Source of the DNA: Pedobacter soli
GTDB lineage: Bacteria; Bacteroidota; Bacteroidia; Sphingobacteriales; Sphingobacteriaceae
DNA: 64,000 nt
Direction: 5' to 3'
NCBI RefSeq assembly: GCF_900101435.1
Contig: NZ_FMZH01000017.1
Span: 1-64,000, forward strand
This document shows positions 1 to 64,000 of the stretch, piece by piece. How positions within the stretch are numbered: position 1 is the first letter of the stretch; every line of letters starts with the position of its first letter. Below the pieces are notes generated by a model. The model ran no database searches and was not told the origin of the DNA. It saw only the letters and a program-made list of their open reading frames with translations. Position numbers and translations under genes: made by a program.

Positions 1-313
1 GTTTGTAAACCTTTGATTATTATTAATCTACAACCTTTTAGCAAGAACTCTATCTTATTTAGCTAATTAACGCTTTCATACATACGATCTTAATGATAGG
101 AATATTTTACCATTAAGGGATTAAGGTCATTAAGAAAGTGTAAAACAGACCAAATTTCACTTAACTGTCTTAAATCTTAATGATAAAATTAATAAAGCTT
201 TTGATGTATTGAAGAGATCCTGAAACAAATCCGATAACTATCGGATCAGGATGAAGACCTGGTATGCAACCAGAACGGCCTAATGAACCAATGACTAGTG
301 AACCAATAAATCT
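1..313. other. Intergenic region without a recognisable gene
   Basis: AT-rich stretch at the window edge. I see no coding frame, RNA gene or clear promoter here apart from the palindromic repeat at 215-253. It may hold the upstream or downstream flank of a gene lying outside the window. Confidence 0.5.
215..253. repeat. Dispersed palindrome, CCGATAGCTATCGG family, copy 1
   Basis: The core ATCCGATAACTATCGGAT (229-246) lies inside an outer stem formed by ATCCTGA and TCAGGAT. Related copies lie at 10564-10605, 32971-33010 and 40076-40120, all between genes. The outer stem sequence differs between copies but still pairs, so it looks like a REP-like structured element. Confidence 0.75.
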
Positions 314-436
314 TTAAGTCACGTTTTTGCCGATAAAGTAAAACACCACGAGCCAAATCAACCCTTTAATCAGGAAGAACAGGAAGCCTACAAGGCCTAC
401 TCTTTTGAACCATAATTTTACTTTTTCTTTGTTCAT
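314..436 (-). CDS. Small single-pass membrane peptide, 40 aa
   Basis: Reading the minus strand from the ATG at 436 gives a 40-residue peptide that begins MNKEKVKLWFKRVG and ends GKNVT. A basic, lysine/arginine-rich N-terminus is followed by one hydrophobic helix of about 20 residues rich in Phe, Leu, Ile and Trp (residues 15-36), so it should sit in the inner membrane with its N-terminus in the cytoplasm. No obvious Shine-Dalgarno site precedes the ATG, which is usual for Bacteroidota. The composition is typical of genuine small membrane proteins rather than of a chance frame, but I do not recognise a named family and no partner gene is adjacent. Function unknown. Confidence 0.55.
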   Translation of the reverse strand: MNKEKVKLWFKRVGLVGFLFFLIKGLIWLVVFYFIGKNVT

Positions 437-575
437 TACTGTTTGGGTAAAGATAACAGATTTGAGCTAAATTAGAAAGATTTTAAATAAGGATTAAACA
501 ATTAGGGCAAAAGCGCCTGTAGTTTTACATTCTAACGAAAATTGATTAGCTTCAAATCACATTTAACCTTTCAAT

Positions 576-1076
576 ATGAAAAAAATCATCATCCTCTTAC
601 TGGTGTTGGCCACCGGTAAAATCTTTGCCCACGAACAAAAAACAGTAAATCAAGCTGAAATACTTTCAAAAATACCTGTAACCACTATTGATACGGCGAA
701 GAAAATGAGCAGCCAGGACTGGAAAAACGTAGAAAACGAGCTCAAAAAAGCCTTACCTAAAAGCCTGGTAAAAACCATGATGAAACAGCTAAAATCGGCT
801 GAAGCCATGGGCAAATCGGGCAATGCCAGCGATCAGCGTGCCATAGCCAACCTGATTGCAAAAGGTATGGCCGATCATGCCGACGAGCTGGATTACGAAT
901 TGGAGAAAAAAGAAATTATCGACGATTATAAAAATGGCGATTACGATTCTGCTGCCGAAAAAAGGGAAGCCAGAAAAGAAATGAAAGCAGATTTAAAGGA
1001 ACTTAAAAAAGATTATAAGGAAAGTCTGAAAGAAAAAAAGAAAGAGAAGAAAGTGGCTAATACCCAATTTATTTAA
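576..1076 (+). CDS. Secreted charged coiled-coil protein, unknown function
   Basis: A 166-residue protein with a cleavable signal peptide (MKKIIILLLVLATGKIFA) so probably periplasmic. The mature part is strongly charged. Residues about 120-160 are an almost unbroken run of Lys, Glu, Asp and Arg that should form a single long helix or coiled coil. No catalytic motif is visible. The stop is 11 bases before the ATG of the deacetylase-like gene that follows, so the two are probably co-transcribed, but the sequence gives no hint of a shared reaction. I do not recognise the family. Confidence 0.75.
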   Translation: MKKIIILLLVLATGKIFAHEQKTVNQAEILSKIPVTTIDTAKKMSSQDWKNVENELKKALPKSLVKTMMKQLKSAEAMGKSGNASDQRAIANLIAKGMADHADELDYELEKKEIIDDYKNGDYDSAAEKREARKEMKADLKELKKDYKESLKEKKKEKKVANTQFI

Positions 1077-1087
1077 GTCTTTTAGTC

Positions 1088-2056
1088 ATGCTAAAATTTA
1101 AAGCGCTTTTCACATTCGTACTGTTAAGCACCTGCCTTTATGCTCAAAAATTTGAATCGCTAAGCAGGTACAAAGTAAATTATGCCCTGGCCAAAGATGC
1201 AGCAACACAATGGCTTGTTACAAGAAGCTTTACAGCTGACGGAGAAAAGTATCTGCTGTTGGTTAATCCACAAACATTAGATACTAAGGTTGATATTGCC
1301 AATAACTATACCACCAGCAGCCTGAAATGGCCCAATGTACTGGCTATTTTCAAAAACACAGCCTATGTTAAAGCATTAGAAGCCGCAGCTGCTAAAGATG
1401 TTCAGTTACAAAATGCTGGTATCGACCACGCTTTCCCGAATGAAAAGGGAATCACATTAACCATCGACCTCTGTCCTTCGCACAAAGCTTTAGACCGCAT
1501 TATCTTTCAATCGGTTTTTGATGAATTCAAAAAGATTGAACAACCTGCCCCATTAGCCATTTCGGTTTCGGGCAAATGGATGCTAAAGCATGAGGATGAC
1601 TTAAACTGGCTAAAAAGCCTGGTTACACAAAAAGAGCTGAACATTACCTGGGTTAACCATTCTTACAACCACGAAGTAAACCAATTACCCCTGGCCGAAA
1701 ACTTTTTGCTGGCCCCTGGAACAAATCTGGATGTTGAAGTTTTGAAAAATGAGAAACTGATGCTTAAAAACGGTTTAACCCCATCGGTATTTTTCCGTTT
1801 TCCGGGTTTGGTTTCGGATAAAGCAATTGTAGATAAAATTGAAGCCTATGGTTTAATTCCAATAGGTAGTGATGCCTGGCTGGCCAAAGGTCAGCAACCC
1901 AATGCCGGCAGTATTGTATTGATTCATGGCAATGGAAACGAAGAAATTGGTGTAAAAGATTTTATTCAGCTGTTAAAAACCAGACAGGCAGATGTAAACC
2001 GCAAACAATGGCTGTTATTTGATTTAAGACAGGGACTGGAAAAGGAATTTGAGTAA
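1088..2056 (+). CDS. Polysaccharide deacetylase-like protein (NodB/CE4 fold), secreted
   Basis: 322 residues with an N-terminal signal peptide ending near CLYAQ. From about residue 120 the protein carries degenerate NodB motifs: TLTIDLCPS in place of the usual TFDD (the second Asp is Leu), NHSYNHE giving the metal-binding H-S-x-x-H pattern, FFRFPG matching the RxP motif, and a C-terminal LIHGNGNE matching the catalytic-His motif. CE4 enzymes remove acetyl groups from GlcNAc polymers or peptidoglycan using a bound metal; here the metal site appears intact but the substrate is unknown. The first 110 residues do not match the catalytic fold and may be a separate domain. It follows the charged secreted protein by 11 bases. 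Confidence 0.75.
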   Translation: MLKFKALFTFVLLSTCLYAQKFESLSRYKVNYALAKDAATQWLVTRSFTADGEKYLLLVNPQTLDTKVDIANNYTTSSLKWPNVLAIFKNTAYVKALEAAAAKDVQLQNAGIDHAFPNEKGITLTIDLCPSHKALDRIIFQSVFDEFKKIEQPAPLAISVSGKWMLKHEDDLNWLKSLVTQKELNITWVNHSYNHEVNQLPLAENFLLAPGTNLDVEVLKNEKLMLKNGLTPSVFFRFPGLVSDKAIVDKIEAYGLIPIGSDAWLAKGQQPNAGSIVLIHGNGNEEIGVKDFIQLLKTRQADVNRKQWLLFDLRQGLEKEFE

Positions 2057-2065
2057 TTTATCGCG

Positions 2066-2182
2066 TTTTTAACCGCAAAGTACACGAAGAAAACGCAGAG
2101 GTGAAAACAGGTAAAGCATACCAATTATTTGCAACCATACTTAGCGCTACTTTGCGAAAACTTTGCGCTCTTTGCGGTAAAA
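2066..2182. repeat. Imperfect inverted repeat with CCGCAAAG arms
   Basis: TTTTTAACCGCAAAG at 2066-2080 is mirrored by CTTTGCGGTAAAA at 2170-2182, with related words (AAAACGCAGAG, ACTTTGCG) between. It fills the gap between the converging deacetylase and DUF6370-like genes. This type of repeat is common between genes in this group and could form a long hairpin. Confidence 0.6.
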
Positions 2183-2183
2183 C

Positions 2184-2525
2184 CTAATGCTTAACCGGCA
2201 ACAACTTTATTTCTTTTGCTTTAAAGCGGTTATTTACAATTTCGCCGGTTACTTCTGCTTTGCTTACGGCATTGCAAAAACCATGCTCGCCGTGCGCATC
2301 ACCGAAATCATCTATATTTTTACCATCAACAAAATAGGACTTGCCATCTATTTTCACGGCCAATTCGCAATCTTTACCTTTCATTTTAAACTGGCATTCG
2401 CCGCAGGCAATATCAACAGTTTGTTTGGTAATAACTTTTGCAGCAACAGCTTTTTTAGGTGCGGTTTGGGCATTTGCATTTAAGCTAAACAGACCGATAA
2501 AAATAGCAAGGAATAGGTTTTTCAT
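2184..2525 (-). CDS. Small secreted Cys-containing protein, DUF6370-like
   Basis: 113 residues with a clear signal peptide (MKNLFLAIFIGLFSLNANA). The mature domain contains a CGECQF motif, a further Cys in GKDCEL, and a conserved-looking stretch GKSYFVDG followed by DAHGEHGFCNAV. The cysteines and histidines suggest disulfides or a metal site in the periplasm. This pattern matches what I remember as the uncharacterised Bacteroidota family DUF6370; that name is from memory of the motif order. It stands alone between converging and same-strand neighbours. No enzymatic role can be inferred. Confidence 0.75.
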   Translation of the reverse strand: MKNLFLAIFIGLFSLNANAQTAPKKAVAAKVITKQTVDIACGECQFKMKGKDCELAVKIDGKSYFVDGKNIDDFGDAHGEHGFCNAVSKAEVTGEIVNNRFKAKEIKLLPVKH

Positions 2526-2682
2526 GAGTTACTTTTTTTTCAAATGTAGTTTTTTAGCAGCAAAAGAATTAGTGTTTGGTATAAAAAACTGATGGGCAAG
2601 ATTCCTTGAAGAGAATTGAAATATGTTTTCAAAACAAGCAAGCACCCCCCGTCCTTCGGACACCCCTCTGACAGAGGGGAAC

Positions 2683-2718
2683 AAAAAAAAGGGATATGCA
2701 ATTTGCACATCCCTTTTT
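2683..2718 (-). terminator. Rho-independent terminator of ahcY
   Basis: Reading the minus strand downstream of ahcY, AAGGGATGTGCAAATTGCAT pairs with itself into a stem ending ATCCCTTTTTTTT. The other strand also has a T-run, so it may work in both directions. Confidence 0.8.
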
Positions 2719-2727
2719 GAATATAAA

Positions 2728-2760
2728 CTTCGGACTTCCGACTACGGACTTCCGACTGTA
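2728..2760. repeat. TCCGACT/CGGACT short repeat
   Basis: The words CGGACTTCCGACT are repeated twice with ACTA between, directly downstream of ahcY. The same words recur inside the 3' end of uvrA at 21796-21838. Confidence 0.6.
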
Positions 2761-2761
2761 A

Positions 2762-4078
2762 TTAGTAACGATACTCGTCTGATTTAAACGGACCTTCAAC
2801 CGGTACACCGATATAATCAGCCTGGTGTTGATCTAAAACATCTAATTCTACACCAATTTTTTCTAGGTGTAAGCGAGCTACTTTCTCATCTAAATACTTA
2901 GGTAAAACATAAACTTTGTTTTCGTATTTATCTGTGTTAGTCCAAAGCTCAATCTGAGCCAAAGTTTGGTTGGTAAACGAGTTACTCATTACAAAACTTG
3001 GGTGACCAGTTGCACAACCTAAGTTAACTAAACGACCTTCGGCCAATAAAATTATATCTTTACCTTCAACTGTATATTTATCTACCTGAGGTTTGATTTC
3101 TACTTTAGTTGAACCATAGTTTGCATTTAACCAGGCAACATCGATTTCGTTATCGAAGTGACCAATGTTACAAACAATAGCTTTATCTTTCATGGTTAAG
3201 AAGTGCTCGCCACGAACAATATCGCGGTTACCAGTTGTAGTTACAATGATATCAGCTTCTTTAACTGCGTTAGCGAATTTCTTAACTTCATAACCTTCCA
3301 TTGCCGCTTGTAAAGCACAAATTGGATCGATTTCAGTAACAATTACACGTACACCTTGCGAGCTTAAAGACTCAGCCGAACCTTTACCCACATCGCCATA
3401 ACCGCAAACTACAGCTACTTTACCAGCCATCATTACATCAGTTGCACGACGGATCGCATCAACCAATGATTCGCGACAACCATATTTGTTATCGAATTTT
3501 GATTTAGTTACTGAATCGTTAACGTTAATTGCAGGTAAGTGCAATGTTCCGTTTTTCATTCTTTCGTATAAACGGTGTACACCAGTAGTAGTTTCTTCTG
3601 ATAAACCTTTGATCGCTGCAATCAGCTCAGGGTATTTATCAAAAACCATGTTGGTTAAATCGCCACCATCATCTAAAATCATGTTTAACGGCTGTTGCTC
3701 CGGACCGAAGTGTAAAGTTTGTTCAATACACCAGTCGAACTCCTGCTCGTTTAAGCCTTTCCACGCGTAAACCTGAATACCGGCAGCAGCAATTGCCGCA
3801 GCAGCATGGTCTTGTGTAGAAAAAATATTGCATGATGACCAGGTAACTTCTGCACCCAGGGCCACTAAAGTTTCGATTAATACAGCCGTTTGGATGGTCA
3901 TGTGCAGACATCCTGCAATGCGCGCACCTTTTAACGGTTGTGTTGGACCGAATTCTTTACGTAAACTCATTAAACCTGGCATTTCTGCCTCGGCTAATTC
4001 GATTTCTTTACGGCCCCATTCTGCCAGTGAAATGTCCTTAACTTTGTAAGGGATGTAAGTTGTCTCTACTGATGACAT
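2762..4078 (-). CDS. ahcY: Adenosylhomocysteinase (S-adenosylhomocysteine hydrolase)
   Basis: 438 residues, normal length for the bacterial short form. It hydrolyses S-adenosylhomocysteine to adenosine and homocysteine in the cytoplasm, removing the product inhibitor of all SAM-dependent methyltransferases, and holds one NAD per subunit. Visible signatures are HMTIQTAVL near residue 58, the NAD-binding glycine motif GYGDVGKG near residue 226 followed by [15 protein letters not shown], and the C-terminal family ending [10 protein letters not shown] good promoter lies upstream at 4147-4174 and a terminator downstream, so it is a single-gene unit. The ATG at 4078 gives [19 protein letters not shown], the expected N-terminus. 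Confidence 0.98.
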
Positions 4079-4146
4079 AATTTTCTTTTTAATTAATTGA
4101 TAACCAATTTTTTAACCGAATCTCAAAATACAATGCAAACTATTGG

Positions 4147-4174
4147 CAAACCTATTCTGATTATCAGCGTACAA
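4147..4174 (-). promoter_or_regulatory. Promoter of ahcY
   Basis: On the minus strand TTG is followed after 17 bases by TAGGTTTG, matching the Bacteroidota -33/-7 pattern (TTG and TAnnTTTG). The 5' leader to the ATG at 4078 would be about 65 bases. Confidence 0.65.
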
Positions 4175-4335
4175 AAGTAAGTAATTTTGATGTGAATAGT
4201 AAACGCATATCACTTTACAACTTGTAGTTAGCTGAATTATACAGAACAATTACTTTTCTGCAAATAATTTCGAAACTGGTTTTAAAAACCAGCCACCGAT
4301 TGCTAACTTACCAGCCAAACCAAATGCTTTGCTTT

Positions 4336-5313
4336 ATGAATGAAATTAAATGGGGGATTATTGGCTGTGGCGATGTAACGGAGGTTAAAAGCGGGCCTGC
4401 ATTTAATAAAGTACCCAATTCATCTTTAGTAGCGGTAATGCGCAGAGATGCGGTAAAAGCTGCCGACTATGCCCAGCGACACGGTGTACCGAAATGGTAC
4501 AGCGATGCTTCTGAGCTGATTAACGACCCAGAAGTAAATGCCATTTATATTGCTACGCCACCCCTACAACACGAAGCTTACACCATCGAAGCCCTTGCTG
4601 CCGGCAAGCCTGTTTATGTAGAAAAGCCGATGGCTTTAAATGCTGCAGCTGCGCAACGCATGGTAAATGCAGCAAATAATTATGGGGTTAAACTTAGTGT
4701 AGCGCACTACCGCCGCGAACATCCCTTATTTTTGAAAGTAAAATCATTGATTGATAAACATGCAATCGGCGATATCCGTTTTGTTGATTTACGCATGCTG
4801 CAACCACAAAAAAGCAAGGTAATAGCCAAAACGGATTACAACTGGCGCATGGATCCGAATATTGGTGGTGGCGGTCTTTTTCACGATTTGGCGCCCCATC
4901 AGCTGGATTTGATGCTGTACTTCTTCGGAGAAATGAACAGTTTTAACGGCATTGCACTTAACCAATCGAAACAGCAACCTGTTGATGATTTGGTAACCGG
5001 CCGTATCTTATTCGAAAATGGCGTGGTGTTTAACGGCACCTGGTGCTTCTCGCTTGCAGAAGGGCAACAAATGGATGTTTGCCATATTTATGGCGCTAAG
5101 GGCAAAATCAGTTTCCCGATGTTTGGCCACCAGATTAAGCTTACACGCAATGGTGTAGAAGAACAGTTTGATTTTTTACCCCTTGCCCATGTAGAACAAC
5201 CGATGATTGAAAAGGTAGTGGCTTATTTCCTGGATAAAAGCAAAAACCCCTGCAGCGGAGAGGAGGCTTTAAAAACCATGGAGCTACTGGATGGCTTTAC
5301 CTCAAATTTTTAA
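4336..5313 (+). CDS. Gfo/Idh/MocA family NAD(P)-dependent oxidoreductase
   Basis: 325 residues from the chosen ATG. The open frame extends to 4300, but the fold begins at MNEIKWGIIGCGDV, a Rossmann beta strand that normally follows the start directly, so 4336 is preferred. The dinucleotide motif GIIGCGDV, the EKPMALN motif (residues about 95-101, Lys acting in catalysis in this family) and the GGGGLFHDLAPHQLDL segment with its conserved His identify the family. Members oxidise or isomerise sugars, inositols or related polyols in the cytoplasm. The substrate cannot be named. The GH29 fucosidase lies convergently next door, so a sugar-related job is possible but unproven. Confidence 0.9.
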   Translation: MNEIKWGIIGCGDVTEVKSGPAFNKVPNSSLVAVMRRDAVKAADYAQRHGVPKWYSDASELINDPEVNAIYIATPPLQHEAYTIEALAAGKPVYVEKPMALNAAAAQRMVNAANNYGVKLSVAHYRREHPLFLKVKSLIDKHAIGDIRFVDLRMLQPQKSKVIAKTDYNWRMDPNIGGGGLFHDLAPHQLDLMLYFFGEMNSFNGIALNQSKQQPVDDLVTGRILFENGVVFNGTWCFSLAEGQQMDVCHIYGAKGKISFPMFGHQIKLTRNGVEEQFDFLPLAHVEQPMIEKVVAYFLDKSKNPCSGEEALKTMELLDGFTSNF

Positions 5314-5470
5314 TTATTTACAACTAATAATCAACCACTTACAACAAAACAGGTAGCTTTTTGAAAATATTTCAAAAAAACTAAAACAAAACTTTAAGCC
5401 GTTTGTCTATTATTTAGTTTGTTTGGTTTAAGCTTTATACGATGGATGTTGTATACTGCAAAATAATTTC

Positions 5471-5500
5471 AGCCTCATAGAAATATGGGGCTTTCTCATT
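5471..5500 (+). terminator. Possible terminator hairpin
   Basis: AGCCTCATA-GAAA-TATGGGGCT forms a nine-pair stem (one G-T) followed by TTTCTCATT. It lies about 160 bases after the Gfo/Idh gene, so it may end that transcript or a short RNA in the 254-base gap. The T-run is weak. Confidence 0.4.
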
Positions 5501-5567
5501 TAATAGAGTCGTAATAAATTTCTTTGCAGCCAGTATACAAACCAACCGCAAAGAAATTCAAATTATT

Positions 5568-6980
5568 TTATCTCCTTTCATTAAAAACCTGAAATTCGGC
5601 AATTGAAGCAGTTTCTTTTGCATGTTCGATGCGGATACGCACCTTGCTGGTCCAAATGCGATCGAAACGGTGAATTTTGATCTTCTCGGCATTTTTAGCA
5701 TCGGTAATTTTTTTCCACTCCACTCCATTCCAGTATTCAAGCACATAATCATCTATGTTGGCTTTTTGCTCGGCAATTACAACCATATTTACAGGTTGCT
5801 CGTTTTTGAAATCGATTTCAAACCAGGGTTTAGAGACAGAGCTGTTCGAGGTCCACGAAGTGCGGTAACTATCATCATTGGCAAAATCCATAATATTCAT
5901 ATCATCGCTCCAGCTGGCGTTTGCAGCCTTATTGATGGCGATGTTACTCGAAATGACCGGCAAATCAAGTGCCGGCAATTTAGCCGTAGCCCCTTCATTC
6001 TTCCATAGTTTACCTACTTCTTTTAGCGATTCTAGTGCATTATCGTCGATTAATCCGTCGCGGTTTGGCGCAACATTGAGAATAAAATTACAGCTGGCTT
6101 CATTTAAAGGTTTAATCAGTGTTTCTACAATTTCGTTTGGCTTCCGCACCGGTACGGTAGGGAAATCTGTTTTCCAGAACCACGAGGTATTAATCGGTAA
6201 ACAGGCCAACGCAGGCATTACCTTGTTTTCTTTGTGCATCCGCTGACCGGCGCCCATTTCATAAGTTTTAATATCGGTGTAGTATAAACCTTCAGCAGGG
6301 TATTTGGCGCCATTCAAATCCATCACCAGGCAATCGGGCTGTAAGGTTTTAATCAAAGTGTAAATATCTTCAAAAGGAACATCGTCATAAGAAATCCGCG
6401 ACCATGGCGCGTCCCAGCCATCAATAATTAAAGCTTCAATTTTACCGTATTTGGTCAATAATTCGGTAATCTGTTGCTTAATCATATCGATATGCTTGGG
6501 CGTAATCTGGTTTGGCCTGAGTTTATGGTGGGTATCCAGAATAGAATAATACAGCATTACTTTTAAACCATTGGCACGAAAAGCATCAGTAAACTGTTTT
6601 ACTACATCTTTACCATAAGGACTGTTCATTACATTATAATCGGTGCTTTTGGTATCCCAGATACAGAAACCACTATGGTGCTTGGTAGTTAAACAACCGT
6701 AACTCATATTGGCCGATTTTGCAGCCTTTGCCCATTGGTTGGGATCGAGTTTTTTAGGATTAAACAATTTTGGCGAGGCATCGGGATCGGGCCAATCGGC
6801 ATTGGCATAAGTAGGAATGTTGTAGTGAATAAACATACCAAAACGCAGATCGACAAATTGCTGTTGCAACTGGTTAAGGTGTTTGGCAGCTTCTGCATTT
6901 TTAAGCTGTGCTTTCACCAATGGCGAAATCAAGACTAACAAGGCAACTAAAACGTTTTTCTTAAAGGATACTAGTTTCAT
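5568..6980 (-). CDS. Secreted alpha-L-fucosidase (GH29) with C-terminal F5/8-type C domain
   Basis: 470 residues with a signal peptide (MKLVSFKKNVLVALLVLISPLVKA). Residues about 40-340 are the GH29 barrel: RFGMFIHYNIPTY near the start, then TTKHHSGFCIWDTK, KVMLYYSILD and ALIIDGWDAPW, where the Asp of IDGW is the likely nucleophile. Residues about 350-470 form a discoidin/CBM32-like beta domain with WFEIDF and EYWNGVEW, which probably binds the glycan. GH29 enzymes remove alpha-linked L-fucose from host, algal or plant glycans with retention of configuration. The export signal and lack of a lipobox suggest a periplasmic enzyme. No SusC/SusD pair is nearby, so this is not a typical polysaccharide utilisation locus. 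Confidence 0.93.
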   Translation of the reverse strand: MKLVSFKKNVLVALLVLISPLVKAQLKNAEAAKHLNQLQQQFVDLRFGMFIHYNIPTYANADWPDPDASPKLFNPKKLDPNQWAKAAKSANMSYGCLTTKHHSGFCIWDTKSTDYNVMNSPYGKDVVKQFTDAFRANGLKVMLYYSILDTHHKLRPNQITPKHIDMIKQQITELLTKYGKIEALIIDGWDAPWSRISYDDVPFEDIYTLIKTLQPDCLVMDLNGAKYPAEGLYYTDIKTYEMGAGQRMHKENKVMPALACLPINTSWFWKTDFPTVPVRKPNEIVETLIKPLNEASCNFILNVAPNRDGLIDDNALESLKEVGKLWKNEGATAKLPALDLPVISSNIAINKAANASWSDDMNIMDFANDDSYRTSWTSNSSVSKPWFEIDFKNEQPVNMVVIAEQKANIDDYVLEYWNGVEWKKITDAKNAEKIKIHRFDRIWTSKVRIRIEHAKETASIAEFQVFNERR

Positions 6981-7155
6981 TTTTTGAGTAAGGGTAATTA
7001 TAAATAGTTGGGTTGTTTTGGTTTAAAGGAACGGAGTATCTTAATTAAAACATTCCAGTTTGGCTAGGCCCCAGACGGAACTATTAGCCAGAGATTATTT
7101 AGTCAGATTAGCGGATAGCAGTAATCTGACTGAATAACAATGCATGCACACAGCA

Positions 7156-7458
7156 CTAATTTTCGTTTTTCTTATTCCAGATATCGTGATACAATTCTTC
7201 GTGTCTTCTGAATTGTAAATGCACATAAGGGCACAAAGGGATCACCATTAGTTTATTTTCCCTTACGTAAGCAACCATTGCCTCCAGCAGGAGTTTAGCA
7301 TATCCCATGCCTTCGCGATCGGGCTCTACTTCGGTGTGGTAAACAGTTAAGTCGCTGCCCTGGATGTCAAAAACCATTTCGCCGGCTTTGCCTTTTTCAT
7401 CAATTATTTCGAATGCACTTGGTCCTTCTTGCTGAAGGTTTAATTTTACTTCTGCCAT
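7156..7458 (-). CDS. Small GNAT-like N-acetyltransferase (YjdJ type)
   Basis: 100 residues from the ATG at 7458 (MAEVKLNLQQEG). The open frame extends to 7497, but the domain starts at this inner ATG. This is the short one-domain acetyltransferase form with only the core strands: FVIxD-like start, beta hairpin MVFDIQGSDLTVYHTEV, the acetyl-CoA loop GMGYAKLLLEA, and a terminal PLCPYVHLQFRRHEELYHDIW. Members of this short family are cytoplasmic and mostly uncharacterised; the substrate is unknown. It is a single gene with about 300 bases of AT-rich DNA to its divergent neighbour. Confidence 0.85.
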   Translation of the reverse strand: MAEVKLNLQQEGPSAFEIIDEKGKAGEMVFDIQGSDLTVYHTEVEPDREGMGYAKLLLEAMVAYVRENKLMVIPLCPYVHLQFRRHEELYHDIWNKKNEN

Positions 7459-7764
7459 GATTTCTTTATCGGTTTTGGGTGAATTGCTAAAACGCAAACC
7501 TTAAAATAGTGCAGACATTCGTCTGTTTTGCACAATTTTATTGATAGCCGAAAGATAAGCAATAGAAATGAGCTCTATTCATTTTTACCTGATTAAACTG
7601 CACACAAAAATTAATTACACCTGGCGGCACTTTACATTTTTTGCTTAAATGTTAACCTATTGTAAACCTAAAATACATTTTAACAAACAATGCAAAACAT
7701 AAAAAACAAAACTTTGATTTTCAATCAATTATTGCTTAAATTCAGATGACCAAATCTTAGTATT
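7459..7764. other. Divergent intergenic region
   Basis: A 306-base AT-rich spacer between the divergent acetyltransferase and CBS genes. It must hold both promoters, but I could not find a clean TTG-N19-TAnnTTTG pair; several partial boxes such as TACATTTTTTG occur. No coding frame or stable hairpin seen. Confidence 0.4.
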
Positions 7765-8193
7765 ATGAAAACCGTAAAACACTTACTCGATACCAAAAAA
7801 GTGCGCATTATCTCGGTACCCGAAAATATTTCTGTTTTGGAAGCCTTAAAAGTAATGACAGAAAAAAACATCAGTGCTGTACTGGTGATGGAAGACCAAA
7901 AACTGCATGGCATTTTTACCGAACGCGATTATGCCCGCAAAATCATTTTGCAGGGTAAATCATCAAAAGATACTTTGATCAGGGAAGCGATGACGGCCAC
8001 GCCGATTACCATTACTTTAAACGACAGCATCGATTTTTGCATGGAACTGATGACCGATAAACACATTCGCCATTTACCTATAGTTGTTGATAACGAAGTA
8101 AAAGGCATGGTTTCTATCGGCGATGTGGTGAAGTTTATTATTGAAGATCAAAAACAAACCATTTCGCAATTAGAAAGCTATATTAGCGGGTAA
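7765..8193 (+). CDS. CBS-domain pair protein
   Basis: 142 residues made almost wholly of two tandem CBS motifs (residues about 10-65 and 75-130), forming one Bateman module that usually binds adenine nucleotides such as AMP, ATP or SAM. Key segments are ISVLEALKVMTEKNISAVLVM followed by HGIFTERDYARKII in the first repeat, and MTDKHIRHLPIVVDNEVKGMVSIGDVVKF in the second. There is no attached enzyme or channel domain, so it is likely a stand-alone cytoplasmic sensor or regulator. It is followed after 10 bases by a membrane protein gene that may be its partner. Confidence 0.92.
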   Translation: MKTVKHLLDTKKVRIISVPENISVLEALKVMTEKNISAVLVMEDQKLHGIFTERDYARKIILQGKSSKDTLIREAMTATPITITLNDSIDFCMELMTDKHIRHLPIVVDNEVKGMVSIGDVVKFIIEDQKQTISQLESYISG

Positions 8194-8203
8194 ACAAACC
8201 CGA

Positions 8204-8956
8204 ATGAAGCCCTTTATTTATCCTGCGATAGCCTTTCTTACCAATTTTATACTATTTGAGGGGTTCCCCATGGCTGGCGGAGGTGCAAGTTTGGGTACTT
8301 TATTAACCATCCCAGTTATAGCTATCGTTTCGCTTTTACTAACCGGAATACACTATTTGTTGCAACGTAAAAAGGTAAAAACAAAATATTTCCAAATGGG
8401 AGGTATTGCTGCAATGGTGCTTTTAAGCTATGCCTTATTTATTACTGATGAAGGAAATACACCAATAGATATTATTGGCAGAATGTTCAAAACAGGTTAT
8501 AACTATAAAAAAATAGAATTAAGTGATTATTTCCTGGAACATAGCCCACCTTATCTTGAGAAAATATTGGCAGCAAAAAAGAAATTTAAAACCCAACTAC
8601 CAGATACTGCCTATACCATTAACGTAACAAACCCGATCAGCTTCACCACAACCGAGAGCATTGGCATTTATTACCGAAATGGAATTCCACTTTCAATAGA
8701 CGAGCATGTTAAAATACAACAACTGAATAACAATGCAATCAGATTAACCAGAATTGATAAACAAGACAGCCTGACCTTTATCCTTACACCGCTGGAAACA
8801 GAAATTAATAGCAGTATAGTGAGTGTCTTCCCGGAAGAGCATGTTAAAGATGAAGATGAAAAAAAATTAAGACTCGCTGATATTTCATTAATAAATAAAA
8901 ATAACACATTAGACAGGCAGTACTTTGCCTACAGTATTTTTTACTGGCTACTTTAA
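8204..8956 (+). CDS. Membrane protein of unknown function
   Basis: 250 residues. The first 85 residues hold three likely membrane segments (about 3-19, 29-50 and 64-82), with a Gly-rich loop GFPMAGGGASLG between the first two. The remainder (about 165 residues) is soluble, rich in Lys, Asn and Asp, and reads like a mixed alpha/beta extracytoplasmic or cytoplasmic domain. No motif recognised. The ATG lies 10 bases after the CBS gene stop, so both are probably in one transcript. A run of lysines and A-rich codons near 8860-8910 is unlike the flanking genes. Confidence 0.7.
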   Translation: MKPFIYPAIAFLTNFILFEGFPMAGGGASLGTLLTIPVIAIVSLLLTGIHYLLQRKKVKTKYFQMGGIAAMVLLSYALFITDEGNTPIDIIGRMFKTGYNYKKIELSDYFLEHSPPYLEKILAAKKKFKTQLPDTAYTINVTNPISFTTTESIGIYYRNGIPLSIDEHVKIQQLNNNAIRLTRIDKQDSLTFILTPLETEINSSIVSVFPEEHVKDEDEKKLRLADISLINKNNTLDRQYFAYSIFYWLL

Positions 8957-8981
8957 TTACTTACAGCATATTTCATGATGC

Positions 8982-10430
8982 TTACTTCCACCTCCATTCG
9001 CCAGCTATAGTTAAAGGCTCTTTTAAGTTTTGCGCTTCTAAAAATTTACGCAATGCTTCATCGCCCTGAATGCCAACCGGTATTTTAGGGGTATTGGCCA
9101 GCGCATAAGTAAGCATGGCACTGTAACGAACTGTATTTTTCAATTCCTGCTCATCAACCAGTTTAAACGAGTCGCCATCTGAGTGGTAAAAAGGCCCTGA
9201 ATTATTGGGTAATTTACCGCCAAAACCACCACCTGTCGGGATGCCCTCCAGCATAAAAGGCTGATGATCGCTGTGTAAACCTGCGCCGGCATTAAACAGG
9301 TTTTTAAAACCGGTATCAATCTTCACAATTTCTGCACCCCAGCCGGTAAATAAATCTTTCATTTCTGCCCTCGAAGTCGAAAAGCCTTTCGGATCGTTGG
9401 TCATATCGTAATTGAGCATAAACTTAACCTGTGCCAGAGTTCCGTTCTTTTTGGCCTGCTCTACATAAGCTTTTGAACCCAGTAAGCCTTGCTCCTCACC
9501 CATAAACAACACAAACTCTACCGTACGTTTTGTTTTCAGGTTTAACTTTTTAAAGGTGCGCGCCATATCTATAATGGCAAAAGAACCTATTCCGTTATCA
9601 ATAGCGCCGGTTGCCAAATCCCAGCTATCCAAATGTCCGCCAACTACAATTTTATCTTTTGGCAATTCAGTCCCTTTGAAAGTAGCAATTACATTCCGCG
9701 CCTTAATTACACCCGAAAAATTAGTCATGGTAATATGGGCTATCTGCGCCTGCGTTTTCAGTTTTTCTTTTAAAGCCATACCATCTTCAAGGCCTATACA
9801 AACTGCGGGGATGCTAATTAATTTGCCCCTTACCGAAGCCGTACCTGTTAAAAGTACGCCATCTTTAACCGTATTGATGATAATTACGCCAGTGGCACCA
9901 TATTTTGTAGCAATAGCTGTTTTCTCAGAGCGGTGCAATGATTTTGTTCCGGCAGGCGAGCCTGGTAAAACACCCAGATATATCAATGCAATTTTACCTT
10001 TAAACTTAGCTGGGTTAGCCTGATAATCGGCCTCCAGTCCATTACCAGCATCTACAATGTCGCCACTCACATCTGCACTTACCGGCGAGTGTGCCAGCGT
10101 TACTGCTTTCATTTTAGCCAGGCTGTTCTTAGTTGCACCTATTGCTACATTGATGGTTTTTCTGCTCCAGCTTTCAACCTCAAAAGGCTGAAATTTCACT
10201 TCGCAACCGTACGATTTCAATAAATCGAAAGCATATTGCTCTGCCTTTGCCCCATTTGCAGAACCGGTTAAACGGTGACCAATGGTTTCGGTTTCGTATT
10301 TTAAATTCTGATAAGCGCGGCCATTTTGCTGCACATCGGTATTAATTTTAGCAAATACACCACCAAATTGATCTTGTGCATTGGCCAATATTGCCGAACA
10401 GATGAGCGCAGCTGAGAAAAGGTATTTCAT
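8982..10430 (-). CDS. Secreted M28 family zinc peptidase with PA domain (carboxypeptidase Q-like)
   Basis: 482 residues from the ATG at 10430, which opens a signal peptide (MKYLFSAALICSAILANA); the longer frame to 10472 would block it. A PA insert occupies roughly residues 110-250. The M28 zinc core is visible: GGHLDSWDLATGAIDNG (first His and bridging Asp), LFMGEEQGLLGS (catalytic Glu pair), LNYDMTND and HSDHQPF (last His). Such enzymes trim single residues or dipeptides in the periplasm or outside the cell for nutrition. Single gene, same strand as terC but about 340 bases away. Confidence 0.92.
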   Translation of the reverse strand: MKYLFSAALICSAILANAQDQFGGVFAKINTDVQQNGRAYQNLKYETETIGHRLTGSANGAKAEQYAFDLLKSYGCEVKFQPFEVESWSRKTINVAIGATKNSLAKMKAVTLAHSPVSADVSGDIVDAGNGLEADYQANPAKFKGKIALIYLGVLPGSPAGTKSLHRSEKTAIATKYGATGVIIINTVKDGVLLTGTASVRGKLISIPAVCIGLEDGMALKEKLKTQAQIAHITMTNFSGVIKARNVIATFKGTELPKDKIVVGGHLDSWDLATGAIDNGIGSFAIIDMARTFKKLNLKTKRTVEFVLFMGEEQGLLGSKAYVEQAKKNGTLAQVKFMLNYDMTNDPKGFSTSRAEMKDLFTGWGAEIVKIDTGFKNLFNAGAGLHSDHQPFMLEGIPTGGGFGGKLPNNSGPFYHSDGDSFKLVDEQELKNTVRYSAMLTYALANTPKIPVGIQGDEALRKFLEAQNLKEPLTIAGEWRWK

Positions 10431-10767
10431 AATAAGTTGATAATTGCGTGAAAATACAAATTTGCACCACACAATAATCGCTGTAACGGTTATTTTGCTT
10501 TGAATTTTTCAGCAAAATTAACCATATCAGGCACGTAAGGTCATTGTAGTTAAATGGCGTAATCGTCATTCCCAACTTGATCCGATAGCTATCGGATGGG
10601 AATCCTAATGCTTATGCTTTAAGATTCCCGCATGCGCGGGAATGACGGCTTTTCTATAAAAGATGCAATCATAGCAAAAAGTGTCTCTAAGCTCAGAAAC
10701 CAATATGCCTAGCCCTTTAGAAATTCTTCGCTGCGCTCAGAATGACAGATATCCTAGCTGATAAAAA
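10431..10767. other. Intergenic region filled with dispersed repeats
   Basis: About 337 bases with no gene. It holds the CCGATAGCTATCGG element (10564-10605), a CCCGCATGCGCGGG hairpin ending GAATGACGG (10622-10648), and an AGAATGACA-type tail at 10728-10746. The words CGTCATTCCC and GGGAATGACG bracket the first part as an inverted repeat. Confidence 0.6.
10564..10605. repeat. Dispersed palindrome, CCGATAGCTATCGG family, copy 2
   Basis: Core ATCCGATAGCTATCGGAT at 10580-10597 within an outer stem ATTCCC/GGGAAT. Outer bases differ from copies 1, 3 and 4 but still pair. Confidence 0.75.
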
Positions 10768-11823
10768 TTAAGGTTTCACCTGCACCTTTTTCTTAGGGAA
10801 AGCCAGCGAAGCCACAATACTGATAACCAGTATCGCCAGGATAATAATCAGCGAATGTTCGGTGGTAAAACCCCATTTCTCCAAGTAAGTATGTCCCAGC
10901 ATTTTCACCCCGATAAAAGCAAGCAGCACCGCCAAACCTGTTTTTAAATAATGGAATTTATGGATAATGTTCACCAATAAAAAGAACATCGACCGCAAGC
11001 CCATAATGGCGAAAATGTTAGAGAAAAATACGATATACGGGTCTTTGGTTACCGCAAAAATAGCCGGTATCGAATCTACAGCGAATAGTAAATCGGTAAA
11101 CTCAACAATCAGCAATACCAAAAACAAAGGCGTAACCAATGTTTTGTGGTTAATTTTTACAAAGAATTTTTTACCCTCATATTTAGGGTGTATCGAAAAT
11201 ATTTTCGAAGCCCATTTAACTACAGGGTGATTTTCAGGGTCGATTTTATCGTCATCATCCTTACTGAAAAACATTTTTACGCCTGTAAACACCAAAAATG
11301 CGCCAAACAGATATAAAATCCAGGCAAACTTGGCAATAAGCGCGGCACCTACAAAAATGAAGATGAAACGCATAATAATTGCGCCCAAAATACCCCAGAA
11401 CAATACCCGGTGGTAATATTTTTCTTCAACCGCAAAGGCCGAGAATATGAGTACAATTACAAAGATATTATCAACAGAAAGGGCATATTCTATTACATAA
11501 CCGGTTAAAAACTCCAGTCCAAGGTTTTGCCTGTAAATGGCTAAACTACCTTCAAAATCGTCTGGAATAAGTTTTATGTGGTGCTGGTGCCTGATTACGA
11601 TATCCTTCAGGTGCGTAAAATCCTTAATTCCATGTAGCTGATGGCCTTCCGTTAACAGAATAAAATAAAACCCCAATGCCAGGGCAACCATAACCAGGCT
11701 CATTATACCAGCTTGTTTTAAGCTAACAACGTGCTCTTTCCGGCTAAAAAGACCTAAATCCAAAGCCAGTATCAGCACAATAAACAAAAGAAAACCTAAG
11801 CTGAAAAGTAGTTCGTTAGTCAT
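10768..11823 (-). CDS. TerC/Alx family integral membrane protein
   Basis: 351 residues with about nine hydrophobic segments. Family marks are the early acidic FILALDLGLF-type helix (VLILALDLGLF), EYALSVDNIFVIVLIF with its charged Glu/Asp in the membrane, and a matching second half VEFTDLLFAVDSIPAIFAVT. Known relatives (TerC, Alx, YceF) are inner-membrane proteins linked to manganese export and tellurite tolerance and to metal loading of secreted enzymes. Its ATG overlaps the stop of the upstream prenyl synthase gene (TAATG), so the two are translationally coupled. Confidence 0.9.
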   Translation of the reverse strand: MTNELLFSLGFLLFIVLILALDLGLFSRKEHVVSLKQAGIMSLVMVALALGFYFILLTEGHQLHGIKDFTHLKDIVIRHQHHIKLIPDDFEGSLAIYRQNLGLEFLTGYVIEYALSVDNIFVIVLIFSAFAVEEKYYHRVLFWGILGAIIMRFIFIFVGAALIAKFAWILYLFGAFLVFTGVKMFFSKDDDDKIDPENHPVVKWASKIFSIHPKYEGKKFFVKINHKTLVTPLFLVLLIVEFTDLLFAVDSIPAIFAVTKDPYIVFFSNIFAIMGLRSMFFLLVNIIHKFHYLKTGLAVLLAFIGVKMLGHTYLEKWGFTTEHSLIIILAILVISIVASLAFPKKKVQVKP

Positions 11824-12818
11824 TATTTTTTACGTTCTGTAGTATAAAGTACAAGCTGCTCTAATCCTGTCCTTGCTTCGCCTGCATCAAAGCCATGCAA
11901 AATAGCAAAAGCCTCATTCTGGTATTCCAGCATTTTTTGGTTAGCATAATAAACCCCTTCATGGGCATTTACAAAATCAATAATCTGCTGAATCTTAACC
12001 GGATCATCCTGGTGGTTTTTAACCAGGTTAATCATTCTTTTGCGTTCAGTTTTCTCGGCTTTGTTTAGCGCGTAAATTAAAGGTAAGGTTACTTTTTTCT
12101 CCTTAATATCAATCCCAAGCGGTTTACCAACATCATCAGTACCGAAATCGAAAGTATCATCTTTAATCTGAAAAGCAATCCCCACTTTTTCGCCAAACAG
12201 ACGCATTTTTTCAATCGTTGCATCATCAGCTCCGGCCGATGCAGCTCCTGCAGCACAGCACGAAGCAATTAACGAGGCCGTTTTCTGACGGATTACATCA
12301 AAGTATAAATCCTCCGAAATATCCATCCGCCGCACCTTTTCTACCTGCAACAGCTCGCCCTCACTCATTTGTTTTACCGCTTCCGATACTATTTGTAACA
12401 AACGGTGCTCGTTATTGTTTACCGAAAGTAAAAGCCCTTTGGCCAGCAGGTAATCGCCAACCAAAACAGCAATTTTATTCTTCCATAAAGCATTAATCGA
12501 GAAAAAGCCACGACGTTCGTAAGCATTATCCACCACATCATCATGCACCAGCGTAGCCGTATGCAAAAGTTCTACCAGGGCAGCGCCACGGTGTGTAGAT
12601 TCGGTAATTCCACCGCACAGTTTAGCGGCAAAAAACACGAACATAGGCCGCATTTGTTTACCTTTTTGCTTTACAATATAATGGGTAATCCTATCCAGCA
12701 ACGGTGCGTCGCTATGCATAGATTCTTTAAAGGTTTTCTCAAACGCTTTAATATCAGCGGCAATAGGTGTTTTTATCTGTTCGATTCCCGGCATTAAGTC
12801 GAAAAATTTTGACTGCAA
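11823..12818 (-). CDS. Polyprenyl diphosphate synthase (long-chain, IspB-like)
   Basis: 331 residues. The two Asp-rich motifs that bind magnesium diphosphate are LVHDDVVDNA (about residue 92) and IKDDTFDFG (about residue 218). GKQMRPMF near residue 53 is the conserved IPP-binding Lys/Arg region. It condenses isopentenyl diphosphate units into an all-trans chain in the cytoplasm; in this group the usual product feeds the side chain of menaquinone. Exact chain length cannot be read. It is the first gene of a two-gene unit with terC, which starts within its stop codon. Confidence 0.92.
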   Translation of the reverse strand: MQSKFFDLMPGIEQIKTPIAADIKAFEKTFKESMHSDAPLLDRITHYIVKQKGKQMRPMFVFFAAKLCGGITESTHRGAALVELLHTATLVHDDVVDNAYERRGFFSINALWKNKIAVLVGDYLLAKGLLLSVNNNEHRLLQIVSEAVKQMSEGELLQVEKVRRMDISEDLYFDVIRQKTASLIASCCAAGAASAGADDATIEKMRLFGEKVGIAFQIKDDTFDFGTDDVGKPLGIDIKEKKVTLPLIYALNKAEKTERKRMINLVKNHQDDPVKIQQIIDFVNAHEGVYYANQKMLEYQNEAFAILHGFDAGEARTGLEQLVLYTTERKK

Positions 12819-12904
12819 ACTTAAGCTAATTTCCCATAAAAAGATAATCTATTGCAAAGCATTGTACGGGTTGGGTAAAGCAAAGCCGGCAATTACTAAC
12901 AGCT

Positions 12905-13005
12905 TTAGTCCTGCTATTGCCCATAGTCCTCGCCCTCATGCTTCGGGTTGCGGGCTATTTGGCGCTATCAGGTTTAAAATCAATGGCAGCTGCAGGTAAA
13001 CAGCC
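12905..13005. repeat. Diverged dispersed repeat, copy A
   Basis: The order of words AGTCC-hairpin-GCGCTATCAGGTTT-...-GGTAAAC resembles that at 53199-53300 (AGTCCCGAT-hairpin-GCCGCTTCAATAGGGTTT-...-CTGTAAAC). Both sit between genes. The match is loose and was made by eye. Confidence 0.4.
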
Positions 13006-13087
13006 CCTCAGCCGCCACAAGCAATTCGTTAAAAAATTAGCTTTATTTATTTCAAAAGTTTACATTTAAACCATTCAATCTAAATAG

Positions 13088-14080
13088 ATGAAAAAGCGCT
13101 ACAAAATCGTATTGGGCATTTCGGTACTGCTCGTGGCGGGCTATTTATTAGGTCCAAAGCCCAAAAAACCAGTTTACAACCAACAGCTTACATTGGTACC
13201 CGATCTCGATGAGCTCGATAATTATGTAGCCGGCATCGAAGCCCGGCATAAAATTAAACCGGGTAATGCCGCCGAAATTGTCTGGGCCGATAGCAGTCAC
13301 CAGCAAACCGAATATGCTGTAGTGTACCTGCATGGCTTTTCTGCTTCAAAAACCGAAGGCAATCCCGTGCATCTTGATCTGGCTAAAAAACTACATGCCA
13401 ATTTATACCTGGCCCGTCTGGCCGATCATGGTATTGATACCCTGGCGCCTATGCAGTATTTTACGGCCGACCGCCTTTGGGAAACCAGCAAGCAGGCTTA
13501 TGCCATCGGCAAAAAACTGGGCAAAAAGGTTATTTTGGTAGGCACCTCTACCGGTGGTACTGTTGCCTTGAAACTCGCTGCCACTTACCCCGAAATTAAC
13601 AGCCTCATTTTACTTTCACCCAATGTAGCCATTAACGATAAAAACGCCTGGATGCTTAACGATCCCTGGGGTTTGCAAATTGCCCGCAGGGTATTAGGCA
13701 GCGATGAGCGCAAGGTTGATGGGCGCACCTTAGAATATAAAAAATACTGGTACACCAATTACCGCATCGAATCGCTGGTAGAATTGCAGGAGTTTGTAGA
13801 AAGTACCATGACCAAAAAGGTTTTCGAAAAAGTAAAACAACCCGTTTTAATGATCTACTATTACAAAAACGAACTGGAGCAAGACCCAGTTGTGCGCGTA
13901 GATGCCATGCTTAAAATGTTTGGTCAGCTGGGCACCCCCGAAAACCTGAAACGTAAAATAGCCATTCCCAATGCCGGCAACCATGTGCTGGGTTGTTACA
14001 TTACCTCAAAAGATTTACCCAGTGTAGAAACCGCTATAGCTAGTTTTGTGGGCAATGTTTTAAAAGTGCCTGTTCATTAA
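13088..14080 (+). CDS. Alpha/beta hydrolase with N-terminal membrane anchor
   Basis: 330 residues. The N-terminus MKKRYKIVLGISVLLVAGYLLG is an uncleaved anchor or signal. The hydrolase fold follows: oxyanion-loop motif VVYLHGFSASKTEG (about residue 80), nucleophile elbow VGTSTGGTVAL (Ser near residue 155, G-T-S-T-G) and GNHVLGCY near the C-terminus supplying the His. The residues resemble lysophospholipase/carboxylesterase-like enzymes of Bacteroidota. Substrate unknown. It stands alone, with repeats on both sides. Confidence 0.85.
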   Translation: MKKRYKIVLGISVLLVAGYLLGPKPKKPVYNQQLTLVPDLDELDNYVAGIEARHKIKPGNAAEIVWADSSHQQTEYAVVYLHGFSASKTEGNPVHLDLAKKLHANLYLARLADHGIDTLAPMQYFTADRLWETSKQAYAIGKKLGKKVILVGTSTGGTVALKLAATYPEINSLILLSPNVAINDKNAWMLNDPWGLQIARRVLGSDERKVDGRTLEYKKYWYTNYRIESLVELQEFVESTMTKKVFEKVKQPVLMIYYYKNELEQDPVVRVDAMLKMFGQLGTPENLKRKIAIPNAGNHVLGCYITSKDLPSVETAIASFVGNVLKVPVH

Positions 14081-14096
14081 TCCAGATTTAATCTGT

Positions 14097-14285
14097 CACA
14101 TTGAGCTTGTCGAAATGCCTTAAAATTATTTTGCAGAATCCTTTACCAACTATCACTAACAGAATTCACAAATCGAGCGTCATTTCAACTGAAGCCAGCC
14201 GGTTTTTCGCGGTGACGAAATGGAGAAATCTATCAAGACAGATTTCTCGGCTACGCTACACTCCGCTCGAAATGACGATCCTGTA
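14097..14285. repeat. Dispersed GTCATTTC/GAAATGAC repeat block
   Basis: CGTCATTTCAACTGAAGCC (from 14178) is mirrored by CTCCGCTCGAAATGACGAT (to 14281), with an inner pair AGAAATCTATC/GATTTCTCGG. A related half word CATTGAGCTTGTCGAAATG lies at 14099-14117 and in reverse at 16233-16255 (CATTTCGACAAGCTCAATG). Non-coding intergenic element typical of the group. Confidence 0.65.
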
Positions 14286-14365
14286 GGAGAAGTCTGTTAT
14301 AATATCTCATTTAAATCCGCTAACTGTTAAATATATTGCTTACCGTTGCAGCAAATATCAATCCT

Positions 14366-15175
14366 ATGAAATTTCTTTTTAGCCTGTTAGTCACCTGCAT
14401 ATTAAGTACAAACCTTGCTTTCTCGCAAGAACAACCCTTTGTTTTAGGCAAAATCGAAAAAATTAACTCGAAACAACTTGCCGAAACCAGAACTTTAAAC
14501 ATTTACCTGCCCGAAGGTTATTCGGCCGATTCGGCCAAAACCTATCCCGTAATTTACCTGTTGGATGGCTCTGCCAATGAAGACTTCATTCATGTTACAG
14601 GGCTGGTACAATTCTTAACCATGATTGAGGTCATGCCCAAATCGATTGTAGTGGGTATTGCCAATGTAGACCGGAAAAGAGATTTTACCTACCCTACCAG
14701 CATAGCTGCAGATTTAAAAGATTTTCCGACAACAGGTAAATCGGCCAGCTTCATTACTTTTATCGAAAAAGAACTTCAGCCTTTTGTGCAGCAAAAATAC
14801 AAAACCAGTGAGTCGAAAACATTAATCGGCCAGTCGTTAGGTGGTTTGCTGGCAACTGAAATACTCCTCAAAAAACCTGCACTTTTTACCAATTACCTGA
14901 TTATTAGCCCGAGTTTATGGTGGAATAATGAATCACTTTTAAAGGATATGCCTAAATATGCACCAAATCTGGCTAAAGCAAAAGCCAATATCTTTATTGC
15001 CACAGGCAATGAGGGTAAGGTTATGGAAGGCGATGCAAAAAATCTTGCTGCTGCATTAAAGCTTTATCCAAAATTAAAGGTAAGTGATGTGCTGCTGCCA
15101 AATGAAAACCATTTAACCATTTTACACAATGCTTTGTATAAAGGTTTGAGCTGGTTGTACCAGAAGAAAAAATAG
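14366..15175 (+). CDS. Secreted esterase of the esterase D/IroE fold
   Basis: 269 residues from the ATG at 14366, which opens a signal peptide (MKFLFSLLVTCILSTNLAFS). The fold is that of the putative-esterase family: RTLNIYLPEGY and YPVIYLLDGSANEDF at the start, nucleophile elbow IGQSLGGLLATE (Ser near residue 162), ISPSLWWNN with its paired Trp, and NENHLTILHN giving the catalytic His. Relatives cleave esters of sugars, siderophores (IroE/Fes-like) or glutathione adducts. The substrate cannot be chosen from sequence; no siderophore genes are adjacent. Confidence 0.87.
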   Translation: MKFLFSLLVTCILSTNLAFSQEQPFVLGKIEKINSKQLAETRTLNIYLPEGYSADSAKTYPVIYLLDGSANEDFIHVTGLVQFLTMIEVMPKSIVVGIANVDRKRDFTYPTSIAADLKDFPTTGKSASFITFIEKELQPFVQQKYKTSESKTLIGQSLGGLLATEILLKKPALFTNYLIISPSLWWNNESLLKDMPKYAPNLAKAKANIFIATGNEGKVMEGDAKNLAAALKLYPKLKVSDVLLPNENHLTILHNALYKGLSWLYQKKK

Positions 15176-15184
15176 GATTGCATG

Positions 15185-15208
15185 CTGGTTGGTGGAGACA
15201 CCAACCAG
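15185..15208. repeat. GGTTGGTGTCTCCACCAACC hairpin repeat, copy 1 (reverse)
   Basis: A near-perfect palindrome between converging genes, CTGGTTGGTGGAGACACC then AACCAG. Two further copies lie at 48415-48438 and 48456-48477 with paired stem changes. Confidence 0.7.
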
Positions 15209-15216
15209 TAAGCGTT

Positions 15217-16182
15217 TTAACCTGCAATATGCTTCACAATCATTTCGGCATGCACCCGTGAGTTTTCGATAAAAAGCTTGTGCGTATCTAAACCGCCGCA
15301 AACTACTCCTGCCAGGTACAAGCCCTTTACATTGGTTTCCATCGTTTCTTCGTTATAAGCCGGGCAAAGACTTTCAGGCAGTTCAATACCGAATTTCCGT
15401 AACATCGAAAAATCTGGCTGATAGCCTGTCATCGCAATTACAAAATCATTGGCAATGGTTTGTATTCCTTCAGGTGTTTTAATATCTACCTCATTTTCCC
15501 TGATGGCTATCAATTCGGAATTGTAAAGTGCTGTAACTTCTTTTTCTTTAATCCGGTTCTGGATATCAGGCCGCACCCAATATTTCACGTGTGGGCCCAA
15601 ATCACCACTACGTACTACCATGGTTACATTTGCACCCTTGCGATAAGTTTCTAAAGCGGCATCAACTCCCGAATTGTTGGCTCCAACAACCACTACATTT
15701 TGAAAAGCATATAAATGCGGGTCTTTATAATAATGGGTAACCTTAGGTAAATCTTCTCCCGGTACATTCATCAATAAAGGCACATCGTAAAAGCCGGTAG
15801 CTACCACTACATTTTTAGCCGTATAACTGGTTTTGGATGTATTGATTTCGAACAAACCATCATCCTTTTTATTAACTTGGTTTACCCTTTCAAACAAATT
15901 AATTTTAAGGTCGAATTTCTCAGCCACGCGACGGTAATATTCAACCGCTTCGTTACGGTTTGGTTTCGGGTTAATGGTTACAAAAGGTACACCTCCTATT
16001 TCTAGCCTTTGCGAGGTTGAAAAGAAAGTCATAAAAACCGGGTAATTGAATAAACTGTTTACCAACGCACCTTTTTCTACTATGATATAGCTAAGATTGG
16101 CTTTTTGGGCTTCGATGGCACAGGCCATACCAATGGGGCCGGCACCTATAATTAAAAGGTCGTAATGATTTTGATTTACCAA
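15217..16182 (-). CDS. ypdA: YpdA-type FAD/NAD(P)-dependent putative bacillithiol disulfide reductase
   Basis: 321 residues. It has the two-dinucleotide-domain layout of small flavoprotein disulfide reductases: FAD motif LLIIGAGPIGMACAIEA at the start and NAD(P) motif VVVVGANNSGVDAALE near residue 163, with MTGYQPDF in the C-terminal FAD-binding part. It lacks the CxxC of thioredoxin reductase, as YpdA does. The segment FPVFMTFFSTSQRLEIGGVPF-like (NYPVFMTFFSTSQRLEIGG) is a YpdA hallmark. YpdA (Bdr) reduces oxidised bacillithiol in Firmicutes. bshA is present in this window at 34419, supporting a bacillithiol role. A persulfide-handling gene lies directly upstream on the same strand. Confidence 0.88.
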   Translation of the reverse strand: MVNQNHYDLLIIGAGPIGMACAIEAQKANLSYIIVEKGALVNSLFNYPVFMTFFSTSQRLEIGGVPFVTINPKPNRNEAVEYYRRVAEKFDLKINLFERVNQVNKKDDGLFEINTSKTSYTAKNVVVATGFYDVPLLMNVPGEDLPKVTHYYKDPHLYAFQNVVVVGANNSGVDAALETYRKGANVTMVVRSGDLGPHVKYWVRPDIQNRIKEKEVTALYNSELIAIRENEVDIKTPEGIQTIANDFVIAMTGYQPDFSMLRKFGIELPESLCPAYNEETMETNVKGLYLAGVVCGGLDTHKLFIENSRVHAEMIVKHIAG

Positions 16183-16261
16183 CGTATTATATCTTAGGAT
16201 GTCATTCTGAGCCTGTAGAAGAACCTCGATTGCATTTCGACAAGCTCAATGTGACAATTTA

Positions 16262-17674
16262 TTAAACTTTCATTGCTTTACTTGGGCAGGAAAAATCGGT
16301 TCTTTTTAAACCTGTATTTTTAATTGCTCCGTACCCACCTGCAATATCAATTACCTGCTCTACCCCGCGCGATTTTAGGATCGATGCGGCAATCATAGAG
16401 CGGTAACCGCCAGCGCAGTGAATATAATAAGTCGCTTTCGGATCAATTTCACCCATCCAGTCGTTTATAAAATCTAATGGGCGGCTAAGCGTAAACTCCA
16501 GGTGTTCAGCTTCGTATTCGCCAGGTTTACGCACATCAAGTGCAGTAATTTCGGCATTAGCAGCGGCTTGTTCAAAAGCCTCAGCCGAAATTGATTCGAT
16601 GGTATCTATTTCTTTATTGACAGCAATCCAGTTTTCGAAACCACCATCCAGGTAACCAATGGTACTATCGTAACCTACACGGCTTAAGCGCATAATGGTT
16701 TCTTCTGCTTTGCCCTGCTCTGTAATTAATAAAATCGGTTGTTGTAAATCGCTGATTAAAGCGCCAACCCAAGGGGCAAACTGTCCGTTTAAACCAATAT
16801 TAATTGAATTGGGGATAAAACCTTTTGCAAAAACCTGCGGGTCGCGGGTATCGAGCATAATTGCTCCGGTTTGGTTGGCCAGATCTTCAAATTGCTGAGG
16901 ATTTAAGGCATTCAACCCTTTTTCATAAACTTCATCAATGCTTTCAACTCCGCCTTTATTAATGGCTGCGTTTTTGGCAAAATATTGTGGCGGAGGCAGA
17001 ATACCATCGGTAACTTCGGTAATAAACTGTTCTTTGGTTTCAGCTTTCAATGCATAGTTTACCTGTTTTTGATGACCCAGGGTATCAAAAGTTTCTTTAC
17101 TCATGCTTTTGCCGCAAGCCGATCCTGCACCATGTGCAGGGTAAACAATTACATCATCGGCCAAAGGTTTAATTTTTTCGTTTAACGAATCGTACAGCAT
17201 CCCCGCTAAATCTTCCATGGTTAAATTGCCTTTTTGAGCCAGATCGGGGCGGCCAACATCACCAATAAACAACGTATCACCAGTAAAAATACAGTGATCT
17301 TTGCCGTCCTCATCGGTTAGCAAATAAGTAGTCGATTCAAGTGTATGACCTGGAGTGTGTAAGGCTGTAATGGTTAAGGCACCTATTTTAAACTGCTCGC
17401 CATCTTTGGCAATGTGCGCTTTAAATTCAGTTTTTGCCGTTGGGCCATAAATAATCTCCGCCCCCGATTTCTCAGCCAAATCTACATGGCCCGAAACGAA
17501 ATCGGCATGAAAATGGGTTTCGAAAATATATTTAATTACAGCACCAGCTTTTTCGGCCTTTTTTAAATAAGTGGTAACTTCTCTTAAAGGGTCGATAATT
17601 GCAGCCTCGCCATTACTTTCGATGTAATACGCAGCTTCTGCCAGGCATCCTGTATATATTTGTTCTATTTTCAT
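16262..17674 (-). CDS. MBL-fold persulfide dioxygenase-like protein with two rhodanese domains (CstB type)
   Basis: 470 residues. Residues 1-235 are a metallo-beta-lactamase domain of the ETHE1/glyoxalase II type: ETHFHADFVSGH (metal ligands), LHTPGHTLEST and FTGDTLFIGDVGRPD, YPAHGAGSACG. Two rhodanese domains follow (about 260-350 and 370-465). The second has the active Cys loop HCAGGYRSM; the first has LITEQGKAEE at that place and so lacks the Cys. This order is that of staphylococcal CstB, which oxidises low-molecular-weight persulfides to thiosulfate using non-haem iron. It precedes ypdA on the same strand, so the pair likely handles bacillithiol persulfides and disulfides in the cytoplasm. 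Confidence 0.9.
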   Translation of the reverse strand: MKIEQIYTGCLAEAAYYIESNGEAAIIDPLREVTTYLKKAEKAGAVIKYIFETHFHADFVSGHVDLAEKSGAEIIYGPTAKTEFKAHIAKDGEQFKIGALTITALHTPGHTLESTTYLLTDEDGKDHCIFTGDTLFIGDVGRPDLAQKGNLTMEDLAGMLYDSLNEKIKPLADDVIVYPAHGAGSACGKSMSKETFDTLGHQKQVNYALKAETKEQFITEVTDGILPPPQYFAKNAAINKGGVESIDEVYEKGLNALNPQQFEDLANQTGAIMLDTRDPQVFAKGFIPNSINIGLNGQFAPWVGALISDLQQPILLITEQGKAEETIMRLSRVGYDSTIGYLDGGFENWIAVNKEIDTIESISAEAFEQAAANAEITALDVRKPGEYEAEHLEFTLSRPLDFINDWMGEIDPKATYYIHCAGGYRSMIAASILKSRGVEQVIDIAGGYGAIKNTGLKRTDFSCPSKAMKV

Positions 17675-17830
17675 GATTAATAAGTATCGAGTTGTAGTGT
17701 ATCAGGTATCAAGACATAACCTTATGCCTTAAACCTATACTTTAAACCTCTTTACTAGCAAAAATAGGGCTAAAACCGGATTACCGAAATGATACTGCTC
17801 ATAATTGCAGAAGTTTTACTTTTTTTACCA

Positions 17831-17863
17831 AGACCTCGCAGGTTTTAAAAACCCGCGAGGTCT
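17831..17863. repeat. AGACCTCGC...GCGAGGTCT palindrome
   Basis: A nearly perfect inverted repeat, AGACCTCGCAGGTTTT against AAAACCCGCGAGGTCT, between same-strand genes. There is no T-run after it on the minus strand, so I call it a dispersed palindrome rather than the terminator of the asparaginase gene. Confidence 0.55.
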
Positions 17864-17888
17864 CAGCATTGAGCTTATTGATTATCGC

Positions 17889-18908
17889 TTAATCTTTAGT
17901 CAGCTCTCCCCTCAGCGGTTCTTCCATCAATCTGCGGCTTTCTTCAAGTGGTAAACCCAGGCCCATCACAAACATGAGTTTGGTTACGGTTGCTTCGAAA
18001 GTTAAATCGTAGCCACTTAATACGCCCATTTTCAGGAGTTCTCTGCTGGTTTCGTAACGGCCTAACTGTACCGATCCTTTTTTACACTGCGAAATATCGA
18101 TAATGATTTTACCATTTAGAATGGCCTGGCGTAAACTATCCAAAAACCATTGCGCAGTGGTGGTATTGCCTGATCCAAAGGTTTCTAAAATAATGGCATC
18201 AACTTTCGAATCGGTAATGGCCTGAACAGCTTGAGGGGTAATACCGGGGTATAATTTCAGCACACCGATATTCGAATTGAAATTGGTATGCAGTATTAAT
18301 TTGCCCTGAGGGGCTTTAAGAACATAATTTCTGTAAAACTGGAGGTGCACACCAGCTTCGGCCAAAATCGGGTAATTTGGCGAACGGAAAGCCTCAAATT
18401 TTTCACTGTTGTATTTAATAGAGCGGTTACCCCTGAACAATTGCGCATCAAAATAAATGCAAACTTCGGGAAAAAGCGCCTTACCCCCTTCTTTGGTAGC
18501 CGCAATTTCCAATGCGGTAATTAAATTCTCCTTTGCATCGGTTCTGATTTCGCCAATTGGCAGTTGCGATCCGGTTAAAACAACAGGTTTATCGAGGTTT
18601 TCGAGCATAAAACTCAATGCCGAAGCGGTAAAAGCCATGGTATCAGAACCATGCAAAATCACAAAACCATCGTACTGATCGTACTTATTGTAAATCAGGT
18701 CAGCCAAAGTCTTCCAGATTTCGGGATCCATGTTCGACGAATCGAGTACCGGATTAAAAGAATGCACATCTAACTGGTAATCTAAACGGTTTAATTCCGG
18801 AACATTTTCTTTGATCTGTTCGAAATTAAAGGGAACTAACATCCCGTTGGTAGGATCGTTAACCATACCGATGGTGCCACCGGTATAAATTATAAGTACT
18901 TTGGTCAT
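17889..18908 (-). CDS. ansA: Type I (cytoplasmic) L-asparaginase
   Basis: 339 residues with no signal peptide, so the cytoplasmic type I enzyme. It hydrolyses asparagine to aspartate and ammonia. Both catalytic threonine motifs are present: IIYTGGTIGMV at residue 8-18 and VILHGSDTMAFTASALSFML near residue 82, where T-D-K-like residues act in the second triad. NSNIGVLKLYPGI and ETFGSGNTT are further family marks. Single gene with no close partner. Confidence 0.95.
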   Translation of the reverse strand: MTKVLIIYTGGTIGMVNDPTNGMLVPFNFEQIKENVPELNRLDYQLDVHSFNPVLDSSNMDPEIWKTLADLIYNKYDQYDGFVILHGSDTMAFTASALSFMLENLDKPVVLTGSQLPIGEIRTDAKENLITALEIAATKEGGKALFPEVCIYFDAQLFRGNRSIKYNSEKFEAFRSPNYPILAEAGVHLQFYRNYVLKAPQGKLILHTNFNSNIGVLKLYPGITPQAVQAITDSKVDAIILETFGSGNTTTAQWFLDSLRQAILNGKIIIDISQCKKGSVQLGRYETSRELLKMGVLSGYDLTFEATVTKLMFVMGLGLPLEESRRLMEEPLRGELTKD

Positions 18909-19336
18909 TTGGTTGGTAAAGGTTGCTCACCGCAAAGAAAGCAAAAAATTACAAATGACGGGGCGATATTTTTAAATTAACAACAAAAACACCTATTAAA
19001 ACGCTTTAGTTGTCAATAAAATAAAAAACAAGGCTTTTATTTACAAAATCAGCAAAAAGATTACAAAGAGCTGGCTGGTGAGAAACTAACCAATAGAGAA
19101 ATCCTGTTCGTAGAGTTAAGCGGAGCGTCTCTACGAACTAGCAATAAGAGCGAAAACACAATAACTAACATGAGTCAAAGACTCTGTTCCATTCAAAATC
19201 CGTAGAGCCCTGCGGAACTCTACGGATAGATGAGTGTCTAACTGACAGAAACAGATCTGCCAAAAACAATTCTCGAACTCAGGTTTAAGGTAAACCTGAA
19301 CTTCTATCTGAACAAAATAACTTGTAATTATTACAG
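18909..19336. other. Intergenic region with short hairpin repeats
   Basis: 428 bases without a gene. It contains two related palindromes, at 19106-19138 and 19199-19226. A short CCGCAAAG word near 18930 recalls the repeat at 2066. I see no RNA gene or clear promoter. Confidence 0.5.
19106..19226. repeat. Pair of CGTAGAG...CTCTACG hairpins
   Basis: GTTCGTAGAG pairs with CTCTACGAAC (19106-19138), and TCCGTAGAG pairs with CTCTACGGA (19199-19226). The loops are GC-rich and related (TTAAGCGGAGCGT and CCCTGCGGAA). A half copy, AACTCTACGAATAGAGG, lies at 20823-20839 on the other side of the propeller gene. Confidence 0.6.
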
Positions 19337-20779
19337 TTACTTCAACTCAGTTTTGATTATTCCGGCAAATGTTGCTGCCCAAATGGCTCCCTCTTTGTCC
19401 TTTGTGATCTGCTCGATATTGACACTGGGAACACTGGAGTTTTCTGTTGTATAAATCTCGGTTTTCTTGCCGCCAATTTCATATTTGATGATCCCAACGT
19501 TGTTCTGGCTAAGCCACAATGTATTTTTTTCTTCGTCCACGATGAAATCGTTGATGCTGTTGCTAGCAAACATTGTTGGCTCATCCTTCCACAAACGCTC
19601 CCATTTTCCATCGGAGGAAAGTATATACATCCCGGCTGCATCACCCTTTTCATTATATAGCGAAAACCAGAGGTTACCTTTTTTATCTTCCCACATTTTA
19701 GATATGTAAGCCTTAGATAGCGGTGAAGACTTATCGTTCAAAGCAGTAGTCTTCCCTTTTTCAATAACAGCGTTACCCTCAAAGGTACCAATCCAGGTGC
19801 GGTCCCTGCTGTCCACAAACACCCCCAGCACCCTATCGGACGGCAACTTCGAATTCTTCTTGTTTATCAGTTTCCATTTGCCTCCTTCAAACCTGGCTAT
19901 CCCATCCCAAGAGGTAAAAAGCACATTCCCCTTAGGATCAACTACGATCTTCCTTGCCCAATTAATAGGTGAATTCAGCGAATCAAATTTGGTCCAGCTA
20001 CGGTTATCATACCGGTAAACATCATAGCCGATCACAAACCACTTATTATTCTTTTGATCAACTGCCATGTCACGTACCGACTCGGTCTGGGCCTTGTTAT
20101 ACTGTGTTGCAGAAATAATGGTGTTCCTAGAATTAAAGTGCTGCCATTTGCTGCCCGATATTTTCACGATCCCGTTATCCGTTCCGATCCAGACATCCCC
20201 CTTTAAATCTGTAGCCACAGCTCTGCTCATATCCCATGGCAGTTCTGAGCTACCTTGAGTAAATACTTTCCAGTTCTCACTAAGCGCTGCTCTTTCACTT
20301 CCCTTCCGCTCGGGAGTACCGCCAGCTTTCATATTGGACTGACTGGTAAAGTTAAAGACCCTGCGTTTCGCTCGAAATTTCCCACCCTCGAATTCCATGA
20401 TGAGCGATACCGAGCTGTTTTGCTTTTTCGTACCCTCCATTGCAGGGCTCCAGTTTTCAGTTGTATTAACCGATTGCCTGATACCAAGTTCAGCTGAATT
20501 TAAGTTGGTCTTGTTATCGATACTCAACAGGCAGGGCTTCCCTTGCTGATCGACCAATATCTGCATCTCGATGGTACCTTTAAGCCTCGTAAGTTTTGAT
20601 TCCCCGACTCCACGCAGGATATTCTGGAAGACTGTCTTTGGCGGTTGCGCTTGGGGAGTTCCGCAATCCAGGCAGAACTCGGAAAGTTTACAGTCTTCAA
20701 ACTTTTCGGGGTAAAGGCTCTGCGCCTTCAGCAGCGTTGAAAAAAGGCATAGGGCAATAATGTAAATTGTCTTTCTCAC
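19337..20779 (-). CDS. Secreted two-component-regulator-type beta-propeller protein
   Basis: 480 residues with a signal peptide (MRKTIYIIALCLFSTLLKA). Residues about 40-130 resemble the TonB C-terminal fold (GTIEMQILVDQQGKPCLLSIDN). From about residue 180 on are repeated propeller blades with the Reg_prop pattern, for example DLKGDVWIGTDNGIVKISGSKW, DSRDRTWIGTFEGNAVI and EDKKGNLWFSLYN. Such blades usually form the periplasmic sensor of hybrid two-component systems, but here no transmembrane helix, kinase or regulator follows, so it is a free secreted propeller. Its combination with a TonB-like domain is unusual. Function unknown. Confidence 0.8.
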   Translation of the reverse strand: MRKTIYIIALCLFSTLLKAQSLYPEKFEDCKLSEFCLDCGTPQAQPPKTVFQNILRGVGESKLTRLKGTIEMQILVDQQGKPCLLSIDNKTNLNSAELGIRQSVNTTENWSPAMEGTKKQNSSVSLIMEFEGGKFRAKRRVFNFTSQSNMKAGGTPERKGSERAALSENWKVFTQGSSELPWDMSRAVATDLKGDVWIGTDNGIVKISGSKWQHFNSRNTIISATQYNKAQTESVRDMAVDQKNNKWFVIGYDVYRYDNRSWTKFDSLNSPINWARKIVVDPKGNVLFTSWDGIARFEGGKWKLINKKNSKLPSDRVLGVFVDSRDRTWIGTFEGNAVIEKGKTTALNDKSSPLSKAYISKMWEDKKGNLWFSLYNEKGDAAGMYILSSDGKWERLWKDEPTMFASNSINDFIVDEEKNTLWLSQNNVGIIKYEIGGKKTEIYTTENSSVPSVNIEQITKDKEGAIWAATFAGIIKTELK

Positions 20780-20871
20780 GATAATTATATCTTTTGTTTT
20801 ATTATAAACTTAATAGCACTGTGAACTCTACGAATAGAGGAGAACTAACTAAAAAGCAGCTAATAAACCCA

Positions 20872-21639
20872 TTAAACGCCGAATATCTTTTTCGAATTTT
20901 CAGTAGTTACCGCAGCAATTTCCTCAATAGGCGCACCGTAAATATCGGCCAGTTTCTGCGCAACATAAATCAGGTAACTGCTTTCGTTGGGTTTACCACG
21001 GAAAGGTACCGGCGCCAGATAAGGCGAATCGGTTTCCAATACCAGGTTATTCAGTGGAATATCAGCAAGTACCGCATCCAGTCCGGCTTTTTTATAGGTA
21101 ACCACTCCGCCTATACCTAAATAAAAATTTAAATCGATAGCCTGTTTGGCCTGTTCTAAATTACCGGTAAAGCAATGAAAAATCCCGCGCAGCTTTTCGC
21201 CCCTTTCACTTTCCAAAACCTCAAAAACTTCATCAAAGGCCTCACGGCAATGGATTACGATTGGCAAACCCAAATCTTTTGCCCAGGCAATTTGCTTATG
21301 AAAGGCATCTTGCTGGATGGCAAGCGTAGTTTTATCCCAGTATAAATCGATCCCGATTTCGCCAATAGCGTAAATTTTCCGGCCGGCTATACTGGCGTAA
21401 ATTTCGTCGAGCAGAGTCAGGTAATCTTCTTTTACATCGCAAGGGTGCAAACCTGCCATCGCAAAACAGTTTTCAGGATATTTCGCAACCATATCGTCAA
21501 TCATTGCAATAGACTTTACATCAACGTTAGGCAGAAATAAACGGTTTACATTGTGCTCAAAGCAACGCTCCATTAATTGCGCCTGCTTTTCGGCATCCTG
21601 CTCGTAATATAAATGGGTATGGGTATCGGTGAAGATCAT
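20872..21639 (-). CDS. tatD: TatD family metal-dependent hydrolase
   Basis: 255 residues, normal for TatD. The metal-dependent hydrolase barrel is complete: FTDTHTHLYYE at the start (H-x-H), AIGEIGIDLYWDK, LPIVIHCREAFDEV, GIFHCFTGN and LVLETDSPYLAP near residue 205. TatD proteins are cytoplasmic 3'-5' exonucleases acting on single-stranded DNA and RNA, with a role in repair. It lies on the same strand as uvrA upstream, separated by a repeat-rich gap of 116 bases. Confidence 0.95.
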   Translation of the reverse strand: MIFTDTHTHLYYEQDAEKQAQLMERCFEHNVNRLFLPNVDVKSIAMIDDMVAKYPENCFAMAGLHPCDVKEDYLTLLDEIYASIAGRKIYAIGEIGIDLYWDKTTLAIQQDAFHKQIAWAKDLGLPIVIHCREAFDEVFEVLESERGEKLRGIFHCFTGNLEQAKQAIDLNFYLGIGGVVTYKKAGLDAVLADIPLNNLVLETDSPYLAPVPFRGKPNESSYLIYVAQKLADIYGAPIEEIAAVTTENSKKIFGV

Positions 21640-21651
21640 TTGAGTATGAAG

Positions 21652-21735
21652 TGGTAAGTATCAAGTAGTAAGTATCAAGTAGTAAGTACCGAGAATCAAG
21701 TATCAAGACCAAAATGCGTCTTGATACTTGATTCT
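21652..21735. repeat. AAGTATCAAGTAGT direct repeats and inverted copy
   Basis: The word AAGTATCAAGTAGT occurs twice in tandem, followed by AATCAAGTATCAAGAC and its inverse GTCTTGATACTTGATT. Similar words occur at 17685-17716 and 40834-40872. Non-coding, downstream of uvrA. Confidence 0.6.
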
Positions 21736-21755
21736 TTATACTGATATAAGGTATG

Positions 21756-24671
21756 CTATTTCTTTGTGGCTTTGCTTTTTTTCGGCGCTTTGGCAGTAGA
21801 CTCCTGACTTCCGACTGCGGACTCCGGACTATACTCCATTTCCTTTTTCAAAAATTTACCGGTTAAACTGATTGGATTCTGAATTAAACCTTCAGGTGTA
21901 CCTTCAAACAAGATCCTGCCCCCTCCGGCTCCACCTTCTTCGCCCAGATCAATTACCCAATCGGCAACTTTCACTACATCTAAATTGTGTTCGATTACCA
22001 AAATGGTATTTCCTTTATCAACCAGCTCCTGCAATACACCTAATAGCACGTGAATATCTTCGAAATGAAGCCCGGTGGTAGGTTCATCTAAAATATAGAA
22101 GGTTTTTCCGGTATCTTTTTTCGATAGTTCGGTAGCCAGCTTAACCCGCTGTGCTTCGCCACCCGATAAGGTAACAGACGATTGACCTAAGGTAATATAA
22201 CCTAAACCAACATCTTTTAGGGTTTTAATTTTTCTGTAAATGATCGGAATATTCTCAAAGAAATCACAGGCATCTTCAATGCTCATATCGAGCACATCGC
22301 TAATCGATTTACCCCGGAAACGCACCTCTAAAGTTTCGCGGTTATAGCGTTTGCCACCACATTCTTCGCAAGGCACCTGTACATCAGGCAGGAAATTCAT
22401 TTCAATTACCTTCAAGCCTGCTCCCTGACAGGTTTCGCAACGACCACCTTTCACATTGAAAGAAAAACGCCCCGGTTTATAGCCCCTTATTTTAGCTTCG
22501 GGCAATTGTACAAACAGGTTACGGATATCAGAAAATACACCTGTATAAGTAGAAGGATTAGAGCGTGGCGTTCTGCCAATTGGCGCCTGATCGATCTCAA
22601 TTACCTTATCAATTTCTTTCAGCCCACTAATTTTCTCGTAAGGTAGCGGCGTTTTTTTTGCCCTGAAGAAATGGTGATTTAATATCGGGTATAAAGTTTC
22701 GGTAATTAAACTCGATTTACCTGAGCCAGATACCCCGGTCACCGCAATAAATTTACCCAGCGGAAAATCTACCGAAACTGATTTTAAGTTATGTCCGGTA
22801 GCTTTAATAATCGACAATTTGTGTCCATTACCTTTTCTACGTTCTTTTGGGGTTTCAATTTTCTTGGTTCCGTTTAAGTAAGCAGAAGTTAAGGTTTTCG
22901 ATTTCAGGATTTCTTTCGCGGTACCCTCAGCTACCACTGTTCCGCCGTGAATACCAGCCCCCGGACCAACATCAATTACCCAGTCGGCCTCCAGAATCAT
23001 ATCCTTATCGTGCTCTACCACTAAAACGGTGTTGCCTAAATCGCGCAGGTTTTTCAAGGCATTAATTAAACGTTCGTTATCGCGCTGGTGCAAACCAATA
23101 CTCGGCTCATCCAGAATGTACATTACGTTCATCAACTGCGAACCAATCTGCGTAGCCAGACGAATCCGCTGTGCCTCCCCTCCCGAAAGGGTCCGTGCAG
23201 TTCTATCTAAAGTTAAATAAGTTAAGCCTACATCGGTTAAAAATCCAATCCTGGCTTTAATTTCTTTTAAAATCTCTTTTGCGATAATATTCTGGCGATC
23301 TGACAACCGTTCATCAACTTTTTCGAACCATTTGTGCAGATCATTGATATCCATAGAAGAAAGCTCGAAAATGTTTTTCCCATCTACTTTAAAATGCAGG
23401 CTTTCCTTTTTTAAACGGGCACCATTACATTCCGGACAGGTTTTCAGCTTGCGGAACTCATCCATATCATCCGATGCAGATTCGCTTCTTTTTTCGTTCT
23501 GCTCTTCCAGCATCTTAATAATACCATCGAAAGTGATATTATAGTTCTGCACATTCCATTTATTGTACTCTACCTCAACTTTGATTAAATCGGGCGAGCC
23601 GTTTAAAATCATGTTGATTACTTCATCGCTTAGTTTTTCGATTGGCGTAGAAAGAGAGAAGCTGTATTTTTTAGCCAATGCTTTCAACACCTGGAACATC
23701 CAGATATCGCGGTACTCGCCAAGCGGGGCCAAACCTCCGTTTAAAATACTGAGCTTGGGATTCGGGATAACCGATTCTTTATCCACCACGAATATATAAC
23801 CCAGGCCATCGCAACGCTCGCAGGCGCCATAAGGCGAGTTAAACGAGAAACTGTTTGGCTGAGGTTCATCGTAAGAAATACCGGTGGTTGGGCACATCAA
23901 AAACTTACTGAAATGCGCTACATGGTTATCCTTATCGCTGATTTTGATGACACCCTTACCCATTTTCATGGCGGTTTGCAACGAGTCCAGCAGGCGTTTT
24001 TTATCCTTCTGATCAATAATCAAGCGATCAATTACTACTTCAATATCGTGTATTTTATAACGATCGACCTGCATTTTGGCCGTAATGTCTTTAATCTCAC
24101 CATCTACACGCACCTTTACATAACCCTGCTTACGGATTTGCTCGAAAAGCTCGCGGTAGTGCCCTTTCCTCCCTTTAACCACCGGGGCTAAAATATTTAC
24201 GGCAATACCATCAAATTTCTGGAAAATGTTCTGCAATATCTGATCTTCACTCATGCGCTCCATCTTCTCACCCGTATTGTAAGAGTAAGCATCGGCTACA
24301 CGCGCATAGAGCAAACGCATAAAATCGTAAATCTCGGTAATGGTACCTACGGTGGAGCGTGGATTTTTACTGGTAGTTTTCTGCTCAATGGCAATAACCG
24401 GACTCAGACCCGAAACCTTATCAACATCGGGGCGCTCCATTCCCCCCATAAACTGCCGGCTGTAGGCACTAAATGTCTCCATATAGCGGCGCTGCCCCTC
24501 GGCATATATGGTATCGAAAGCTAAAGATGATTTCCCGCTACCACTTAAACCCGTAATTACAACGAGCTGGTTGCGCGGAAAACTTACATCTATATTCTTT
24601 AAATTATGCACCCTCGCACCATATACTTCTACATCTTTTTGCTCGCCGAGGTCGATAGATTTATTGCTCAT
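21756..24671 (-). CDS. uvrA: Excinuclease ABC subunit A
   Basis: 971 residues. UvrA is the damage-sensing ATPase of nucleotide excision repair and works with UvrB and UvrC in the cytoplasm. Two ABC units are visible: Walker A GLSGSGKSSLAFD near residue 43 and GVSGSGKSSLITETL near residue 650; signature LSGGEAQRIRLA and LSGGEAQRVKLA; Walker B ILDEPSIGLH and ILDEPTTGLH. Zinc modules include CERCDGLGY, CPECNGARLK and CETCQGAG with CEECGGKRY. The last 27 residues (from about 945) are low-complexity, and their DNA contains the TCCGACT/CGGACT repeat seen at 2728, so the tail may be of repeat origin. Confidence 0.98.
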   Translation of the reverse strand: MSNKSIDLGEQKDVEVYGARVHNLKNIDVSFPRNQLVVITGLSGSGKSSLAFDTIYAEGQRRYMETFSAYSRQFMGGMERPDVDKVSGLSPVIAIEQKTTSKNPRSTVGTITEIYDFMRLLYARVADAYSYNTGEKMERMSEDQILQNIFQKFDGIAVNILAPVVKGRKGHYRELFEQIRKQGYVKVRVDGEIKDITAKMQVDRYKIHDIEVVIDRLIIDQKDKKRLLDSLQTAMKMGKGVIKISDKDNHVAHFSKFLMCPTTGISYDEPQPNSFSFNSPYGACERCDGLGYIFVVDKESVIPNPKLSILNGGLAPLGEYRDIWMFQVLKALAKKYSFSLSTPIEKLSDEVINMILNGSPDLIKVEVEYNKWNVQNYNITFDGIIKMLEEQNEKRSESASDDMDEFRKLKTCPECNGARLKKESLHFKVDGKNIFELSSMDINDLHKWFEKVDERLSDRQNIIAKEILKEIKARIGFLTDVGLTYLTLDRTARTLSGGEAQRIRLATQIGSQLMNVMYILDEPSIGLHQRDNERLINALKNLRDLGNTVLVVEHDKDMILEADWVIDVGPGAGIHGGTVVAEGTAKEILKSKTLTSAYLNGTKKIETPKERRKGNGHKLSIIKATGHNLKSVSVDFPLGKFIAVTGVSGSGKSSLITETLYPILNHHFFRAKKTPLPYEKISGLKEIDKVIEIDQAPIGRTPRSNPSTYTGVFSDIRNLFVQLPEAKIRGYKPGRFSFNVKGGRCETCQGAGLKVIEMNFLPDVQVPCEECGGKRYNRETLEVRFRGKSISDVLDMSIEDACDFFENIPIIYRKIKTLKDVGLGYITLGQSSVTLSGGEAQRVKLATELSKKDTGKTFYILDEPTTGLHFEDIHVLLGVLQELVDKGNTILVIEHNLDVVKVADWVIDLGEEGGAGGGRILFEGTPEGLIQNPISLTGKFLKKEMEYSPESAVGSQESTAKAPKKSKATKK
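21796..21838. repeat. TCCGACT/CGGACT repeat inside uvrA 3' end
   Basis: Within the coding strand of the uvrA tail, the plus strand reads CTCCTGACTTCCGACT then GCGGACTCCGGACTA, sharing its words with the non-coding repeat at 2728-2760. In uvrA it encodes the SPESAVGSQES segment. Confidence 0.6.
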
Positions 24672-24784
24672 ATTTTATTTAAAGTTGGGAGGAAAAACCA
24701 GGCCTGAAAACAAACCGGATTTCAATCGGCAAAATTGCTAAAAATTTTATCAAAAAGAAAGCTTAATGCGATCTGTATTACGGT

Positions 24785-25747
24785 TTAATTGTCATAATGT
24801 TTACGCCTATTTCTAAGGAAACCAGATGATAAGCCCAGGCGTACATACCCGTAATGATCCTTGAAATAAATATTGTAGTTATCTTCTCCATAATAGCCTA
24901 CAGCGGCCATCAGAAATACATTATGCATAAACGGAAAACTATAATTGAAATTGATTTCGGCATTTAACCTTTTCTGAATATTGGCCAGATTTTTAGCCGG
25001 GATTTTATTGATTGCATACGAAAACTCCGTATTTAAGCGCCAGGTTTCCTTTTCGGCCTTTGAAGTCTGATTTTTATCTTTGCGATACCTTTCAATCTCA
25101 TAGTATTTACGCCAGGAGAAATTATACAACAGGCGCGTAAAGCCAAAACCCTCGTTCAATGCTGGCTCATACCTGAAAAACTTATACCACTGTAAGCCCA
25201 CACGATGATTGAAAGAATTATAACCTGCATTAGTACCAGGTATAGTAAAATTTCCAAAACGGTAGGAAAGGGTTAAATTATTGGCATTAAAATTTCCGTT
25301 CCGGGTATTAAGGGTACCATCTGTATTGTAGGGCGATACATCCTGCCCGTTAGAGTGATGCGTAAATGCCAGCTCCGCATACTGATAATTTTGTGGATCA
25401 GTATTCAACCGCGCATAAACTACCCCACCCAGGCGGTAACTTGGCGTGCGCACAGCTGCAGAAAACTCATTTCGCACACGCACGGTAAAATCGGGGATCA
25501 GGGCAAGGGCAATAGGCGACTTATAACTTCCCAAAAGCATAAAGACTGTAGTTAACCTTCCGCTAATTACGTATTTTGAAGGTGCACCCAATTCGCCACC
25601 CGGCGCGATATAACTTAAATCGGCATTTTCTTTATACAAAGATACATATGCTTTATTCGCAAATTCTCTTTTTATGGTTAGAGTATCCTGGGCAAATGAT
25701 GATAAATGGAAAAGGCAGATTAGAAGCGCAAAAAAAGTTTTCGTCAT
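24785..25747 (-). CDS. Outer-membrane phospholipase A (OMPLA)-like protein
   Basis: 320 residues with a signal peptide (MTKTFFALLICLFHLSSFA). After it, the protein alternates short aromatic/hydrophobic strands typical of a beta barrel. The motif THHSNGQD near residue 132 matches the H-x-S-N-G catalytic motif of OMPLA, and an Asn-rich strand NANNLTLSY follows where OMPLA has its third catalytic residue. The loop between Ser and that Asn is longer than in E. coli PldA. OMPLA hydrolyses phospholipids that reach the outer leaflet. The C-terminus lacks a terminal Phe but ends in the strand YGYVRLGLSSGF. Confidence 0.65.
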   Translation of the reverse strand: MTKTFFALLICLFHLSSFAQDTLTIKREFANKAYVSLYKENADLSYIAPGGELGAPSKYVISGRLTTVFMLLGSYKSPIALALIPDFTVRVRNEFSAAVRTPSYRLGGVVYARLNTDPQNYQYAELAFTHHSNGQDVSPYNTDGTLNTRNGNFNANNLTLSYRFGNFTIPGTNAGYNSFNHRVGLQWYKFFRYEPALNEGFGFTRLLYNFSWRKYYEIERYRKDKNQTSKAEKETWRLNTEFSYAINKIPAKNLANIQKRLNAEINFNYSFPFMHNVFLMAAVGYYGEDNYNIYFKDHYGYVRLGLSSGFLRNRRKHYDN

Positions 25748-25828
25748 ATCTCATAAACGCCAATAAAGAGGTAAGTGTTTTGTATTTTTAGCGAAAAGAC
25801 ATACACCCACCTTTATTATCTGTAATCC

Positions 25829-26443
25829 ATGGCAATCAATCTTGAGTATATATATCCGCTAATTGTACCTGAAAATTACTACTTACCGGGAACCTGGAAT
25901 CTTCCTCATTACAATTTAAACGCTTCCAATTTTATTGTAACTTGGGTAAGCTTTCAGGGTGATGGTCCAATGATCTACCTTACACAAGACGAATACCAAT
26001 TTTTAACTGAAACTCAATCGGGTTGGGAACAGAGAGCCTTCGAAAACTTGAGGCATCTAATACATGACAACGAATATTTTTGCACACATTTCCAACAATC
26101 CGCTCAATCGAAAAAACTAGCCTATATTGTCTTTATGAATCAAGACGGCATAGGATCGAGTAGAATATTGCTTTCTGACGAACTTGAAAAACTATTCCCA
26201 AATGGTTACCTAGTAGCAATGCCCGATCGTAGCTGCGGCTTTGCAATCGCCAAAGATGCTTCAGAGCACGAACTAAATGAAGTGAAACAGTTAATCAAGA
26301 ATATGTTTGAAGAAGCTACGACACCAATGTCTCCAGATTTATTTAACAGTAGTGATTTTAAATTAGCTTGCAATTGGGCGGCCCCAATAAATCAGGATTA
26401 TTCAGATCAAATAATAAATGAAGTAATTACTTTGTGTTTATAG
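25829..26443 (+). CDS. Hypothetical protein, unknown function
   Basis: 204 residues, no signal peptide or membrane segment. It is rich in aromatic residues and Asn, with segments TQDEYQFLTETQSGWEQRAFENL, LAYIVFMNQDGIGSS and FPNGYLVAMPDRSCGFAIA. The last recalls a strand pattern in the DUF1444/YtpQ type (IPDR), but the similarity is too short to name it. Divergent from the phospholipase-like gene, and its 3' end comes within 12 bases of the converging reductase stop. An isolated orphan gene. Confidence 0.65.
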   Translation: MAINLEYIYPLIVPENYYLPGTWNLPHYNLNASNFIVTWVSFQGDGPMIYLTQDEYQFLTETQSGWEQRAFENLRHLIHDNEYFCTHFQQSAQSKKLAYIVFMNQDGIGSSRILLSDELEKLFPNGYLVAMPDRSCGFAIAKDASEHELNEVKQLIKNMFEEATTPMSPDLFNSSDFKLACNWAAPINQDYSDQIINEVITLCL

Positions 26444-26454
26444 CACAGGTAAAA

Positions 26455-27498
26455 TTACCACTCTATCGTAGTTCCATTCTCCGTTGGGTGTCCGGTACAA
26501 ACCAACACCCTACCCCTTTCCAATTCATCATCGGTAAGTACTTCGTTATAATCCATGCGCACACCTCCTTTAGTGCAGTTGGCCACGCAAGTGCTGCATA
26601 CCCCACCATGACAGCTGTAAGGCAGCTTAATTTTATGCTCGAGCGCAACATCCAAAATCCTTTTGGGCCAGGGCACGTCCAGATGGTAGGTTTCGCCCTT
26701 AAAATTCAGAATTACCGAATAGGTATTTTTATCTACCACTTTTTCCGAGCTATCATCTTCGTCTACTTCATCTTCGGGCAGCACAAAGGTTTCCCGTTTA
26801 ATCTGGTTCAGTTCAAAGCCCATGCCCAGTAGTGTAATCCGACATAAATCCATATAAATAATAGGACCACAGGTGTAGAAAAGTGCATTGCTCCGATCGA
26901 ACAATAAATGTTCTTTCAGCAGTTTTTCGATATAAAACTTATTTAACCGGGCAGTAAGTAAGTTTTTGCTGTTGCTAAATACCCAAACAATTTTTAACCT
27001 TTCGGGATATTGCAGCTGCCAATCATTCAGTTCATCGTAAAACAGCGTCTCCTCTTTTGAGCGATTACTGTAAACCAAAGTGATTTTAGATTTTTTTTCA
27101 GTAACCAGTGCCGTTTTCATAATCGAAAACAGTGGCGTAATACCTACACCTGCCCCAAACAGAAAAATATCGCGCTCCAGGTTTTCTATTGGTTGATAAC
27201 TAAACAATCCCTGAGGTTCCTGCGCCAAAAGCACATCGCCAACAGCCGTTTTATGGTGTAGGAACCGCGAAATCTCACCATTTTCTACCCGTTTTACCGT
27301 AATCGACAGCGGCTCATCCACATCCGGCGAGCTGTTAAAAGAATACGAGCGCCTGATTTCAGCATGCTTTCCTTCAAAAATCAATGATAAAAACTGCCCT
27401 GCCAGATATTTTGGATAGCTTTCTCCTAAGGCTTCAAATTGGAAAGTAATGTTATCGCCGGGCTGGTTAATGATTTTCTGGATACGCAGTTTGAACAT
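26455..27498 (-). CDS. PaaE-like flavin reductase with plant-type 2Fe-2S ferredoxin domain
   Basis: 347 residues from the ATG at 27498 (MFKLRIQKII); the frame to 27552 adds an unlikely basic extension. Domains in order: FAD-binding barrel (residues 1-100, RRSYSFNSSPD binding flavin), NAD(P)-binding domain (FGAGVGITPLFSIMKTAL and YTCGP), then a C-terminal ferredoxin (from about 265) with the four cysteines in SCHGGVCSTC and LVCTG. It passes electrons from NAD(P)H through FAD to the iron-sulphur cluster for an oxygenase or desaturase, as PaaE does for phenylacetyl-CoA epoxidase. No paa genes are in the window, so the partner is unknown; fatty-acid desaturases are common partners. Confidence 0.9.
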   Translation of the reverse strand: MFKLRIQKIINQPGDNITFQFEALGESYPKYLAGQFLSLIFEGKHAEIRRSYSFNSSPDVDEPLSITVKRVENGEISRFLHHKTAVGDVLLAQEPQGLFSYQPIENLERDIFLFGAGVGITPLFSIMKTALVTEKKSKITLVYSNRSKEETLFYDELNDWQLQYPERLKIVWVFSNSKNLLTARLNKFYIEKLLKEHLLFDRSNALFYTCGPIIYMDLCRITLLGMGFELNQIKRETFVLPEDEVDEDDSSEKVVDKNTYSVILNFKGETYHLDVPWPKRILDVALEHKIKLPYSCHGGVCSTCVANCTKGGVRMDYNEVLTDDELERGRVLVCTGHPTENGTTIEW

Positions 27499-27587
27499 AG
27501 TACAAAGAAAAGGTTTTGGGCGTAAAGCGAAAAGCGTTTGGCGGAAATTCAATGATCACTAATTAGTTAGTGACTGCAAATTGCCTA

Positions 27588-27758
27588 TTGCAAACTGCAT
27601 GGGGGTTAACTGGTTAATTGTTTAAATCGGTTAACTGATGCCAAATGCTTAGCTCCAAACTTATTAGTTCATTAGTCATTAGTTCACTGGTAACTGCCAA
27701 TTGCAAACTGCATGGAGGTTAACTGGTTAATTGTTTAAATCGGTTAACTGATGCCAAA
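27588..27758. repeat. Direct repeat of 58 bases, two copies
   Basis: A 58-base unit at 27588-27645 recurs at 27701-27758 with one base changed (GGGGG to GGAGG). It contains GGTTAACTGGTTAATTG. A 23-base piece is found in reverse at 53898-53920. The spacer holds GTTCATTAGTCATTAGTTCA, itself a small repeat. Non-coding. Confidence 0.8.
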
Positions 27759-27831
27759 CACCAAACTGATTAAATTGTGTCTTTGTCTTAGTGGTAAAAG
27801 AACTGTCAGGTCTAATCGGTGTAATCACCTT

Positions 27832-27866
27832 TAAAAAAAAGCGTCCTGATTCGAAAACCAGGACGC
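27832..27866 (-). terminator. Terminator of the lytic transglycosylase gene
   Basis: On the minus strand GCGTCCTG pairs with CAGGACGC around a ten-base loop and is followed by TTTTTTTTAA. Strong intrinsic terminator. Confidence 0.85.
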
Positions 27867-27898
27867 CTTACCAAATGCTTGTCTTTATCTTAATTAGG

Positions 27899-28681
27899 TT
27901 ATTCGCCGTTGTAGGCCAATAATACTCTCGGTTTTGCGTAACCGTAACGTTTCGGATGTTCCATAATCTGCTTCATGGAAATTACTTTATAAACATAGCC
28001 ACCGGTTTCGCGGTTCAGCTTCATTTTGTAATAATTATCCTGATTTTGATTATTGATTTGCTTGCGCAGGCGTCCGTCGCCAATGTTATAAGCTGCAGCA
28101 ACTAAGGTCCAGCTTTCTAAACCTTGATACATTTCTTTGATGTATTTACAGGCTGCAATGGTTGATTTACGCAAATTATAACGTTCATCAACCCTACCGT
28201 TTACTTTTAATCCGTACGTGCGGGCAGTACCAGGCATAAATTGCCAGATTCCGGCTGCACCTTTTGGCGAAACTCCTTCCACCATTCCAGATTCGACCAG
28301 GGCCAAATACTTAAAATCGTTCGGAATTCCGTATGCAGCAAGGATAGGCTCAATTACCGGAAACCATTTTGCCGCTTTTGCATGCAAACGGTTGGTCTGG
28401 GTATTACCATAAGTGTGTGCTGCAAGGATTTTTTTCATTTTACGCTCTACTTTCTTGTCGCCTAACGGCAAAGTCTCATGAGCGAAATTTAATTGTGCCA
28501 TTAAAGAAAGAGGACCTGCCTCATACTTAACTTCCAGGCTATCAGATTTGGGTGTTGTAGTGTTTAATTTTTCTTCTTTTACAAGACTTTTTTGTGCTAA
28601 GGGCATTTGGTAAGTGAACACTTTTGCCAAGATAAATAGTGTTGCCACTACCGCAAATGGTACGATGTGTTTCTTTAACAT
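27899..28681 (-). CDS. Lytic transglycosylase, SLT/MltD type
   Basis: 260 residues from the ATG at 28681, which has a Shine-Dalgarno-like GGAGGA just upstream, rare here. An N-terminal hydrophobic stretch (HIVPFAVVATLFILAKVF) anchors or exports it. Residues about 95-240 are the SLT domain: LALVESGMVEGVSPKGAAGIWQFMP has the catalytic Glu of ES and the GxAGxWQFMP motif; YNIGDGRL matches the family AYN-x-G motif. It cleaves the MurNAc-GlcNAc bond in peptidoglycan, making 1,6-anhydro ends. No LysM repeats follow, unlike E. coli MltD. Likely periplasmic. Confidence 0.92.
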   Translation of the reverse strand: MLKKHIVPFAVVATLFILAKVFTYQMPLAQKSLVKEEKLNTTTPKSDSLEVKYEAGPLSLMAQLNFAHETLPLGDKKVERKMKKILAAHTYGNTQTNRLHAKAAKWFPVIEPILAAYGIPNDFKYLALVESGMVEGVSPKGAAGIWQFMPGTARTYGLKVNGRVDERYNLRKSTIAACKYIKEMYQGLESWTLVAAAYNIGDGRLRKQINNQNQDNYYKMKLNRETGGYVYKVISMKQIMEHPKRYGYAKPRVLLAYNGE

Positions 28682-28879
28682 CTTCCTCCTTTTTTTGGTG
28701 AACTTATATAAAAACGTTGGCAAAGGTAAAAAATAATAAGCACATTATCAAATAGTTACAGAAATACCTACAAAAATCGGCCTTTAAAGTGCTTTAAACA
28801 GCGATTTTCAATTTTGAATTTCAGCCCTTTTTTCTTATTTTAGAGGCTATTTTTTTATCTGATTTTTCAGCTCCAAAAA

Positions 28880-28910
28880 TTGTTATGTTCAGCTATTTTT
28901 TATAAATTTG
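28880..28910 (+). promoter_or_regulatory. Promoter of the RluB-type gene
   Basis: TTG (28880) and TAAATTTG (28903-28910) are separated by 20 bases, matching the Bacteroidota consensus. The leader to the ATG at 28945 is about 30 bases. Confidence 0.7.
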
Positions 28911-28944
28911 CAGCCCGCATTTTTAATGTGGTTAAAAGCGTATC

Positions 28945-30417
28945 ATGATAAATAAAAACAACAGGAACAGTCGGGATGACAAGTCCAAACCGGGCAGCCG
29001 GAGAACAGAAGGCAGAAGCAATACTGCCGGATCTGACAAAAGAAGATCAGACGACAAAGACAACAAATTCAAAAAATCATCCGATTCTAAAGAAGGCTTC
29101 AAACCCAGAAGTACAGACAGAGATTTCAAATCCAAATCATTCGGAGACAAAAAAGATTTCAAACCAAGAGCAGGAGGACGTGATTTCAAATCGAAAGATT
29201 CGGAACCACAGAGCTTCAAATTTGGCGATCGTGAGTTTAAATCCAAAGATACTGGTTCAGCTTCAGAAGATCGTGGATTCAAATCAAGAGGCAGTGGATC
29301 GAGAGATTATAAACCAAGAACCGGAGATAGAGATTTCAAATCAAAAGACGGAGGTCCGAGAGACTATAAACCCAGAACAGGTGATAGAGATTTTAAATCA
29401 AGAGAAGGTGGAGCAAGAGATTACAAGCCAAGAACAGGAGAACGCGATTTCAAATCTAAGGATGGAGATTCGAGAGATTTTAAACCGAGAACTGGCGGTT
29501 ACAAGGATTTCAAGTCGAGAGGCAAAGGAGACGGTTTTAAACCAAGTGCCGGAAGCTCAAGAGATGTAAAACCAAGAGAACCTAAAGATGGCGATACCCG
29601 TCCGTTCAGAAAACGCGAAGAGGCTCAGCAAAGGGATACAGAGTTTAACCGTCCGGAAAGAACAGTTATAGCTCCAGCTCGTAAAACAAATGAAGACAAA
29701 GGCTTAATTCGCCTAAACAGATATATTTCTAATGCAGGTATTTGCTCACGCCGTAAGGCCGATGAACTAATTGCCGCCGGCATTATTACCGTAAACGGTG
29801 AAGCCGTTACCGAACTGGGCCACAAAGTTGATCCTTCAAAGGATTTAGTGCGCTACAACGGCGAACTGCTTAAACGCGAGAAAAAAGTTTACGTGTTACT
29901 AAACAAACCAAAAGATTACATCACCACAACCGACGATCCGCAGGAGCGCCGTACGGTAATGCAATTGGTAGACAAAGCCAGCCGCGAACGTATTTACCCG
30001 GTTGGTCGTTTAGACCGCAATACTACCGGTTTATTGTTGATGACTAATGACGGCGACCTGGCCGATAAATTATCGCATCCAAGAAACGGGATTACCAAAA
30101 TTTACAATGTGGAGCTAAACAAAGCTTTATCTCAGGGCGATTTAAACAAAATTGCTTTCGGTTTAGAGCTGGAAGATGGCTTAATTAAACCAGATAACAT
30201 TTCTTACGTTGCCGGTGGCACTAAAAAAGAAATTGGCATTCAAATCCACAGTGGCAAAAACCGCATCGTACGTCGTATTTTCGAACATTTAGGTTACAGT
30301 GTAGAAAAATTAGACCGTGTAGTTTATGGTAATTTAACTAAAAAAGATTTGCCACGTGGCAGATGGCGTTATTTGGAAGATCACGAATTGATCCAGATTA
30401 AACACTTAATAAAATAA
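28945..30417 (+). CDS. rluB: RluB/RsuA-family pseudouridine synthase with long repetitive N-terminal tail
   Basis: 490 residues. The C-terminal half is a typical RluB: S4 RNA-binding domain (LNRYISNAGICSRRKADELI, about residues 252-310) and catalytic domain with PVGRLDRNTTGLLLMTNDG (catalytic Asp near residue 355). It should convert a uridine of 23S rRNA to pseudouridine. The first 245 residues are an intrinsically disordered, Arg/Lys/Asp/Ser/Gly-rich tail built from about a dozen imperfect copies of a 14-20 residue unit like RDYKPRTGDRDFKSKDGG. The DNA repeats too. The tail may bind RNA or ribosomes nonspecifically. Promoter and terminator flank the gene. Confidence 0.93.
   Translation: MINKNNRNSRDDKSKPGSRRTEGRSNTAGSDKRRSDDKDNKFKKSSDSKEGFKPRSTDRDFKSKSFGDKKDFKPRAGGRDFKSKDSEPQSFKFGDREFKSKDTGSASEDRGFKSRGSGSRDYKPRTGDRDFKSKDGGPRDYKPRTGDRDFKSREGGARDYKPRTGERDFKSKDGDSRDFKPRTGGYKDFKSRGKGDGFKPSAGSSRDVKPREPKDGDTRPFRKREEAQQRDTEFNRPERTVIAPARKTNEDKGLIRLNRYISNAGICSRRKADELIAAGIITVNGEAVTELGHKVDPSKDLVRYNGELLKREKKVYVLLNKPKDYITTTDDPQERRTVMQLVDKASRERIYPVGRLDRNTTGLLLMTNDGDLADKLSHPRNGITKIYNVELNKALSQGDLNKIAFGLELEDGLIKPDNISYVAGGTKKEIGIQIHSGKNRIVRRIFEHLGYSVEKLDRVVYGNLTKKDLPRGRWRYLEDHELIQIKHLIK
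29090..29545 (+). repeat. In-frame tandem repeats coding the RluB tail
   Basis: Imperfect repeats of about 42-66 bases with recurring GATTTCAAATC and CCAAGAACAGG words. They keep the reading frame and code units of RDFKSK and DYKPRTG. Codon choices vary between copies, so it is an old, drifting array. Confidence 0.75.
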
Positions 30418-30423
30418 TACTCA

Positions 30424-30450
30424 AAGCAATCGTAAGATTGCTTTTTTTTT
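30424..30450 (+). terminator. Terminator of the RluB-type gene
   Basis: AAGCAATC-GTAA-GATTGCTT followed by eight T residues, 7 bases after the stop codon. Confidence 0.9.
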
Positions 30451-30619
30451 GACATATCATCCATGTTTGCAACCAGCATGCGTAGGAATGACGATTGTAT
30501 CACCACCATTAAAAACACAAACCACAATCATCCTCGTTATTCCAAAGGAATCACTTTGCACCAAAGTAAGCCGATTTATAATTTTTTCCCATATTTGTTA
30601 AAAACAAGATCATCTTTCT

Positions 30620-31729
30620 ATGAAGAAGTATTTTTCAATATTGTTAATGTCGGTACTATCAACAGCTGCCCTGGCACAAAAAAGCAACTATAACCTTATT
30701 GTGGGCACCTACACCGCCCCAGGCAAAAGCGAAGGTATTTACACCTATAATTTCAATACTTCAACGGCTGATGTAAGCTTAAAACACATCACCAAAGAAA
30801 CAGCCAATCCGAGCTACCTGGCCATTTCGCCCGACAGGAAATATGCTTACGCGGTTAACGAAACCGGAAATACCAGTACTGTAAGCGCTTTTAAATATGA
30901 TGCGACAACTGGAGCACTCACTTTTATCAACAAAGTAAATAGCCAGGGTGCCGATCCCTGCTATATTACGGCTGATGCTAAAAATGTAATTGTAGCCAAT
31001 TATTCGGGTGGTAGCCTGGCTGTATTTTCGCGCAATGCAGATGGCTCTTTAACTGAAGCTACGCAGGTAATTAAACATACCGGAAAAAGCATCGATCCGA
31101 AAGGCAGACAACAGAGTGCCCACGTACACATGACTTTGTTTACACCAGACCATAAACACCTCGTGGTTAACGATCTAGGCGAAGACCAAACCTACCTATA
31201 CTCGTATAATGCGGCAGGCAAAGACAAAACATTAACCCAGAAATCGGTATTTAAAACGAATGCAGGCACCGGACCAAGACACATCACTTTTAGTCCGAAT
31301 GGGAAATTTGCCTATTTAGCGCACGAATTTAGCGGATCTATTACCGTATTCGCTTATGCCAACGGCACGCTAACCAAAATCGATGAAATTGGCACAACGT
31401 CAAAAGATTTCGCCGGCCGTGTTGATGCCGCAGACATTCATGTATCTGCTGATGGAAATTTTTTATACGAAACCAACCGGGGTGATGCGAACACTATTTC
31501 CACTTTCTCAATTTTGCCTAACGGGAAATTAAAACATGTTGAAACCATAAGTACTTTAGGTAAAGGCCCACGAAACTTTAGCATCGATCCAAGTGGTAAT
31601 TTTCTGCTCGTTGGTCACCAATACACCAATAACGTAGTTATTTTTAAACGCGATAAAAAAACAGGTAAATTAACGGATAGCGGTAAAAGAATTGAGGTAG
31701 GCGCCCCTGTTTGCTTAGTATTTGATTAA
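30620..31729 (+). CDS. Secreted lactonase family protein (6-phosphogluconolactonase-like propeller)
   Basis: 369 residues with a signal peptide (MKKYFSILLMSVLSTAALA). The rest is a seven-bladed propeller of the YbhE/Pgl lactonase family: LIVGTYTAPGKSEGIYTYNF at the start, SYLAISPDRKYAYAVNE, GPRHITFSPNGKFAYL, ADIHVSADGNFLYETNRG and GPRNFSIDPSGNFLLVG. Cytoplasmic members hydrolyse 6-phosphogluconolactone; a secreted one must act on another lactone or be a sugar-binding propeller. It heads a close cluster with the SRPBCC and PhyH genes (gaps of 11 and 5 bases). Confidence 0.88.
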   Translation: MKKYFSILLMSVLSTAALAQKSNYNLIVGTYTAPGKSEGIYTYNFNTSTADVSLKHITKETANPSYLAISPDRKYAYAVNETGNTSTVSAFKYDATTGALTFINKVNSQGADPCYITADAKNVIVANYSGGSLAVFSRNADGSLTEATQVIKHTGKSIDPKGRQQSAHVHMTLFTPDHKHLVVNDLGEDQTYLYSYNAAGKDKTLTQKSVFKTNAGTGPRHITFSPNGKFAYLAHEFSGSITVFAYANGTLTKIDEIGTTSKDFAGRVDAADIHVSADGNFLYETNRGDANTISTFSILPNGKLKHVETISTLGKGPRNFSIDPSGNFLLVGHQYTNNVVIFKRDKKTGKLTDSGKRIEVGAPVCLVFD

Positions 31730-31740
31730 TTAAAATAACC

Positions 31741-32235
31741 ATGGAAAATTTCGATTGGACCAGATTTACATTAAAAGTGGCCATTAAAGCCAAACTTGAA
31801 GATATTTACAACGCCTGGACAACAGCGAGTGAAATTGAAAAATGGTTTTTGGCCGATGCCGAATTTGCTGATGAAAACGGACTAATTTTAAACAAAAAAC
31901 AAAACGCACTTAAAGGCGATAAGTATAAATGGATATGGTATCTGTACGATGATATTGAAAGGGGTACGACAACCGAAGCCAATGGCAGCGATTATTTCCA
32001 GTTTACTTTTGCCGGAGATTGCCTGGTAGAAATTAACCTCCGCACAGAATTTGAGTACACGATAGTAGAACTTACCCAAAAGAACATCCCTACCGACGAA
32101 GCTTCGAAGCGGAATATCAGGCTGGGTTGCCACAATGGCTGGAGCTTTTACCTGATTAACTTAAAATCGGTTTACGAAGGTGGATTGGATTTGCGGAACA
32201 AAGACAATCGCTTTAAACCCATGCTGAATAATTAA
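31741..32235 (+). CDS. SRPBCC/AHSA1-like domain protein
   Basis: 164 residues. The START-like fold is seen in KVAIKAKLEDIYNAWTTASEIEKWFLADAEF at the N-terminus and LRLGCHNGWSFYLINLKSVYEGG-like end (IRLGCHNGWSFYLINLKSVYEGGLDLR). These small cytoplasmic proteins bind hydrophobic ligands or act as Hsp90 co-chaperone relatives. The ligand is unknown. It is 11 bases after the lactonase and 5 bases before the PhyH gene, so one transcript. Confidence 0.88.
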   Translation: MENFDWTRFTLKVAIKAKLEDIYNAWTTASEIEKWFLADAEFADENGLILNKKQNALKGDKYKWIWYLYDDIERGTTTEANGSDYFQFTFAGDCLVEINLRTEFEYTIVELTQKNIPTDEASKRNIRLGCHNGWSFYLINLKSVYEGGLDLRNKDNRFKPMLNN

Positions 32236-32240
32236 AAGAG

Positions 32241-32951
32241 TTGAAAAAACACCAGGAAGAAATCAGTGATGCAGGCTTTACTGTTATGAACAGTATTTAC
32301 ACTGCTGAAGAATTAGATAAAATTATAGAAATCATTGACTCAGCTGATGTGGATGGATCAAATTTTAGGAAATCGGAAGATCTTTTTGCCATCAGACAGT
32401 TTATAAAGGAAATTCCAGGCATTAACAACTTAATTTTTACTCCCGCATTAAAAATGGTAATTGGCCAGCTCTTCGGGAGTGATTATTTTCTGGTTAAATC
32501 GATCTACTTCGACAAACCCGAAAATTCGAACTGGTTTGTCGCCTATCACCAGGACTTAACGATATCAGTTAATAAAAAAGTAGCACTTCCAGGTTTTGGC
32601 CCATACACGATAAAGCAAAATCAGTTTGCAGTGCAACCTCCTCTAAATATTCTGGAACAAAACTTTACCATACGTATTCATTTGGATAATACTGATGAGG
32701 ATAACGGTGCATTAAAAGTAGTACCAAAATCGCACAGCAAAGGGATTTACCGTCCCGAAAATATTAACTGGGATACTGAAACAGAGGTGAGCTGTAATGT
32801 AAAACGAGGCGGCATGATGATTATGAAGCCTTTACTCTTACATAGCTCGGGAAGAACGACCAACAATAAGAAAAGAAGGGTAATTCACCTGGAGTTTAGT
32901 AATATGATGTTGCCAAAAGAACTGCAGTGGTCAGAGTACATGGCTATTTAG
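32241..32951 (+). CDS. Phytanoyl-CoA dioxygenase (PhyH) family protein
   Basis: 236 residues read from a TTG start at 32241, chosen because the family usually opens with QFxEDGFxVM and the next ATG (codon 16) would cut this strand. Non-haem iron ligands are visible: HQDLTI (H-x-D, near residue 108) and the distal His in LLLHSSGRT, with Arg for 2-oxoglutarate in RRVIHLEF. IHLDNTDEDNGALKVVPKSHSKG is a family mark. It would hydroxylate a lipid or small molecule using oxygen and 2-oxoglutarate. Substrate unknown. Last gene of the lactonase-SRPBCC-PhyH transcript. Confidence 0.85.
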   Translation: MKKHQEEISDAGFTVMNSIYTAEELDKIIEIIDSADVDGSNFRKSEDLFAIRQFIKEIPGINNLIFTPALKMVIGQLFGSDYFLVKSIYFDKPENSNWFVAYHQDLTISVNKKVALPGFGPYTIKQNQFAVQPPLNILEQNFTIRIHLDNTDEDNGALKVVPKSHSKGIYRPENINWDTETEVSCNVKRGGMMIMKPLLLHSSGRTTNNKKRRVIHLEFSNMMLPKELQWSEYMAI

Positions 32952-32970
32952 TTTTTTTAATTTTCAAAAG

Positions 32971-33010
32971 AGATGCTGAAACAAATCCGATAGCTATCGG
33001 ATCAGCATGA
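32971..33010. repeat. Dispersed palindrome, CCGATAGCTATCGG family, copy 3
   Basis: Core 32985-33002 inside an outer stem ATGCTGA/TCAGCAT. Compared with copy 1 (ATCCTGA/TCAGGAT), the third stem pair has flipped from C-G to G-C. Confidence 0.8.
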
Positions 33011-33031
33011 CAATAAGAGGTTAACTTAAAC

Positions 33032-33060
33032 AAAAAAGACCTGCCTAAGGGCAAGTCTTT
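33032..33060 (-). terminator. Terminator of the J-domain/KTSC gene
   Basis: On the minus strand AAGACTTGCC-CTTA-GGCAGGTCTT forms a ten-pair stem (one G-T) followed by TTTTG. Confidence 0.8.
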
Positions 33061-33079
33061 CATTATTTTATTGTTTTAA

Positions 33080-33526
33080 CTAAGCAGGTTCTGCCACTTT
33101 AGCTACATTACGATAAGGATAAGCATTGCAGATATGACGGCGCGCAAAACGACCCGGCGAATCAGCATTTACCAGTTTGATGTAAATTGCGCGCGGCACA
33201 TCAAAATATTCGTAAGCACTACCATCAAAAAACTGAATATTTAAAACCGATTGTTTGTATTCAAAATCTAAAATATTAGAATTGGTAATCGTTTCGGTAT
33301 AAGTTTCGATATTTTGTTCGCGCGTTTCAGGAGCAATGCTCACTAAGAAATGATAAGCTTCGATAATCTCTTTACTTCTTGCTTCCGCAGCCAGTTTCTC
33401 TTCTTCTACCTGAAATTTATCAGGGTGACACTCTTTCATCATGGTGCGGTAAACCGACTTAAGCGTCGCAAGTTCAGCTGCTTTATCCACGTTCAACAGC
33501 TTTCTGTAATCTACTATTTTCTTCAT
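33080..33526 (-). CDS. J-domain protein fused to a KTSC domain
   Basis: 148 residues from the ATG at 33526 (MKKIVDYRKLLNV). Residues 5-70 are a J domain: LATLKSVYRTMMKECHPDKFQ holds the HPD tripeptide that stimulates Hsp70 ATPase. Residues about 85-145 are a KTSC domain: LDFEYKQSVLNIQFFDGSAYEYFDVP and ADSPGRFARRHICNAYPYR. KTSC domains are small and often linked to nucleic-acid processing, though poorly studied. The fusion suggests targeting of DnaK to a nucleic-acid-bound substrate. A -7 box TACCTTTG lies 6 bases before the ATG, supporting this start. The upstream TTG at 33535 is less likely. Confidence 0.82.
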   Translation of the reverse strand: MKKIVDYRKLLNVDKAAELATLKSVYRTMMKECHPDKFQVEEEKLAAEARSKEIIEAYHFLVSIAPETREQNIETYTETITNSNILDFEYKQSVLNIQFFDGSAYEYFDVPRAIYIKLVNADSPGRFARRHICNAYPYRNVAKVAEPA

Positions 33527-33713
33527 TTGCCGCAAAGGTACGATTTATAATGATTTGATTTTGAGAAAGTTTTGTTTTATCAAATATTAACAATTACCTA
33601 ACCTCTGGATAAAATTGGGCAAAAAAAAAATTGCATTGCTTCCACTGCAAAACCTCATATCAAAAAGTCAAGCTTATGGGTTAATATTTATCATGTAAGG
33701 AACTCACAATAGC

Positions 33714-34283
33714 TCATTTTTTTGAGCCATCATCATTAATAAATTTGAATTTATGATCAGGATCAATAATCTCTCCTCCAATATCCTGAAAAGATCCAAA
33801 CATGCCTCTCCAATCTTCTGTATCATTTTCGATCTCCGTATCCCAACAAATTAAGCCATAAAATCGATCTTCTGTATTTAATACAACTCCAAATTCTCCA
33901 GATAATGAAACTTTGGCGCCAACTTCAAAACCTTGATTTCTTTTCCATCTAGATGATCTTCTATAAATATCATTTCCCAGCTCATTTTCTCTTAAAAACG
34001 CGAAAGAATTCCATTCTCCATCAGGCTTAAATAGATTCAGAATGTTTGTAAAATCCGGAACATTATCTCCTTCTATATCGTAAAGTTCTTCAGTAAATAC
34101 TTCAGTAAATTTTTGCAACTCTATCGCGTCAGTATTTTCTTGAATGAGCTCTTTTAATAAGATTTCCGCTTTGAACAGATCATTAAATAATTCTATCAGT
34201 TCAAATTTTTGCCAGTATTGACTTTTGGTTAATCTCACAGATGATTTCTTTTTGAATAAATTTTTAAAAAAATTAAAACGCAT
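33714..34283 (-). CDS. Hypothetical acidic protein
   Basis: 189 residues from the ATG at 34283 (MRFNFFKNLFKKK); the frame to 34316 is longer but this basic N-terminus is a more likely start. The first 20 residues are basic, the rest acidic. A helical middle (LFNDLFKAEILLKELIQENTD) is followed by a beta-rich part GAKVSLSGEFGVVLNTEDRFYGLICWDTEIENDTEDWRG with many Asp, Glu and Trp. This make-up recalls small immunity or toxin-related proteins, but no toxin gene is near. The local DNA is AT-richer than its neighbours. Unrecognised. Confidence 0.6.
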   Translation of the reverse strand: MRFNFFKNLFKKKSSVRLTKSQYWQKFELIELFNDLFKAEILLKELIQENTDAIELQKFTEVFTEELYDIEGDNVPDFTNILNLFKPDGEWNSFAFLRENELGNDIYRRSSRWKRNQGFEVGAKVSLSGEFGVVLNTEDRFYGLICWDTEIENDTEDWRGMFGSFQDIGGEIIDPDHKFKFINDDGSKK

Positions 34284-34362
34284 AGATTCAGATTTAAGAG
34301 TTAAATATACATCCATAGCAGTTTAGAAAAATATTAGATCAGAAAAACATCTATCTTAAAAG

Positions 34363-34394
34363 CAAAAAAGCCACCCGAAATATATCGAATGGCT
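34363..34394 (-). terminator. Terminator of bshA
   Basis: On the minus strand AGCCATTCGA pairs with TTCGGGTGGCT around TATAT, followed by TTTTTTGC. Confidence 0.8.
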
Positions 34395-34418
34395 AAATAA
34401 CTAAATTTTAAATCAAGC

Positions 34419-35561
34419 TTAATACTTAGCCTGTAATGAATTTTCAATTACTTCCTTATAAAAGCTGATGTATTCGGGCAGGATTTTTTTAAGATCAAAA
34501 TCCTGTGCACGTGTAAATGCATTTTCTTTAAAGCGTTTTAGTGTTTCATCATCTTTTAAAATTTCTATTGCATGCGCCGCCATATCATCTACATCGCCAA
34601 CATTGCTCATATAACCGCAAAAGCCATCCACGTTCAATTCAGGCAAACCGCCTGCGTTGGTAGTAATTATCGGCACTTTACAAGCCATAGCCTCTAAGGC
34701 CGCCAAGCCGAAACTTTCCGATTCTGAAGGCATTAAGAAAAGATCAGAAACCGACAAAATTTCTTCTACTGCATCCTGTTTACCTAAAAACCTTACATTT
34801 TCGCAAATATTTAACGATCTGCAAAGCTGCTCGTTGTAAACACGTTCTGGCCCATCGCCAACCATTAACAGTTTTGATGGAATTACAGCCTGCACTTTTT
34901 CGAAAACGCGAATCACATCTCCCGTACGTTTTACCTTCCGGAAATTAGAAGTATGAATTAAAATACGTTCGTTATTGGGCGCAATGGCCTTTTTAAAGTG
35001 ATCTTTGGCCTGTAAACTAAAACGGCTGAAATCGATAAAGTTGGGTATTACCTTAATATCTTTGGTAATTTCGAAATGATTGTAAGTATCTTTTCTTAAA
35101 TCGTCAGAAACGGTTGTTACGCCATCACTCTGGTTAATAGAAAAAGTAACCACAGGTTTATAAGTCGGATCTTTACCTACCAGCGTAATATCGGTACCGT
35201 GCAAAGTGGTTACCACCGGAATATGAATACCATAGCTGGCTAAAATCTGCTTCGCCATGAACGCTGCCGAAGCATGCGGAATAGCATAATGCACGTGTAA
35301 TACATCTAATTGCTCAAAACGTACCACATCTACCACTTTACTGGCCAATGCCGATTCGTACGGAGCATAATCGAAAAGCGGATAATCCCTTACCGAAACC
35401 TCGTGATAAAACAAATTAGCTGAAAAGAAATCAAGCCTGGCCGGCTGACTATAGGTAATAAAGTGAACCTGGTGCCCCTCGTTAGCAAGTGCTTTACCAA
35501 GTTCTGTTGCAACTACTCCACTACCGCCAAAAGTGGGGTAGCAAACAATTCCTATCTTCAT
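34419..35561 (-). CDS. bshA: N-acetyl-alpha-D-glucosaminyl L-malate synthase BshA
   Basis: 380 residues, GT4 glycosyltransferase. It joins UDP-GlcNAc and L-malate in the first step of bacillithiol synthesis. The N-terminus MKIGIVCYPTFGGSGVVATELG is the BshA hallmark (GGSGVVATELG binding malate), followed by HFITYSQPARLDF and HVHYAIPHASAAF. The UDP-sugar site is LLMVGDGPERVY and MPSESESFGLAALEAMACKVP (E-x7-E). Bacteroidota are known to carry BshA, BshB and BshC. Only bshA and the ypdA gene are in this window. The -7 box TACATTTG on the minus strand lies about 22 bases before the ATG. Confidence 0.95.
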   Translation of the reverse strand: MKIGIVCYPTFGGSGVVATELGKALANEGHQVHFITYSQPARLDFFSANLFYHEVSVRDYPLFDYAPYESALASKVVDVVRFEQLDVLHVHYAIPHASAAFMAKQILASYGIHIPVVTTLHGTDITLVGKDPTYKPVVTFSINQSDGVTTVSDDLRKDTYNHFEITKDIKVIPNFIDFSRFSLQAKDHFKKAIAPNNERILIHTSNFRKVKRTGDVIRVFEKVQAVIPSKLLMVGDGPERVYNEQLCRSLNICENVRFLGKQDAVEEILSVSDLFLMPSESESFGLAALEAMACKVPIITTNAGGLPELNVDGFCGYMSNVGDVDDMAAHAIEILKDDETLKRFKENAFTRAQDFDLKKILPEYISFYKEVIENSLQAKY

Positions 35562-35790
35562 CGTAAATGTATTGTTGTTACCGCAAATGTAGCCGATTTT
35601 AAGCTATAATGCGTGTCGGTTTATTGCAATAAAAATAGTGACATTTCTGTGTTATTTTCCTCTTTATCCCTGTAACAATAACAACAGTGTTTTTATTTGG
35701 AAGCGCGAGGTCAGTAGCCCCTTTTAAAACAGAACAAAAAGCCAAAAATTGTAGTGAGAAATATAGTAAGACTGGAGATAAGAAATGGAA

Positions 35791-36279
35791 TTATTTAATG
35801 TTCCGCATTTCTTCTTTAATCACCAATAGCAATTCGTTTGGTCTTTGGGTACCAATAAAGTATTCCAACCCATCTCTATCGGTTAATACTACCGCATCTT
35901 TACCCGATGAGTAAAAACGAATGGTACCTTTGGTATGCAGGTTATAAACAGGATTGTTAAAAAAGTAGCGGCTGTAAACAGCTTTACGTACATCTACAAT
36001 GCTGTTCAAATCAATTTTTACGCGTTTAGTTGTCCACAAACCATCTAAAATCATGCTGCCATTGTCGACAACAATTTTGTACTGGATTAAAAAAAGCAGC
36101 AGCATTGAAACACCAATAATTCCGAAACCCACCACCAGGAACAAATCCTGTGTGTTATCGCGGTCACGCTCGTAAACATAGGCAGCGAAACAAAAAGCAG
36201 CCATAATTAGCCTGATGAAAATGCGTACATAATCACGGCCGATGTATTGTTTTTCGATATAGGCGTATTTGCTTTCCAC
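35791..36279 (-). CDS. PH-like domain membrane protein
   Basis: 162 residues from a GTG start directly after the tilS stop codon (TAAGTG), so it is translationally coupled to tilS. Two membrane helices (about residues 18-37 and 47-70) precede a soluble domain with strands MILDGLWTTKRVKIDLNSIVDV and AVVLTDRDGLEYFIGTQRP, which resemble the bacterial PH domain of YcxB/YdbT-like proteins. It should sit in the inner membrane with the PH part in the cytoplasm. Function unknown; coupling with tilS is probably not functional. Confidence 0.75.
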   Translation of the reverse strand: MESKYAYIEKQYIGRDYVRIFIRLIMAAFCFAAYVYERDRDNTQDLFLVVGFGIIGVSMLLLFLIQYKIVVDNGSMILDGLWTTKRVKIDLNSIVDVRKAVYSRYFFNNPVYNLHTKGTIRFYSSGKDAVVLTDRDGLEYFIGTQRPNELLLVIKEEMRNIK

Positions 36280-37611
36280 TTATTTAATTTTGAGTTCGAA
36301 TATAGCAACTTTTTTGGTTGCGGGGGTTAATTTATATCGGTTATCCTGTCGCATGCCCACAATCCACACAATTTCACCATTTCCATTTACCAATATCGGC
36401 GTTGTACTTTTTAAATGCAAGGGCACCTTTTCATCAATAAAATAATCGCTCACTTTTTTAGGGTTTCGCATCCCCAGCGGTATAAATTTATCGCCATTTT
36501 GCCAGTTCCGTAACACCAAAGGATAAATCAGCTTACCGGCATTTACAAAGGCCTTATTCGCATCCAAATCAAACTTTACCTCGCTGCTGAAAGCCATGGC
36601 AATTTCGTGGTCCGTAAATGTAATACACACGGTTTCTGGGTGTATAAACTGATTTGCGACTATGGCAGTGTCTTTTTTTACAATAACCAGATCGCTCCTG
36701 TTTATAATGGCCTGGTGACTGCTACTAAAGAAATGCGTTCCGCTTAGCGCTTTTAAGCTACCCAGAATCTCTACTACCACATTTTCGCTAAAACCAAAAG
36801 GCTTTAATAGTTCGTACAGTAATAATTTTTGTGGATTTAAAGCTGCAATCTCCTTTAAATTGATATAAACGCCATCAGCACGTTCGTTTAAAATTCTGGT
36901 CTGTAATTTTTGAACTTCCAGGTTTAAGAAAGTTTCAATCTCTGCAAAACGCGCCATGTTTTCGGCAAAAGTTTTTTCGAGGTCAGGGTTTATTTCCTGC
37001 AAATGAGGCACAACCTGTAAACGCAGTTTATTACGGGTATAATGGGTACTGAGGTTCGAACTGTCCTCAACAAAATCGATATTATTTTTTGTCACAATTT
37101 CATTTACCTGCTGGCGATTTAAAAACAACAGCGGCCTGATCAGTTTATCGCGTTTAGGTAAAATGCCATGCAAACCACTAATTCCGGTACCACGCACCAG
37201 GTTAATCAGTACCGTTTCAACAGCATCGTTCTGGTGCTGGGCCAGAGCAATGTAATCGTAACCTTTAGCGCTTCTTATTTCTTCAAACCATGCATAACGC
37301 AGTTCCCGTGCTGCCATCTGTGTCGAAATTTTATGCTGATGTGCATATTTTTTCGTCTCAAAATGCGTTACATAAAAAGGTAACCCTAAATTGCCGGCCA
37401 AAAGCGCAACAAAATGCTCGTCACGCTGGGCTTCATCGGCCCTTAAATTAAAGTTACAGTGTGCTACACCAACATCAACGCCTATTGCCTTAAACAAATG
37501 TAACATCAGTACAGAATCTTTACCGCCGCTTACAGCCAAAAGAATGCGGTTACCTTCGGTAAACAGCTGTTGCTGTTCAATAAAATCACGAAATTGCTGT
37601 AAGGGTAACAT
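36280..37611 (-). CDS. tilS: tRNA(Ile)-lysidine synthetase
   Basis: 443 residues from the ATG at 37611 (MLPLQQFRDFIEQQQ). It converts C34 of the tRNA-Ile with CAT anticodon to lysidine using ATP and lysine, so it reads AUA and becomes isoleucine-specific. The PP-loop is LLAVSGGKDSVLMLHLF near residue 20, with VAHCNFNLR, ALAQHQNDAVETVLINLVRGTGISGLHG and EDSSN downstream. The C-terminal TilS domain includes WQNGDKFIPLGM. The frame extends to 37659, but TATTTTTG four bases before 37611 fits a promoter box with a leaderless start there. Confidence 0.96.
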   Translation of the reverse strand: MLPLQQFRDFIEQQQLFTEGNRILLAVSGGKDSVLMLHLFKAIGVDVGVAHCNFNLRADEAQRDEHFVALLAGNLGLPFYVTHFETKKYAHQHKISTQMAARELRYAWFEEIRSAKGYDYIALAQHQNDAVETVLINLVRGTGISGLHGILPKRDKLIRPLLFLNRQQVNEIVTKNNIDFVEDSSNLSTHYTRNKLRLQVVPHLQEINPDLEKTFAENMARFAEIETFLNLEVQKLQTRILNERADGVYINLKEIAALNPQKLLLYELLKPFGFSENVVVEILGSLKALSGTHFFSSSHQAIINRSDLVIVKKDTAIVANQFIHPETVCITFTDHEIAMAFSSEVKFDLDANKAFVNAGKLIYPLVLRNWQNGDKFIPLGMRNPKKVSDYFIDEKVPLHLKSTTPILVNGNGEIVWIVGMRQDNRYKLTPATKKVAIFELKIK

Positions 37612-37615
37612 CCAC

Positions 37616-37672
37616 CAAAAATATTTAATTTTAACTGGTATTCCGAACGTTCGGAACAAAAAACTAACTTTG
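37616..37672. promoter_or_regulatory. Divergent tilS/ostA-like promoter pair with a 16-base palindrome
   Basis: The minus-strand box TATTTTTG (37616-37623) is four bases before the tilS ATG and the plus-strand box TAACTTTG (37665-37672) is four bases before the GTG of the OstA-like gene. The perfect palindrome TTCCGAACGTTCGGAA (37641-37656) lies between them, where the -33 elements would be. It may be an operator for both genes. Confidence 0.6.
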
Positions 37673-37676
37673 TAGT

Positions 37677-40064
37677 GTGCAAAAACTATTTGTCTTTTTA
37701 TTCCTTTTAATCAGCCCGGCATTTTTATTCGGTCAGCAACCTGCATCGAAAATTAAAATCGTTTCCTTTACAAAAGTAACCGGCGACAGGAAAAACAATG
37801 CTACCTATCTTCGCAATCCTGTTTTTCAGCAAGATAACGCAACTTTAACCTGCGATAGTGCTATTTTTTATAGTGAGCGAAACTACTTCGAAGCTTTTAA
37901 AAATGTGCACATCAATCAAACCGGAACGGATATATATTCCGACCAGCTGGAATACGACGGAAATAAAAAACAGGCTCATTTAACCGGAAATGTGCTGATG
38001 AAGGACCCTACATCGACTTTAACCACCAATATTTTAGATTACAACACACTCACTAAAATAGGCACCTACACCAGTGGGGGTAAAATTGTAAACAAAGATG
38101 TAACGCTCACCAGTAAAAACGGTTATTATTTCAGCGAAAGAAATGTTGCGTACTTCAGGTATGATGTAGTTGTGGTTACGCCGCAATCTACCATCAAATC
38201 GGATACCATGAGCTACAATACTCAGGATAAATGGACTTATTTCTATGGCCCTACTAATATTAAGGGAAAAGATGACAACCTCTACACCGAAAATGGCCAG
38301 TACAATACTTTAACCGAAGATGCCTTTTTCGGGAAGAAAAACCTTTACACGCAGGCCACACGGTCGTTAAAAGGCGATAGTTTATATTATTATGGCAAAA
38401 AAGGAATAGGTAAAGCCGTTAAAAACATCGTTTTTTCTGATACGAAGGATAAAATGAAAATGTTTGGCGATTTGGGCTACTATTACAAAGCCGATCAGAG
38501 AACCCTGGTTACCCGCAATGCTTACGTAGGTATTGGTACTGAAGATTCGGTCATGGTGAAGAATAAAAAGCGACCCGATAGTTTATGGATGGGTGCCGAT
38601 ACCCTCGAAACACAGATGGTATTGCAAAAAACCTTAAAATTAATCCCGAAAATTTCCATTAAAGCCGATAACCAGGTTGGCGAGGATGATGAAGAAGGTG
38701 CTGCAAAAAAAGGAAGCGGAGAGGCCAAATATAAACCAGAAAGTGAACCTGCACAAAAAGACGACCGCAGTAAACGTAATTTAAGGAATAGTAAAGCTGA
38801 TAAGAAAAAGAAAGGTAAAGGCGATGCGGATGCTGCAGACCCCACAGCTCTACTAAAAGACAAAAACATTGATAGCTTAAAATTAAAAGTCGATTCTGCC
38901 GGGAAAGCCCTGCCTACAGCCTTAACAGATAGCCTGAAAAAAAGCAATGTTTTGAAAGCCAAAGCTGATTCTTTAATCAAAAAACTCCCTGCGCTTAAGA
39001 CAGATAGCTTACAGAAAAAGATAACGGCCAAAGCTGATGCACTGGTTAAGACGAATGTTAAAACCCAGATCGACAGTTTAAGCAAAAAAGTATTAAAACC
39101 AGGCGCTAAAGATAGTTTAACCAAAGCCATAGGTAACTTAAAACCCGGAGCATTGAAGAATGACACAGCTAAGTTTAACCCTGCCGATACAGTACAGGCA
39201 CGTATAATAAAAGCTTTCCATGGCGTAAAGATCTTTAAAACCAATATTCAGGCAAAAACCGACAGCCTTTTTTATACCAGCGCCGATTCTACCCTCCGTT
39301 GTTACAGTAACCCGATTATCTGGTCGGAAGGCTCACAGCAGGTAGGCGATACGATTTATGTGCAGTTTAAAAATAAAAAGCTTAACAATTTACAGGCCAT
39401 CCGCAATGCTTTTCTGGTAAATACACCTAAAGATTCGTTAAGATTTAACCAGATCAAGGGCAGGTTGATGACCGGCTTTTTTCACGATGGCAGACTCAAA
39501 AACCTCTATGTTGATGGCAATGCCGAAAGTATTTATTACACTCAAGACGACAGCACGAAGGTTTATAAAGAAATGAACCAGACGCTGAGCAGCAGGATCA
39601 AATTCATTTTTAAAAGTAAAGAGAATGCCATCGAAGATATTGTTTATATTAAAGGAGTTGAAGGGGCATTAAACCCAGAAAATGAAATTGCGAAAGACCA
39701 TGTTTTAAAAGGCTTTTCGTGGAAACCAACCGAAAGACCTAAATCTAAGAAAGATGCAGTTGGCTCGGCAGGGAAACCAAAAGCTAAAATCAAGCCTAAG
39801 GCCGTGGCAGGCAAAACGCCGGCTACTAAATCGCCTGTAAACAATAAAGCTGTAAACCCTGCCGGCAAAACTACCACAACACCAAATGTTCCACAGCCTA
39901 AAACAACAGTAGTAAAAGACAGTGTAAACCTGGATAAGAAATTACCGGTGGCTAGACCTGCTGACAGTGCCAATTTTGGCATTAAACCTATTTTACCTAA
40001 AAAGGATTCAACTCAGGTAAAGAAGGATACCACGCAGGTTAAGAAGGCCGGAACCAAACTTTAA
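37677..40064 (+). CDS. OstA/LptA-like lipopolysaccharide transport protein
   Basis: 795 residues from a GTG start that opens a signal peptide (MQKLFVFLFLLISPAFLFG). Residues about 40-270 are tandem beta strands of the OstA fold, with repeated DYxxxxKQAHLTGNV-like units (EYDGNKKQAHLTGNVLM). Such periplasmic proteins bridge LPS between inner and outer membranes. Residues about 340-520 are an unusual Lys/Asp/Ala-rich insert of repeated DSLKKK-type units, after which the OstA fold resumes (TDSLFYTSADSTLRCYSNPIIW). The last 110 residues are a Pro/Lys/Thr-rich low-complexity tail. A second gene of the LPS set is not in the window. Confidence 0.87.
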   Translation: MQKLFVFLFLLISPAFLFGQQPASKIKIVSFTKVTGDRKNNATYLRNPVFQQDNATLTCDSAIFYSERNYFEAFKNVHINQTGTDIYSDQLEYDGNKKQAHLTGNVLMKDPTSTLTTNILDYNTLTKIGTYTSGGKIVNKDVTLTSKNGYYFSERNVAYFRYDVVVVTPQSTIKSDTMSYNTQDKWTYFYGPTNIKGKDDNLYTENGQYNTLTEDAFFGKKNLYTQATRSLKGDSLYYYGKKGIGKAVKNIVFSDTKDKMKMFGDLGYYYKADQRTLVTRNAYVGIGTEDSVMVKNKKRPDSLWMGADTLETQMVLQKTLKLIPKISIKADNQVGEDDEEGAAKKGSGEAKYKPESEPAQKDDRSKRNLRNSKADKKKKGKGDADAADPTALLKDKNIDSLKLKVDSAGKALPTALTDSLKKSNVLKAKADSLIKKLPALKTDSLQKKITAKADALVKTNVKTQIDSLSKKVLKPGAKDSLTKAIGNLKPGALKNDTAKFNPADTVQARIIKAFHGVKIFKTNIQAKTDSLFYTSADSTLRCYSNPIIWSEGSQQVGDTIYVQFKNKKLNNLQAIRNAFLVNTPKDSLRFNQIKGRLMTGFFHDGRLKNLYVDGNAESIYYTQDDSTKVYKEMNQTLSSRIKFIFKSKENAIEDIVYIKGVEGALNPENEIAKDHVLKGFSWKPTERPKSKKDAVGSAGKPKAKIKPKAVAGKTPATKSPVNNKAVNPAGKTTTTPNVPQPKTTVVKDSVNLDKKLPVARPADSANFGIKPILPKKDSTQVKKDTTQVKKAGTKL

Positions 40065-40075
40065 TATTATGATAA

Positions 40076-40120
40076 GAGACCCTGAAATAAATCCGATAGC
40101 TATCGGATCAGGGGTGACGA
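40076..40120. repeat. Dispersed palindrome, CCGATAGCTATCGG family, copy 4
   Basis: Core at 40091-40108 inside an outer stem ACCCTGA/TCAGGGGT. Sits between converging OstA-like and rdgB genes. Confidence 0.75.
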
Positions 40121-40131
40121 CTCCAATGGAG

Positions 40132-40710
40132 CTATGCATCCCCTTTTAAAAAAGTCATCATCTTTTCTAACGCAATGGCTCGGTGACTAATCTTATTCTT
40201 TTCGGCCATATCCATTTCAGCGAAAGTAATATCGTAACCATCAGGCTGAAATATAGGATCGTAACCAAAACCTTTAGAACCGGATAGCTCAGTTGTGATT
40301 GTCCCTTTAATTACACCTTCAAAAATATGGTTCTTGCCATCCTGCATTAACGAAATAACGGTTTTAAACCTGGCTTTTCTATTTCCTATTCCCTCAAGTT
40401 TCTTTAAAACAAGTTGTATGTTTTCTAAACTATCACGACTCCCCGAGTACCTTGCAGAATATACACCGGGTTCGTTGTTAAGCGCCTCTACTTCCAAACC
40501 ACTGTCATCGGCAAAGCAATCCAGATTAAAATGTTCAACCACATACCTGCTTTTTAAAGTAGCATTGCCTTCAAAAGTATCGGCAGTTTCAGGAATATCA
40601 GTTAAACAGCCAATATCTTCGAGGTTTAGCACGTCGTATTTGCCTGCCAGGGCCAAACGGATTTCTTCAGTTTTATGTTGGTTATTGGTTGCAAAAACAA
40701 GTTTTTTCAT
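40132..40710 (-). CDS. rdgB: RdgB/HAM1 non-canonical purine NTP pyrophosphatase
   Basis: 192 residues, normal length. It hydrolyses dITP, ITP and XTP to monophosphates so that deaminated purines are kept out of DNA and RNA. The N-terminal [14 protein letters not shown] binds the triphosphate, and [26 protein letters not shown] gives the metal-binding Asp pair and the base pocket. [12 protein letters not shown] and ISHRAIAL complete the family pattern. Transcribed in the same direction as the HolD-like gene just upstream, with a repeat-rich spacer of about 160 bases. Confidence 0.96.
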
Positions 40711-40732
40711 TTTAAAAGAGGTAAAAGGTTTA

Positions 40733-40873
40733 GGTTAAAAGGTTTAGGGTGTAAGGTGTTGTAAAGTTGAAAGGTTTAAGGTTTAAGGTTTAAGGTTATG
40801 ATTAAACTATTTAAAATACCATACCTTAATACTTTATGCTCAATACTTGATACTAAATACCTGATACTAAACC
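40733..40873. repeat. GGTTTAAGGT and ATACTTGATACT short repeats
   Basis: The words AAGGTTTAGG, AAGGTTTAAGG and GGTTTAAGGTTTAAGGTT occur in tandem, then AATACTTGATACTAAATACCTGATACTAAA. Similar words lie at 17690-17752 and 21652-21735. Non-coding, between rdgB and the HolD-like gene. Confidence 0.6.
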
Positions 40874-41527
40874 CTATTTAATTTTCTGCAGATTGCCCCA
40901 AAGCAATTTCTTTGCAGTTAAATCGCTGTCTAAATGGTGCAGGTTAGGCGCAAAAATAATGCGGGTGGTGCCGTGGGTAATGATCTCGTTCTGCCAAACC
41001 AGGTCTAATTTTAGATGTGCAATTTCTACCCCGAACGAGAGCATGGTAACCGGTTTAAAAAACTGATACAGTTCAGCAAAATCAGTGCCTTGATACCTCG
41101 AGTAATTCAGGATGGCAAAATCAGGTGTTCCGAGGTCTACCGCTTTAACAATTTTGCGCAACAATTCGCGACCTTGTTCAGTACTCACATCATTGCTTTC
41201 ATCGTTAACCAGAATGAGTACCGATTTTTTATTTCCACCTAAAAACTTAAAGGTTTTTTCGGGTGCTGGCTCGGCCACAACGTGCGTAATTTCAGGCGAC
41301 TGAGGATAAACTTTAGGTATTTCGGGTGCTTTAATACCTGGAATTTGTGTTACTTCGGTCTTCACAACCGATTCTTTTTGCGGTTCGGCAGCTACCTGAG
41401 CGGCTACAAAAACGGGCTCAGCATTACGTAACGGCTGAATTTCTACACTTTCATCTTTTACCAGAAAAACCTCGTCGGTAAAAAATAAACGTAAAGCATT
41501 CGCATTGTTGGTAAGCTGGTTTTCCAT
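40874..41527 (-). CDS. Putative DNA polymerase III psi subunit (HolD-like)
   Basis: 217 residues, no signal peptide. Residues 1-30 (ALRLFFTDEVFLVKDE) and residues about 125-217 have the layout of HolD: a strand KKSVLILVND like the HolD RLVMVAND, a helix LLRKIVKAVDL followed by PDFAILN, and a C-terminal IIFAPNLHHL-x4-TAKKLLW. The last matches P-x-L-x2-L-x4-T-A-x3-L-W of E. coli HolD residue by residue. Between these lies a Pro/Glu/Val-rich linker of about 80 residues. Psi joins the clamp loader to chi and single-strand binding protein. Homology judged by eye, so the name is provisional. No chi gene is nearby. Confidence 0.5.
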   Translation of the reverse strand: MENQLTNNANALRLFFTDEVFLVKDESVEIQPLRNAEPVFVAAQVAAEPQKESVVKTEVTQIPGIKAPEIPKVYPQSPEITHVVAEPAPEKTFKFLGGNKKSVLILVNDESNDVSTEQGRELLRKIVKAVDLGTPDFAILNYSRYQGTDFAELYQFFKPVTMLSFGVEIAHLKLDLVWQNEIITHGTTRIIFAPNLHHLDSDLTAKKLLWGNLQKIK

Positions 41528-41631
41528 TCGTATTTTTGCAGGATAATAATTTCTGTTAAAATTAGTTAAATATCTTATAATAGCGACGCTAATTGTTACT
41601 TTTATCCCTTAAAATTTATAGACTGCTCTAC

Positions 41632-42219
41632 GTGAGAAAAGCTTTTTGCCTGTTTGTTTTTAGCTTTATTTATAGCATTTCGTTTGCACAAAACGTGGCT
41701 GTAGTTAATGGCAAACCAATAAGTACCAAAGAGTTTATGTGGGCATACAAAAAAAGCCATAACGGAAATATCAGTATTTCTTACGATACGCTTCAGGCTT
41801 ATTTAAACCTTTATATAAATTTTAAACTTAAGGTTTTAGATGCCCGCGAAATGGGTCTCGATAAAACCCCTGGCTACCAGGAAGAAATCAAAAATTATGA
41901 AGAAGCCTTAAGTACCCACAAAAAAGCGGTTATAAGCAGCAAAGATCATGATTTTTTATTAAACGAATACCGCGAAGGTGTGCTGATGTTTAATGTTTCT
42001 GAGCAAAAAATCTGGAATAAAGCACAGGATGATGAGCAGGCGATAAACGAGTTTTACAATAAAAACAAACAAAATTACAATAAACCGTTAAGCGAGGTTA
42101 GAGGCGATGTAATTGCCGATTACCAGCAAAGTTTGGAAGAAAAGTGGCTGAATGGCCTGAAACAAAAATACCAGACTAAAATTAACGATGGTGAACTAAA
42201 AAAGCTGGCCAAGCTATAA
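41632..42219 (+). CDS. SurA/PpiD-like periplasmic chaperone lacking a PPIase domain
   Basis: 195 residues from the GTG at 41632, which gives a good signal peptide (VRKAFCLFVFSFIYSISFA). The frame extends to a TTG at 41593. The mature start VAVVNGKPISTKEFMWAYKK is the SurA N-terminal pattern. It then runs into YREGVLMFNVSEQKIWNKAQDDE, a segment that in long Bacteroidota PPIases lies after the rotamase domain, and ends in EVRGDVIADYQQSLEEKWL. Both rotamase domains are absent, as if cut out. It is 57 bases from surA on the same strand and probably helps outer-membrane protein folding. Confidence 0.7.
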   Translation: MRKAFCLFVFSFIYSISFAQNVAVVNGKPISTKEFMWAYKKSHNGNISISYDTLQAYLNLYINFKLKVLDAREMGLDKTPGYQEEIKNYEEALSTHKKAVISSKDHDFLLNEYREGVLMFNVSEQKIWNKAQDDEQAINEFYNKNKQNYNKPLSEVRGDVIADYQQSLEEKWLNGLKQKYQTKINDGELKKLAKL

Positions 42220-42276
42220 TTTAACCGGTTTTTTGGTAACCAATAAGTATTAAATTTGCAAAATATAAACAATAGA

Positions 42277-43635
42277 ATGAAGAAAGTTTTTTTAGTAGCA
42301 ACCGCTTTAATGAGCCTGTTTTTAAACAGTAATGCACAAAAGCACACGGTAGATAAAGTTGCTGCTGTTGTAGGAGGTAATATTATCCTGCTATCAGATT
42401 TAAATCAACAATACACCCAATATCTTTATCAGGGAAATCCGCCTAATGAATCCATTAAGTGTAAAATTTTGCAACAAACCCTTACTCAAAAACTGCTGAA
42501 ACAACAGGCCGAAATTGATTCGGTAATGGTTGAAGACGGTGCCGTTGATGATGAGGTAAACAAGCGTATGCGTTACAGCATGCAACGTGCCGGCGGACAA
42601 GAGCGCTTAGAACAGTTTTTGAACAAATCGGTACTGCAATATAAAGATGAAATCCGTCCATCGGTAAAAGATGAACTGATTGCACAAAAAATGCAACAAA
42701 AAATTACCGAAAACATCAACGTTACCCCGATGGAGGTTGAAAAATATTTCAAATCGTTGGGCGATAGCATTCCTGAATTTAATACCGAGGTAGAAGTTGG
42801 TGAAGTAGTGTTAAACCCACAATTAACCCGTGCTGAGAAACAAAAATTCCGCGATAAAATTGAAGCCTTAAGATTAAGGGTTAAGAGCGGTGAGGATATG
42901 GGCGTATTGGCTAAAACCTATTCAGAAGATCCGGGGTCGGCATCAGATGGTGGTGACTATGGCTTCATTGACAGAAACACCATGGTAAAAGAATTTACCG
43001 CCTGGGCATTTAAATTAAAAGCCGGCGAAATTTCACCGGTATTCGAAACCGAATATGGTTTCCACTTTTTACAGGTATTAGAGCGCAGAGGAGAGCAGGT
43101 ACACGTTAGGCACATTTTAATTATGCCTAAAACTACACCTGAGAGTTTGACCCGTTTAAAATTGCATGCCGATAGTATTTACAACAACATTATGGGTAAA
43201 AAATTAAGCTTCGCAGCTGCTGCCAACCTTTACTCAGATAATAAAGAGACCAAATACAATGGTGGTATGATGTTAAATGCCGAGAATGTTCAGGCAAGAA
43301 GTACCTTAATCCCGGTTGATAAATTAGATCCGGCGGTATTTCTGGTAATCGATACCATGAAAGTAGGTGGTATTTCTAAACCTGATTTATTTACTGCACC
43401 TGATGGCAAACAAGGTTACCGCATTTTATATTTAAAAGCCAAAATACCACCTCACAAAGCCAATATGGTACAGGATTTCTCAAAAATCAGAGATGCTGCA
43501 CAAAGTGATAAAATTAATCGTACTTTAAGCGAATGGTTTGAGAAACGTCGCGAAAGTACTTACATTAAAATCGACGACGAATTCAATACCTGCGATGAAT
43601 TAAAAATCTGGACTAAAACCACAGCCGCAAAATAA
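42277..43635 (+). CDS. surA: Periplasmic peptidyl-prolyl isomerase (SurA)
   Basis: 452 residues from the ATG at 42277, which opens a signal peptide (MKKVFLVATALMSLFLNSNA). It chaperones outer-membrane proteins across the periplasm. The N-terminal domain (VDKVAAVVGGNIILLSDLNQQY) is followed by two parvulin domains, the first with SEDPGSASDGGDYGFIDR and FETEYGFHFLQVLERR (about residues 210-275) and a second, weaker one with VRHILI and GGMM (about 280-400). A -7 box TAAATTTG at 42251-42258 supports transcription just upstream, and the moxR gene follows 5 bases after the stop. Confidence 0.95.
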   Translation: MKKVFLVATALMSLFLNSNAQKHTVDKVAAVVGGNIILLSDLNQQYTQYLYQGNPPNESIKCKILQQTLTQKLLKQQAEIDSVMVEDGAVDDEVNKRMRYSMQRAGGQERLEQFLNKSVLQYKDEIRPSVKDELIAQKMQQKITENINVTPMEVEKYFKSLGDSIPEFNTEVEVGEVVLNPQLTRAEKQKFRDKIEALRLRVKSGEDMGVLAKTYSEDPGSASDGGDYGFIDRNTMVKEFTAWAFKLKAGEISPVFETEYGFHFLQVLERRGEQVHVRHILIMPKTTPESLTRLKLHADSIYNNIMGKKLSFAAAANLYSDNKETKYNGGMMLNAENVQARSTLIPVDKLDPAVFLVIDTMKVGGISKPDLFTAPDGKQGYRILYLKAKIPPHKANMVQDFSKIRDAAQSDKINRTLSEWFEKRRESTYIKIDDEFNTCDELKIWTKTTAAK

Positions 43636-43640
43636 TACAA

Positions 43641-44603
43641 ATGCAGTATAAGAACGAAGTAGAAGCTGTTGATGCGCTTCATCAATCATTCAACAACATT
43701 AAAGCCGAAATAAGCAAGGTCGTAGTTGGACAAGATGACATCATAAAATCTGTTTTAATCGCCATTTTTAGCAACGGGCATTGCCTGTTGGTTGGCGTAC
43801 CCGGATTAGCGAAAACTTTACTTGTTCAAACTGTAGCGTCGGTTTTAGACCTCGATTTTAACCGTATCCAGTTTACCCCTGATTTAATGCCAAGCGATAT
43901 TATTGGCGCAGAGATTTTAGGCGAAGACAGGCACTTTAAATTTATAAAAGGGCCTGTTTTTTCTAACATTATCCTGGCCGATGAAATTAACCGTACCCCT
44001 CCAAAAACGCAGGCTGCCTTATTAGAAGCCATGCAGGAGAAATCGGTTACCGCAGCCGGCCAAACCCATAGCCTGCCCAAACCGTTTTTCGTTTTGGCCA
44101 CGCAAAACCCTATCGAACAGGAAGGTACCTATCCTTTGCCAGAGGCACAGTTAGACCGTTTCATGTTCAACATTCAGTTAAACTACCCTGCCTTTGCAGA
44201 TGAGTTAAATATTGTAAAAAACACCACCAGCAATAAAACCGCGGCGTTACAAAAAATCATCCATGCCGATGATATCCAGTACTTCCAAAAATTGATCCGC
44301 GATATTCCGGTTACCGATAACGTTTTAGAATATGCCGTTAAACTAGCAGCTAAAACACGCCCGAATACAGAATTTGCAACTGAGACGGTAAATAAATATA
44401 TCAGTTGGGGAGCTGGCCCACGGGCTTCGCAATTCCTGGTATTAGGCGCAAAATGCCATGCAGCCGTAACCGGAAAATACTCTCCCGATATTGAAGATGT
44501 TAAAGCCGTTGCAGAGCCCATTTTACGTCACCGTATTGTACGTAATTACCGCGCAGAAGCTGAGGGCTTATCGATCGAAAAAATTATAAAAGATTTATTG
44601 TAA
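43641..44603 (+). CDS. MoxR family AAA+ ATPase
   Basis: 320 residues. Walker A LLVGVPGLAKTLLVQ near residue 52 and Walker B NIILADEINRTPPKTQAALLEAMQEK near residue 115 identify the family, with sensor segments LATQNPIEQEGTYPLPEAQLDRF. MoxR ATPases are cytoplasmic chaperones that insert cofactors or activate partner proteins, usually with a DUF58 and VWA protein downstream. No such partner follows here; the next gene is an HD hydrolase on the other side of a 156-base gap. It begins 5 bases after surA, so the two share a transcript. Confidence 0.95.
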   Translation: MQYKNEVEAVDALHQSFNNIKAEISKVVVGQDDIIKSVLIAIFSNGHCLLVGVPGLAKTLLVQTVASVLDLDFNRIQFTPDLMPSDIIGAEILGEDRHFKFIKGPVFSNIILADEINRTPPKTQAALLEAMQEKSVTAAGQTHSLPKPFFVLATQNPIEQEGTYPLPEAQLDRFMFNIQLNYPAFADELNIVKNTTSNKTAALQKIIHADDIQYFQKLIRDIPVTDNVLEYAVKLAAKTRPNTEFATETVNKYISWGAGPRASQFLVLGAKCHAAVTGKYSPDIEDVKAVAEPILRHRIVRNYRAEAEGLSIEKIIKDLL

Positions 44604-44759
44604 GTTAGTCGGGATTTGCAATCCCGATGTTCAAACCAGGATTTGTACTGCTTTCAATAGCCATTGGAATTCATAGCAGTTTGAGATTTCAAATTCCAAA
44701 CAAAGGGAAAAGTCAACTCCAATCTGTATCTTGTCTATCGATACCAATCGTAAAACCTC
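44604..44759. repeat. Intergenic hairpin CGGGATTTGCAATCCCG
   Basis: A 17-base palindrome at 44610-44626. Relatives are CGGGATTTGTAATCCCG at 46010-46026 and TCTGGATTATAAATCCAGA at 46075-46093, all between genes. The rest of the gap is unremarkable AT-rich DNA. Confidence 0.65.
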
Positions 44760-45374
44760 GTGCTAAAAGAAACATTCATTCATCTCCTTAAAAATTATAC
44801 GAATAGCGAAAGTATAATTGCAGAATTTTGGGGAGAGATTGAGCATAGCTACACCCATAAAAAAAGGTATTATCACACCCTTTCTCACCTCGATAACCTG
44901 TTAGCGCAATTAACTGCCGCGAAACATAAAATTGAAGGTTGGGATACCATCTTATTCACTTTGTTTTATCATGATGTCGTTTATAATGCATTAAAATCAG
45001 ACAATGAAGAACAAAGTGCAGCGCTCGCTGAAAAAAGAATGAAGCAGATTTCAGTTCCCGATTATATGATTAGGAACTGCAAAAACCAAATACTAGCAAC
45101 TAAAAAACATCTTACCGATACCGAATCAGATACAAATTATTTTACAGACGCTGATCTTTCGATATTGGGCGAAAGCCTCGAAAAATATATGGTGTATGCT
45201 CAAAATGTTAGAAAGGAATATTCAGTTTATCCGGATCGCGTTTATATTCCGGGGCGGAAAAAGGTTTTGGAACATTTCATAAAAATGGAACGGATTTATA
45301 AAACAAATTATTTCTACCATAAATTTGAAAACCAGGCAAAACATAACCTGCAGTTTGAGTTAAGTCGCCTTTAA
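44760..45374 (+). CDS. HD-domain-like metal-dependent phosphohydrolase
   Basis: 204 residues from a GTG start; no closer ATG fits. The motif YYHTLSHLDNLLAQL supplies a His pair and LFYHDVVYN the HD pair, with DADLSILGESLEKYMVYAQNVRKEY following. This is the pattern of the conserved family of predicted HD-superfamily hydrolases found widely and not biochemically studied. Presumed cytoplasmic. It may act on nucleotides, as many HD enzymes do. Followed after 36 bases by the YdeI-like gene. Confidence 0.85.
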   Translation: MLKETFIHLLKNYTNSESIIAEFWGEIEHSYTHKKRYYHTLSHLDNLLAQLTAAKHKIEGWDTILFTLFYHDVVYNALKSDNEEQSAALAEKRMKQISVPDYMIRNCKNQILATKKHLTDTESDTNYFTDADLSILGESLEKYMVYAQNVRKEYSVYPDRVYIPGRKKVLEHFIKMERIYKTNYFYHKFENQAKHNLQFELSRL

Positions 45375-45410
45375 TTATTTTTGTCGGGTAAAATTAATGC
45401 ATAAACAACG

Positions 45411-45989
45411 ATGGCCGAAAAAACAACCGAAACCTTTTGCCCTACCTGTCGCAAAGACTGGCGGGACTGGCTGTTAAAACACCACGACACCAAACAATCG
45501 GTTTCGCTGATTTGCTACAAAACCAAAGCCAATAAACCCACCATATCCTGGAGTGATGCTGTAGAAGAAGCCCTTTGCTTTGGCTGGATTGACAGCGTTA
45601 GAAAAACAATTGACGAAGAAAGTTTTTCCCAGTTTTTTAGCAGACGAAAGCCCAATAGTGGTTGGTCGAAAATTAACAAAGCCAAGATTGAGCAATTAAC
45701 TGCAGCCGGCTTAATGGCACCTGCTGGAGTAGCATGTATCGAGCGTGCTAAAACAAACGGCTCGTGGGTAATTTTAGATGAAGTAGAAGAACTTACCATC
45801 CCTGCTGATTTAACCACTGCATTTGAAATTACAGCTGGCAGCGAAACATTTTTTACTGGCCTAAGCAAATCGGTGCGCAAGGCGATGCTACAATGGATTA
45901 CCCTGGCCAAACGCCCTGAAACCCGGCAGAAAAGAATTACTGAGCTGGTTGAACTGGCCGGCCAGAACAAAAAGCCTAAACAATTTTAA
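45411..45989 (+). CDS. YdeI/OmpD-associated family protein
   Basis: 192 residues. The family core is visible: WLLKHHDTKQSVSLICYKT, SWSDAVEEALCFGWIDSVRKTIDEES, FSRRKPNSGWSKINKAKIEQL and the C-terminal KSVRKAMLQWITLAKRPETRQKRI. Such proteins are cytoplasmic and are linked by name to bacteriocin protection in Salmonella, but their biochemistry is unclear. Residues 1-20 include a CPTCRK pair that could bind metal. It follows the HD gene on the same strand. Confidence 0.85.
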   Translation: MAEKTTETFCPTCRKDWRDWLLKHHDTKQSVSLICYKTKANKPTISWSDAVEEALCFGWIDSVRKTIDEESFSQFFSRRKPNSGWSKINKAKIEQLTAAGLMAPAGVACIERAKTNGSWVILDEVEELTIPADLTTAFEITAGSETFFTGLSKSVRKAMLQWITLAKRPETRQKRITELVELAGQNKKPKQF

Positions 45990-46009
45990 TTTTTAGTTTA
46001 ACTGTTAGG

Positions 46010-46093
46010 CGGGATTTGTAATCCCGACTTATCTAACTTTATTTAAGTCGATTAAAAATCCACAGAACTTTAGATCTGGATTATAAATCCAGA
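46010..46093. repeat. Two intergenic palindromes of the GGGATT/AATCCC kind
   Basis: CGGGATTTGTAATCCCG (46010-46026) and TCTGGATTATAAATCCAGA (46075-46093), separated by AT-rich DNA. Relative to 44610-44626 the stem bases differ in pairs. Confidence 0.65.
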
Positions 46094-46182
46094 CCAACAC
46101 CTCGTGCAAAAAATTATATTTGTAATAACGAATAAGTGCTGGAGTACGCTATTACTTTTAACTAATCTTAACCTCCTCTAAA

Positions 46183-46770
46183 TTGAGTGCACTAACCAAT
46201 TTTTATAACCGTTTTGCTTTTTTCTATCCATTGGTTGATATTTTTCTGAAACCGCAAAAGAAAAAATTCTTTAACGAAATCAATCTGCTCCCTCATGGAA
46301 AGCTGCTCGAAATTGGCGTAGGTAATGGCTCACATTTCCATTTATACCAAAGGCATCAAATTACCGGAATAGAGATTTCTTCGGCTATGCTTAATACGGC
46401 TAAAAAGCATTCAGATGGTACTATTGCACTTTTCGAAATGAATGGCGAAGACCTAGATTTTGAACCTGAATCTTTTGATTATGTAGTCCTTTCGCATGTA
46501 ATTGCCGTAGCACAGTACCCTGAAAAACTGATCATGCAATGTCACAAAGTATTAAAATCTGGTGGAAAATTGCTTATACTAAACCACTTTACCCCAAATA
46601 ACTGGTTAAAATATCTAGACCGGGCTTTTAACCTATTTGCTGGCATATTTCAATTGAAATCTTTATTTTACATCCACCATATTAAGGCTATTGAACGGTT
46701 TAAACCTGAAAAAGAAATTGACTTAAAACCATTTGCTTATTTTAAAATCTTAATGCTCGTCAAATCTTGA
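46183..46770 (+). CDS. Class I SAM-dependent methyltransferase (PmtA-like)
   Basis: 195 residues from a TTG start, as no ATG suits the fold. SAM-binding motif I is LLEIGVGNGSHF (about residue 41), followed by GIEISSAMLNTAKKH and FDYVVLSHVIAVAQYPEKL. This layout resembles phosphatidylethanolamine or small-lipid methyltransferases of the PmtA group. The next gene overlaps its stop by 4 bases (TTGA), which suggests that the membrane protein and this enzyme work on the same lipid. Cytoplasmic. Confidence 0.82.
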   Translation: MSALTNFYNRFAFFYPLVDIFLKPQKKKFFNEINLLPHGKLLEIGVGNGSHFHLYQRHQITGIEISSAMLNTAKKHSDGTIALFEMNGEDLDFEPESFDYVVLSHVIAVAQYPEKLIMQCHKVLKSGGKLLILNHFTPNNWLKYLDRAFNLFAGIFQLKSLFYIHHIKAIERFKPEKEIDLKPFAYFKILMLVKS

Positions 46771-47270
46771 AAAAACACTATTGGTATATTGCCCCGGCAT
46801 TAATCATCAGCTTATTTATCTACCTCTTTTACCGGACAGATAAAACACTGGTGAACCAGATTTTTATTCAGCTGAGTTCTTTAAAAACTTACGAAGATTT
46901 AAAATGCAGCATCACCACCACTTTACCGTTAAATAAATATATCATCTACTCTTTGCCCGAGGGCCTTTGGGTTTTCTGCATCACCCTAACTTCGAAGGGC
47001 TTTTATATTAAATTTTTTAACCGGCAAATCGATTGTGTTTTAATTCCTCCGGCATTTGCCATCGGGCTTGAATTATTTCAACTGCTCCACATTACCAATG
47101 GCCGTTTTGATATACTGGATATAGCAGTTTCGCTGCTCTTTTGGTTTTTGGCATTAAAAATTACGCAAACCAAAGCACGGTTGGAGAATGTATTTAATGC
47201 TTTCAACCTTAACAGTGCGGTTTGTTTACTGAGCTATTGCATTGTTTATCTGGCGCATGTAAATCACTAA
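46767..47270 (+). CDS. VanZ-like small membrane protein
   Basis: 167 residues from a TTG start that overlaps the TGA of the methyltransferase (TTGA). At least four hydrophobic helices: residues about 7-22, 62-76, 92-108 and 115-132, plus a terminal one. LELFQLLHITNGRFDILDIAVSLL recalls the VanZ pattern (ExxQ then R-x-D-x-x-D), which is found in teicoplanin-resistance VanZ and many phospho-lipid-related membrane proteins. The overlap suggests a shared function with the methyltransferase. Substrate unknown. Confidence 0.7.
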   Translation: MKKHYWYIAPALIISLFIYLFYRTDKTLVNQIFIQLSSLKTYEDLKCSITTTLPLNKYIIYSLPEGLWVFCITLTSKGFYIKFFNRQIDCVLIPPAFAIGLELFQLLHITNGRFDILDIAVSLLFWFLALKITQTKARLENVFNAFNLNSAVCLLSYCIVYLAHVNH

Positions 47271-47286
47271 AATCTTAATTTAACAT

Positions 47287-47315
47287 TTGCAATTCGCTGG
47301 AAATAAATATATTTG
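47287..47315 (+). promoter_or_regulatory. Promoter of the leader ORF and TPR gene
   Basis: TTG (47287-47289) and TATATTTG (47308-47315) are 18 bases apart, close to consensus. The predicted start lies about 13 bases before the ATG at 47333. Confidence 0.75.
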
Positions 47316-47332
47316 CATCAAATTTTACTACA

Positions 47333-47428
47333 ATGCTACGTCAAATACATATCCAGCAAACAAACTTTAGCCCGTCTTGTGGCTTAAAGGGTTGGGGTAT
47401 TGAGGTAAATTTCCTTTCCAATCCTTAG
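47333..47428 (+). CDS. Possible 31-residue leader peptide upstream of the TPR gene
   Basis: ATG at 47333 opens a 31-codon frame ending in TAG at 47428. The peptide starts MLRQIHIQQTNFSPSCG and has one Cys, a Trp and several Asn. The strong promoter just upstream means that it is on the transcript. It is 95 bases before the TPR gene ATG. It may be an attenuator peptide, a small secreted product or a chance frame in a 250-base leader. I do not recognise it. Confidence 0.4.
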   Translation: MLRQIHIQQTNFSPSCGLKGWGIEVNFLSNP

Positions 47429-47523
47429 TGTTTAAGGGCTAACCTATAAAATCTACATTTAACAAATCTTTTTTTATTACCCTTTGCTAAGCTGTATGGC
47501 TTATCCAAACTATTATATCCATT

Positions 47524-48045
47524 ATGGACATTTATACCACTGCGGACGAAAAATATCTGCAGGCCATTGAAGAATTAAACTGGGGCGAACTGCCCAAAGC
47601 GCTTCAATATTTTAACGAATTGATTGCTTTTGATCCTGATTATGCACGTGCGTATTTTCAGCTGGGGAATTTATACCATTACCGTTTTAAAGATTACAAA
47701 ACTGCAGGCTATTATTACAAGCGCTGTATCGAACTGGATGCCGATTTTCCGGAGGTTTACGAACCTTACCTTAAGCTCGTAATTACGCTTAAAATGCATA
47801 AGCTCGCTAAACAAATTGCAGATAAAGCATTATGCGTTGCAGGCGTTTGCGAAGCCCGGATTTACGAAAATTTAGGCCTGCATGCCGAGCAACAACAAAA
47901 TTTTACCACGGCAGCCCATTATTTTAAAAAGGCTGAACTGTTTAATGCCGTGCAAGATCAGCACAGCGTTTTGCAGGAACATCAGGACCGGATTAAAAAC
48001 AAGCTGAACAGTACTAAAGCAATGATTTATGATTTACAGGGATAA
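47524..48045 (+). CDS. TPR-repeat protein
   Basis: 173 residues. Tetratricopeptide units are seen at ELPKALQYFNELIAFDPDYARAYFQLGNLY, YKTAGYYYKRCIELDADFPEVYEP and FTTAAHYFKKAELFNA, giving about three repeats and a charged C-terminal helix. Such proteins are scaffolds for protein-protein contacts, and no enzyme domain is attached. It is cytoplasmic (no signal). It is transcribed from the promoter at 47287, with a long leader holding a short ORF, and its stop codon lies within the stem of its own terminator. Confidence 0.85.
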   Translation: MDIYTTADEKYLQAIEELNWGELPKALQYFNELIAFDPDYARAYFQLGNLYHYRFKDYKTAGYYYKRCIELDADFPEVYEPYLKLVITLKMHKLAKQIADKALCVAGVCEARIYENLGLHAEQQQNFTTAAHYFKKAELFNAVQDQHSVLQEHQDRIKNKLNSTKAMIYDLQG

Positions 48046-48066
48046 AGGTTCGCCTTTATCCCTTTT
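48039..48066 (+). terminator. Terminator of the TPR gene with UUCG tetraloop
   Basis: GGGATAAAGG-TTCG-CCTTTATCCC followed by TTTT. The stem includes the TPR stop codon (48043-48045). Strong ten-pair stem. Confidence 0.88.
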
Positions 48067-48166
48067 CGCCATACAAATCAGTACTTTAATCTTTTTATTT
48101 TAATTTTGTTATTATCTTTACCGCACAATTACAAAGCATAAATTTTTAAATCAAAAATATTTCAAT

Positions 48167-48358
48167 ATGTCAGCTCACGATTCACACGCACCAGTTCAGC
48201 AAACTAAAGGCATTTGGGCATTACCATTAACTGCCTGGATTATTGTTTTAATCTTGCTTGTGGCTTTCACAAGACCAATTTTCCACCATGAAGAAGAAGG
48301 TGCTTCACACGAAAAAACTGAAGTGCATCACTCAGAAGCTACTGAATCGCACCACTAG
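48167..48358 (+). CDS. His-rich small single-pass membrane protein
   Basis: 63 residues. A short N-terminal part with two His (MSAHDSHAPVQQTKG) is followed by one membrane helix (WALPLTAWIIVLILLVAFT) and a tail holding eight or more His and Glu residues (FHHEEEGASHEKTEVHHSE). The tail is suited to bind zinc, copper or iron. Small His/Glu-tail membrane proteins of this type may assist oxidase assembly or metal delivery, but I recognise no named family. A terminator follows directly. Its own promoter is probably in the 120-base leader but I could not define it. Confidence 0.75.
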   Translation: MSAHDSHAPVQQTKGIWALPLTAWIIVLILLVAFTRPIFHHEEEGASHEKTEVHHSEATESHH

Positions 48359-48380
48359 GCATTGCCAGTACATAAAACAA

Positions 48381-48408
48381 AAAAAGCGCTTTAATCAGCG
48401 CTTTTTTT
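48381..48408. terminator. Bidirectional terminator
   Basis: AAAAAGCGCT-TTAATC-AGCGCTTTTTTT, a ten-pair stem with T-runs on both strands. It ends the His-rich gene. Confidence 0.9.
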
Positions 48409-48414
48409 GTTTTA

Positions 48415-48477
48415 CTGGTCGGTGTCTCCACCAACCAGCTTGATTATAATTGTTTCGGTCGGTGTCTCCACCGACCG
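48415..48477. repeat. GGTCGGTGTCTCCACCGACC hairpin repeat, copies 2 and 3
   Basis: CTGGTCGGTGTCTCCACC then AACCAG at 48415-48438 and CGGTCGGTGTCTCCACC then GACCG at 48456-48477. Compared with the copy at 15185-15208, the C-G pair in the outer stem has changed to T-A with its partner changed too. Confidence 0.75.
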
Positions 48478-48483
48478 ATAAGC

Positions 48484-49371
48484 CTATTTATCCAATTGCC
48501 CCATAATGTTCGGGTAGTCGGTAATAATTCCGTCTACACCCAGATCTTTAAAATATTTGACTTCTTTAACTGTGTTCACCGTCCAGGGGATGATCTTGAT
48601 CCCCATGGCATGGCAACGATCTACCAGCCCCTTGCCTACCAATACCGAATACGGACTGTAAATAGTTGGTTTAAAGCCTAATTTTTCAATGTAGGTTTCG
48701 AAAGGTTCTTTCTCATCAATTAACAGCGAAGTTTGCACCTTAGGGTATTTCTCGTGCAGATACTGAAGTGTACGCATATCAAACGATTCTATAATTACCC
48801 TTTTAGCCAGTTTCTTTGCATTAATAATCTCCATAATCAAATCCACAAACTCAGCAGGTTCGGGATGGAATTCGTTATCGCCGTTTTTAATGGTTTTGGT
48901 TTCGATACTGTAAACCGGTCTGGCCAGTTTGTGCTCCTTAACATAAGCCTCAACTGCATCAATAGTTTCGCTAAGTAATGGTTTATAAGCCTTAAACTTC
49001 ATTTGCCCTGGAAAACGGTCGTGAACTTTACTGCCTACATCAAACTTTTTAACCTCTTCATAGTCCATTTTATAAATGTTAAACTTCTTTTGGTCTTTCA
49101 GGCTAATGGGCTTTCCGTTGGGCTGTAAAGAAATTTCATTGTTAAAATAAGGTTCCTGCGAAAGTACTACCATCTTATCTTTCGAAATTACTGCATCCAT
49201 TTCTAAGGTAGTAACCCCTAAATCTAGCGCTTTTAACATCCCTTCAATGGTATTTTCGGGCATGATTCCTCTTGCGCCGGCTTTGCCCTGCACATCGAAC
49301 TTTTGTTTCTGGGCCGAAACATTAAAACACAATAAAGCGAGAGCGGAGAATAAAAGTATTTTTTTATGCAT
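48484..49371 (-). CDS. Secreted glycerophosphodiester phosphodiesterase homologue, likely inactive
   Basis: 295 residues from the ATG at 49371 (MHKKILLFSALALLCFNVSA); the longer frame to 49395 is rejected. The GDPD barrel is visible with PENTIEGMLKALDLGVTTLEMDAVISKD and, at the end, GVDGIITDYP. However the HRG of the usual N-terminal catalytic motif is KAG (QGKAGARG), and the second catalytic His of SHEP is Gln (LSQEPYFNNE). Both His that act as acid and base are thus gone, while the metal-binding Glu/Asp are kept. It probably binds rather than cuts glycerophosphodiesters, or has another role. Periplasmic. Confidence 0.85.
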   Translation of the reverse strand: MHKKILLFSALALLCFNVSAQKQKFDVQGKAGARGIMPENTIEGMLKALDLGVTTLEMDAVISKDKMVVLSQEPYFNNEISLQPNGKPISLKDQKKFNIYKMDYEEVKKFDVGSKVHDRFPGQMKFKAYKPLLSETIDAVEAYVKEHKLARPVYSIETKTIKNGDNEFHPEPAEFVDLIMEIINAKKLAKRVIIESFDMRTLQYLHEKYPKVQTSLLIDEKEPFETYIEKLGFKPTIYSPYSVLVGKGLVDRCHAMGIKIIPWTVNTVKEVKYFKDLGVDGIITDYPNIMGQLDK

Positions 49372-49423
49372 GAATTTTAAACGTAAAATGAACAATTTTA
49401 TTAGGGTAACTACAAATTGCGAA

Positions 49424-49455
49424 ATAAAAAAAGGGCTTCTTTTTACGGAAAGCCC
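49424..49455 (-). terminator. Terminator of the NTF2-like gene
   Basis: On the minus strand AGGGCTT pairs with AAGCCCT around an eleven-base loop, followed by TTTTTTT. Confidence 0.75.
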
Positions 49456-49476
49456 TCTTCAATTCACATTTGTTAT

Positions 49477-50334
49477 TTATCTTTCGGCAGGTACAAAGGC
49501 CTGTACAATTAAATTCCAGCTTGCATCTGCGGCTTTTTCGTAAACAAAAACATAGTTGAAGCTCTCGCGGAGGTCTGCTTTATAATCAATGGTGGCTACA
49601 CCATAAGTATAGGCTAAATCGCTACCAATTGCTTTATCTACACCAGTTGTTTTTAAATTAATTTTGCTCACCATACCGTTGTAGAAAGCAACAATTTTAC
49701 CTTTTCCTTCAATGGCTTCATTACCCGGGAAAAGCAAACGTGCATCGTTGGTTAAAAAGCCGCCAAAAGCTGCAATACCATGTGTTTTTAATAAGGTATT
49801 TAAAGTTTTTTCGGTAGTTAAAATAATTTCTTTACCAGCTTTAACCTCTTTTTCATTTAAAAATTTTGGCGCTACATGGTCTTTTGGCTCAATAAACTGT
49901 GGCGTAAATTTAGCCAAAGGCTTGTTGCTTTCGGTACCCAGGTCAATCGCCAGTTTCCATTTGCCATTCTCCGATTTCCAGATCGACAGGTACTGTCCGT
50001 ATTTTTTATCTGTTCCATCAACTTCGTATGGGCCAGTAGTGAAACCTAAATCTCCGCTGCGTGATACTTTAGCTAAATTTGGCGTCCATGAAACACCGTT
50101 TTCGCTGTTTGCTTTATTGGCATAAAAAGTTTTAACGTTAACCGGGTTTGGTCTGAATACCAATGCACTGCCTAGCGAATATTCAAGAAAAGCCTCTTTA
50201 TCTCCGTTTTTTGCCACCGCTTTGGCAAAATCTTTCTCAGCATTTACTAAAGATTTGGTTGTTCCATCACTTTTTTGAGCAAATGTGCTCAGTGCTAAAA
50301 GTGAAGCTATGGCAGTTGTAAATAGGTGTTTCAT
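49477..50334 (-). CDS. Secreted protein with two NTF2/SnoaL-like (DUF4440) domains
   Basis: 285 residues with a signal peptide (MKHLFTTAIASLLALSTFA). The first half (residues about 25-150) has LVNAEKDFAKAVAKNGDKEAFLEY, SKVSRSGDLGFTTGPYEV and WKSENGKWKLAIDLG, the pattern of DUF4440 (NTF2-like). The second half repeats it more weakly (LLKTHGIAAFGGFLTNDARLLFPG, DLAYTYGVATIDYKA). These two domains likely form a cone-shaped ligand-binding pair. Periplasmic; ligand unknown. Followed by a terminator, so single gene. Confidence 0.82.
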   Translation of the reverse strand: MKHLFTTAIASLLALSTFAQKSDGTTKSLVNAEKDFAKAVAKNGDKEAFLEYSLGSALVFRPNPVNVKTFYANKANSENGVSWTPNLAKVSRSGDLGFTTGPYEVDGTDKKYGQYLSIWKSENGKWKLAIDLGTESNKPLAKFTPQFIEPKDHVAPKFLNEKEVKAGKEIILTTEKTLNTLLKTHGIAAFGGFLTNDARLLFPGNEAIEGKGKIVAFYNGMVSKINLKTTGVDKAIGSDLAYTYGVATIDYKADLRESFNYVFVYEKAADASWNLIVQAFVPAER

Positions 50335-50420
50335 TATCAGTTTAAAAATATAGTTTGGCGAATATAAAATTTTCTTTAGGGTATGGTTTTAAAAGTAATT
50401 AACAATTTCACATTATGGGC

Positions 50421-51395
50421 TTACTTTTCCCTGTAAATGGTTTCTAAAACGGTTTGACCGGTAGCTTTTAAAGTGTTTTTATCAATATTGGCTAAATTAT
50501 CCAGCTGGGTGTGCCAGTTGATGTAAAAGCCGCTGTTATCGTTGTAATGAATAATGTCTATTGATGGTACACCGGCTTTGTTCATCCAGAAATGATCGTC
50601 GACTAATCTTCCGCTTGGAATTTTGGTAAAATACGAGGCATAGCCAATTTCATTACCAATATCCCATACTTTATTGGCTACATCCGGTGCTGCCTGGCGC
50701 GAAATTTCATCTTGTGTAAATTGTGCGTTGCCACCGCCTACCATATCGAGGTTAATACCATAAAGGGCTTTATAACCAGAAGCCACAGCCTGTTTAGCCC
50801 AATATTGCGAGCCCAGGCACCAGGTGGTTTCATCTGGTGTTTCATCGTTGGCTTTGCCATAATCTTCCAAATCCCACAATACAAAATCAACTCCCACATT
50901 AGGCTGTTTCTGCTGGATCTGGCGCGCCATTTCCAGAATTACAGCGACACCGCTAGCACCATCATTTGCGGCATCAAATGCTTTGGTATGGTTGGCCGGA
51001 TCGGTATCCTGATCAGAAAAAGGCCGGGCATCCCAATGCGCAGTAATTAAAACCCTGTTCTTTTGTGCGGGATTAAAAACAGCAACAATATTTTTCAGCT
51101 GAAAACTTTTACCGTCGTAAGTACTTGTTTTCTCGCCTTGTACTTTAACATCCGCACCGAACGATTTTAATTTGGCCACCAGGTAATCTGCACATTTTTG
51201 GTGTGCTGCAGTTCCCGGAATACGTGGACCGAAATCTACCTGCGCCTTTGTATAGGCATAAGCACTATCGGCATTAAAATCAGGCGATACCATTGTTATT
51301 TTTTCTTCACTCTGGCTGGTATCAGCTTGTTTATTTTTACAAGCCTGCAAGGCCATCAGGCCAATAAAAGGCAGGATAAATATTTTTTTATTCAT
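50421..51395 (-). CDS. M28 family peptidase lipoprotein (glutaminyl cyclase-like)
   Basis: 324 residues with a lipoprotein signal: MNKKIFILPFIGLMALQACKN, lipid-carrying Cys at about residue 19. The zinc core has ITAHWDARPFSDQD and AANDGASGVAVILEMA, LWDLEDYG with the catalytic Glu, INLDMVGG and DDHFWMNKAGVPSIDIIHY. The HWDARP and LWDLEDYG forms are those of the glutaminyl-peptide cyclotransferase branch of M28, so it may form pyroglutamate at N-termini or act as an aminopeptidase. It is anchored in the periplasm or on the outer membrane. Confidence 0.88.
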   Translation of the reverse strand: MNKKIFILPFIGLMALQACKNKQADTSQSEEKITMVSPDFNADSAYAYTKAQVDFGPRIPGTAAHQKCADYLVAKLKSFGADVKVQGEKTSTYDGKSFQLKNIVAVFNPAQKNRVLITAHWDARPFSDQDTDPANHTKAFDAANDGASGVAVILEMARQIQQKQPNVGVDFVLWDLEDYGKANDETPDETTWCLGSQYWAKQAVASGYKALYGINLDMVGGGNAQFTQDEISRQAAPDVANKVWDIGNEIGYASYFTKIPSGRLVDDHFWMNKAGVPSIDIIHYNDNSGFYINWHTQLDNLANIDKNTLKATGQTVLETIYREK

Positions 51396-51543
51396 GATTA
51401 ATTTAATCTAAAATTCTGCCACTATTGGGTAGATAACTATACAAATGGCTTATTTCATCCCCCTGCCCCCTTCAAAGGGGGACAGGATTTTTTATAAATT
51501 AAAGTATAACCTATCAGGGCCAATCCGCAAACTGCTTACGCGC

Positions 51544-53004
51544 CTAAGCCTTACTCCAGGTTGTACCTTCTTTACCATCCTTAAGCTGAATACCCAAAGC
51601 CTGCAAACCAATACGAATACGATCTGAAGTGGCGTAATCTTTATTTGCTTTAGCTTCGGTTCTGATATCAATTACCATTTCTAAAACACCATTTAAATCA
51701 TTACTGCCGGCGTCTTCATCTTTCAAGCCTAAAATATCGAACACAAAATCGTGTACCAGCTGCTTTAATTTAGCTAAAGCCTCTGCCGATATTTTTCCTT
51801 TCCCATCGTAAACGGTATTAATCATCCTAACTGCCTCAAATAACTCGGCAATTAAAATCGGGCTGTTAAAATCATCATCCATGGCATGAATGCATTTCTC
51901 TTTCAGTGCGTCGATATCAAAATCGTTTTGTTCTGATACCTGCAGTTTATCTAAAAGGCTAACCGCTGTCATTAAACGTCTAAATCCTTTCTCCGAGGCA
52001 TCCAGAGCATCGTTAGAAAAATCTAAAGTACTGCGGTAATGTGCCTGCAACATAAAGAACTTAACCGTCATCGGGCTATAGCCCTTTTTTAATAAAGGAT
52101 GCGCACCGGTAAACAGCTCTAAAGGCAAAAAGCCATTACCCGCCGATTTCGACATGCGCGTACCATTAACGGTAAGCATATTGGTATGCATCCAATAGCG
52201 TGCAGGCTGTTTGTGGCTGCATGCTTCCGATTGTGCAATTTCGTTGGTATGGTGTGTGGCAGCCAAATCCATTCCACCACCGTGAATATCAAATTCAGAC
52301 CCCAGGTATTTGGCACTCATGGCCGAGCATTCGATATGCCAGCCCGGGAAACCCATGCCCCATGGCGATTGCCATTGCATTAAAGTTTCTGGTTTTGCTT
52401 TAATCCACAGGGCAAAATCCAACCTCCCGCGTTTCTCATCCTGTCCACCCAGTTCGCGGGTGTTGTTCAGCATATCTTCGAGGTTGCGGTTGGTTAAGAT
52501 GGTGTAATTGTATTCTTTGCTGTATTTTTCTACGTCGAAATACACATTACCATCAATTTCGTAAGCATAACCATTGGCCATAATTACCTTAATCATTTCG
52601 ATTTGCTCGATAATGTGTCCGGTCGCCGTTGGTTCGATACTAGGTGGTAAGGTATTAAACATGCGCAGCACATCGTGGAAACCTAAAGTATATTTCTGTA
52701 CAATTTCCATGGGCTCCAGCTGCTCTAACTTTGCGCGTTTTGCAAATTTATCATCGCCCTCATCCCTGTCGCCTTCTAAGTGACCTGCATCGGTAATATT
52801 ACGCACATAGCGCACCTTATATCCTGAGTATTTAAGATATCTGAAAATTAAATCGAAAGAAATAAAAGTGCGGCAATTGCCAAGGTGCACATCGCTGTAA
52901 ACAGTAGGACCACAAACATACATCCCAACGTTGGGTGCATTTAAGGGTTGAAAAACTTCTTTTTTGCGCGAAAGCGTGTTGTAAAGCTGTAAGCCAGTAT
53001 TCAT
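51544..53004 (-). CDS. cysS: Cysteinyl-tRNA synthetase
   Basis: 486 residues, class I. HIGH-like motif [10 protein letters not shown] near residue 38, preceded by VCGPTVYS with a zinc-binding Cys; further zinc ligands in HIECSAMS and [16 protein letters not shown]-like motif RMSKSAGN near residue 276. It charges tRNA-Cys with cysteine. The -7 box TACATTTG lies exactly four bases before the ATG on the minus strand, so the mRNA may be leaderless. The C-terminus ends SKA with no extra domain. Confidence 0.98.
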
Positions 53005-53392
53005 ATTGCAAATGTAAGATTTACTTAGAAAGTTGAAACCTTTAAAGTTGCAATGTTTAGCTTATGATTTTTAACTAACATTTACAGGCAGCATTTATCC
53101 GTGCTCTCAGATGCTACCGCCTTACAGTAAAACAAAATTTATTTACAGTATTAATTTTTCTCAAATATTAGAAAAGGTACTGTACTGCTTTATCGGGTAA
53201 AACAGTCCCTCTTTCCGCTATAGTCCCGATAAAAAAATCGGGAGCTGCCGCTTCAATAGGGTTTAGTTCGGTTATTTCGGTGCTTTTGGCCTGTAAACCT
53301 TGCGCAAAACTAACGCTGTCGCCAGTTGTTACCAGTTAACCGTAAAACAAATTTATATCCCTATTTTAGGTTAACCTATTAAACATCAATAA
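53005..53392. other. Divergent intergenic region with diverged repeats
   Basis: 388 bases between cysS and the GNAT gene. It holds the cysS -7 box (53009-53016), a repeat-like block around the hairpin CCCGATAAAAAAATCGGG (53225-53242) that resembles 12905-13005, and AT-rich DNA. No gene or RNA recognised. Confidence 0.5.
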
Positions 53393-53824
53393 ATGGTTCA
53401 GATTAGAGAAATTTCAGATAAAGATGCCGAAGCTGTTGCCAAACTTTCCACACAGCTGGGTTACCAAAGCAACATCGAACAAACACGCTTAAGAATCGGA
53501 GAGATTAACAGCAGCAACGAAAACTGTGCTTTTGTTGCAGTAGCCGAAAATAAAATTGTTGGCTGGATTCATGGCTTTTACACTTTGCGGATCGAGTCTG
53601 ACCCTTTTGTAGAAATAGGCGGTTTAATTGTGGATCCTGATTTCCGTGGACAGCAAGTTGGAAAACAGCTTATAGCAAATGTAAAACACTGGGCTGAAAA
53701 GCAGAAAGTACAGAAACTAAAGGTAAGGTGTAATACCAAACGTACCGAAAGCCATAAGTTTTATGAAACAATTGGCTTTAAAGAAAATAAACGACAGATT
53801 GCATTTGAAATAGAATTGGTTTAG
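53393..53824 (+). CDS. GNAT family N-acetyltransferase
   Basis: 143 residues. The GNAT fold is complete: VQIREISDKDAEAVAKLS at the start, CAFVAVAENKIVGWIHGFY as strands, the acetyl-CoA-binding loop DPDFRGQQVGKQLIANVKHWA (R-G-x-x-x-G) near residue 85, and KFYETIGFKENKR at the end. It transfers acetyl groups to an amine. Substrate unknown. Single gene. The start ATG at 53393 is well placed. Confidence 0.9.
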   Translation: MVQIREISDKDAEAVAKLSTQLGYQSNIEQTRLRIGEINSSNENCAFVAVAENKIVGWIHGFYTLRIESDPFVEIGGLIVDPDFRGQQVGKQLIANVKHWAEKQKVQKLKVRCNTKRTESHKFYETIGFKENKRQIAFEIELV

Positions 53825-53897
53825 TGCCAGAGCCACTTACGAAGTCGACATATCCTCCCACAAATAACAAACTTTGCAAGGTGCCTCAGTTAAGTAG

Positions 53898-53920
53898 TTT
53901 AAACAATTAACCAGTTAACC
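53898..53920. repeat. Partial inverted copy of the 58-base repeat
   Basis: TTTAAACAATTAACCAGTTAACC here is the reverse complement of part of the unit at 27588-27645 and 27701-27758. Confidence 0.55.
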
Positions 53921-53953
53921 AAACTATTATTACAACGCTCAAACATTTCGGCA

Positions 53954-53985
53954 TTGTAACAATTCAATCCTATTCGTTAACTTTG
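53954..53985 (+). promoter_or_regulatory. Promoter of lipA with leaderless spacing
   Basis: TTG (53954-53956) and TAACTTTG (53978-53985) are 21 bases apart. Four bases then separate the -7 box from the lipA ATG at 53990. Confidence 0.7.
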
Positions 53986-53989
53986 TGGC

Positions 53990-54883
53990 ATGATTGATTT
54001 ACCGGTAGTACCTGCTGTAACTGAAGTTAAGCGTAAACCAGATTGGTTACGTGTAAAATTACCTGTTGGTAAAGAATATGCGCAAGTTCGCAGCTTAGTG
54101 GATACGCATAAGCTACACACCATTTGCGAAAGCGGCAATTGCCCCAATATGGGCGAATGCTGGGGCGCAGGTACGGCAACCTTTATGATTTTGGGTAACA
54201 TTTGCACACGTAGCTGTTCTTTTTGCGCAGTAGCAACAGGCCGCCCGCTGGCAGTTGATGTAGATGAACCAAACCGTGTAGCCAATTCGGTAAAATTAAT
54301 GGGTGTTAAACATTGCGTAATCACTTCGGTTGACCGCGATGATTTAAAAGATGGCGGATCGATTATCTGGGCCGAAACTTTACAGGCCATCCGCAAAGAA
54401 AGTCCTATCACTACCCTCGAAACTTTGATCCCTGATTTTAAAGGTCAGTGGGATAATTTATACCGTGTTTTAGAAGAACGTCCTGAAGTGGTATCTCATA
54501 ACATGGAAACGGTAAAACGCCTGACCAGACAGGTACGCATTCAGGCCAAATACGATAGGAGCTTAGAGGCCCTGAAAAGAATTTCGGAATTTGGTTTAAG
54601 AACCAAAACCGGCATTATGCTGGGTTTAGGCGAAACTGAAGAAGATATTTTTGAAGCCATGGACGATCTGGTTGCCAATGGCGTACATATTTTAACTTTG
54701 GGTCAGTATTTACAACCTACACGCAACCACCACCCGGTTGTAGATTGGATACACCCCGATACTTTTGCCATGTACAAGGAAGTTGGTTTAGCCAAAGGCT
54801 TAAAATATGTGGAAAGCGGACCATTGGTACGTTCATCTTACCACGCAGAAAAACACCTTTTCCCTATTGATGGGATAGCATAG
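53990..54883 (+). CDS. lipA: Lipoyl synthase
   Basis: 297 residues, radical SAM enzyme. It inserts two sulphur atoms into octanoyl groups on the E2 and H proteins to make lipoate. Both iron-sulphur sets are present: [12 protein letters not shown] (auxiliary cluster, near residue 45) and CTRSCSFC (radical SAM cluster, near residue 75), with the SxSxR end motif in [12 protein letters not shown]. It may be translated from a leaderless mRNA, because its promoter box lies four bases before the ATG. A strong terminator follows. Confidence 0.98.
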
Positions 54884-54906
54884 TTATCATATTAATATAT
54901 GCTCTG

Positions 54907-54960
54907 AAAAATGTTTTATAAAGCACTCCTTTACGGAATGTGTTTATAAAACATTTTTTT
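54907..54960 (+). terminator. Terminator of lipA
   Basis: AAAAATGTTTTATAAA pairs with TTTATAAAACATTTTT over 16 bases, then a T-run. It overlaps the promoter of the next gene. Confidence 0.88.
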
Positions 54961-54988
54961 GCTTTTTCTGTTCTGTATTGTAACTTAG
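54958..54988 (+). promoter_or_regulatory. Promoter of the sigma factor gene
   Basis: TTTG (54958-54961), 19 bases, then TAACTTAG (54981-54988), close to consensus except the last positions. The GTG is at 54998. Confidence 0.6.
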
Positions 54989-54997
54989 TAACCAATA

Positions 54998-55549
54998 GTG
55001 ACTGCATTTAAAAAATTAACCCTAACCGAGCCAGAACTTGTTCAGCAACTGCAATCGAAAGACCCTGCGGTATTAAAAACGCTGTACAGCATGTATTCGT
55101 CGGCTATCTATGGTGTTATTTCGCGCATTATTACCCATACCGAACTCGCTGAGGATGTTTTACAGGAAACTTTTGTAAAAATCTGGCAGTCTGCAGCACA
55201 CTACGACAATACAAAAGGACGTTTGTTTACCTGGATGATGAATATTGCCCGCAACTTATCTATCGACAAGCTCCGTTCTAAAGACTTTAAGAATTCACTC
55301 AAAAACCAAGATATAGAAAATAACGTAAGTTTCGTTGATGAACAAAACAAGGTTACCTTTAACCCCGATGTTTTGGGTGTTAAACAGCTTGTAGACAACC
55401 TTAAACCAGACTTACAGGCAGTTCTTGATTTAGTTTATTACAAGGGCTTTACGCATGTAGAAGCCGCAGAAAAGTTAGATTTGCCACTGGGCACGGTGAA
55501 AACCCGTATCAGGTTGGCTATTATAGAATTGAGAAGGAATTTTAATTGA
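54998..55549 (+). CDS. ECF RNA polymerase sigma factor
   Basis: 183 residues from a GTG start. Region 2: LLQTLYSMYSSAIYGVISR-like (LKTLYSMYSSAIYGVISRIITHTELAEDVLQETFVKIWQ) and GRLFTWMMNIARNLSIDKLR; region 4: GFTHVEAAEKLDLPLGTVKTRIRLAIIELR, a helix-turn-helix that reads the -35 box. It belongs to the SigK/RskA-type group judged by its partner. The gene overlaps the anti-sigma gene by 4 bases (TTGA), so the two are produced together. Its targets are not visible in the window. Confidence 0.95.
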   Translation: MTAFKKLTLTEPELVQQLQSKDPAVLKTLYSMYSSAIYGVISRIITHTELAEDVLQETFVKIWQSAAHYDNTKGRLFTWMMNIARNLSIDKLRSKDFKNSLKNQDIENNVSFVDEQNKVTFNPDVLGVKQLVDNLKPDLQAVLDLVYYKGFTHVEAAEKLDLPLGTVKTRIRLAIIELRRNFN

Positions 55550-56409
55550 GCGTGGAAAATTTAAAAGCATATATCGAATCTGGAGTACTCGAGCTGTACG
55601 TTTTAGGTGATTTATCACCCGAAGAAGCGTTACAGGTTGAGGAAATGGCAGCCCAACACCCCGAGGTGAAAGCTGAAATAGCAGCCATTGAGCAAGCTAT
55701 AGAGCAATATGCTATGCAAAATGCTGTAGAACCATCTGCAGATGTAGAGACAAGATTACTCGAAAAATTAGGGCTAAGTGAGCTTGAACCTGAGAAAACT
55801 GTTAAATCTACCCCACCTGTTGCACAAGAAGCCAGCATTATACCTTTTGATGAAAGTGCCGGCAAAGTAAGAATCCTGCGTTATGCACTGGTAGCTTGTG
55901 TAGCCTTATTAATTATCAGTACCGCGGCTTTGTTTATTACTTACAGCAAGTTAAACGATGCCCACGACCAGATTGCAAGCTTAAACCTCGATAAACAAAA
56001 ATTTGCAGGTGTAGTAAGCAAACTGGAGTTTGAAAACCAGGGCTTGAGCAACATGGCTGCAATGGCCGATAGCCAGGAATGGGCAACCATCAATATGACG
56101 GGGCAGCCTTTTAGTCCGGCATCTAAAATGAAAGTTTACTGGAACAAAAAAGATAAAAGCGTATTGGTTAACTATGTTGCCATGGATTTACCAAAAACTG
56201 ATAAGGAGCACGAATATCAATTATGGGCCATGGTAAATGGTAAGCCGGTAAGTTTAGGTGTGTTTGGCAAAAACGATTCAACATCAAACGAAGCACTGGT
56301 TAAAATGCAGGCCATACAAGAAGCACAAGCTTTTGCGGTAACCATAGAACCAATGGGTGGAAGCGTTAACCCTAATATGGGTAAGCTGACTGTAATGGGT
56401 GGGGTGTAA
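55546..56409 (+). CDS. Anti-sigma factor (RskA-like)
   Basis: 287 residues from a TTG that overlaps the sigma stop. Residues 1-60 (SGVLELYVLGDLSPEEALQVEEMAAQHPE) form the sigma-binding part and lack a zinc His/Cys set. One membrane helix follows (RYALVACVALLIISTAALFITY, about residues 105-127), then a periplasmic RskA domain with KDKSVLVNYVAMDLPKTDKEHEYQLWAMVNGKPVSLGVFG. It holds the sigma factor at the membrane until a signal, probably proteolysis, frees it. The periplasmic part ends MGKLTVMGGV. Confidence 0.92.
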   Translation: MSVENLKAYIESGVLELYVLGDLSPEEALQVEEMAAQHPEVKAEIAAIEQAIEQYAMQNAVEPSADVETRLLEKLGLSELEPEKTVKSTPPVAQEASIIPFDESAGKVRILRYALVACVALLIISTAALFITYSKLNDAHDQIASLNLDKQKFAGVVSKLEFENQGLSNMAAMADSQEWATINMTGQPFSPASKMKVYWNKKDKSVLVNYVAMDLPKTDKEHEYQLWAMVNGKPVSLGVFGKNDSTSNEALVKMQAIQEAQAFAVTIEPMGGSVNPNMGKLTVMGGV

Positions 56410-56502
56410 GGAGATACTCAAGATCTTTTCCGAATAGAGCATTGTTTTGCTATGCTTCTCAAAGCATCCAATTGGCCTTTACCGATCAACAACTTCAAAA
56501 AA

Positions 56503-57999
56503 CTATCTGGTAGTCAATACTTTAATTTCCTTTGCAATATTTAAAGCAAGTTGAGACGCGGTAACCACGTATTGTTCCTTTGCCAGCTCATCTCCCGTTT
56601 GACCATGAATATAACAGCCGGCAATGACTGCATCGGCCGCCGGATAATTTTGTGCTACCAAACCCGAAATAGTCCCTGTTAAAACATCGCCCATACCACC
56701 CTGTGCCATGGCTGGGTTTCCTGTTGGGTTAATGTAAACCTTTCCATCAGGCAGGCAAACAAAAGTATATTGGTTTTTAAGTACAATTACAATTTGAAGC
56801 TGGCGGGCCTGTGCTTTAGCAGTCTGCACACGCTCCCACCAGGTATCATGCTCGCCAAATAAGCGATCGAATTCTTTTAAATGCGGGGTAAGGATCGAAT
56901 GCTTTGGTAGTTTTTTTATCAGATCTGGCCTTTCGGCTAAAATATTCAGTGCATCGGCATCTATTACCAATTCGCGATTGGCCGTAATCAGACTTTCTAA
57001 AAGTCTTTCATTTTCAGCATCTATGCCTAAGCCGGGGCCTATAGCTATACACTGGTATTTTGCTGGGTGCTCAATGCGCATATATTCTACCCTGAGCAAA
57101 GCCATCACCTCAGGTAAAGCGGTATTGAGCGCCGTTAGCCCACTTTCCGGAATACAGGCAGTGGTTAATCCGGCGCCTGTGTGTAGGCAAGCCATTGAAG
57201 CCAGTAAAGCTGCCCCCATGGTATTGGTATTACCTGCTATTATGAGCGCGTGGCCATAGGTGCCTTTATGACTAAAAAGCTTACGTTTTTTAAGTATTTT
57301 TTGAATGTCTTTCTCTTCGGTAAGGTAAAAGTCAGTATCCTGTTTCTGGATAAAATCTTCATCAAGTTCAATATTTGCTACTTCATATTTTTCGGTTGCC
57401 AAAGCCGATTCCGGGAAGAAGAAATTAATTTTTGGCCGTTGAAAACAGATTGTTTTATAAGCCTTTACACCATTATAATTGCTGGTCAAACTTCCCTCAG
57501 CAAAAAAACCAGTTGGTACATCAACTGCATATACTTTTTTATTTAACTTATTAATGGCACGTGCCAGTTCTGCGTAATCGCCGGTTAAAGGTTTATTTAA
57601 ACCCGAACCTAAAATAGCGTCAATAATTAAATCGGGTTTAATGTGTTTTAAATCAGCAGGCTGGTTTATGATGGCTTTTTTACAGCGCGATTCATCCAGC
57701 CGTTGCAGGTTAATGGCAAAATCAGCAGTTTGTTTGGCACTAAAATTTACGATGTAAACTTTCACGTTCTCGTAGCCATTAACCAAAAGCAAATGCGCTA
57801 TCGCAAGTCCGTCGCCTCCGTTGTTACCTTTTCCGCAAAAAATTGCAATGCTCTTGCCGGCATCAAATTCATCTCTGATAAAACATTGCACAAATGCGCG
57901 TGCAGCTTTCTCCATCAAATCGATGGAAGCAATGGGCTTATTAACTATGGTAAACTGATCGGCATGGCGCATTTGCGCCGAAGTAAGCAATGTAAGCAT
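56503..57999 (-). CDS. nnrD: Bifunctional NAD(P)H-hydrate epimerase/ADP-dependent dehydratase
   Basis: 498 residues. The N-terminal half (residues 1-215) is the epimerase (YjeF_N, NnrE) with FCGKGNNGGDGLAIAHLL; the C-terminal half is the dehydratase (NnrD), with HKGTYGHALIIAGN and GNPAMAQGGMGDVLTGTISGLVAQ near residue 425 (catalytic Asp of MGDVL). It repairs the damaged hydrated forms of NADH and NADPH in the cytoplasm. The fused form is usual in bacteria. Single gene facing the converging anti-sigma gene. Confidence 0.95.
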   Translation of the reverse strand: MLTLLTSAQMRHADQFTIVNKPIASIDLMEKAARAFVQCFIRDEFDAGKSIAIFCGKGNNGGDGLAIAHLLLVNGYENVKVYIVNFSAKQTADFAINLQRLDESRCKKAIINQPADLKHIKPDLIIDAILGSGLNKPLTGDYAELARAINKLNKKVYAVDVPTGFFAEGSLTSNYNGVKAYKTICFQRPKINFFFPESALATEKYEVANIELDEDFIQKQDTDFYLTEEKDIQKILKKRKLFSHKGTYGHALIIAGNTNTMGAALLASMACLHTGAGLTTACIPESGLTALNTALPEVMALLRVEYMRIEHPAKYQCIAIGPGLGIDAENERLLESLITANRELVIDADALNILAERPDLIKKLPKHSILTPHLKEFDRLFGEHDTWWERVQTAKAQARQLQIVIVLKNQYTFVCLPDGKVYINPTGNPAMAQGGMGDVLTGTISGLVAQNYPAADAVIAGCYIHGQTGDELAKEQYVVTASQLALNIAKEIKVLTTR

Positions 58000-58154
58000 A
58001 TTACTAATATAATATTTTTAGCTAAAAATTGCTATTGGCTCCGTCATCAACCGATTTAATGAAAGTATTTAGCCCAGGCCAAACTAATATTGCTATTTTT
58101 ATACCTTTTGCTAAGCTTTAACGTTTTCTAAAAAATTAAATTAACTCTAAAACA

Positions 58155-58562
58155 ATGAATCAAAAACCATCAAATGCATTTGTGGCGGCCGCCTGGATTG
58201 CATTAGGTATCGGAATGATCGGCTTTATTGTAGGCTTGTGGCGTTCTGATATGCTCCTAAACGAAAAAGGATATTATTTTACCGTATTGATGTTTGGCCT
58301 TTTTGCTGTAATATCTTTACAAAAAGCTGTTCGCGATAAACTGGAAGGTATTCCGGTTACAGAAATTTATTATGGATTAAGCTGGTTTTCGACACTCTTA
58401 ACCATTACCTTACTGGTAATAGGTTTGTGGAACGCCACGCTTTTACCGAGCGAAAAAGGTTTTTATGCCTTTGCTTTTCTACTCGCCATTTTTGGTGCCA
58501 TAACGGTGCAGAAGAACACGCGGGATAGCCAGATTGCAAATAAAAACCGGGATACGGAATAG
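58155..58562 (+). CDS. YiaA/YiaB family inner-membrane protein
   Basis: 135 residues with four hydrophobic helices in two internal repeats. Each repeat has the pattern AxxWIALGIGMIGFIVGLWRSDMLLNEKGYYF then VISLQKAVRD (first) and GLSWFSTLLTITLLVIGLWNATLLPSEKGFYAF then ITVQKNTRD (second). This duplication is the hallmark of the YiaA/B-type family. Function unknown. A terminator follows, so it is a single gene. Confidence 0.9.
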   Translation: MNQKPSNAFVAAAWIALGIGMIGFIVGLWRSDMLLNEKGYYFTVLMFGLFAVISLQKAVRDKLEGIPVTEIYYGLSWFSTLLTITLLVIGLWNATLLPSEKGFYAFAFLLAIFGAITVQKNTRDSQIANKNRDTE

Positions 58563-58568
58563 CAGATT

Positions 58569-58600
58569 AAGCCAGTAGCAAAACTACTGGCTTTTTTTAT
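58569..58600 (+). terminator. Terminator of the YiaA-like gene
   Basis: AAGCCAGTAG-CAAAA-CTACTGGCTT followed by TTTTT, a ten-pair stem. Confidence 0.9.
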
Positions 58601-58831
58601 TTCCAAACAATCGCTTTTCTACACATCACACGAACTAATCAAATGATCCTCAAAGCGTATGGTACTTTTCATCTACCAACCGGATATTGATTAAAAACGT
58701 ATAAACCTAAGCGCCATTAATTTATAAGATAAGAATAAAAAAATCACTAATTTAAACAGCAGATACCGAGGCCAGTAGTTTTATCATTTTTGAGCAAATT
58801 AATGTAAACCAAATTAACAGGACAGGCACTT

Positions 58832-60148
58832 ATGGAGCAAAGTACAGGCTTAAAAAAAACACTCACCCCATTTATGCTATGGGGGCTGGGTGTAGGGTAT
58901 GTTATTTCGGGCATGTATTTCGGCTGGAACTTAGGCCTCGAAAAAGGAGGAACGCTGGGCATGGCCATTGCCACTGTGGCCATCATGGTAATGTATGTTA
59001 CCTTTAGCTTCAGTTATGCCGAGCTGGCTTGTGCCATTCCAAAAGCAGGTGGCGTTTTCGATTATGCCAATACCGCTTTAGGCAAAAACATGGGCTTTAT
59101 TGCCGGCATTGCACAAATGGTTGAGTTTATATTTGCCCCACCTGCCATTGCATTTGCCATTGGCGCCTATTTTAATGCTTTCTTCCCTCAAGTGCCCATA
59201 CTTACCTCAGCCATTGCCATCTACTTTATTTTTACGGCTTTAAATGTATATGGCGTTAAAGCCGCAGCTTCGTTCGAGGTTATTGTTACCGTGCTTGCTG
59301 TGGGCGAGCTGCTTTTGTTTTCGGGGATTACTTTACCCAAATTCCAGTCAGCAAACCTTATTCACAATAATTTCCCCAACGGCTGGAGTGGTGTATTTGC
59401 AGCCATTCCTTTCGCCATCTGGTTTTTTCTGGGCATTGAGGGCGTAGCCAATGTGGCCGAAGAAACCAAAAACCCACAACGTGATATCAGCAAAGGTTTT
59501 GGTTCGGGAATATTTACACTGGTGGTTTTGTGCATACTCGTTTTCATTTCAACCGTTGGTATAGGTGGCTGGGAAGCCATTGTGTATAAAAATGGAAAAT
59601 CGGGCGAAACTTCCGATTCTCCTCTCCCTCTCGCCCTGTCGATGATCACCGGGAGCAACCACCTCATGTACCACTTGTTAATTACGGTCGGTTTATTTGG
59701 GTTGGTAGCTTCTTTTCACGGATTGGTGCTGGCTGCTGGCCGTTCTACTTACGAGATGGGGCGGGTAAAAAGCATCCCGGCTATTTTGGGTAAAATTTCG
59801 CCCAAATTCCAAACTCCTGCCAACGCCCTGATTGGCAATATGGTTATTGGAATTATAGCGCTCCTATCGGGCAAAACGGCCGAAATTATCATCATTTCGG
59901 TATTCGGGGCTTTAACCCTTTATATCATTTCGATGGTTTCGGTCATGGTGCTGAGGAAAAGTAAGCCAGAAATGCTGCGTCCTTTTAAAACCCCGGTTTA
60001 CCCGCTATTTCCTATTGTTGCACTGCTTATTTCGTGTGTTTCTTTTATCGCAATGCTGATTTATAATCTTAAATTAGGATTAATTTATTCGGGTATTGTT
60101 TTAGGCATCTTTCTTTTATACAAACTTTTTAAAAAGGTTAATGCATGA
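58832..60148 (+). CDS. Ethanolamine permease-like APC transporter
   Basis: 438 residues with about twelve membrane helices. The start LGVGYVISGMYFGWNLGLEKGG is close to the ethanolamine permease (EutP/Eat) of Pseudomonas, and FVYAELACAIPKAGGVF-like (SFSYAELACAIPKAGGVFDYANTALG) is the APC signature. It imports a small amine across the inner membrane. The next gene starts within its stop codon (ATGA), a gamma-glutamyl ligase, which strongly ties import to glutamylation. Putrescine or another amino alcohol cannot be fully excluded as substrate. Confidence 0.88.
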   Translation: MEQSTGLKKTLTPFMLWGLGVGYVISGMYFGWNLGLEKGGTLGMAIATVAIMVMYVTFSFSYAELACAIPKAGGVFDYANTALGKNMGFIAGIAQMVEFIFAPPAIAFAIGAYFNAFFPQVPILTSAIAIYFIFTALNVYGVKAAASFEVIVTVLAVGELLLFSGITLPKFQSANLIHNNFPNGWSGVFAAIPFAIWFFLGIEGVANVAEETKNPQRDISKGFGSGIFTLVVLCILVFISTVGIGGWEAIVYKNGKSGETSDSPLPLALSMITGSNHLMYHLLITVGLFGLVASFHGLVLAAGRSTYEMGRVKSIPAILGKISPKFQTPANALIGNMVIGIIALLSGKTAEIIIISVFGALTLYIISMVSVMVLRKSKPEMLRPFKTPVYPLFPIVALLISCVSFIAMLIYNLKLGLIYSGIVLGIFLLYKLFKKVNA

Positions 60149-61506
60149 GTACAAGCAAAGAAATTCTGGATTATGTTAAAAACCATCCCTCTGGTAAAGT
60201 AAAATTAGCCGTTGCCGATATCGATGGCATTTTACGAGGCAAGTACGTAGCTACTGAAAAATTTGCTTCATTGGTTGAAGGCCGTTTGGGTTTTTGCGAT
60301 GTTACCTTTGGCTGGGATGCCGCCGACCTGGCTTACGAAGACGGACAATACACCGGCTGGCATACCGGCTACCCCGATGCCCAGGTTAAAATTGACCTGA
60401 ATACCTTTCGAAAAATCCCCTGGGAAAATGATGTTCCCTTCTTTCTGGGCGATTTTATTGATGAGCGCGACCAACCCAATTCGGTTTGCCCCCGGCAGCT
60501 GCTAAAAAAAATCATCGCCGAGTGTGAAAATGAAGGTTATTCGCCCAATTTTGCACAAGAATTTGAGTGGTTTAATTTTGCCGAAACACCCGAAACGGCA
60601 AACGAAAAAAGTTTCAGCAATTTAAAGCCATTAAGTCCGGGAATGTTTGGTTATTCGATTCTCCGCAGTACTTATAAAAATGAATTCATGAGCGATCTGT
60701 TCGAATTATTGAACAAATTCGACATCCCTATTGAAGGACTTCATACCGAAACAGGCCCAGGTGTTTATGAGGCCGCCATTAAATATGCCGGTGCCCTGCA
60801 AGCCGCAGACCAGGCTATTTTGTTTAAGACTGCTGTTAAAGAAATTGCTTATAAACATGGTATTCTGGCTACTTTTATGGCTAAAATTAACGAAAACTTA
60901 CCCGGTTGCAGTGGCCATGTGCACCAGAGTCTGTGGGATAATCAGCATCAAAACAATTTGTTTTACGATGAAAAAGATGCCGATAACATAAGTGAGGTAA
61001 TGAAAAGTTATATTGCCGGTCAGTTACATTGCCTGCCGCATATTTTACCTATGATTGCGCCAACTATTAACAGTTATAAACGTTTGGTTGAAGGTGCCTG
61101 GGCGCCTACAACGCTCACCTGGGGAATAGACAACCGCACCACTGCTTTGCGCGCCTTACCCGGCAGCAAAAAAGCTAGCCGTTTAGAAACCCGGATTGTA
61201 GGCTCGGATACCAATCCTTACCTCGCAGTTGCGGCCTGTTTGGCTGCAGGGCTTTATGGGGTTAAAAACAAACTTAAACTGGAGCAGCCTGCCACCAAAG
61301 GAAATGGTTATACCGATTTATCAAACGGTACCTTATCCCGCAATTTATTCGAAGCTACCCAAAAGATGAAAAATTCTGAACTGGCCAAAACATTATTGGG
61401 TGCCGATTTTGTGGCACATTTTAGTATGACCCGCGAGTGGGAATGTAAACAATATGCCAAAGCGGTAACCGATTGGGAGCTGAAAAGGTACTTGGAAATA
61501 ATTTAA
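60145..61506 (+). CDS. GlnA-like gamma-glutamyl ligase (type III/PuuA-GlnA4 branch)
   Basis: 453 residues, overlapping the permease stop by four bases. GS-type catalytic fold with the N-terminal DIDGILRGKYVATEKF, acid motifs AQEFEWF and ETGPGVYEAAI (metal Glu), NENLPGCSGHVHQSLWD, and WGIDNRTTALRALPGSKKASRLETRIVGSDTNPYLA with the Arg and Glu that bind ATP and the product. The adenylylation Tyr loop of the housekeeping enzyme is absent. Such enzymes (PuuA, GlnA4) join glutamate to amines such as putrescine or ethanolamine instead of ammonia. The operon partners point to ethanolamine. Confidence 0.9.
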   Translation: MSTSKEILDYVKNHPSGKVKLAVADIDGILRGKYVATEKFASLVEGRLGFCDVTFGWDAADLAYEDGQYTGWHTGYPDAQVKIDLNTFRKIPWENDVPFFLGDFIDERDQPNSVCPRQLLKKIIAECENEGYSPNFAQEFEWFNFAETPETANEKSFSNLKPLSPGMFGYSILRSTYKNEFMSDLFELLNKFDIPIEGLHTETGPGVYEAAIKYAGALQAADQAILFKTAVKEIAYKHGILATFMAKINENLPGCSGHVHQSLWDNQHQNNLFYDEKDADNISEVMKSYIAGQLHCLPHILPMIAPTINSYKRLVEGAWAPTTLTWGIDNRTTALRALPGSKKASRLETRIVGSDTNPYLAVAACLAAGLYGVKNKLKLEQPATKGNGYTDLSNGTLSRNLFEATQKMKNSELAKTLLGADFVAHFSMTREWECKQYAKAVTDWELKRYLEII

Positions 61507-61615
61507 TCATTAACACCTTAATGTTGCACTGGCTTCAGTAATGCTAACTCATTTAAAACCAATAGCCTTAGGTGCACTCAGGTGTCTAAGGTGGTAAAAA
61601 ATAAAAAACAACACC

Positions 61616-62764
61616 ATGATATTCGATAAGATCCATCAGTTTAACTTCCCTACTACCATTCGGTTTGGTGCAGGTGCTGTAAAAGAATTGCCGGCCTATC
61701 TGGCTAAAAACAATTTAAAAGCCCCTTTAATTGTTACCGACCCAACCATAGCGCAGCTTCCCCTTTTTAAAAGCATCGTGGCAGATCTAAGCTCAAAAAA
61801 CATAGCCGTAGAAGTATTTAGCGATATTCATAAAAACCCTGTTAAAAGCGATGTGTATAAAGGTTGCGAAGCCTGGGATGCCACCAACCGCGACAGCATT
61901 ATAGGCATAGGAGGTGGAGCAGCATTAGATGTGGCCCGAGCCATTGTTTTAAGGGTAAATCACCGCGAAGATTTGTTTAAATACGACGACCTGATTGGTG
62001 GCGATATTTATGTGACCAACGATGTGCCTCATTTTATTACTATCCCCACAACATCGGGCACAGGTAGCGAAGTGGGCCGGAGCGCCATTATTGCCGATGA
62101 TGAAACGCACCAGAAAAAAATCCTGTTTTCGCCTAAATTAATGGCACAGATTGTTTTTGCAGATCCCGAATTAACCATGGATTTACCTCCATTTATTACC
62201 GCTGCAACCGGTATGGATGCCCTAACACACAACATGGAGGCTTATCTGGCTAAAAACTTTCACCCCATGTGTGATGGAATTGCTTTAGAGGGAATATCAT
62301 TGATTAAAGATTCGCTGGTGCAGGCAACAAACCATCCTGATTTAGCCAGTCGCAGTAAAATGCTAATGGCCTCAATGATGGGCGCAATTGCTTTTCAGAA
62401 AGGCCTTGGTGTGGTGCATTCGCTGGCGCACCCCCTGTCATCACTTTTAGATACCCACCATGGCCTGGCCAATGCAGTTAATATTCCTTACGGTATGCAG
62501 TTTAATATTGCAGGCTTTGAAGACCGTTTTAAAAAAATCGCCATTGCTTTAGACCTTCAGGAGCAAACTGGCGATGCCGTTGTAAAATATCTGTTCGATT
62601 TAAACACCAAAGTAAATATTCCGCATAAATTAAGTGATATTGGCGTTAAAAATGAACATATAGAAACACTTGCCGATTTAGCTTTTGCAGATTTTGCGCA
62701 CCCGAACAATCCAAAACCGGTAAGTCGCGAAGATTTTAAACAATTATACTTAAGTGCGCTTTAA
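61616..62764 (+). CDS. Iron-containing (group III) alcohol dehydrogenase
   Basis: 382 residues. NAD-binding motif GIGGGAALDVARAI near residue 100, TIPTTSGTGSEVGRSAII near residue 143, and metal ligands in ATGMDALTHNMEAYLA, GVVHSLAHPLSSLL and HHGLANAVNIPYGMQFN. It oxidises alcohols to aldehydes with NAD and iron. In this cluster the natural reaction is oxidation of the hydroxyl end of a glutamylated amino alcohol. The 109-base gap after the ligase has no terminator I can see. Confidence 0.95.
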   Translation: MIFDKIHQFNFPTTIRFGAGAVKELPAYLAKNNLKAPLIVTDPTIAQLPLFKSIVADLSSKNIAVEVFSDIHKNPVKSDVYKGCEAWDATNRDSIIGIGGGAALDVARAIVLRVNHREDLFKYDDLIGGDIYVTNDVPHFITIPTTSGTGSEVGRSAIIADDETHQKKILFSPKLMAQIVFADPELTMDLPPFITAATGMDALTHNMEAYLAKNFHPMCDGIALEGISLIKDSLVQATNHPDLASRSKMLMASMMGAIAFQKGLGVVHSLAHPLSSLLDTHHGLANAVNIPYGMQFNIAGFEDRFKKIAIALDLQEQTGDAVVKYLFDLNTKVNIPHKLSDIGVKNEHIETLADLAFADFAHPNNPKPVSREDFKQLYLSAL

Positions 62765-62884
62765 AGTAATCATTAACCAAAGATAAAGAGGATGAACACG
62801 GATAAAAGGCGGCATTACTTAAATAAAAAATCGCAATCCAAATCTGTGTTATCTGTGAAATCTGTGGCAAAAAAATAAATAGTA
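62765..62884. repeat. ACACGGAT/ATCTGTGT-type intergenic repeat within the operon
   Basis: Words GATGAACACGGATAAAAG and TCTGTGTTATCTGTGAAATCTG form an imperfect inverted repeat. A related one (AACCACAGATAGG ... ATCTGTGAAAAAAA) fills the next gap at 63592-63670. These non-coding repeats sit between operon genes. Confidence 0.6.
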
Positions 62885-63598
62885 ATGTCTGATAAAATAA
62901 TAATTGGGGTTACCGATTGCAGTAAATTTGATATTTACCGCAACTGGGTCTTATCGTACAACGAAACCGTTGAAGTAATTCAGCTGGGTTATAAACTCAA
63001 TAATTTCGACGAGATAAAAAAATGCCAGGGTATTGTATTAACCGGTGGTGAAGATGTACACCCTCGTTTTTACCAGCACCCTGAGTATTATCCGTTTTGC
63101 TACGAAGATGATATCGACGAAAGCCGCGATGAATTTGAATTTAAGGTTTTGGCCTATACCGAGGCCAACGCCATCCCTGTTCTGGGTATTTGTCGGGGCA
63201 TACAGGTGGGTAATGTATTTTTTGGCGGCACGCTGATTCCTGATATCCCCACCTGGGGCAAATTCGACCATGCTAAAATGCCCGACAAATCAGACCGCTA
63301 CCATGAAATTTCCATCAATCCCTCTTCCTGGTTAAGCGGCATCGTAAATACCGATAAAGGTCTGGTAAACAGCAATCACCACCAAAGTACCGATAGAACC
63401 GGGAAAGGTCTTGTAGCCAGTGCAATATCAGCAGATGGCGTTGTTGAGGCTATGGAACGCATGCATCCCGAAGGAAAATCCTTTCTCTTGTTTGTACAAT
63501 GGCATCCTGAAAGGTTAAAAGACCAGCAAGGCCCTTTTAGCAAAAACATACACAATGCCTTTATTAATGCGATAAAACTAAATATTAACCACAGATAG
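62885..63598 (+). CDS. Class I glutamine amidotransferase-like gamma-glutamyl hydrolase (PuuD-like)
   Basis: 237 residues. The C26 hydrolase triad is present: the nucleophile Cys in PVLGICRGIQVGN near residue 101, the His in FVQWHPERLK near residue 205, and the Glu after it. QGIVLTGGEDVHPRFY near residue 50 is also typical of the PuuD group. PuuD removes the gamma-glutamyl group from gamma-glutamyl-GABA. Here it would release glycine from gamma-glutamylglycine if the cluster acts on ethanolamine. Cytoplasmic. Confidence 0.92.
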   Translation: MSDKIIIGVTDCSKFDIYRNWVLSYNETVEVIQLGYKLNNFDEIKKCQGIVLTGGEDVHPRFYQHPEYYPFCYEDDIDESRDEFEFKVLAYTEANAIPVLGICRGIQVGNVFFGGTLIPDIPTWGKFDHAKMPDKSDRYHEISINPSSWLSGIVNTDKGLVNSNHHQSTDRTGKGLVASAISADGVVEAMERMHPEGKSFLLFVQWHPERLKDQQGPFSKNIHNAFINAIKLNINHR

Positions 63599-63680
63599 GA
63601 GAAATAAACACAGATAGCAATTTTTAAGCTAATTGAGGATGTTAATCCTTATTAAAAATCTGTGAAAAAAAATAAAGAAT

Positions 63681-64000
63681 ATGCAGATCATTAACCCCGC
63701 GACCGAAGAAGTAATACGCACTTTGCAGGAAGATACCCCGTTAACACTTCAAACCAAATTGGATTCCCTTAAAAAAGCGCAACCACTATGGGCCGGTAAA
63801 CCCCTTGCCGAAAGGATTTCGGTTATAGCGAGGTTTAGCGATTTACTGGCTGAGGAGACGGAAGAACTGGCTTCGGTATTAACCAGCGAGATGGGTAAAC
63901 CCCTGCAGCAATCGCGCAACGAAATTAACGGCGCAAGGGCACGGATTAAATGGATGCTCGATCATGCCGAAAAATACCTCTCGGATGAAGTGATGGTTGA
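63681..64000 (+). CDS. Aldehyde dehydrogenase, truncated by the window end
   Basis: First 106 residues only; the frame is open at 64000. MQIINPATEEVIRTL, ERISVIARFSDLLAEETEELASVLTSEMGKPLQQSRNEINGARARIKWMLDHAE match the N-terminal NAD-binding lobe of the succinate-semialdehyde dehydrogenase branch. The catalytic Cys lies beyond the window. It would oxidise the gamma-glutamyl aldehyde made by the alcohol dehydrogenase. ATG at 63681, 82 bases after the hydrolase gene. Confidence 0.9.
   Translation, partial: MQIINPATEEVIRTLQEDTPLTLQTKLDSLKKAQPLWAGKPLAERISVIARFSDLLAEETEELASVLTSEMGKPLQQSRNEINGARARIKWMLDHAEKYLSDEVMV

Follow-up and report, generated by a model that had tools for sequence, protein, structure and literature searches.

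A psi-like protein with a predicted uracil-DNA glycosylase-type core in Pedobacter soli and other Bacteroidota

The gene, its occurrence and its parts

The window analysed here is the whole stretch of 64,000 nucleotides that opens contig NZ_FMZH01000017.1 of the Pedobacter soli assembly GCF_900101435.1. On its minus strand there is an open reading frame (ORF) for a previously unannotated Bacteroidota protein, which we call psi-like for reasons given below, and the gene downstream of it is one that we take to be rdgB (Table 1). Matches to this ORF, one apiece and free of internal stops, were present in 56 of the 61 Sphingobacteriaceae genomes searched, and for this reason we regard it as a real conserved gene. 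The 30 best-scoring homologues from these 61 genomes composed our first alignment (A1), and a second one (A2, 42 rows) joined the A1 relatives with sequences from further families in the phylum. Three A2 rows (G108, G172 and G201) came in via loci fetched by the Pfam profile of psi, PF03603. A1, built without these three, recovers G108 and G172 unaided and finds G201 only at E 5.9e-6, within a small set of ORFs.

A scan of 395 genomes of the phylum with A2 gave matches at E<=0.05 in 55 genomes, of which 42 were counted as real (best E <= 7.2e-8). The 13 others were set aside as weak, having E values of 9e-4 or worse and lying mostly in much longer frames. Among these genomes, those of group f4 and of most remaining families in the phylum gave no strong A2 match, and the gene may be missing from them or too diverged. 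Phage records likewise gave no match to the psi-like protein.

Three parts are common to the 30 A1 proteins: a conserved N-terminal segment, a variable linker and a core some 130 residues long. The earlier note on this DNA had described a linker of 80 residues; a linker is real, comprising about 65 low-confidence residues in the window protein, and its length in relatives is highly variable, the shortest members being 129 aa long and almost linker-free (L033). The conserved N-terminal segment upstream of the linker was absent from that description. Across the A1 cores, G97, N99, D136, N141, F165, G166, K206 and W210 are invariant or nearly so, and in the 42 rows of A2, invariance is left only at K206 and W210. 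Within the LILVNDE stretch, N108 is kept in 26 of the 42 homologues, and D or E stands at 109 in 24. As for the conserved N141, which aligns with an Asn of the family-4 uracil-DNA glycosylases (UDG4), it is perhaps a structural relic.

Table 1. Features of the psi-like locus, in positions of the window
Feature	Position	Strand	Basis or remark
Downstream neighbour, presumably rdgB (XTP/dITP diphosphatase, HAM1 family)	40132..40710	(-), same strand	matched in 55/73 family loci
ORF of the psi-like protein, 217 aa + stop	40874..41527	(-)	no internal stops in matches
Conserved N-terminal segment, residues 1-22, candidate DnaX-binding peptide	41462..41527	(-)	consensus NPxALxxLxTEDxY; predicted helix 9-17
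Low-confidence linker, residues 23-87	41267..41461	(-)	mean pLDDT 50-74 per ten-residue block over residues 31-90; alignment
Core domain, residues 88-217, predicted UDG-superfamily fold common with psi	40877..41266	(-)	model; hhalign to gamma psi
First core strand and turn LILVNDE, residues 103-109	41201..41221	(-)	approximate position of family-4 UDG GEAPG, itself lost
N141, aligned to Asn of UDG4 motif NILKCRPP	41105..41107	(-)	hhalign alignment; N in 35/42 rows
C-terminal pattern PNLHHLDSDLTAKKLLW, residues 194-210	40898..40948	(-)	K206 and W210 invariant

The C-terminal pattern deserves a separate comment. The earlier note had reported PxLx2Lx4TAx3LW with the spacing seen in HolD, the psi subunit of DNA polymerase III, and PNLHHLDSDLTAKKLLW indeed fits this pattern. 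Among some 2.0 million six-frame residues, duplicate loci included, it occurred in no other proteins than the psi-like one (in the window and at two duplicate loci) and enterobacterial HolD, the latter at eight loci (L071 of E. coli, L089-L093, L127 and L136). As a trait of the family, it holds in part: K206 and W210 are present in 42/42 homologues and the L/M positions are general (L196 is L in 28/42), while P194 (5/42) and A205 (6/42) are rare, and T is outside the six commonest letters at position 204. By hhalign, PNLHHLDSDLTAKKLLW aligns both to PALTDLRANPTARAALW of psi and to the UDG4 motif HPAYLLRSPxEKRKAW, the His being lost. Since family-4 UDGs have the K...W helix too (EKRKAWQDL), it marks the superfamily and not psi alone.

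Kinship with psi and the predicted fold

In Pfam, the window protein matched PF03603 alone (E 0.074; 13.7 bits vs a cut-off of 22.2). When homologues were scanned singly, this profile matched 12 of the 30 A1 and 17 of the 42 A2 sequences, other families reaching one match each at most. From NCBIfam, there was a single sub-threshold match (E 0.16), which makes no sense and was discarded. A six-frame PF03603 scan of 148 Bacteroidota genomes gave matches at E<=1 in 41 of them, mostly weak, scattered and elsewhere in the genome; seven fell on psi-like loci (G000, G035, G096, G108, G123, G172 and G201). The ortholog in G172, with 22.9 bits, was the sole match above the curated cut-off in these 148 genomes, and in the window's own genome (G000), the psi-like locus was the only one at E<=1.

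How such scores are to be read can be judged from the Gammaproteobacteria (185 genomes; the class of a Klebsiella genome), which were also the source of PF03603 matches for our gamma psi profile. There, psi turned out to be badly under-detected: PF03603 passed its cut-off in just 10/185 genomes, vs 156/185 of the same genomes for PF04364, the profile of chi. It follows that most psi are missed, that the low scores in Bacteroidota say little and that the cut-off is no fair defining line for psi.

Against a narrow enterobacterial set of 24 close psi sequences, hhalign gave weak results (Prob 17.1 and 8.9), too weak to decide, so that a diverse gamma psi set was needed. With 12 gamma psi (A4; seven divergent and five enterobacterial), A2 aligned at Prob 96.7 and E 3.9e-10 and A1 at E 7.6e-9, and the profile-profile comparison that the earlier note had proposed thus bears out the homology of the core to psi. 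Profiles restricted to the core reached a score of 63.7 against psi and of 46.9 against the rimI-linked UDG4 described below, the best of 60 column shuffles being 13.7 and 20.8, respectively; psi and UDG4 profiles scored 69.3 to each other. In global alignment, the A1 cores reached Prob 94.6 to psi vs 28.9 to UDG4. Chance resemblance to psi can be ruled out, as the core scores far above the column shuffles and PF03603 finds the same gene in seven genomes. A tree of cores grouped the Bacteroidota family with six of the eight psi rows (95/92), under long-branch warnings and with psi in three places; because its long branches come together and it does not keep psi in one group, we do not rely on this tree. 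A profile search of solved structures (PDB) by sequence returned nothing useful for the psi-like protein. Overall, we have hardly any doubt that it is kin to psi by descent and fold.

An AlphaFold2 model of the window protein made with A1 had a mean pLDDT of 78.5 (82-94 from residue 91 on) and displayed a helix at residues 9-17 and an alpha/beta core. Foldseek matched this model to the Thermus UDG 1ui1 (E 2.5e-5) and to psi 1em8_D (E 2.7e-3, probability 1.00). By VIA-align, the better fold match was UDG4 4zbx (Z 12.0, rmsd 2.9, 130 aligned), with psi 1em8_B (Z 8.8, rmsd 3.2, 101 aligned of 110) and psi 3sxu_B (Z 8.8, rmsd 3.4, 95 aligned) behind it. A 129-aa relative, modelled separately with 29 rows (A6; pLDDT 85.5, below 50 for residues 1-15), matched 4zbx (Z 9.8, rmsd 3.0, 111 aligned) and psi 3sxu_B (Z 8.9, rmsd 3.1, 95 aligned), which are tied by the VIA-align rule; Foldseek gave nothing at E<=0.001 for it, the best UDG being at E 1.6e-3 and psi at E 1.3e-2. 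The psi (UDG-like) fold, the lack of which the earlier note had named as grounds for abandoning its proposal, is present in the predicted model by both programs. The UDG-like fold of psi may already be in print. Residues 35-204 of PDB 9qhs_A, the family-A DNA polymerase of phage phiLo, also match the window model (Z 9.8, rmsd 3.3, 125 aligned); maybe this stretch is a further case of a UDG-like fold joined to a replication protein.

Could the protein be an active uracil-DNA glycosylase? The superfamily fold of the model speaks for it, as does N141, which is aligned to the Asn of NILKCRPP and kept in most rows. Family-4 UDGs have four cysteines for a 4Fe-4S cluster. The window protein contains no cysteine, and in the alignments of the psi-like family, the UDG4 motifs GEAPG and HPS/HPA are replaced. 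Moreover, a PF03167 protein is encoded elsewhere in each of the 23 Bacteroidota genomes tried, among them 18 that carry the psi-like family (the window's genome has one, at another locus), so that the psi-like gene is not needed as a UDG. We give an active glycosylase next to no credence. With the family-4 UDGs (1UI1, 4ZBX and the rimI-linked L249-L278), the psi-like protein shares the fold, the aligned motif positions and N141; it differs from them in the loss of GEAPG, HPA and the cysteines and in its shorter stretches between motifs. Judged by these motifs, the core apparently is a catalytically dead relative of UDG4.

A family-4 UDG that decayed separately from psi has to be weighed more seriously. 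Such a protein would have no tie to the clamp loader, and its N-terminal helix would tether it to some other protein; it could, for example, be a non-catalytic uracil/DNA sensor or work with RdgB to clean the nucleotide pool. Its case includes the top fold match of the window model, which is UDG4, a significant hhalign alignment to the rimI-linked UDG4 (E 4.1e-6), the core-only score to UDG4, well over its shuffled maximum, and a weak Pfam UDG match in 1 of the 42 rows (E 0.057). However, the same profile scores put the core closer to psi than to UDG4, and the tree, for all its long-branch warnings, places it with psi. Additionally, the locus in the window's genome is found at E<=1 by PF03603 and not by PF03167, and the anatomy of the protein is that of psi. 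Partners and neighbours, considered in the next section, also bear on this explanation, which we judge rather unlikely on balance.

Partners of psi and a proposed role without chi

The earlier note had also suggested that the gene might co-occur with a chi-like gene across Bacteroidota, and this was not borne out: chi (PF04364) passed the cut-off in 0/148 Bacteroidota genomes, and the window's genome had no match at E<=1. Weak matches in 30 of the 148 genomes were dropped, all of them being below the cut-off. They are frequent in group f21, and one (L061) falls in what we take to be a DEAD-box-like helicase, perhaps a case of distant fold likeness to chi. In the Gammaproteobacteria, as counted above, and in a Caulobacter control, chi over the cut-off was easily found. 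This makes it very improbable that the protein is a true psi whose chi is too divergent to detect, the classical chi-psi complex being present, as does the helicase location of the one weak match inspected. Under-detection of psi even in gammas makes a hidden partner thinkable, and the invariance of the C-terminal K...W helix could be read in the same way.

The conserved N-terminal segment, a predicted helix, sits at the position of the DnaX peptide of psi. Against the peptide profile of gamma psi, whose DnaX-binding consensus is YLxAMGIxxWxxR, it scored 7.4, which was equalled by 34 of 200 column shuffles and is not significant. DnaX domain III was found in 12/12 genomes tried; in the window's genome (G000), it lies around C20:61843-62220, within a DnaX reading frame of 615 aa. 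From the earlier designation of the protein as a HolD homologue, kinship stands, whereas identity as the same subunit does not as yet, chi having not been found and the match of the N-terminal peptide being not significant. Because psi's defining partner was looked for and not found, the protein is labelled psi-like, not HolD.

The gene neighbourhood differs from that of holD as well. Next to the psi-like gene, rdgB was found at 55 of 73 loci, or at 44 of 56 once repeat loci had been removed by hand, and no match to RimI at E<=1e-3 was seen at the 73 family loci, in flanks that extended at most about 1.5 kb; in E. coli, holD adjoins rimI. We know of no clamp-loader link of rdgB. In many relatives, the psi-like gene and rdgB nearly touch. 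In the window, a cluster of AAGGTTT-type direct repeats lies between them at 40719-40817, with three exact copies of AAGGTTTAAGGTT and none elsewhere in the window, even with one mismatch allowed. The frequent adjacency to rdgB, the failure to find chi and an N-terminal peptide that cannot be aligned to gamma psi beyond chance all favour a separately decayed UDG; against it, several members in other families keep the psi-like gene with other neighbours and no rdgB nearby.

Comparison with psi itself (HolD, PF03603; 1EM8/3SXU and the P. aeruginosa protein) brings out what is shared: a UDG-like core without catalytic motifs, a C-terminal K/R...W helix and a short conserved N-terminal segment. 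The passages on P. aeruginosa psi in PMC3197488 describe an N-terminal motif, a long flexible N-terminal part and a core, an anatomy which the psi-like protein resembles, and report that P. aeruginosa psi itself binds ssDNA. Unlike psi, the Bacteroidota family has rdgB and not rimI as a neighbour, no chi found in the genome and an N-terminal peptide of other sequence, and the window protein is below the Pfam cut-off.

Among the readings considered, we lean towards a psi-like protein that acts as an accessory to the DNA polymerase III clamp loader in Bacteroidota, a role which we regard as probable by a modest degree. The protein would be composed of a dead domain descended from family-4 UDG, a flexible linker and a short conserved N-terminal helix. 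The relevant passages on the E. coli loader report that the psi N-terminus binds domain III of three DnaX subunits and that chi, held by psi, binds SSB (PMC3290774), and that psi binding increases the DNA affinity of the loader (PMC3331839). By analogy, the N-terminal helix of the psi-like protein would dock on the collar of the DnaX trimer (domain III), as the N-terminus of psi does in structure 3GLI, and the core on its linker could reach lagging-strand ssDNA, SSB or another partner, so that clamp-loader stability and DNA affinity would be raised without chi. The K...W helix may be the counterpart of the HolC-binding surface. On the side of HolC, W57 and F64 are required for HolD binding, and YoaA binds HolC through R619/T620 of its C-terminal helix, according to the parts of PMC11981726 that deal with these contacts.

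Tailed family-4 UDGs of Gammaproteobacteria and the origin of psi

Three gamma matches to PF03603 (L246-L248) covered the N-terminal peptide only (profile ~2-26), the remaining frame being a whole family-4 UDG. A profile built from these three (A5) matched in 152 of the 185 Gammaproteobacteria genomes, and among the matches listed, at least 95/185 had one that spans the psi peptide and the UDG, that is, starts at model position <=13 and ends at >=200. At the 30 best-scoring A5 loci (L249-L278), the tail was recognized by a YLxAMGIxxW-type regular expression in 28 and as a variant in the other two, and HP[AN]YLL and a GEAPG-type motif were each present in 30/30 and CxxC in 29/30, in the part checked. 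The gene rimI adjoins 24 of these 30 best-scoring UDG4 loci and seven of eight psi loci (L238-L245). Chi was present in 89 of the 95 gammas with a spanning match listed vs 67 of the remaining 90 genomes (Fisher p 4e-4, with relatedness uncorrected).

On such evidence, which is of sequences and gene order, holD looks like a decayed form of the rimI-linked UDG4. Chi-bearing genomes with no detectable psi are noted in the passages on psi in PMC3197488, and in chi-bearing species 'without psi', the tailed UDG4 is a candidate psi. The UDG4 tail would bind DnaX, as it resembles the E. coli psi peptide. Taking these observations together, it is tempting to suppose that psi is a decayed UDG4, that about half of the gammas keep an apparently active, DnaX-tethered UDG4 and that Bacteroidota have a chi-less psi. 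The position of psi in gammas would then be held by UDG4, usually beside rimI, giving a replisome with a built-in uracil remover, and the branch that the Bacteroidota family represents would have given up catalysis, either through the same loss or through a parallel one. We put this joint scenario forward tentatively, at somewhat short of an even chance.

Two side observations belong here. In two Bacteroidota genomes outside the psi-like family, UDG4-type genes (L210, 1153-1971; L209, 1450-2100) lie beside a gene that is presumably dnaB-like. The protein of L210 combines GGAPG with a long extension at its N-terminus, and it may be another replication-linked, non-catalytic UDG4. Furthermore, a record titled Chryseobacterium sp. 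18061 (L126) contains a holD that is 74% identical to that of E. coli; this assembly is probably contaminated or mislabelled.

The restriction of psi to gammaproteobacteria, as stated by the earlier note, agrees with the relevant passages of a 2012 review, in which it was left open whether psi is absent elsewhere or merely undetectable (PMC3290774). Our literature search of titles and abstract starts, with subscription journals mostly outside its range, returned no link of psi/HolD to family-4 UDG or to Bacteroidota, and in the paper passages on psi and its relatives, neither a psi-UDG4 link nor psi in Bacteroidota is mentioned. Our results suggest that psi-type proteins exist outside Proteobacteria and without chi, which means that psi may have a function in its own right. 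The comparison with family-4 UDGs further suggests an origin for psi and the identity of the missing psi in many chi-bearing bacteria. Finally, a UDG4 with a DnaX-binding tail, if true, would tie the removal of uracil to the replication fork.
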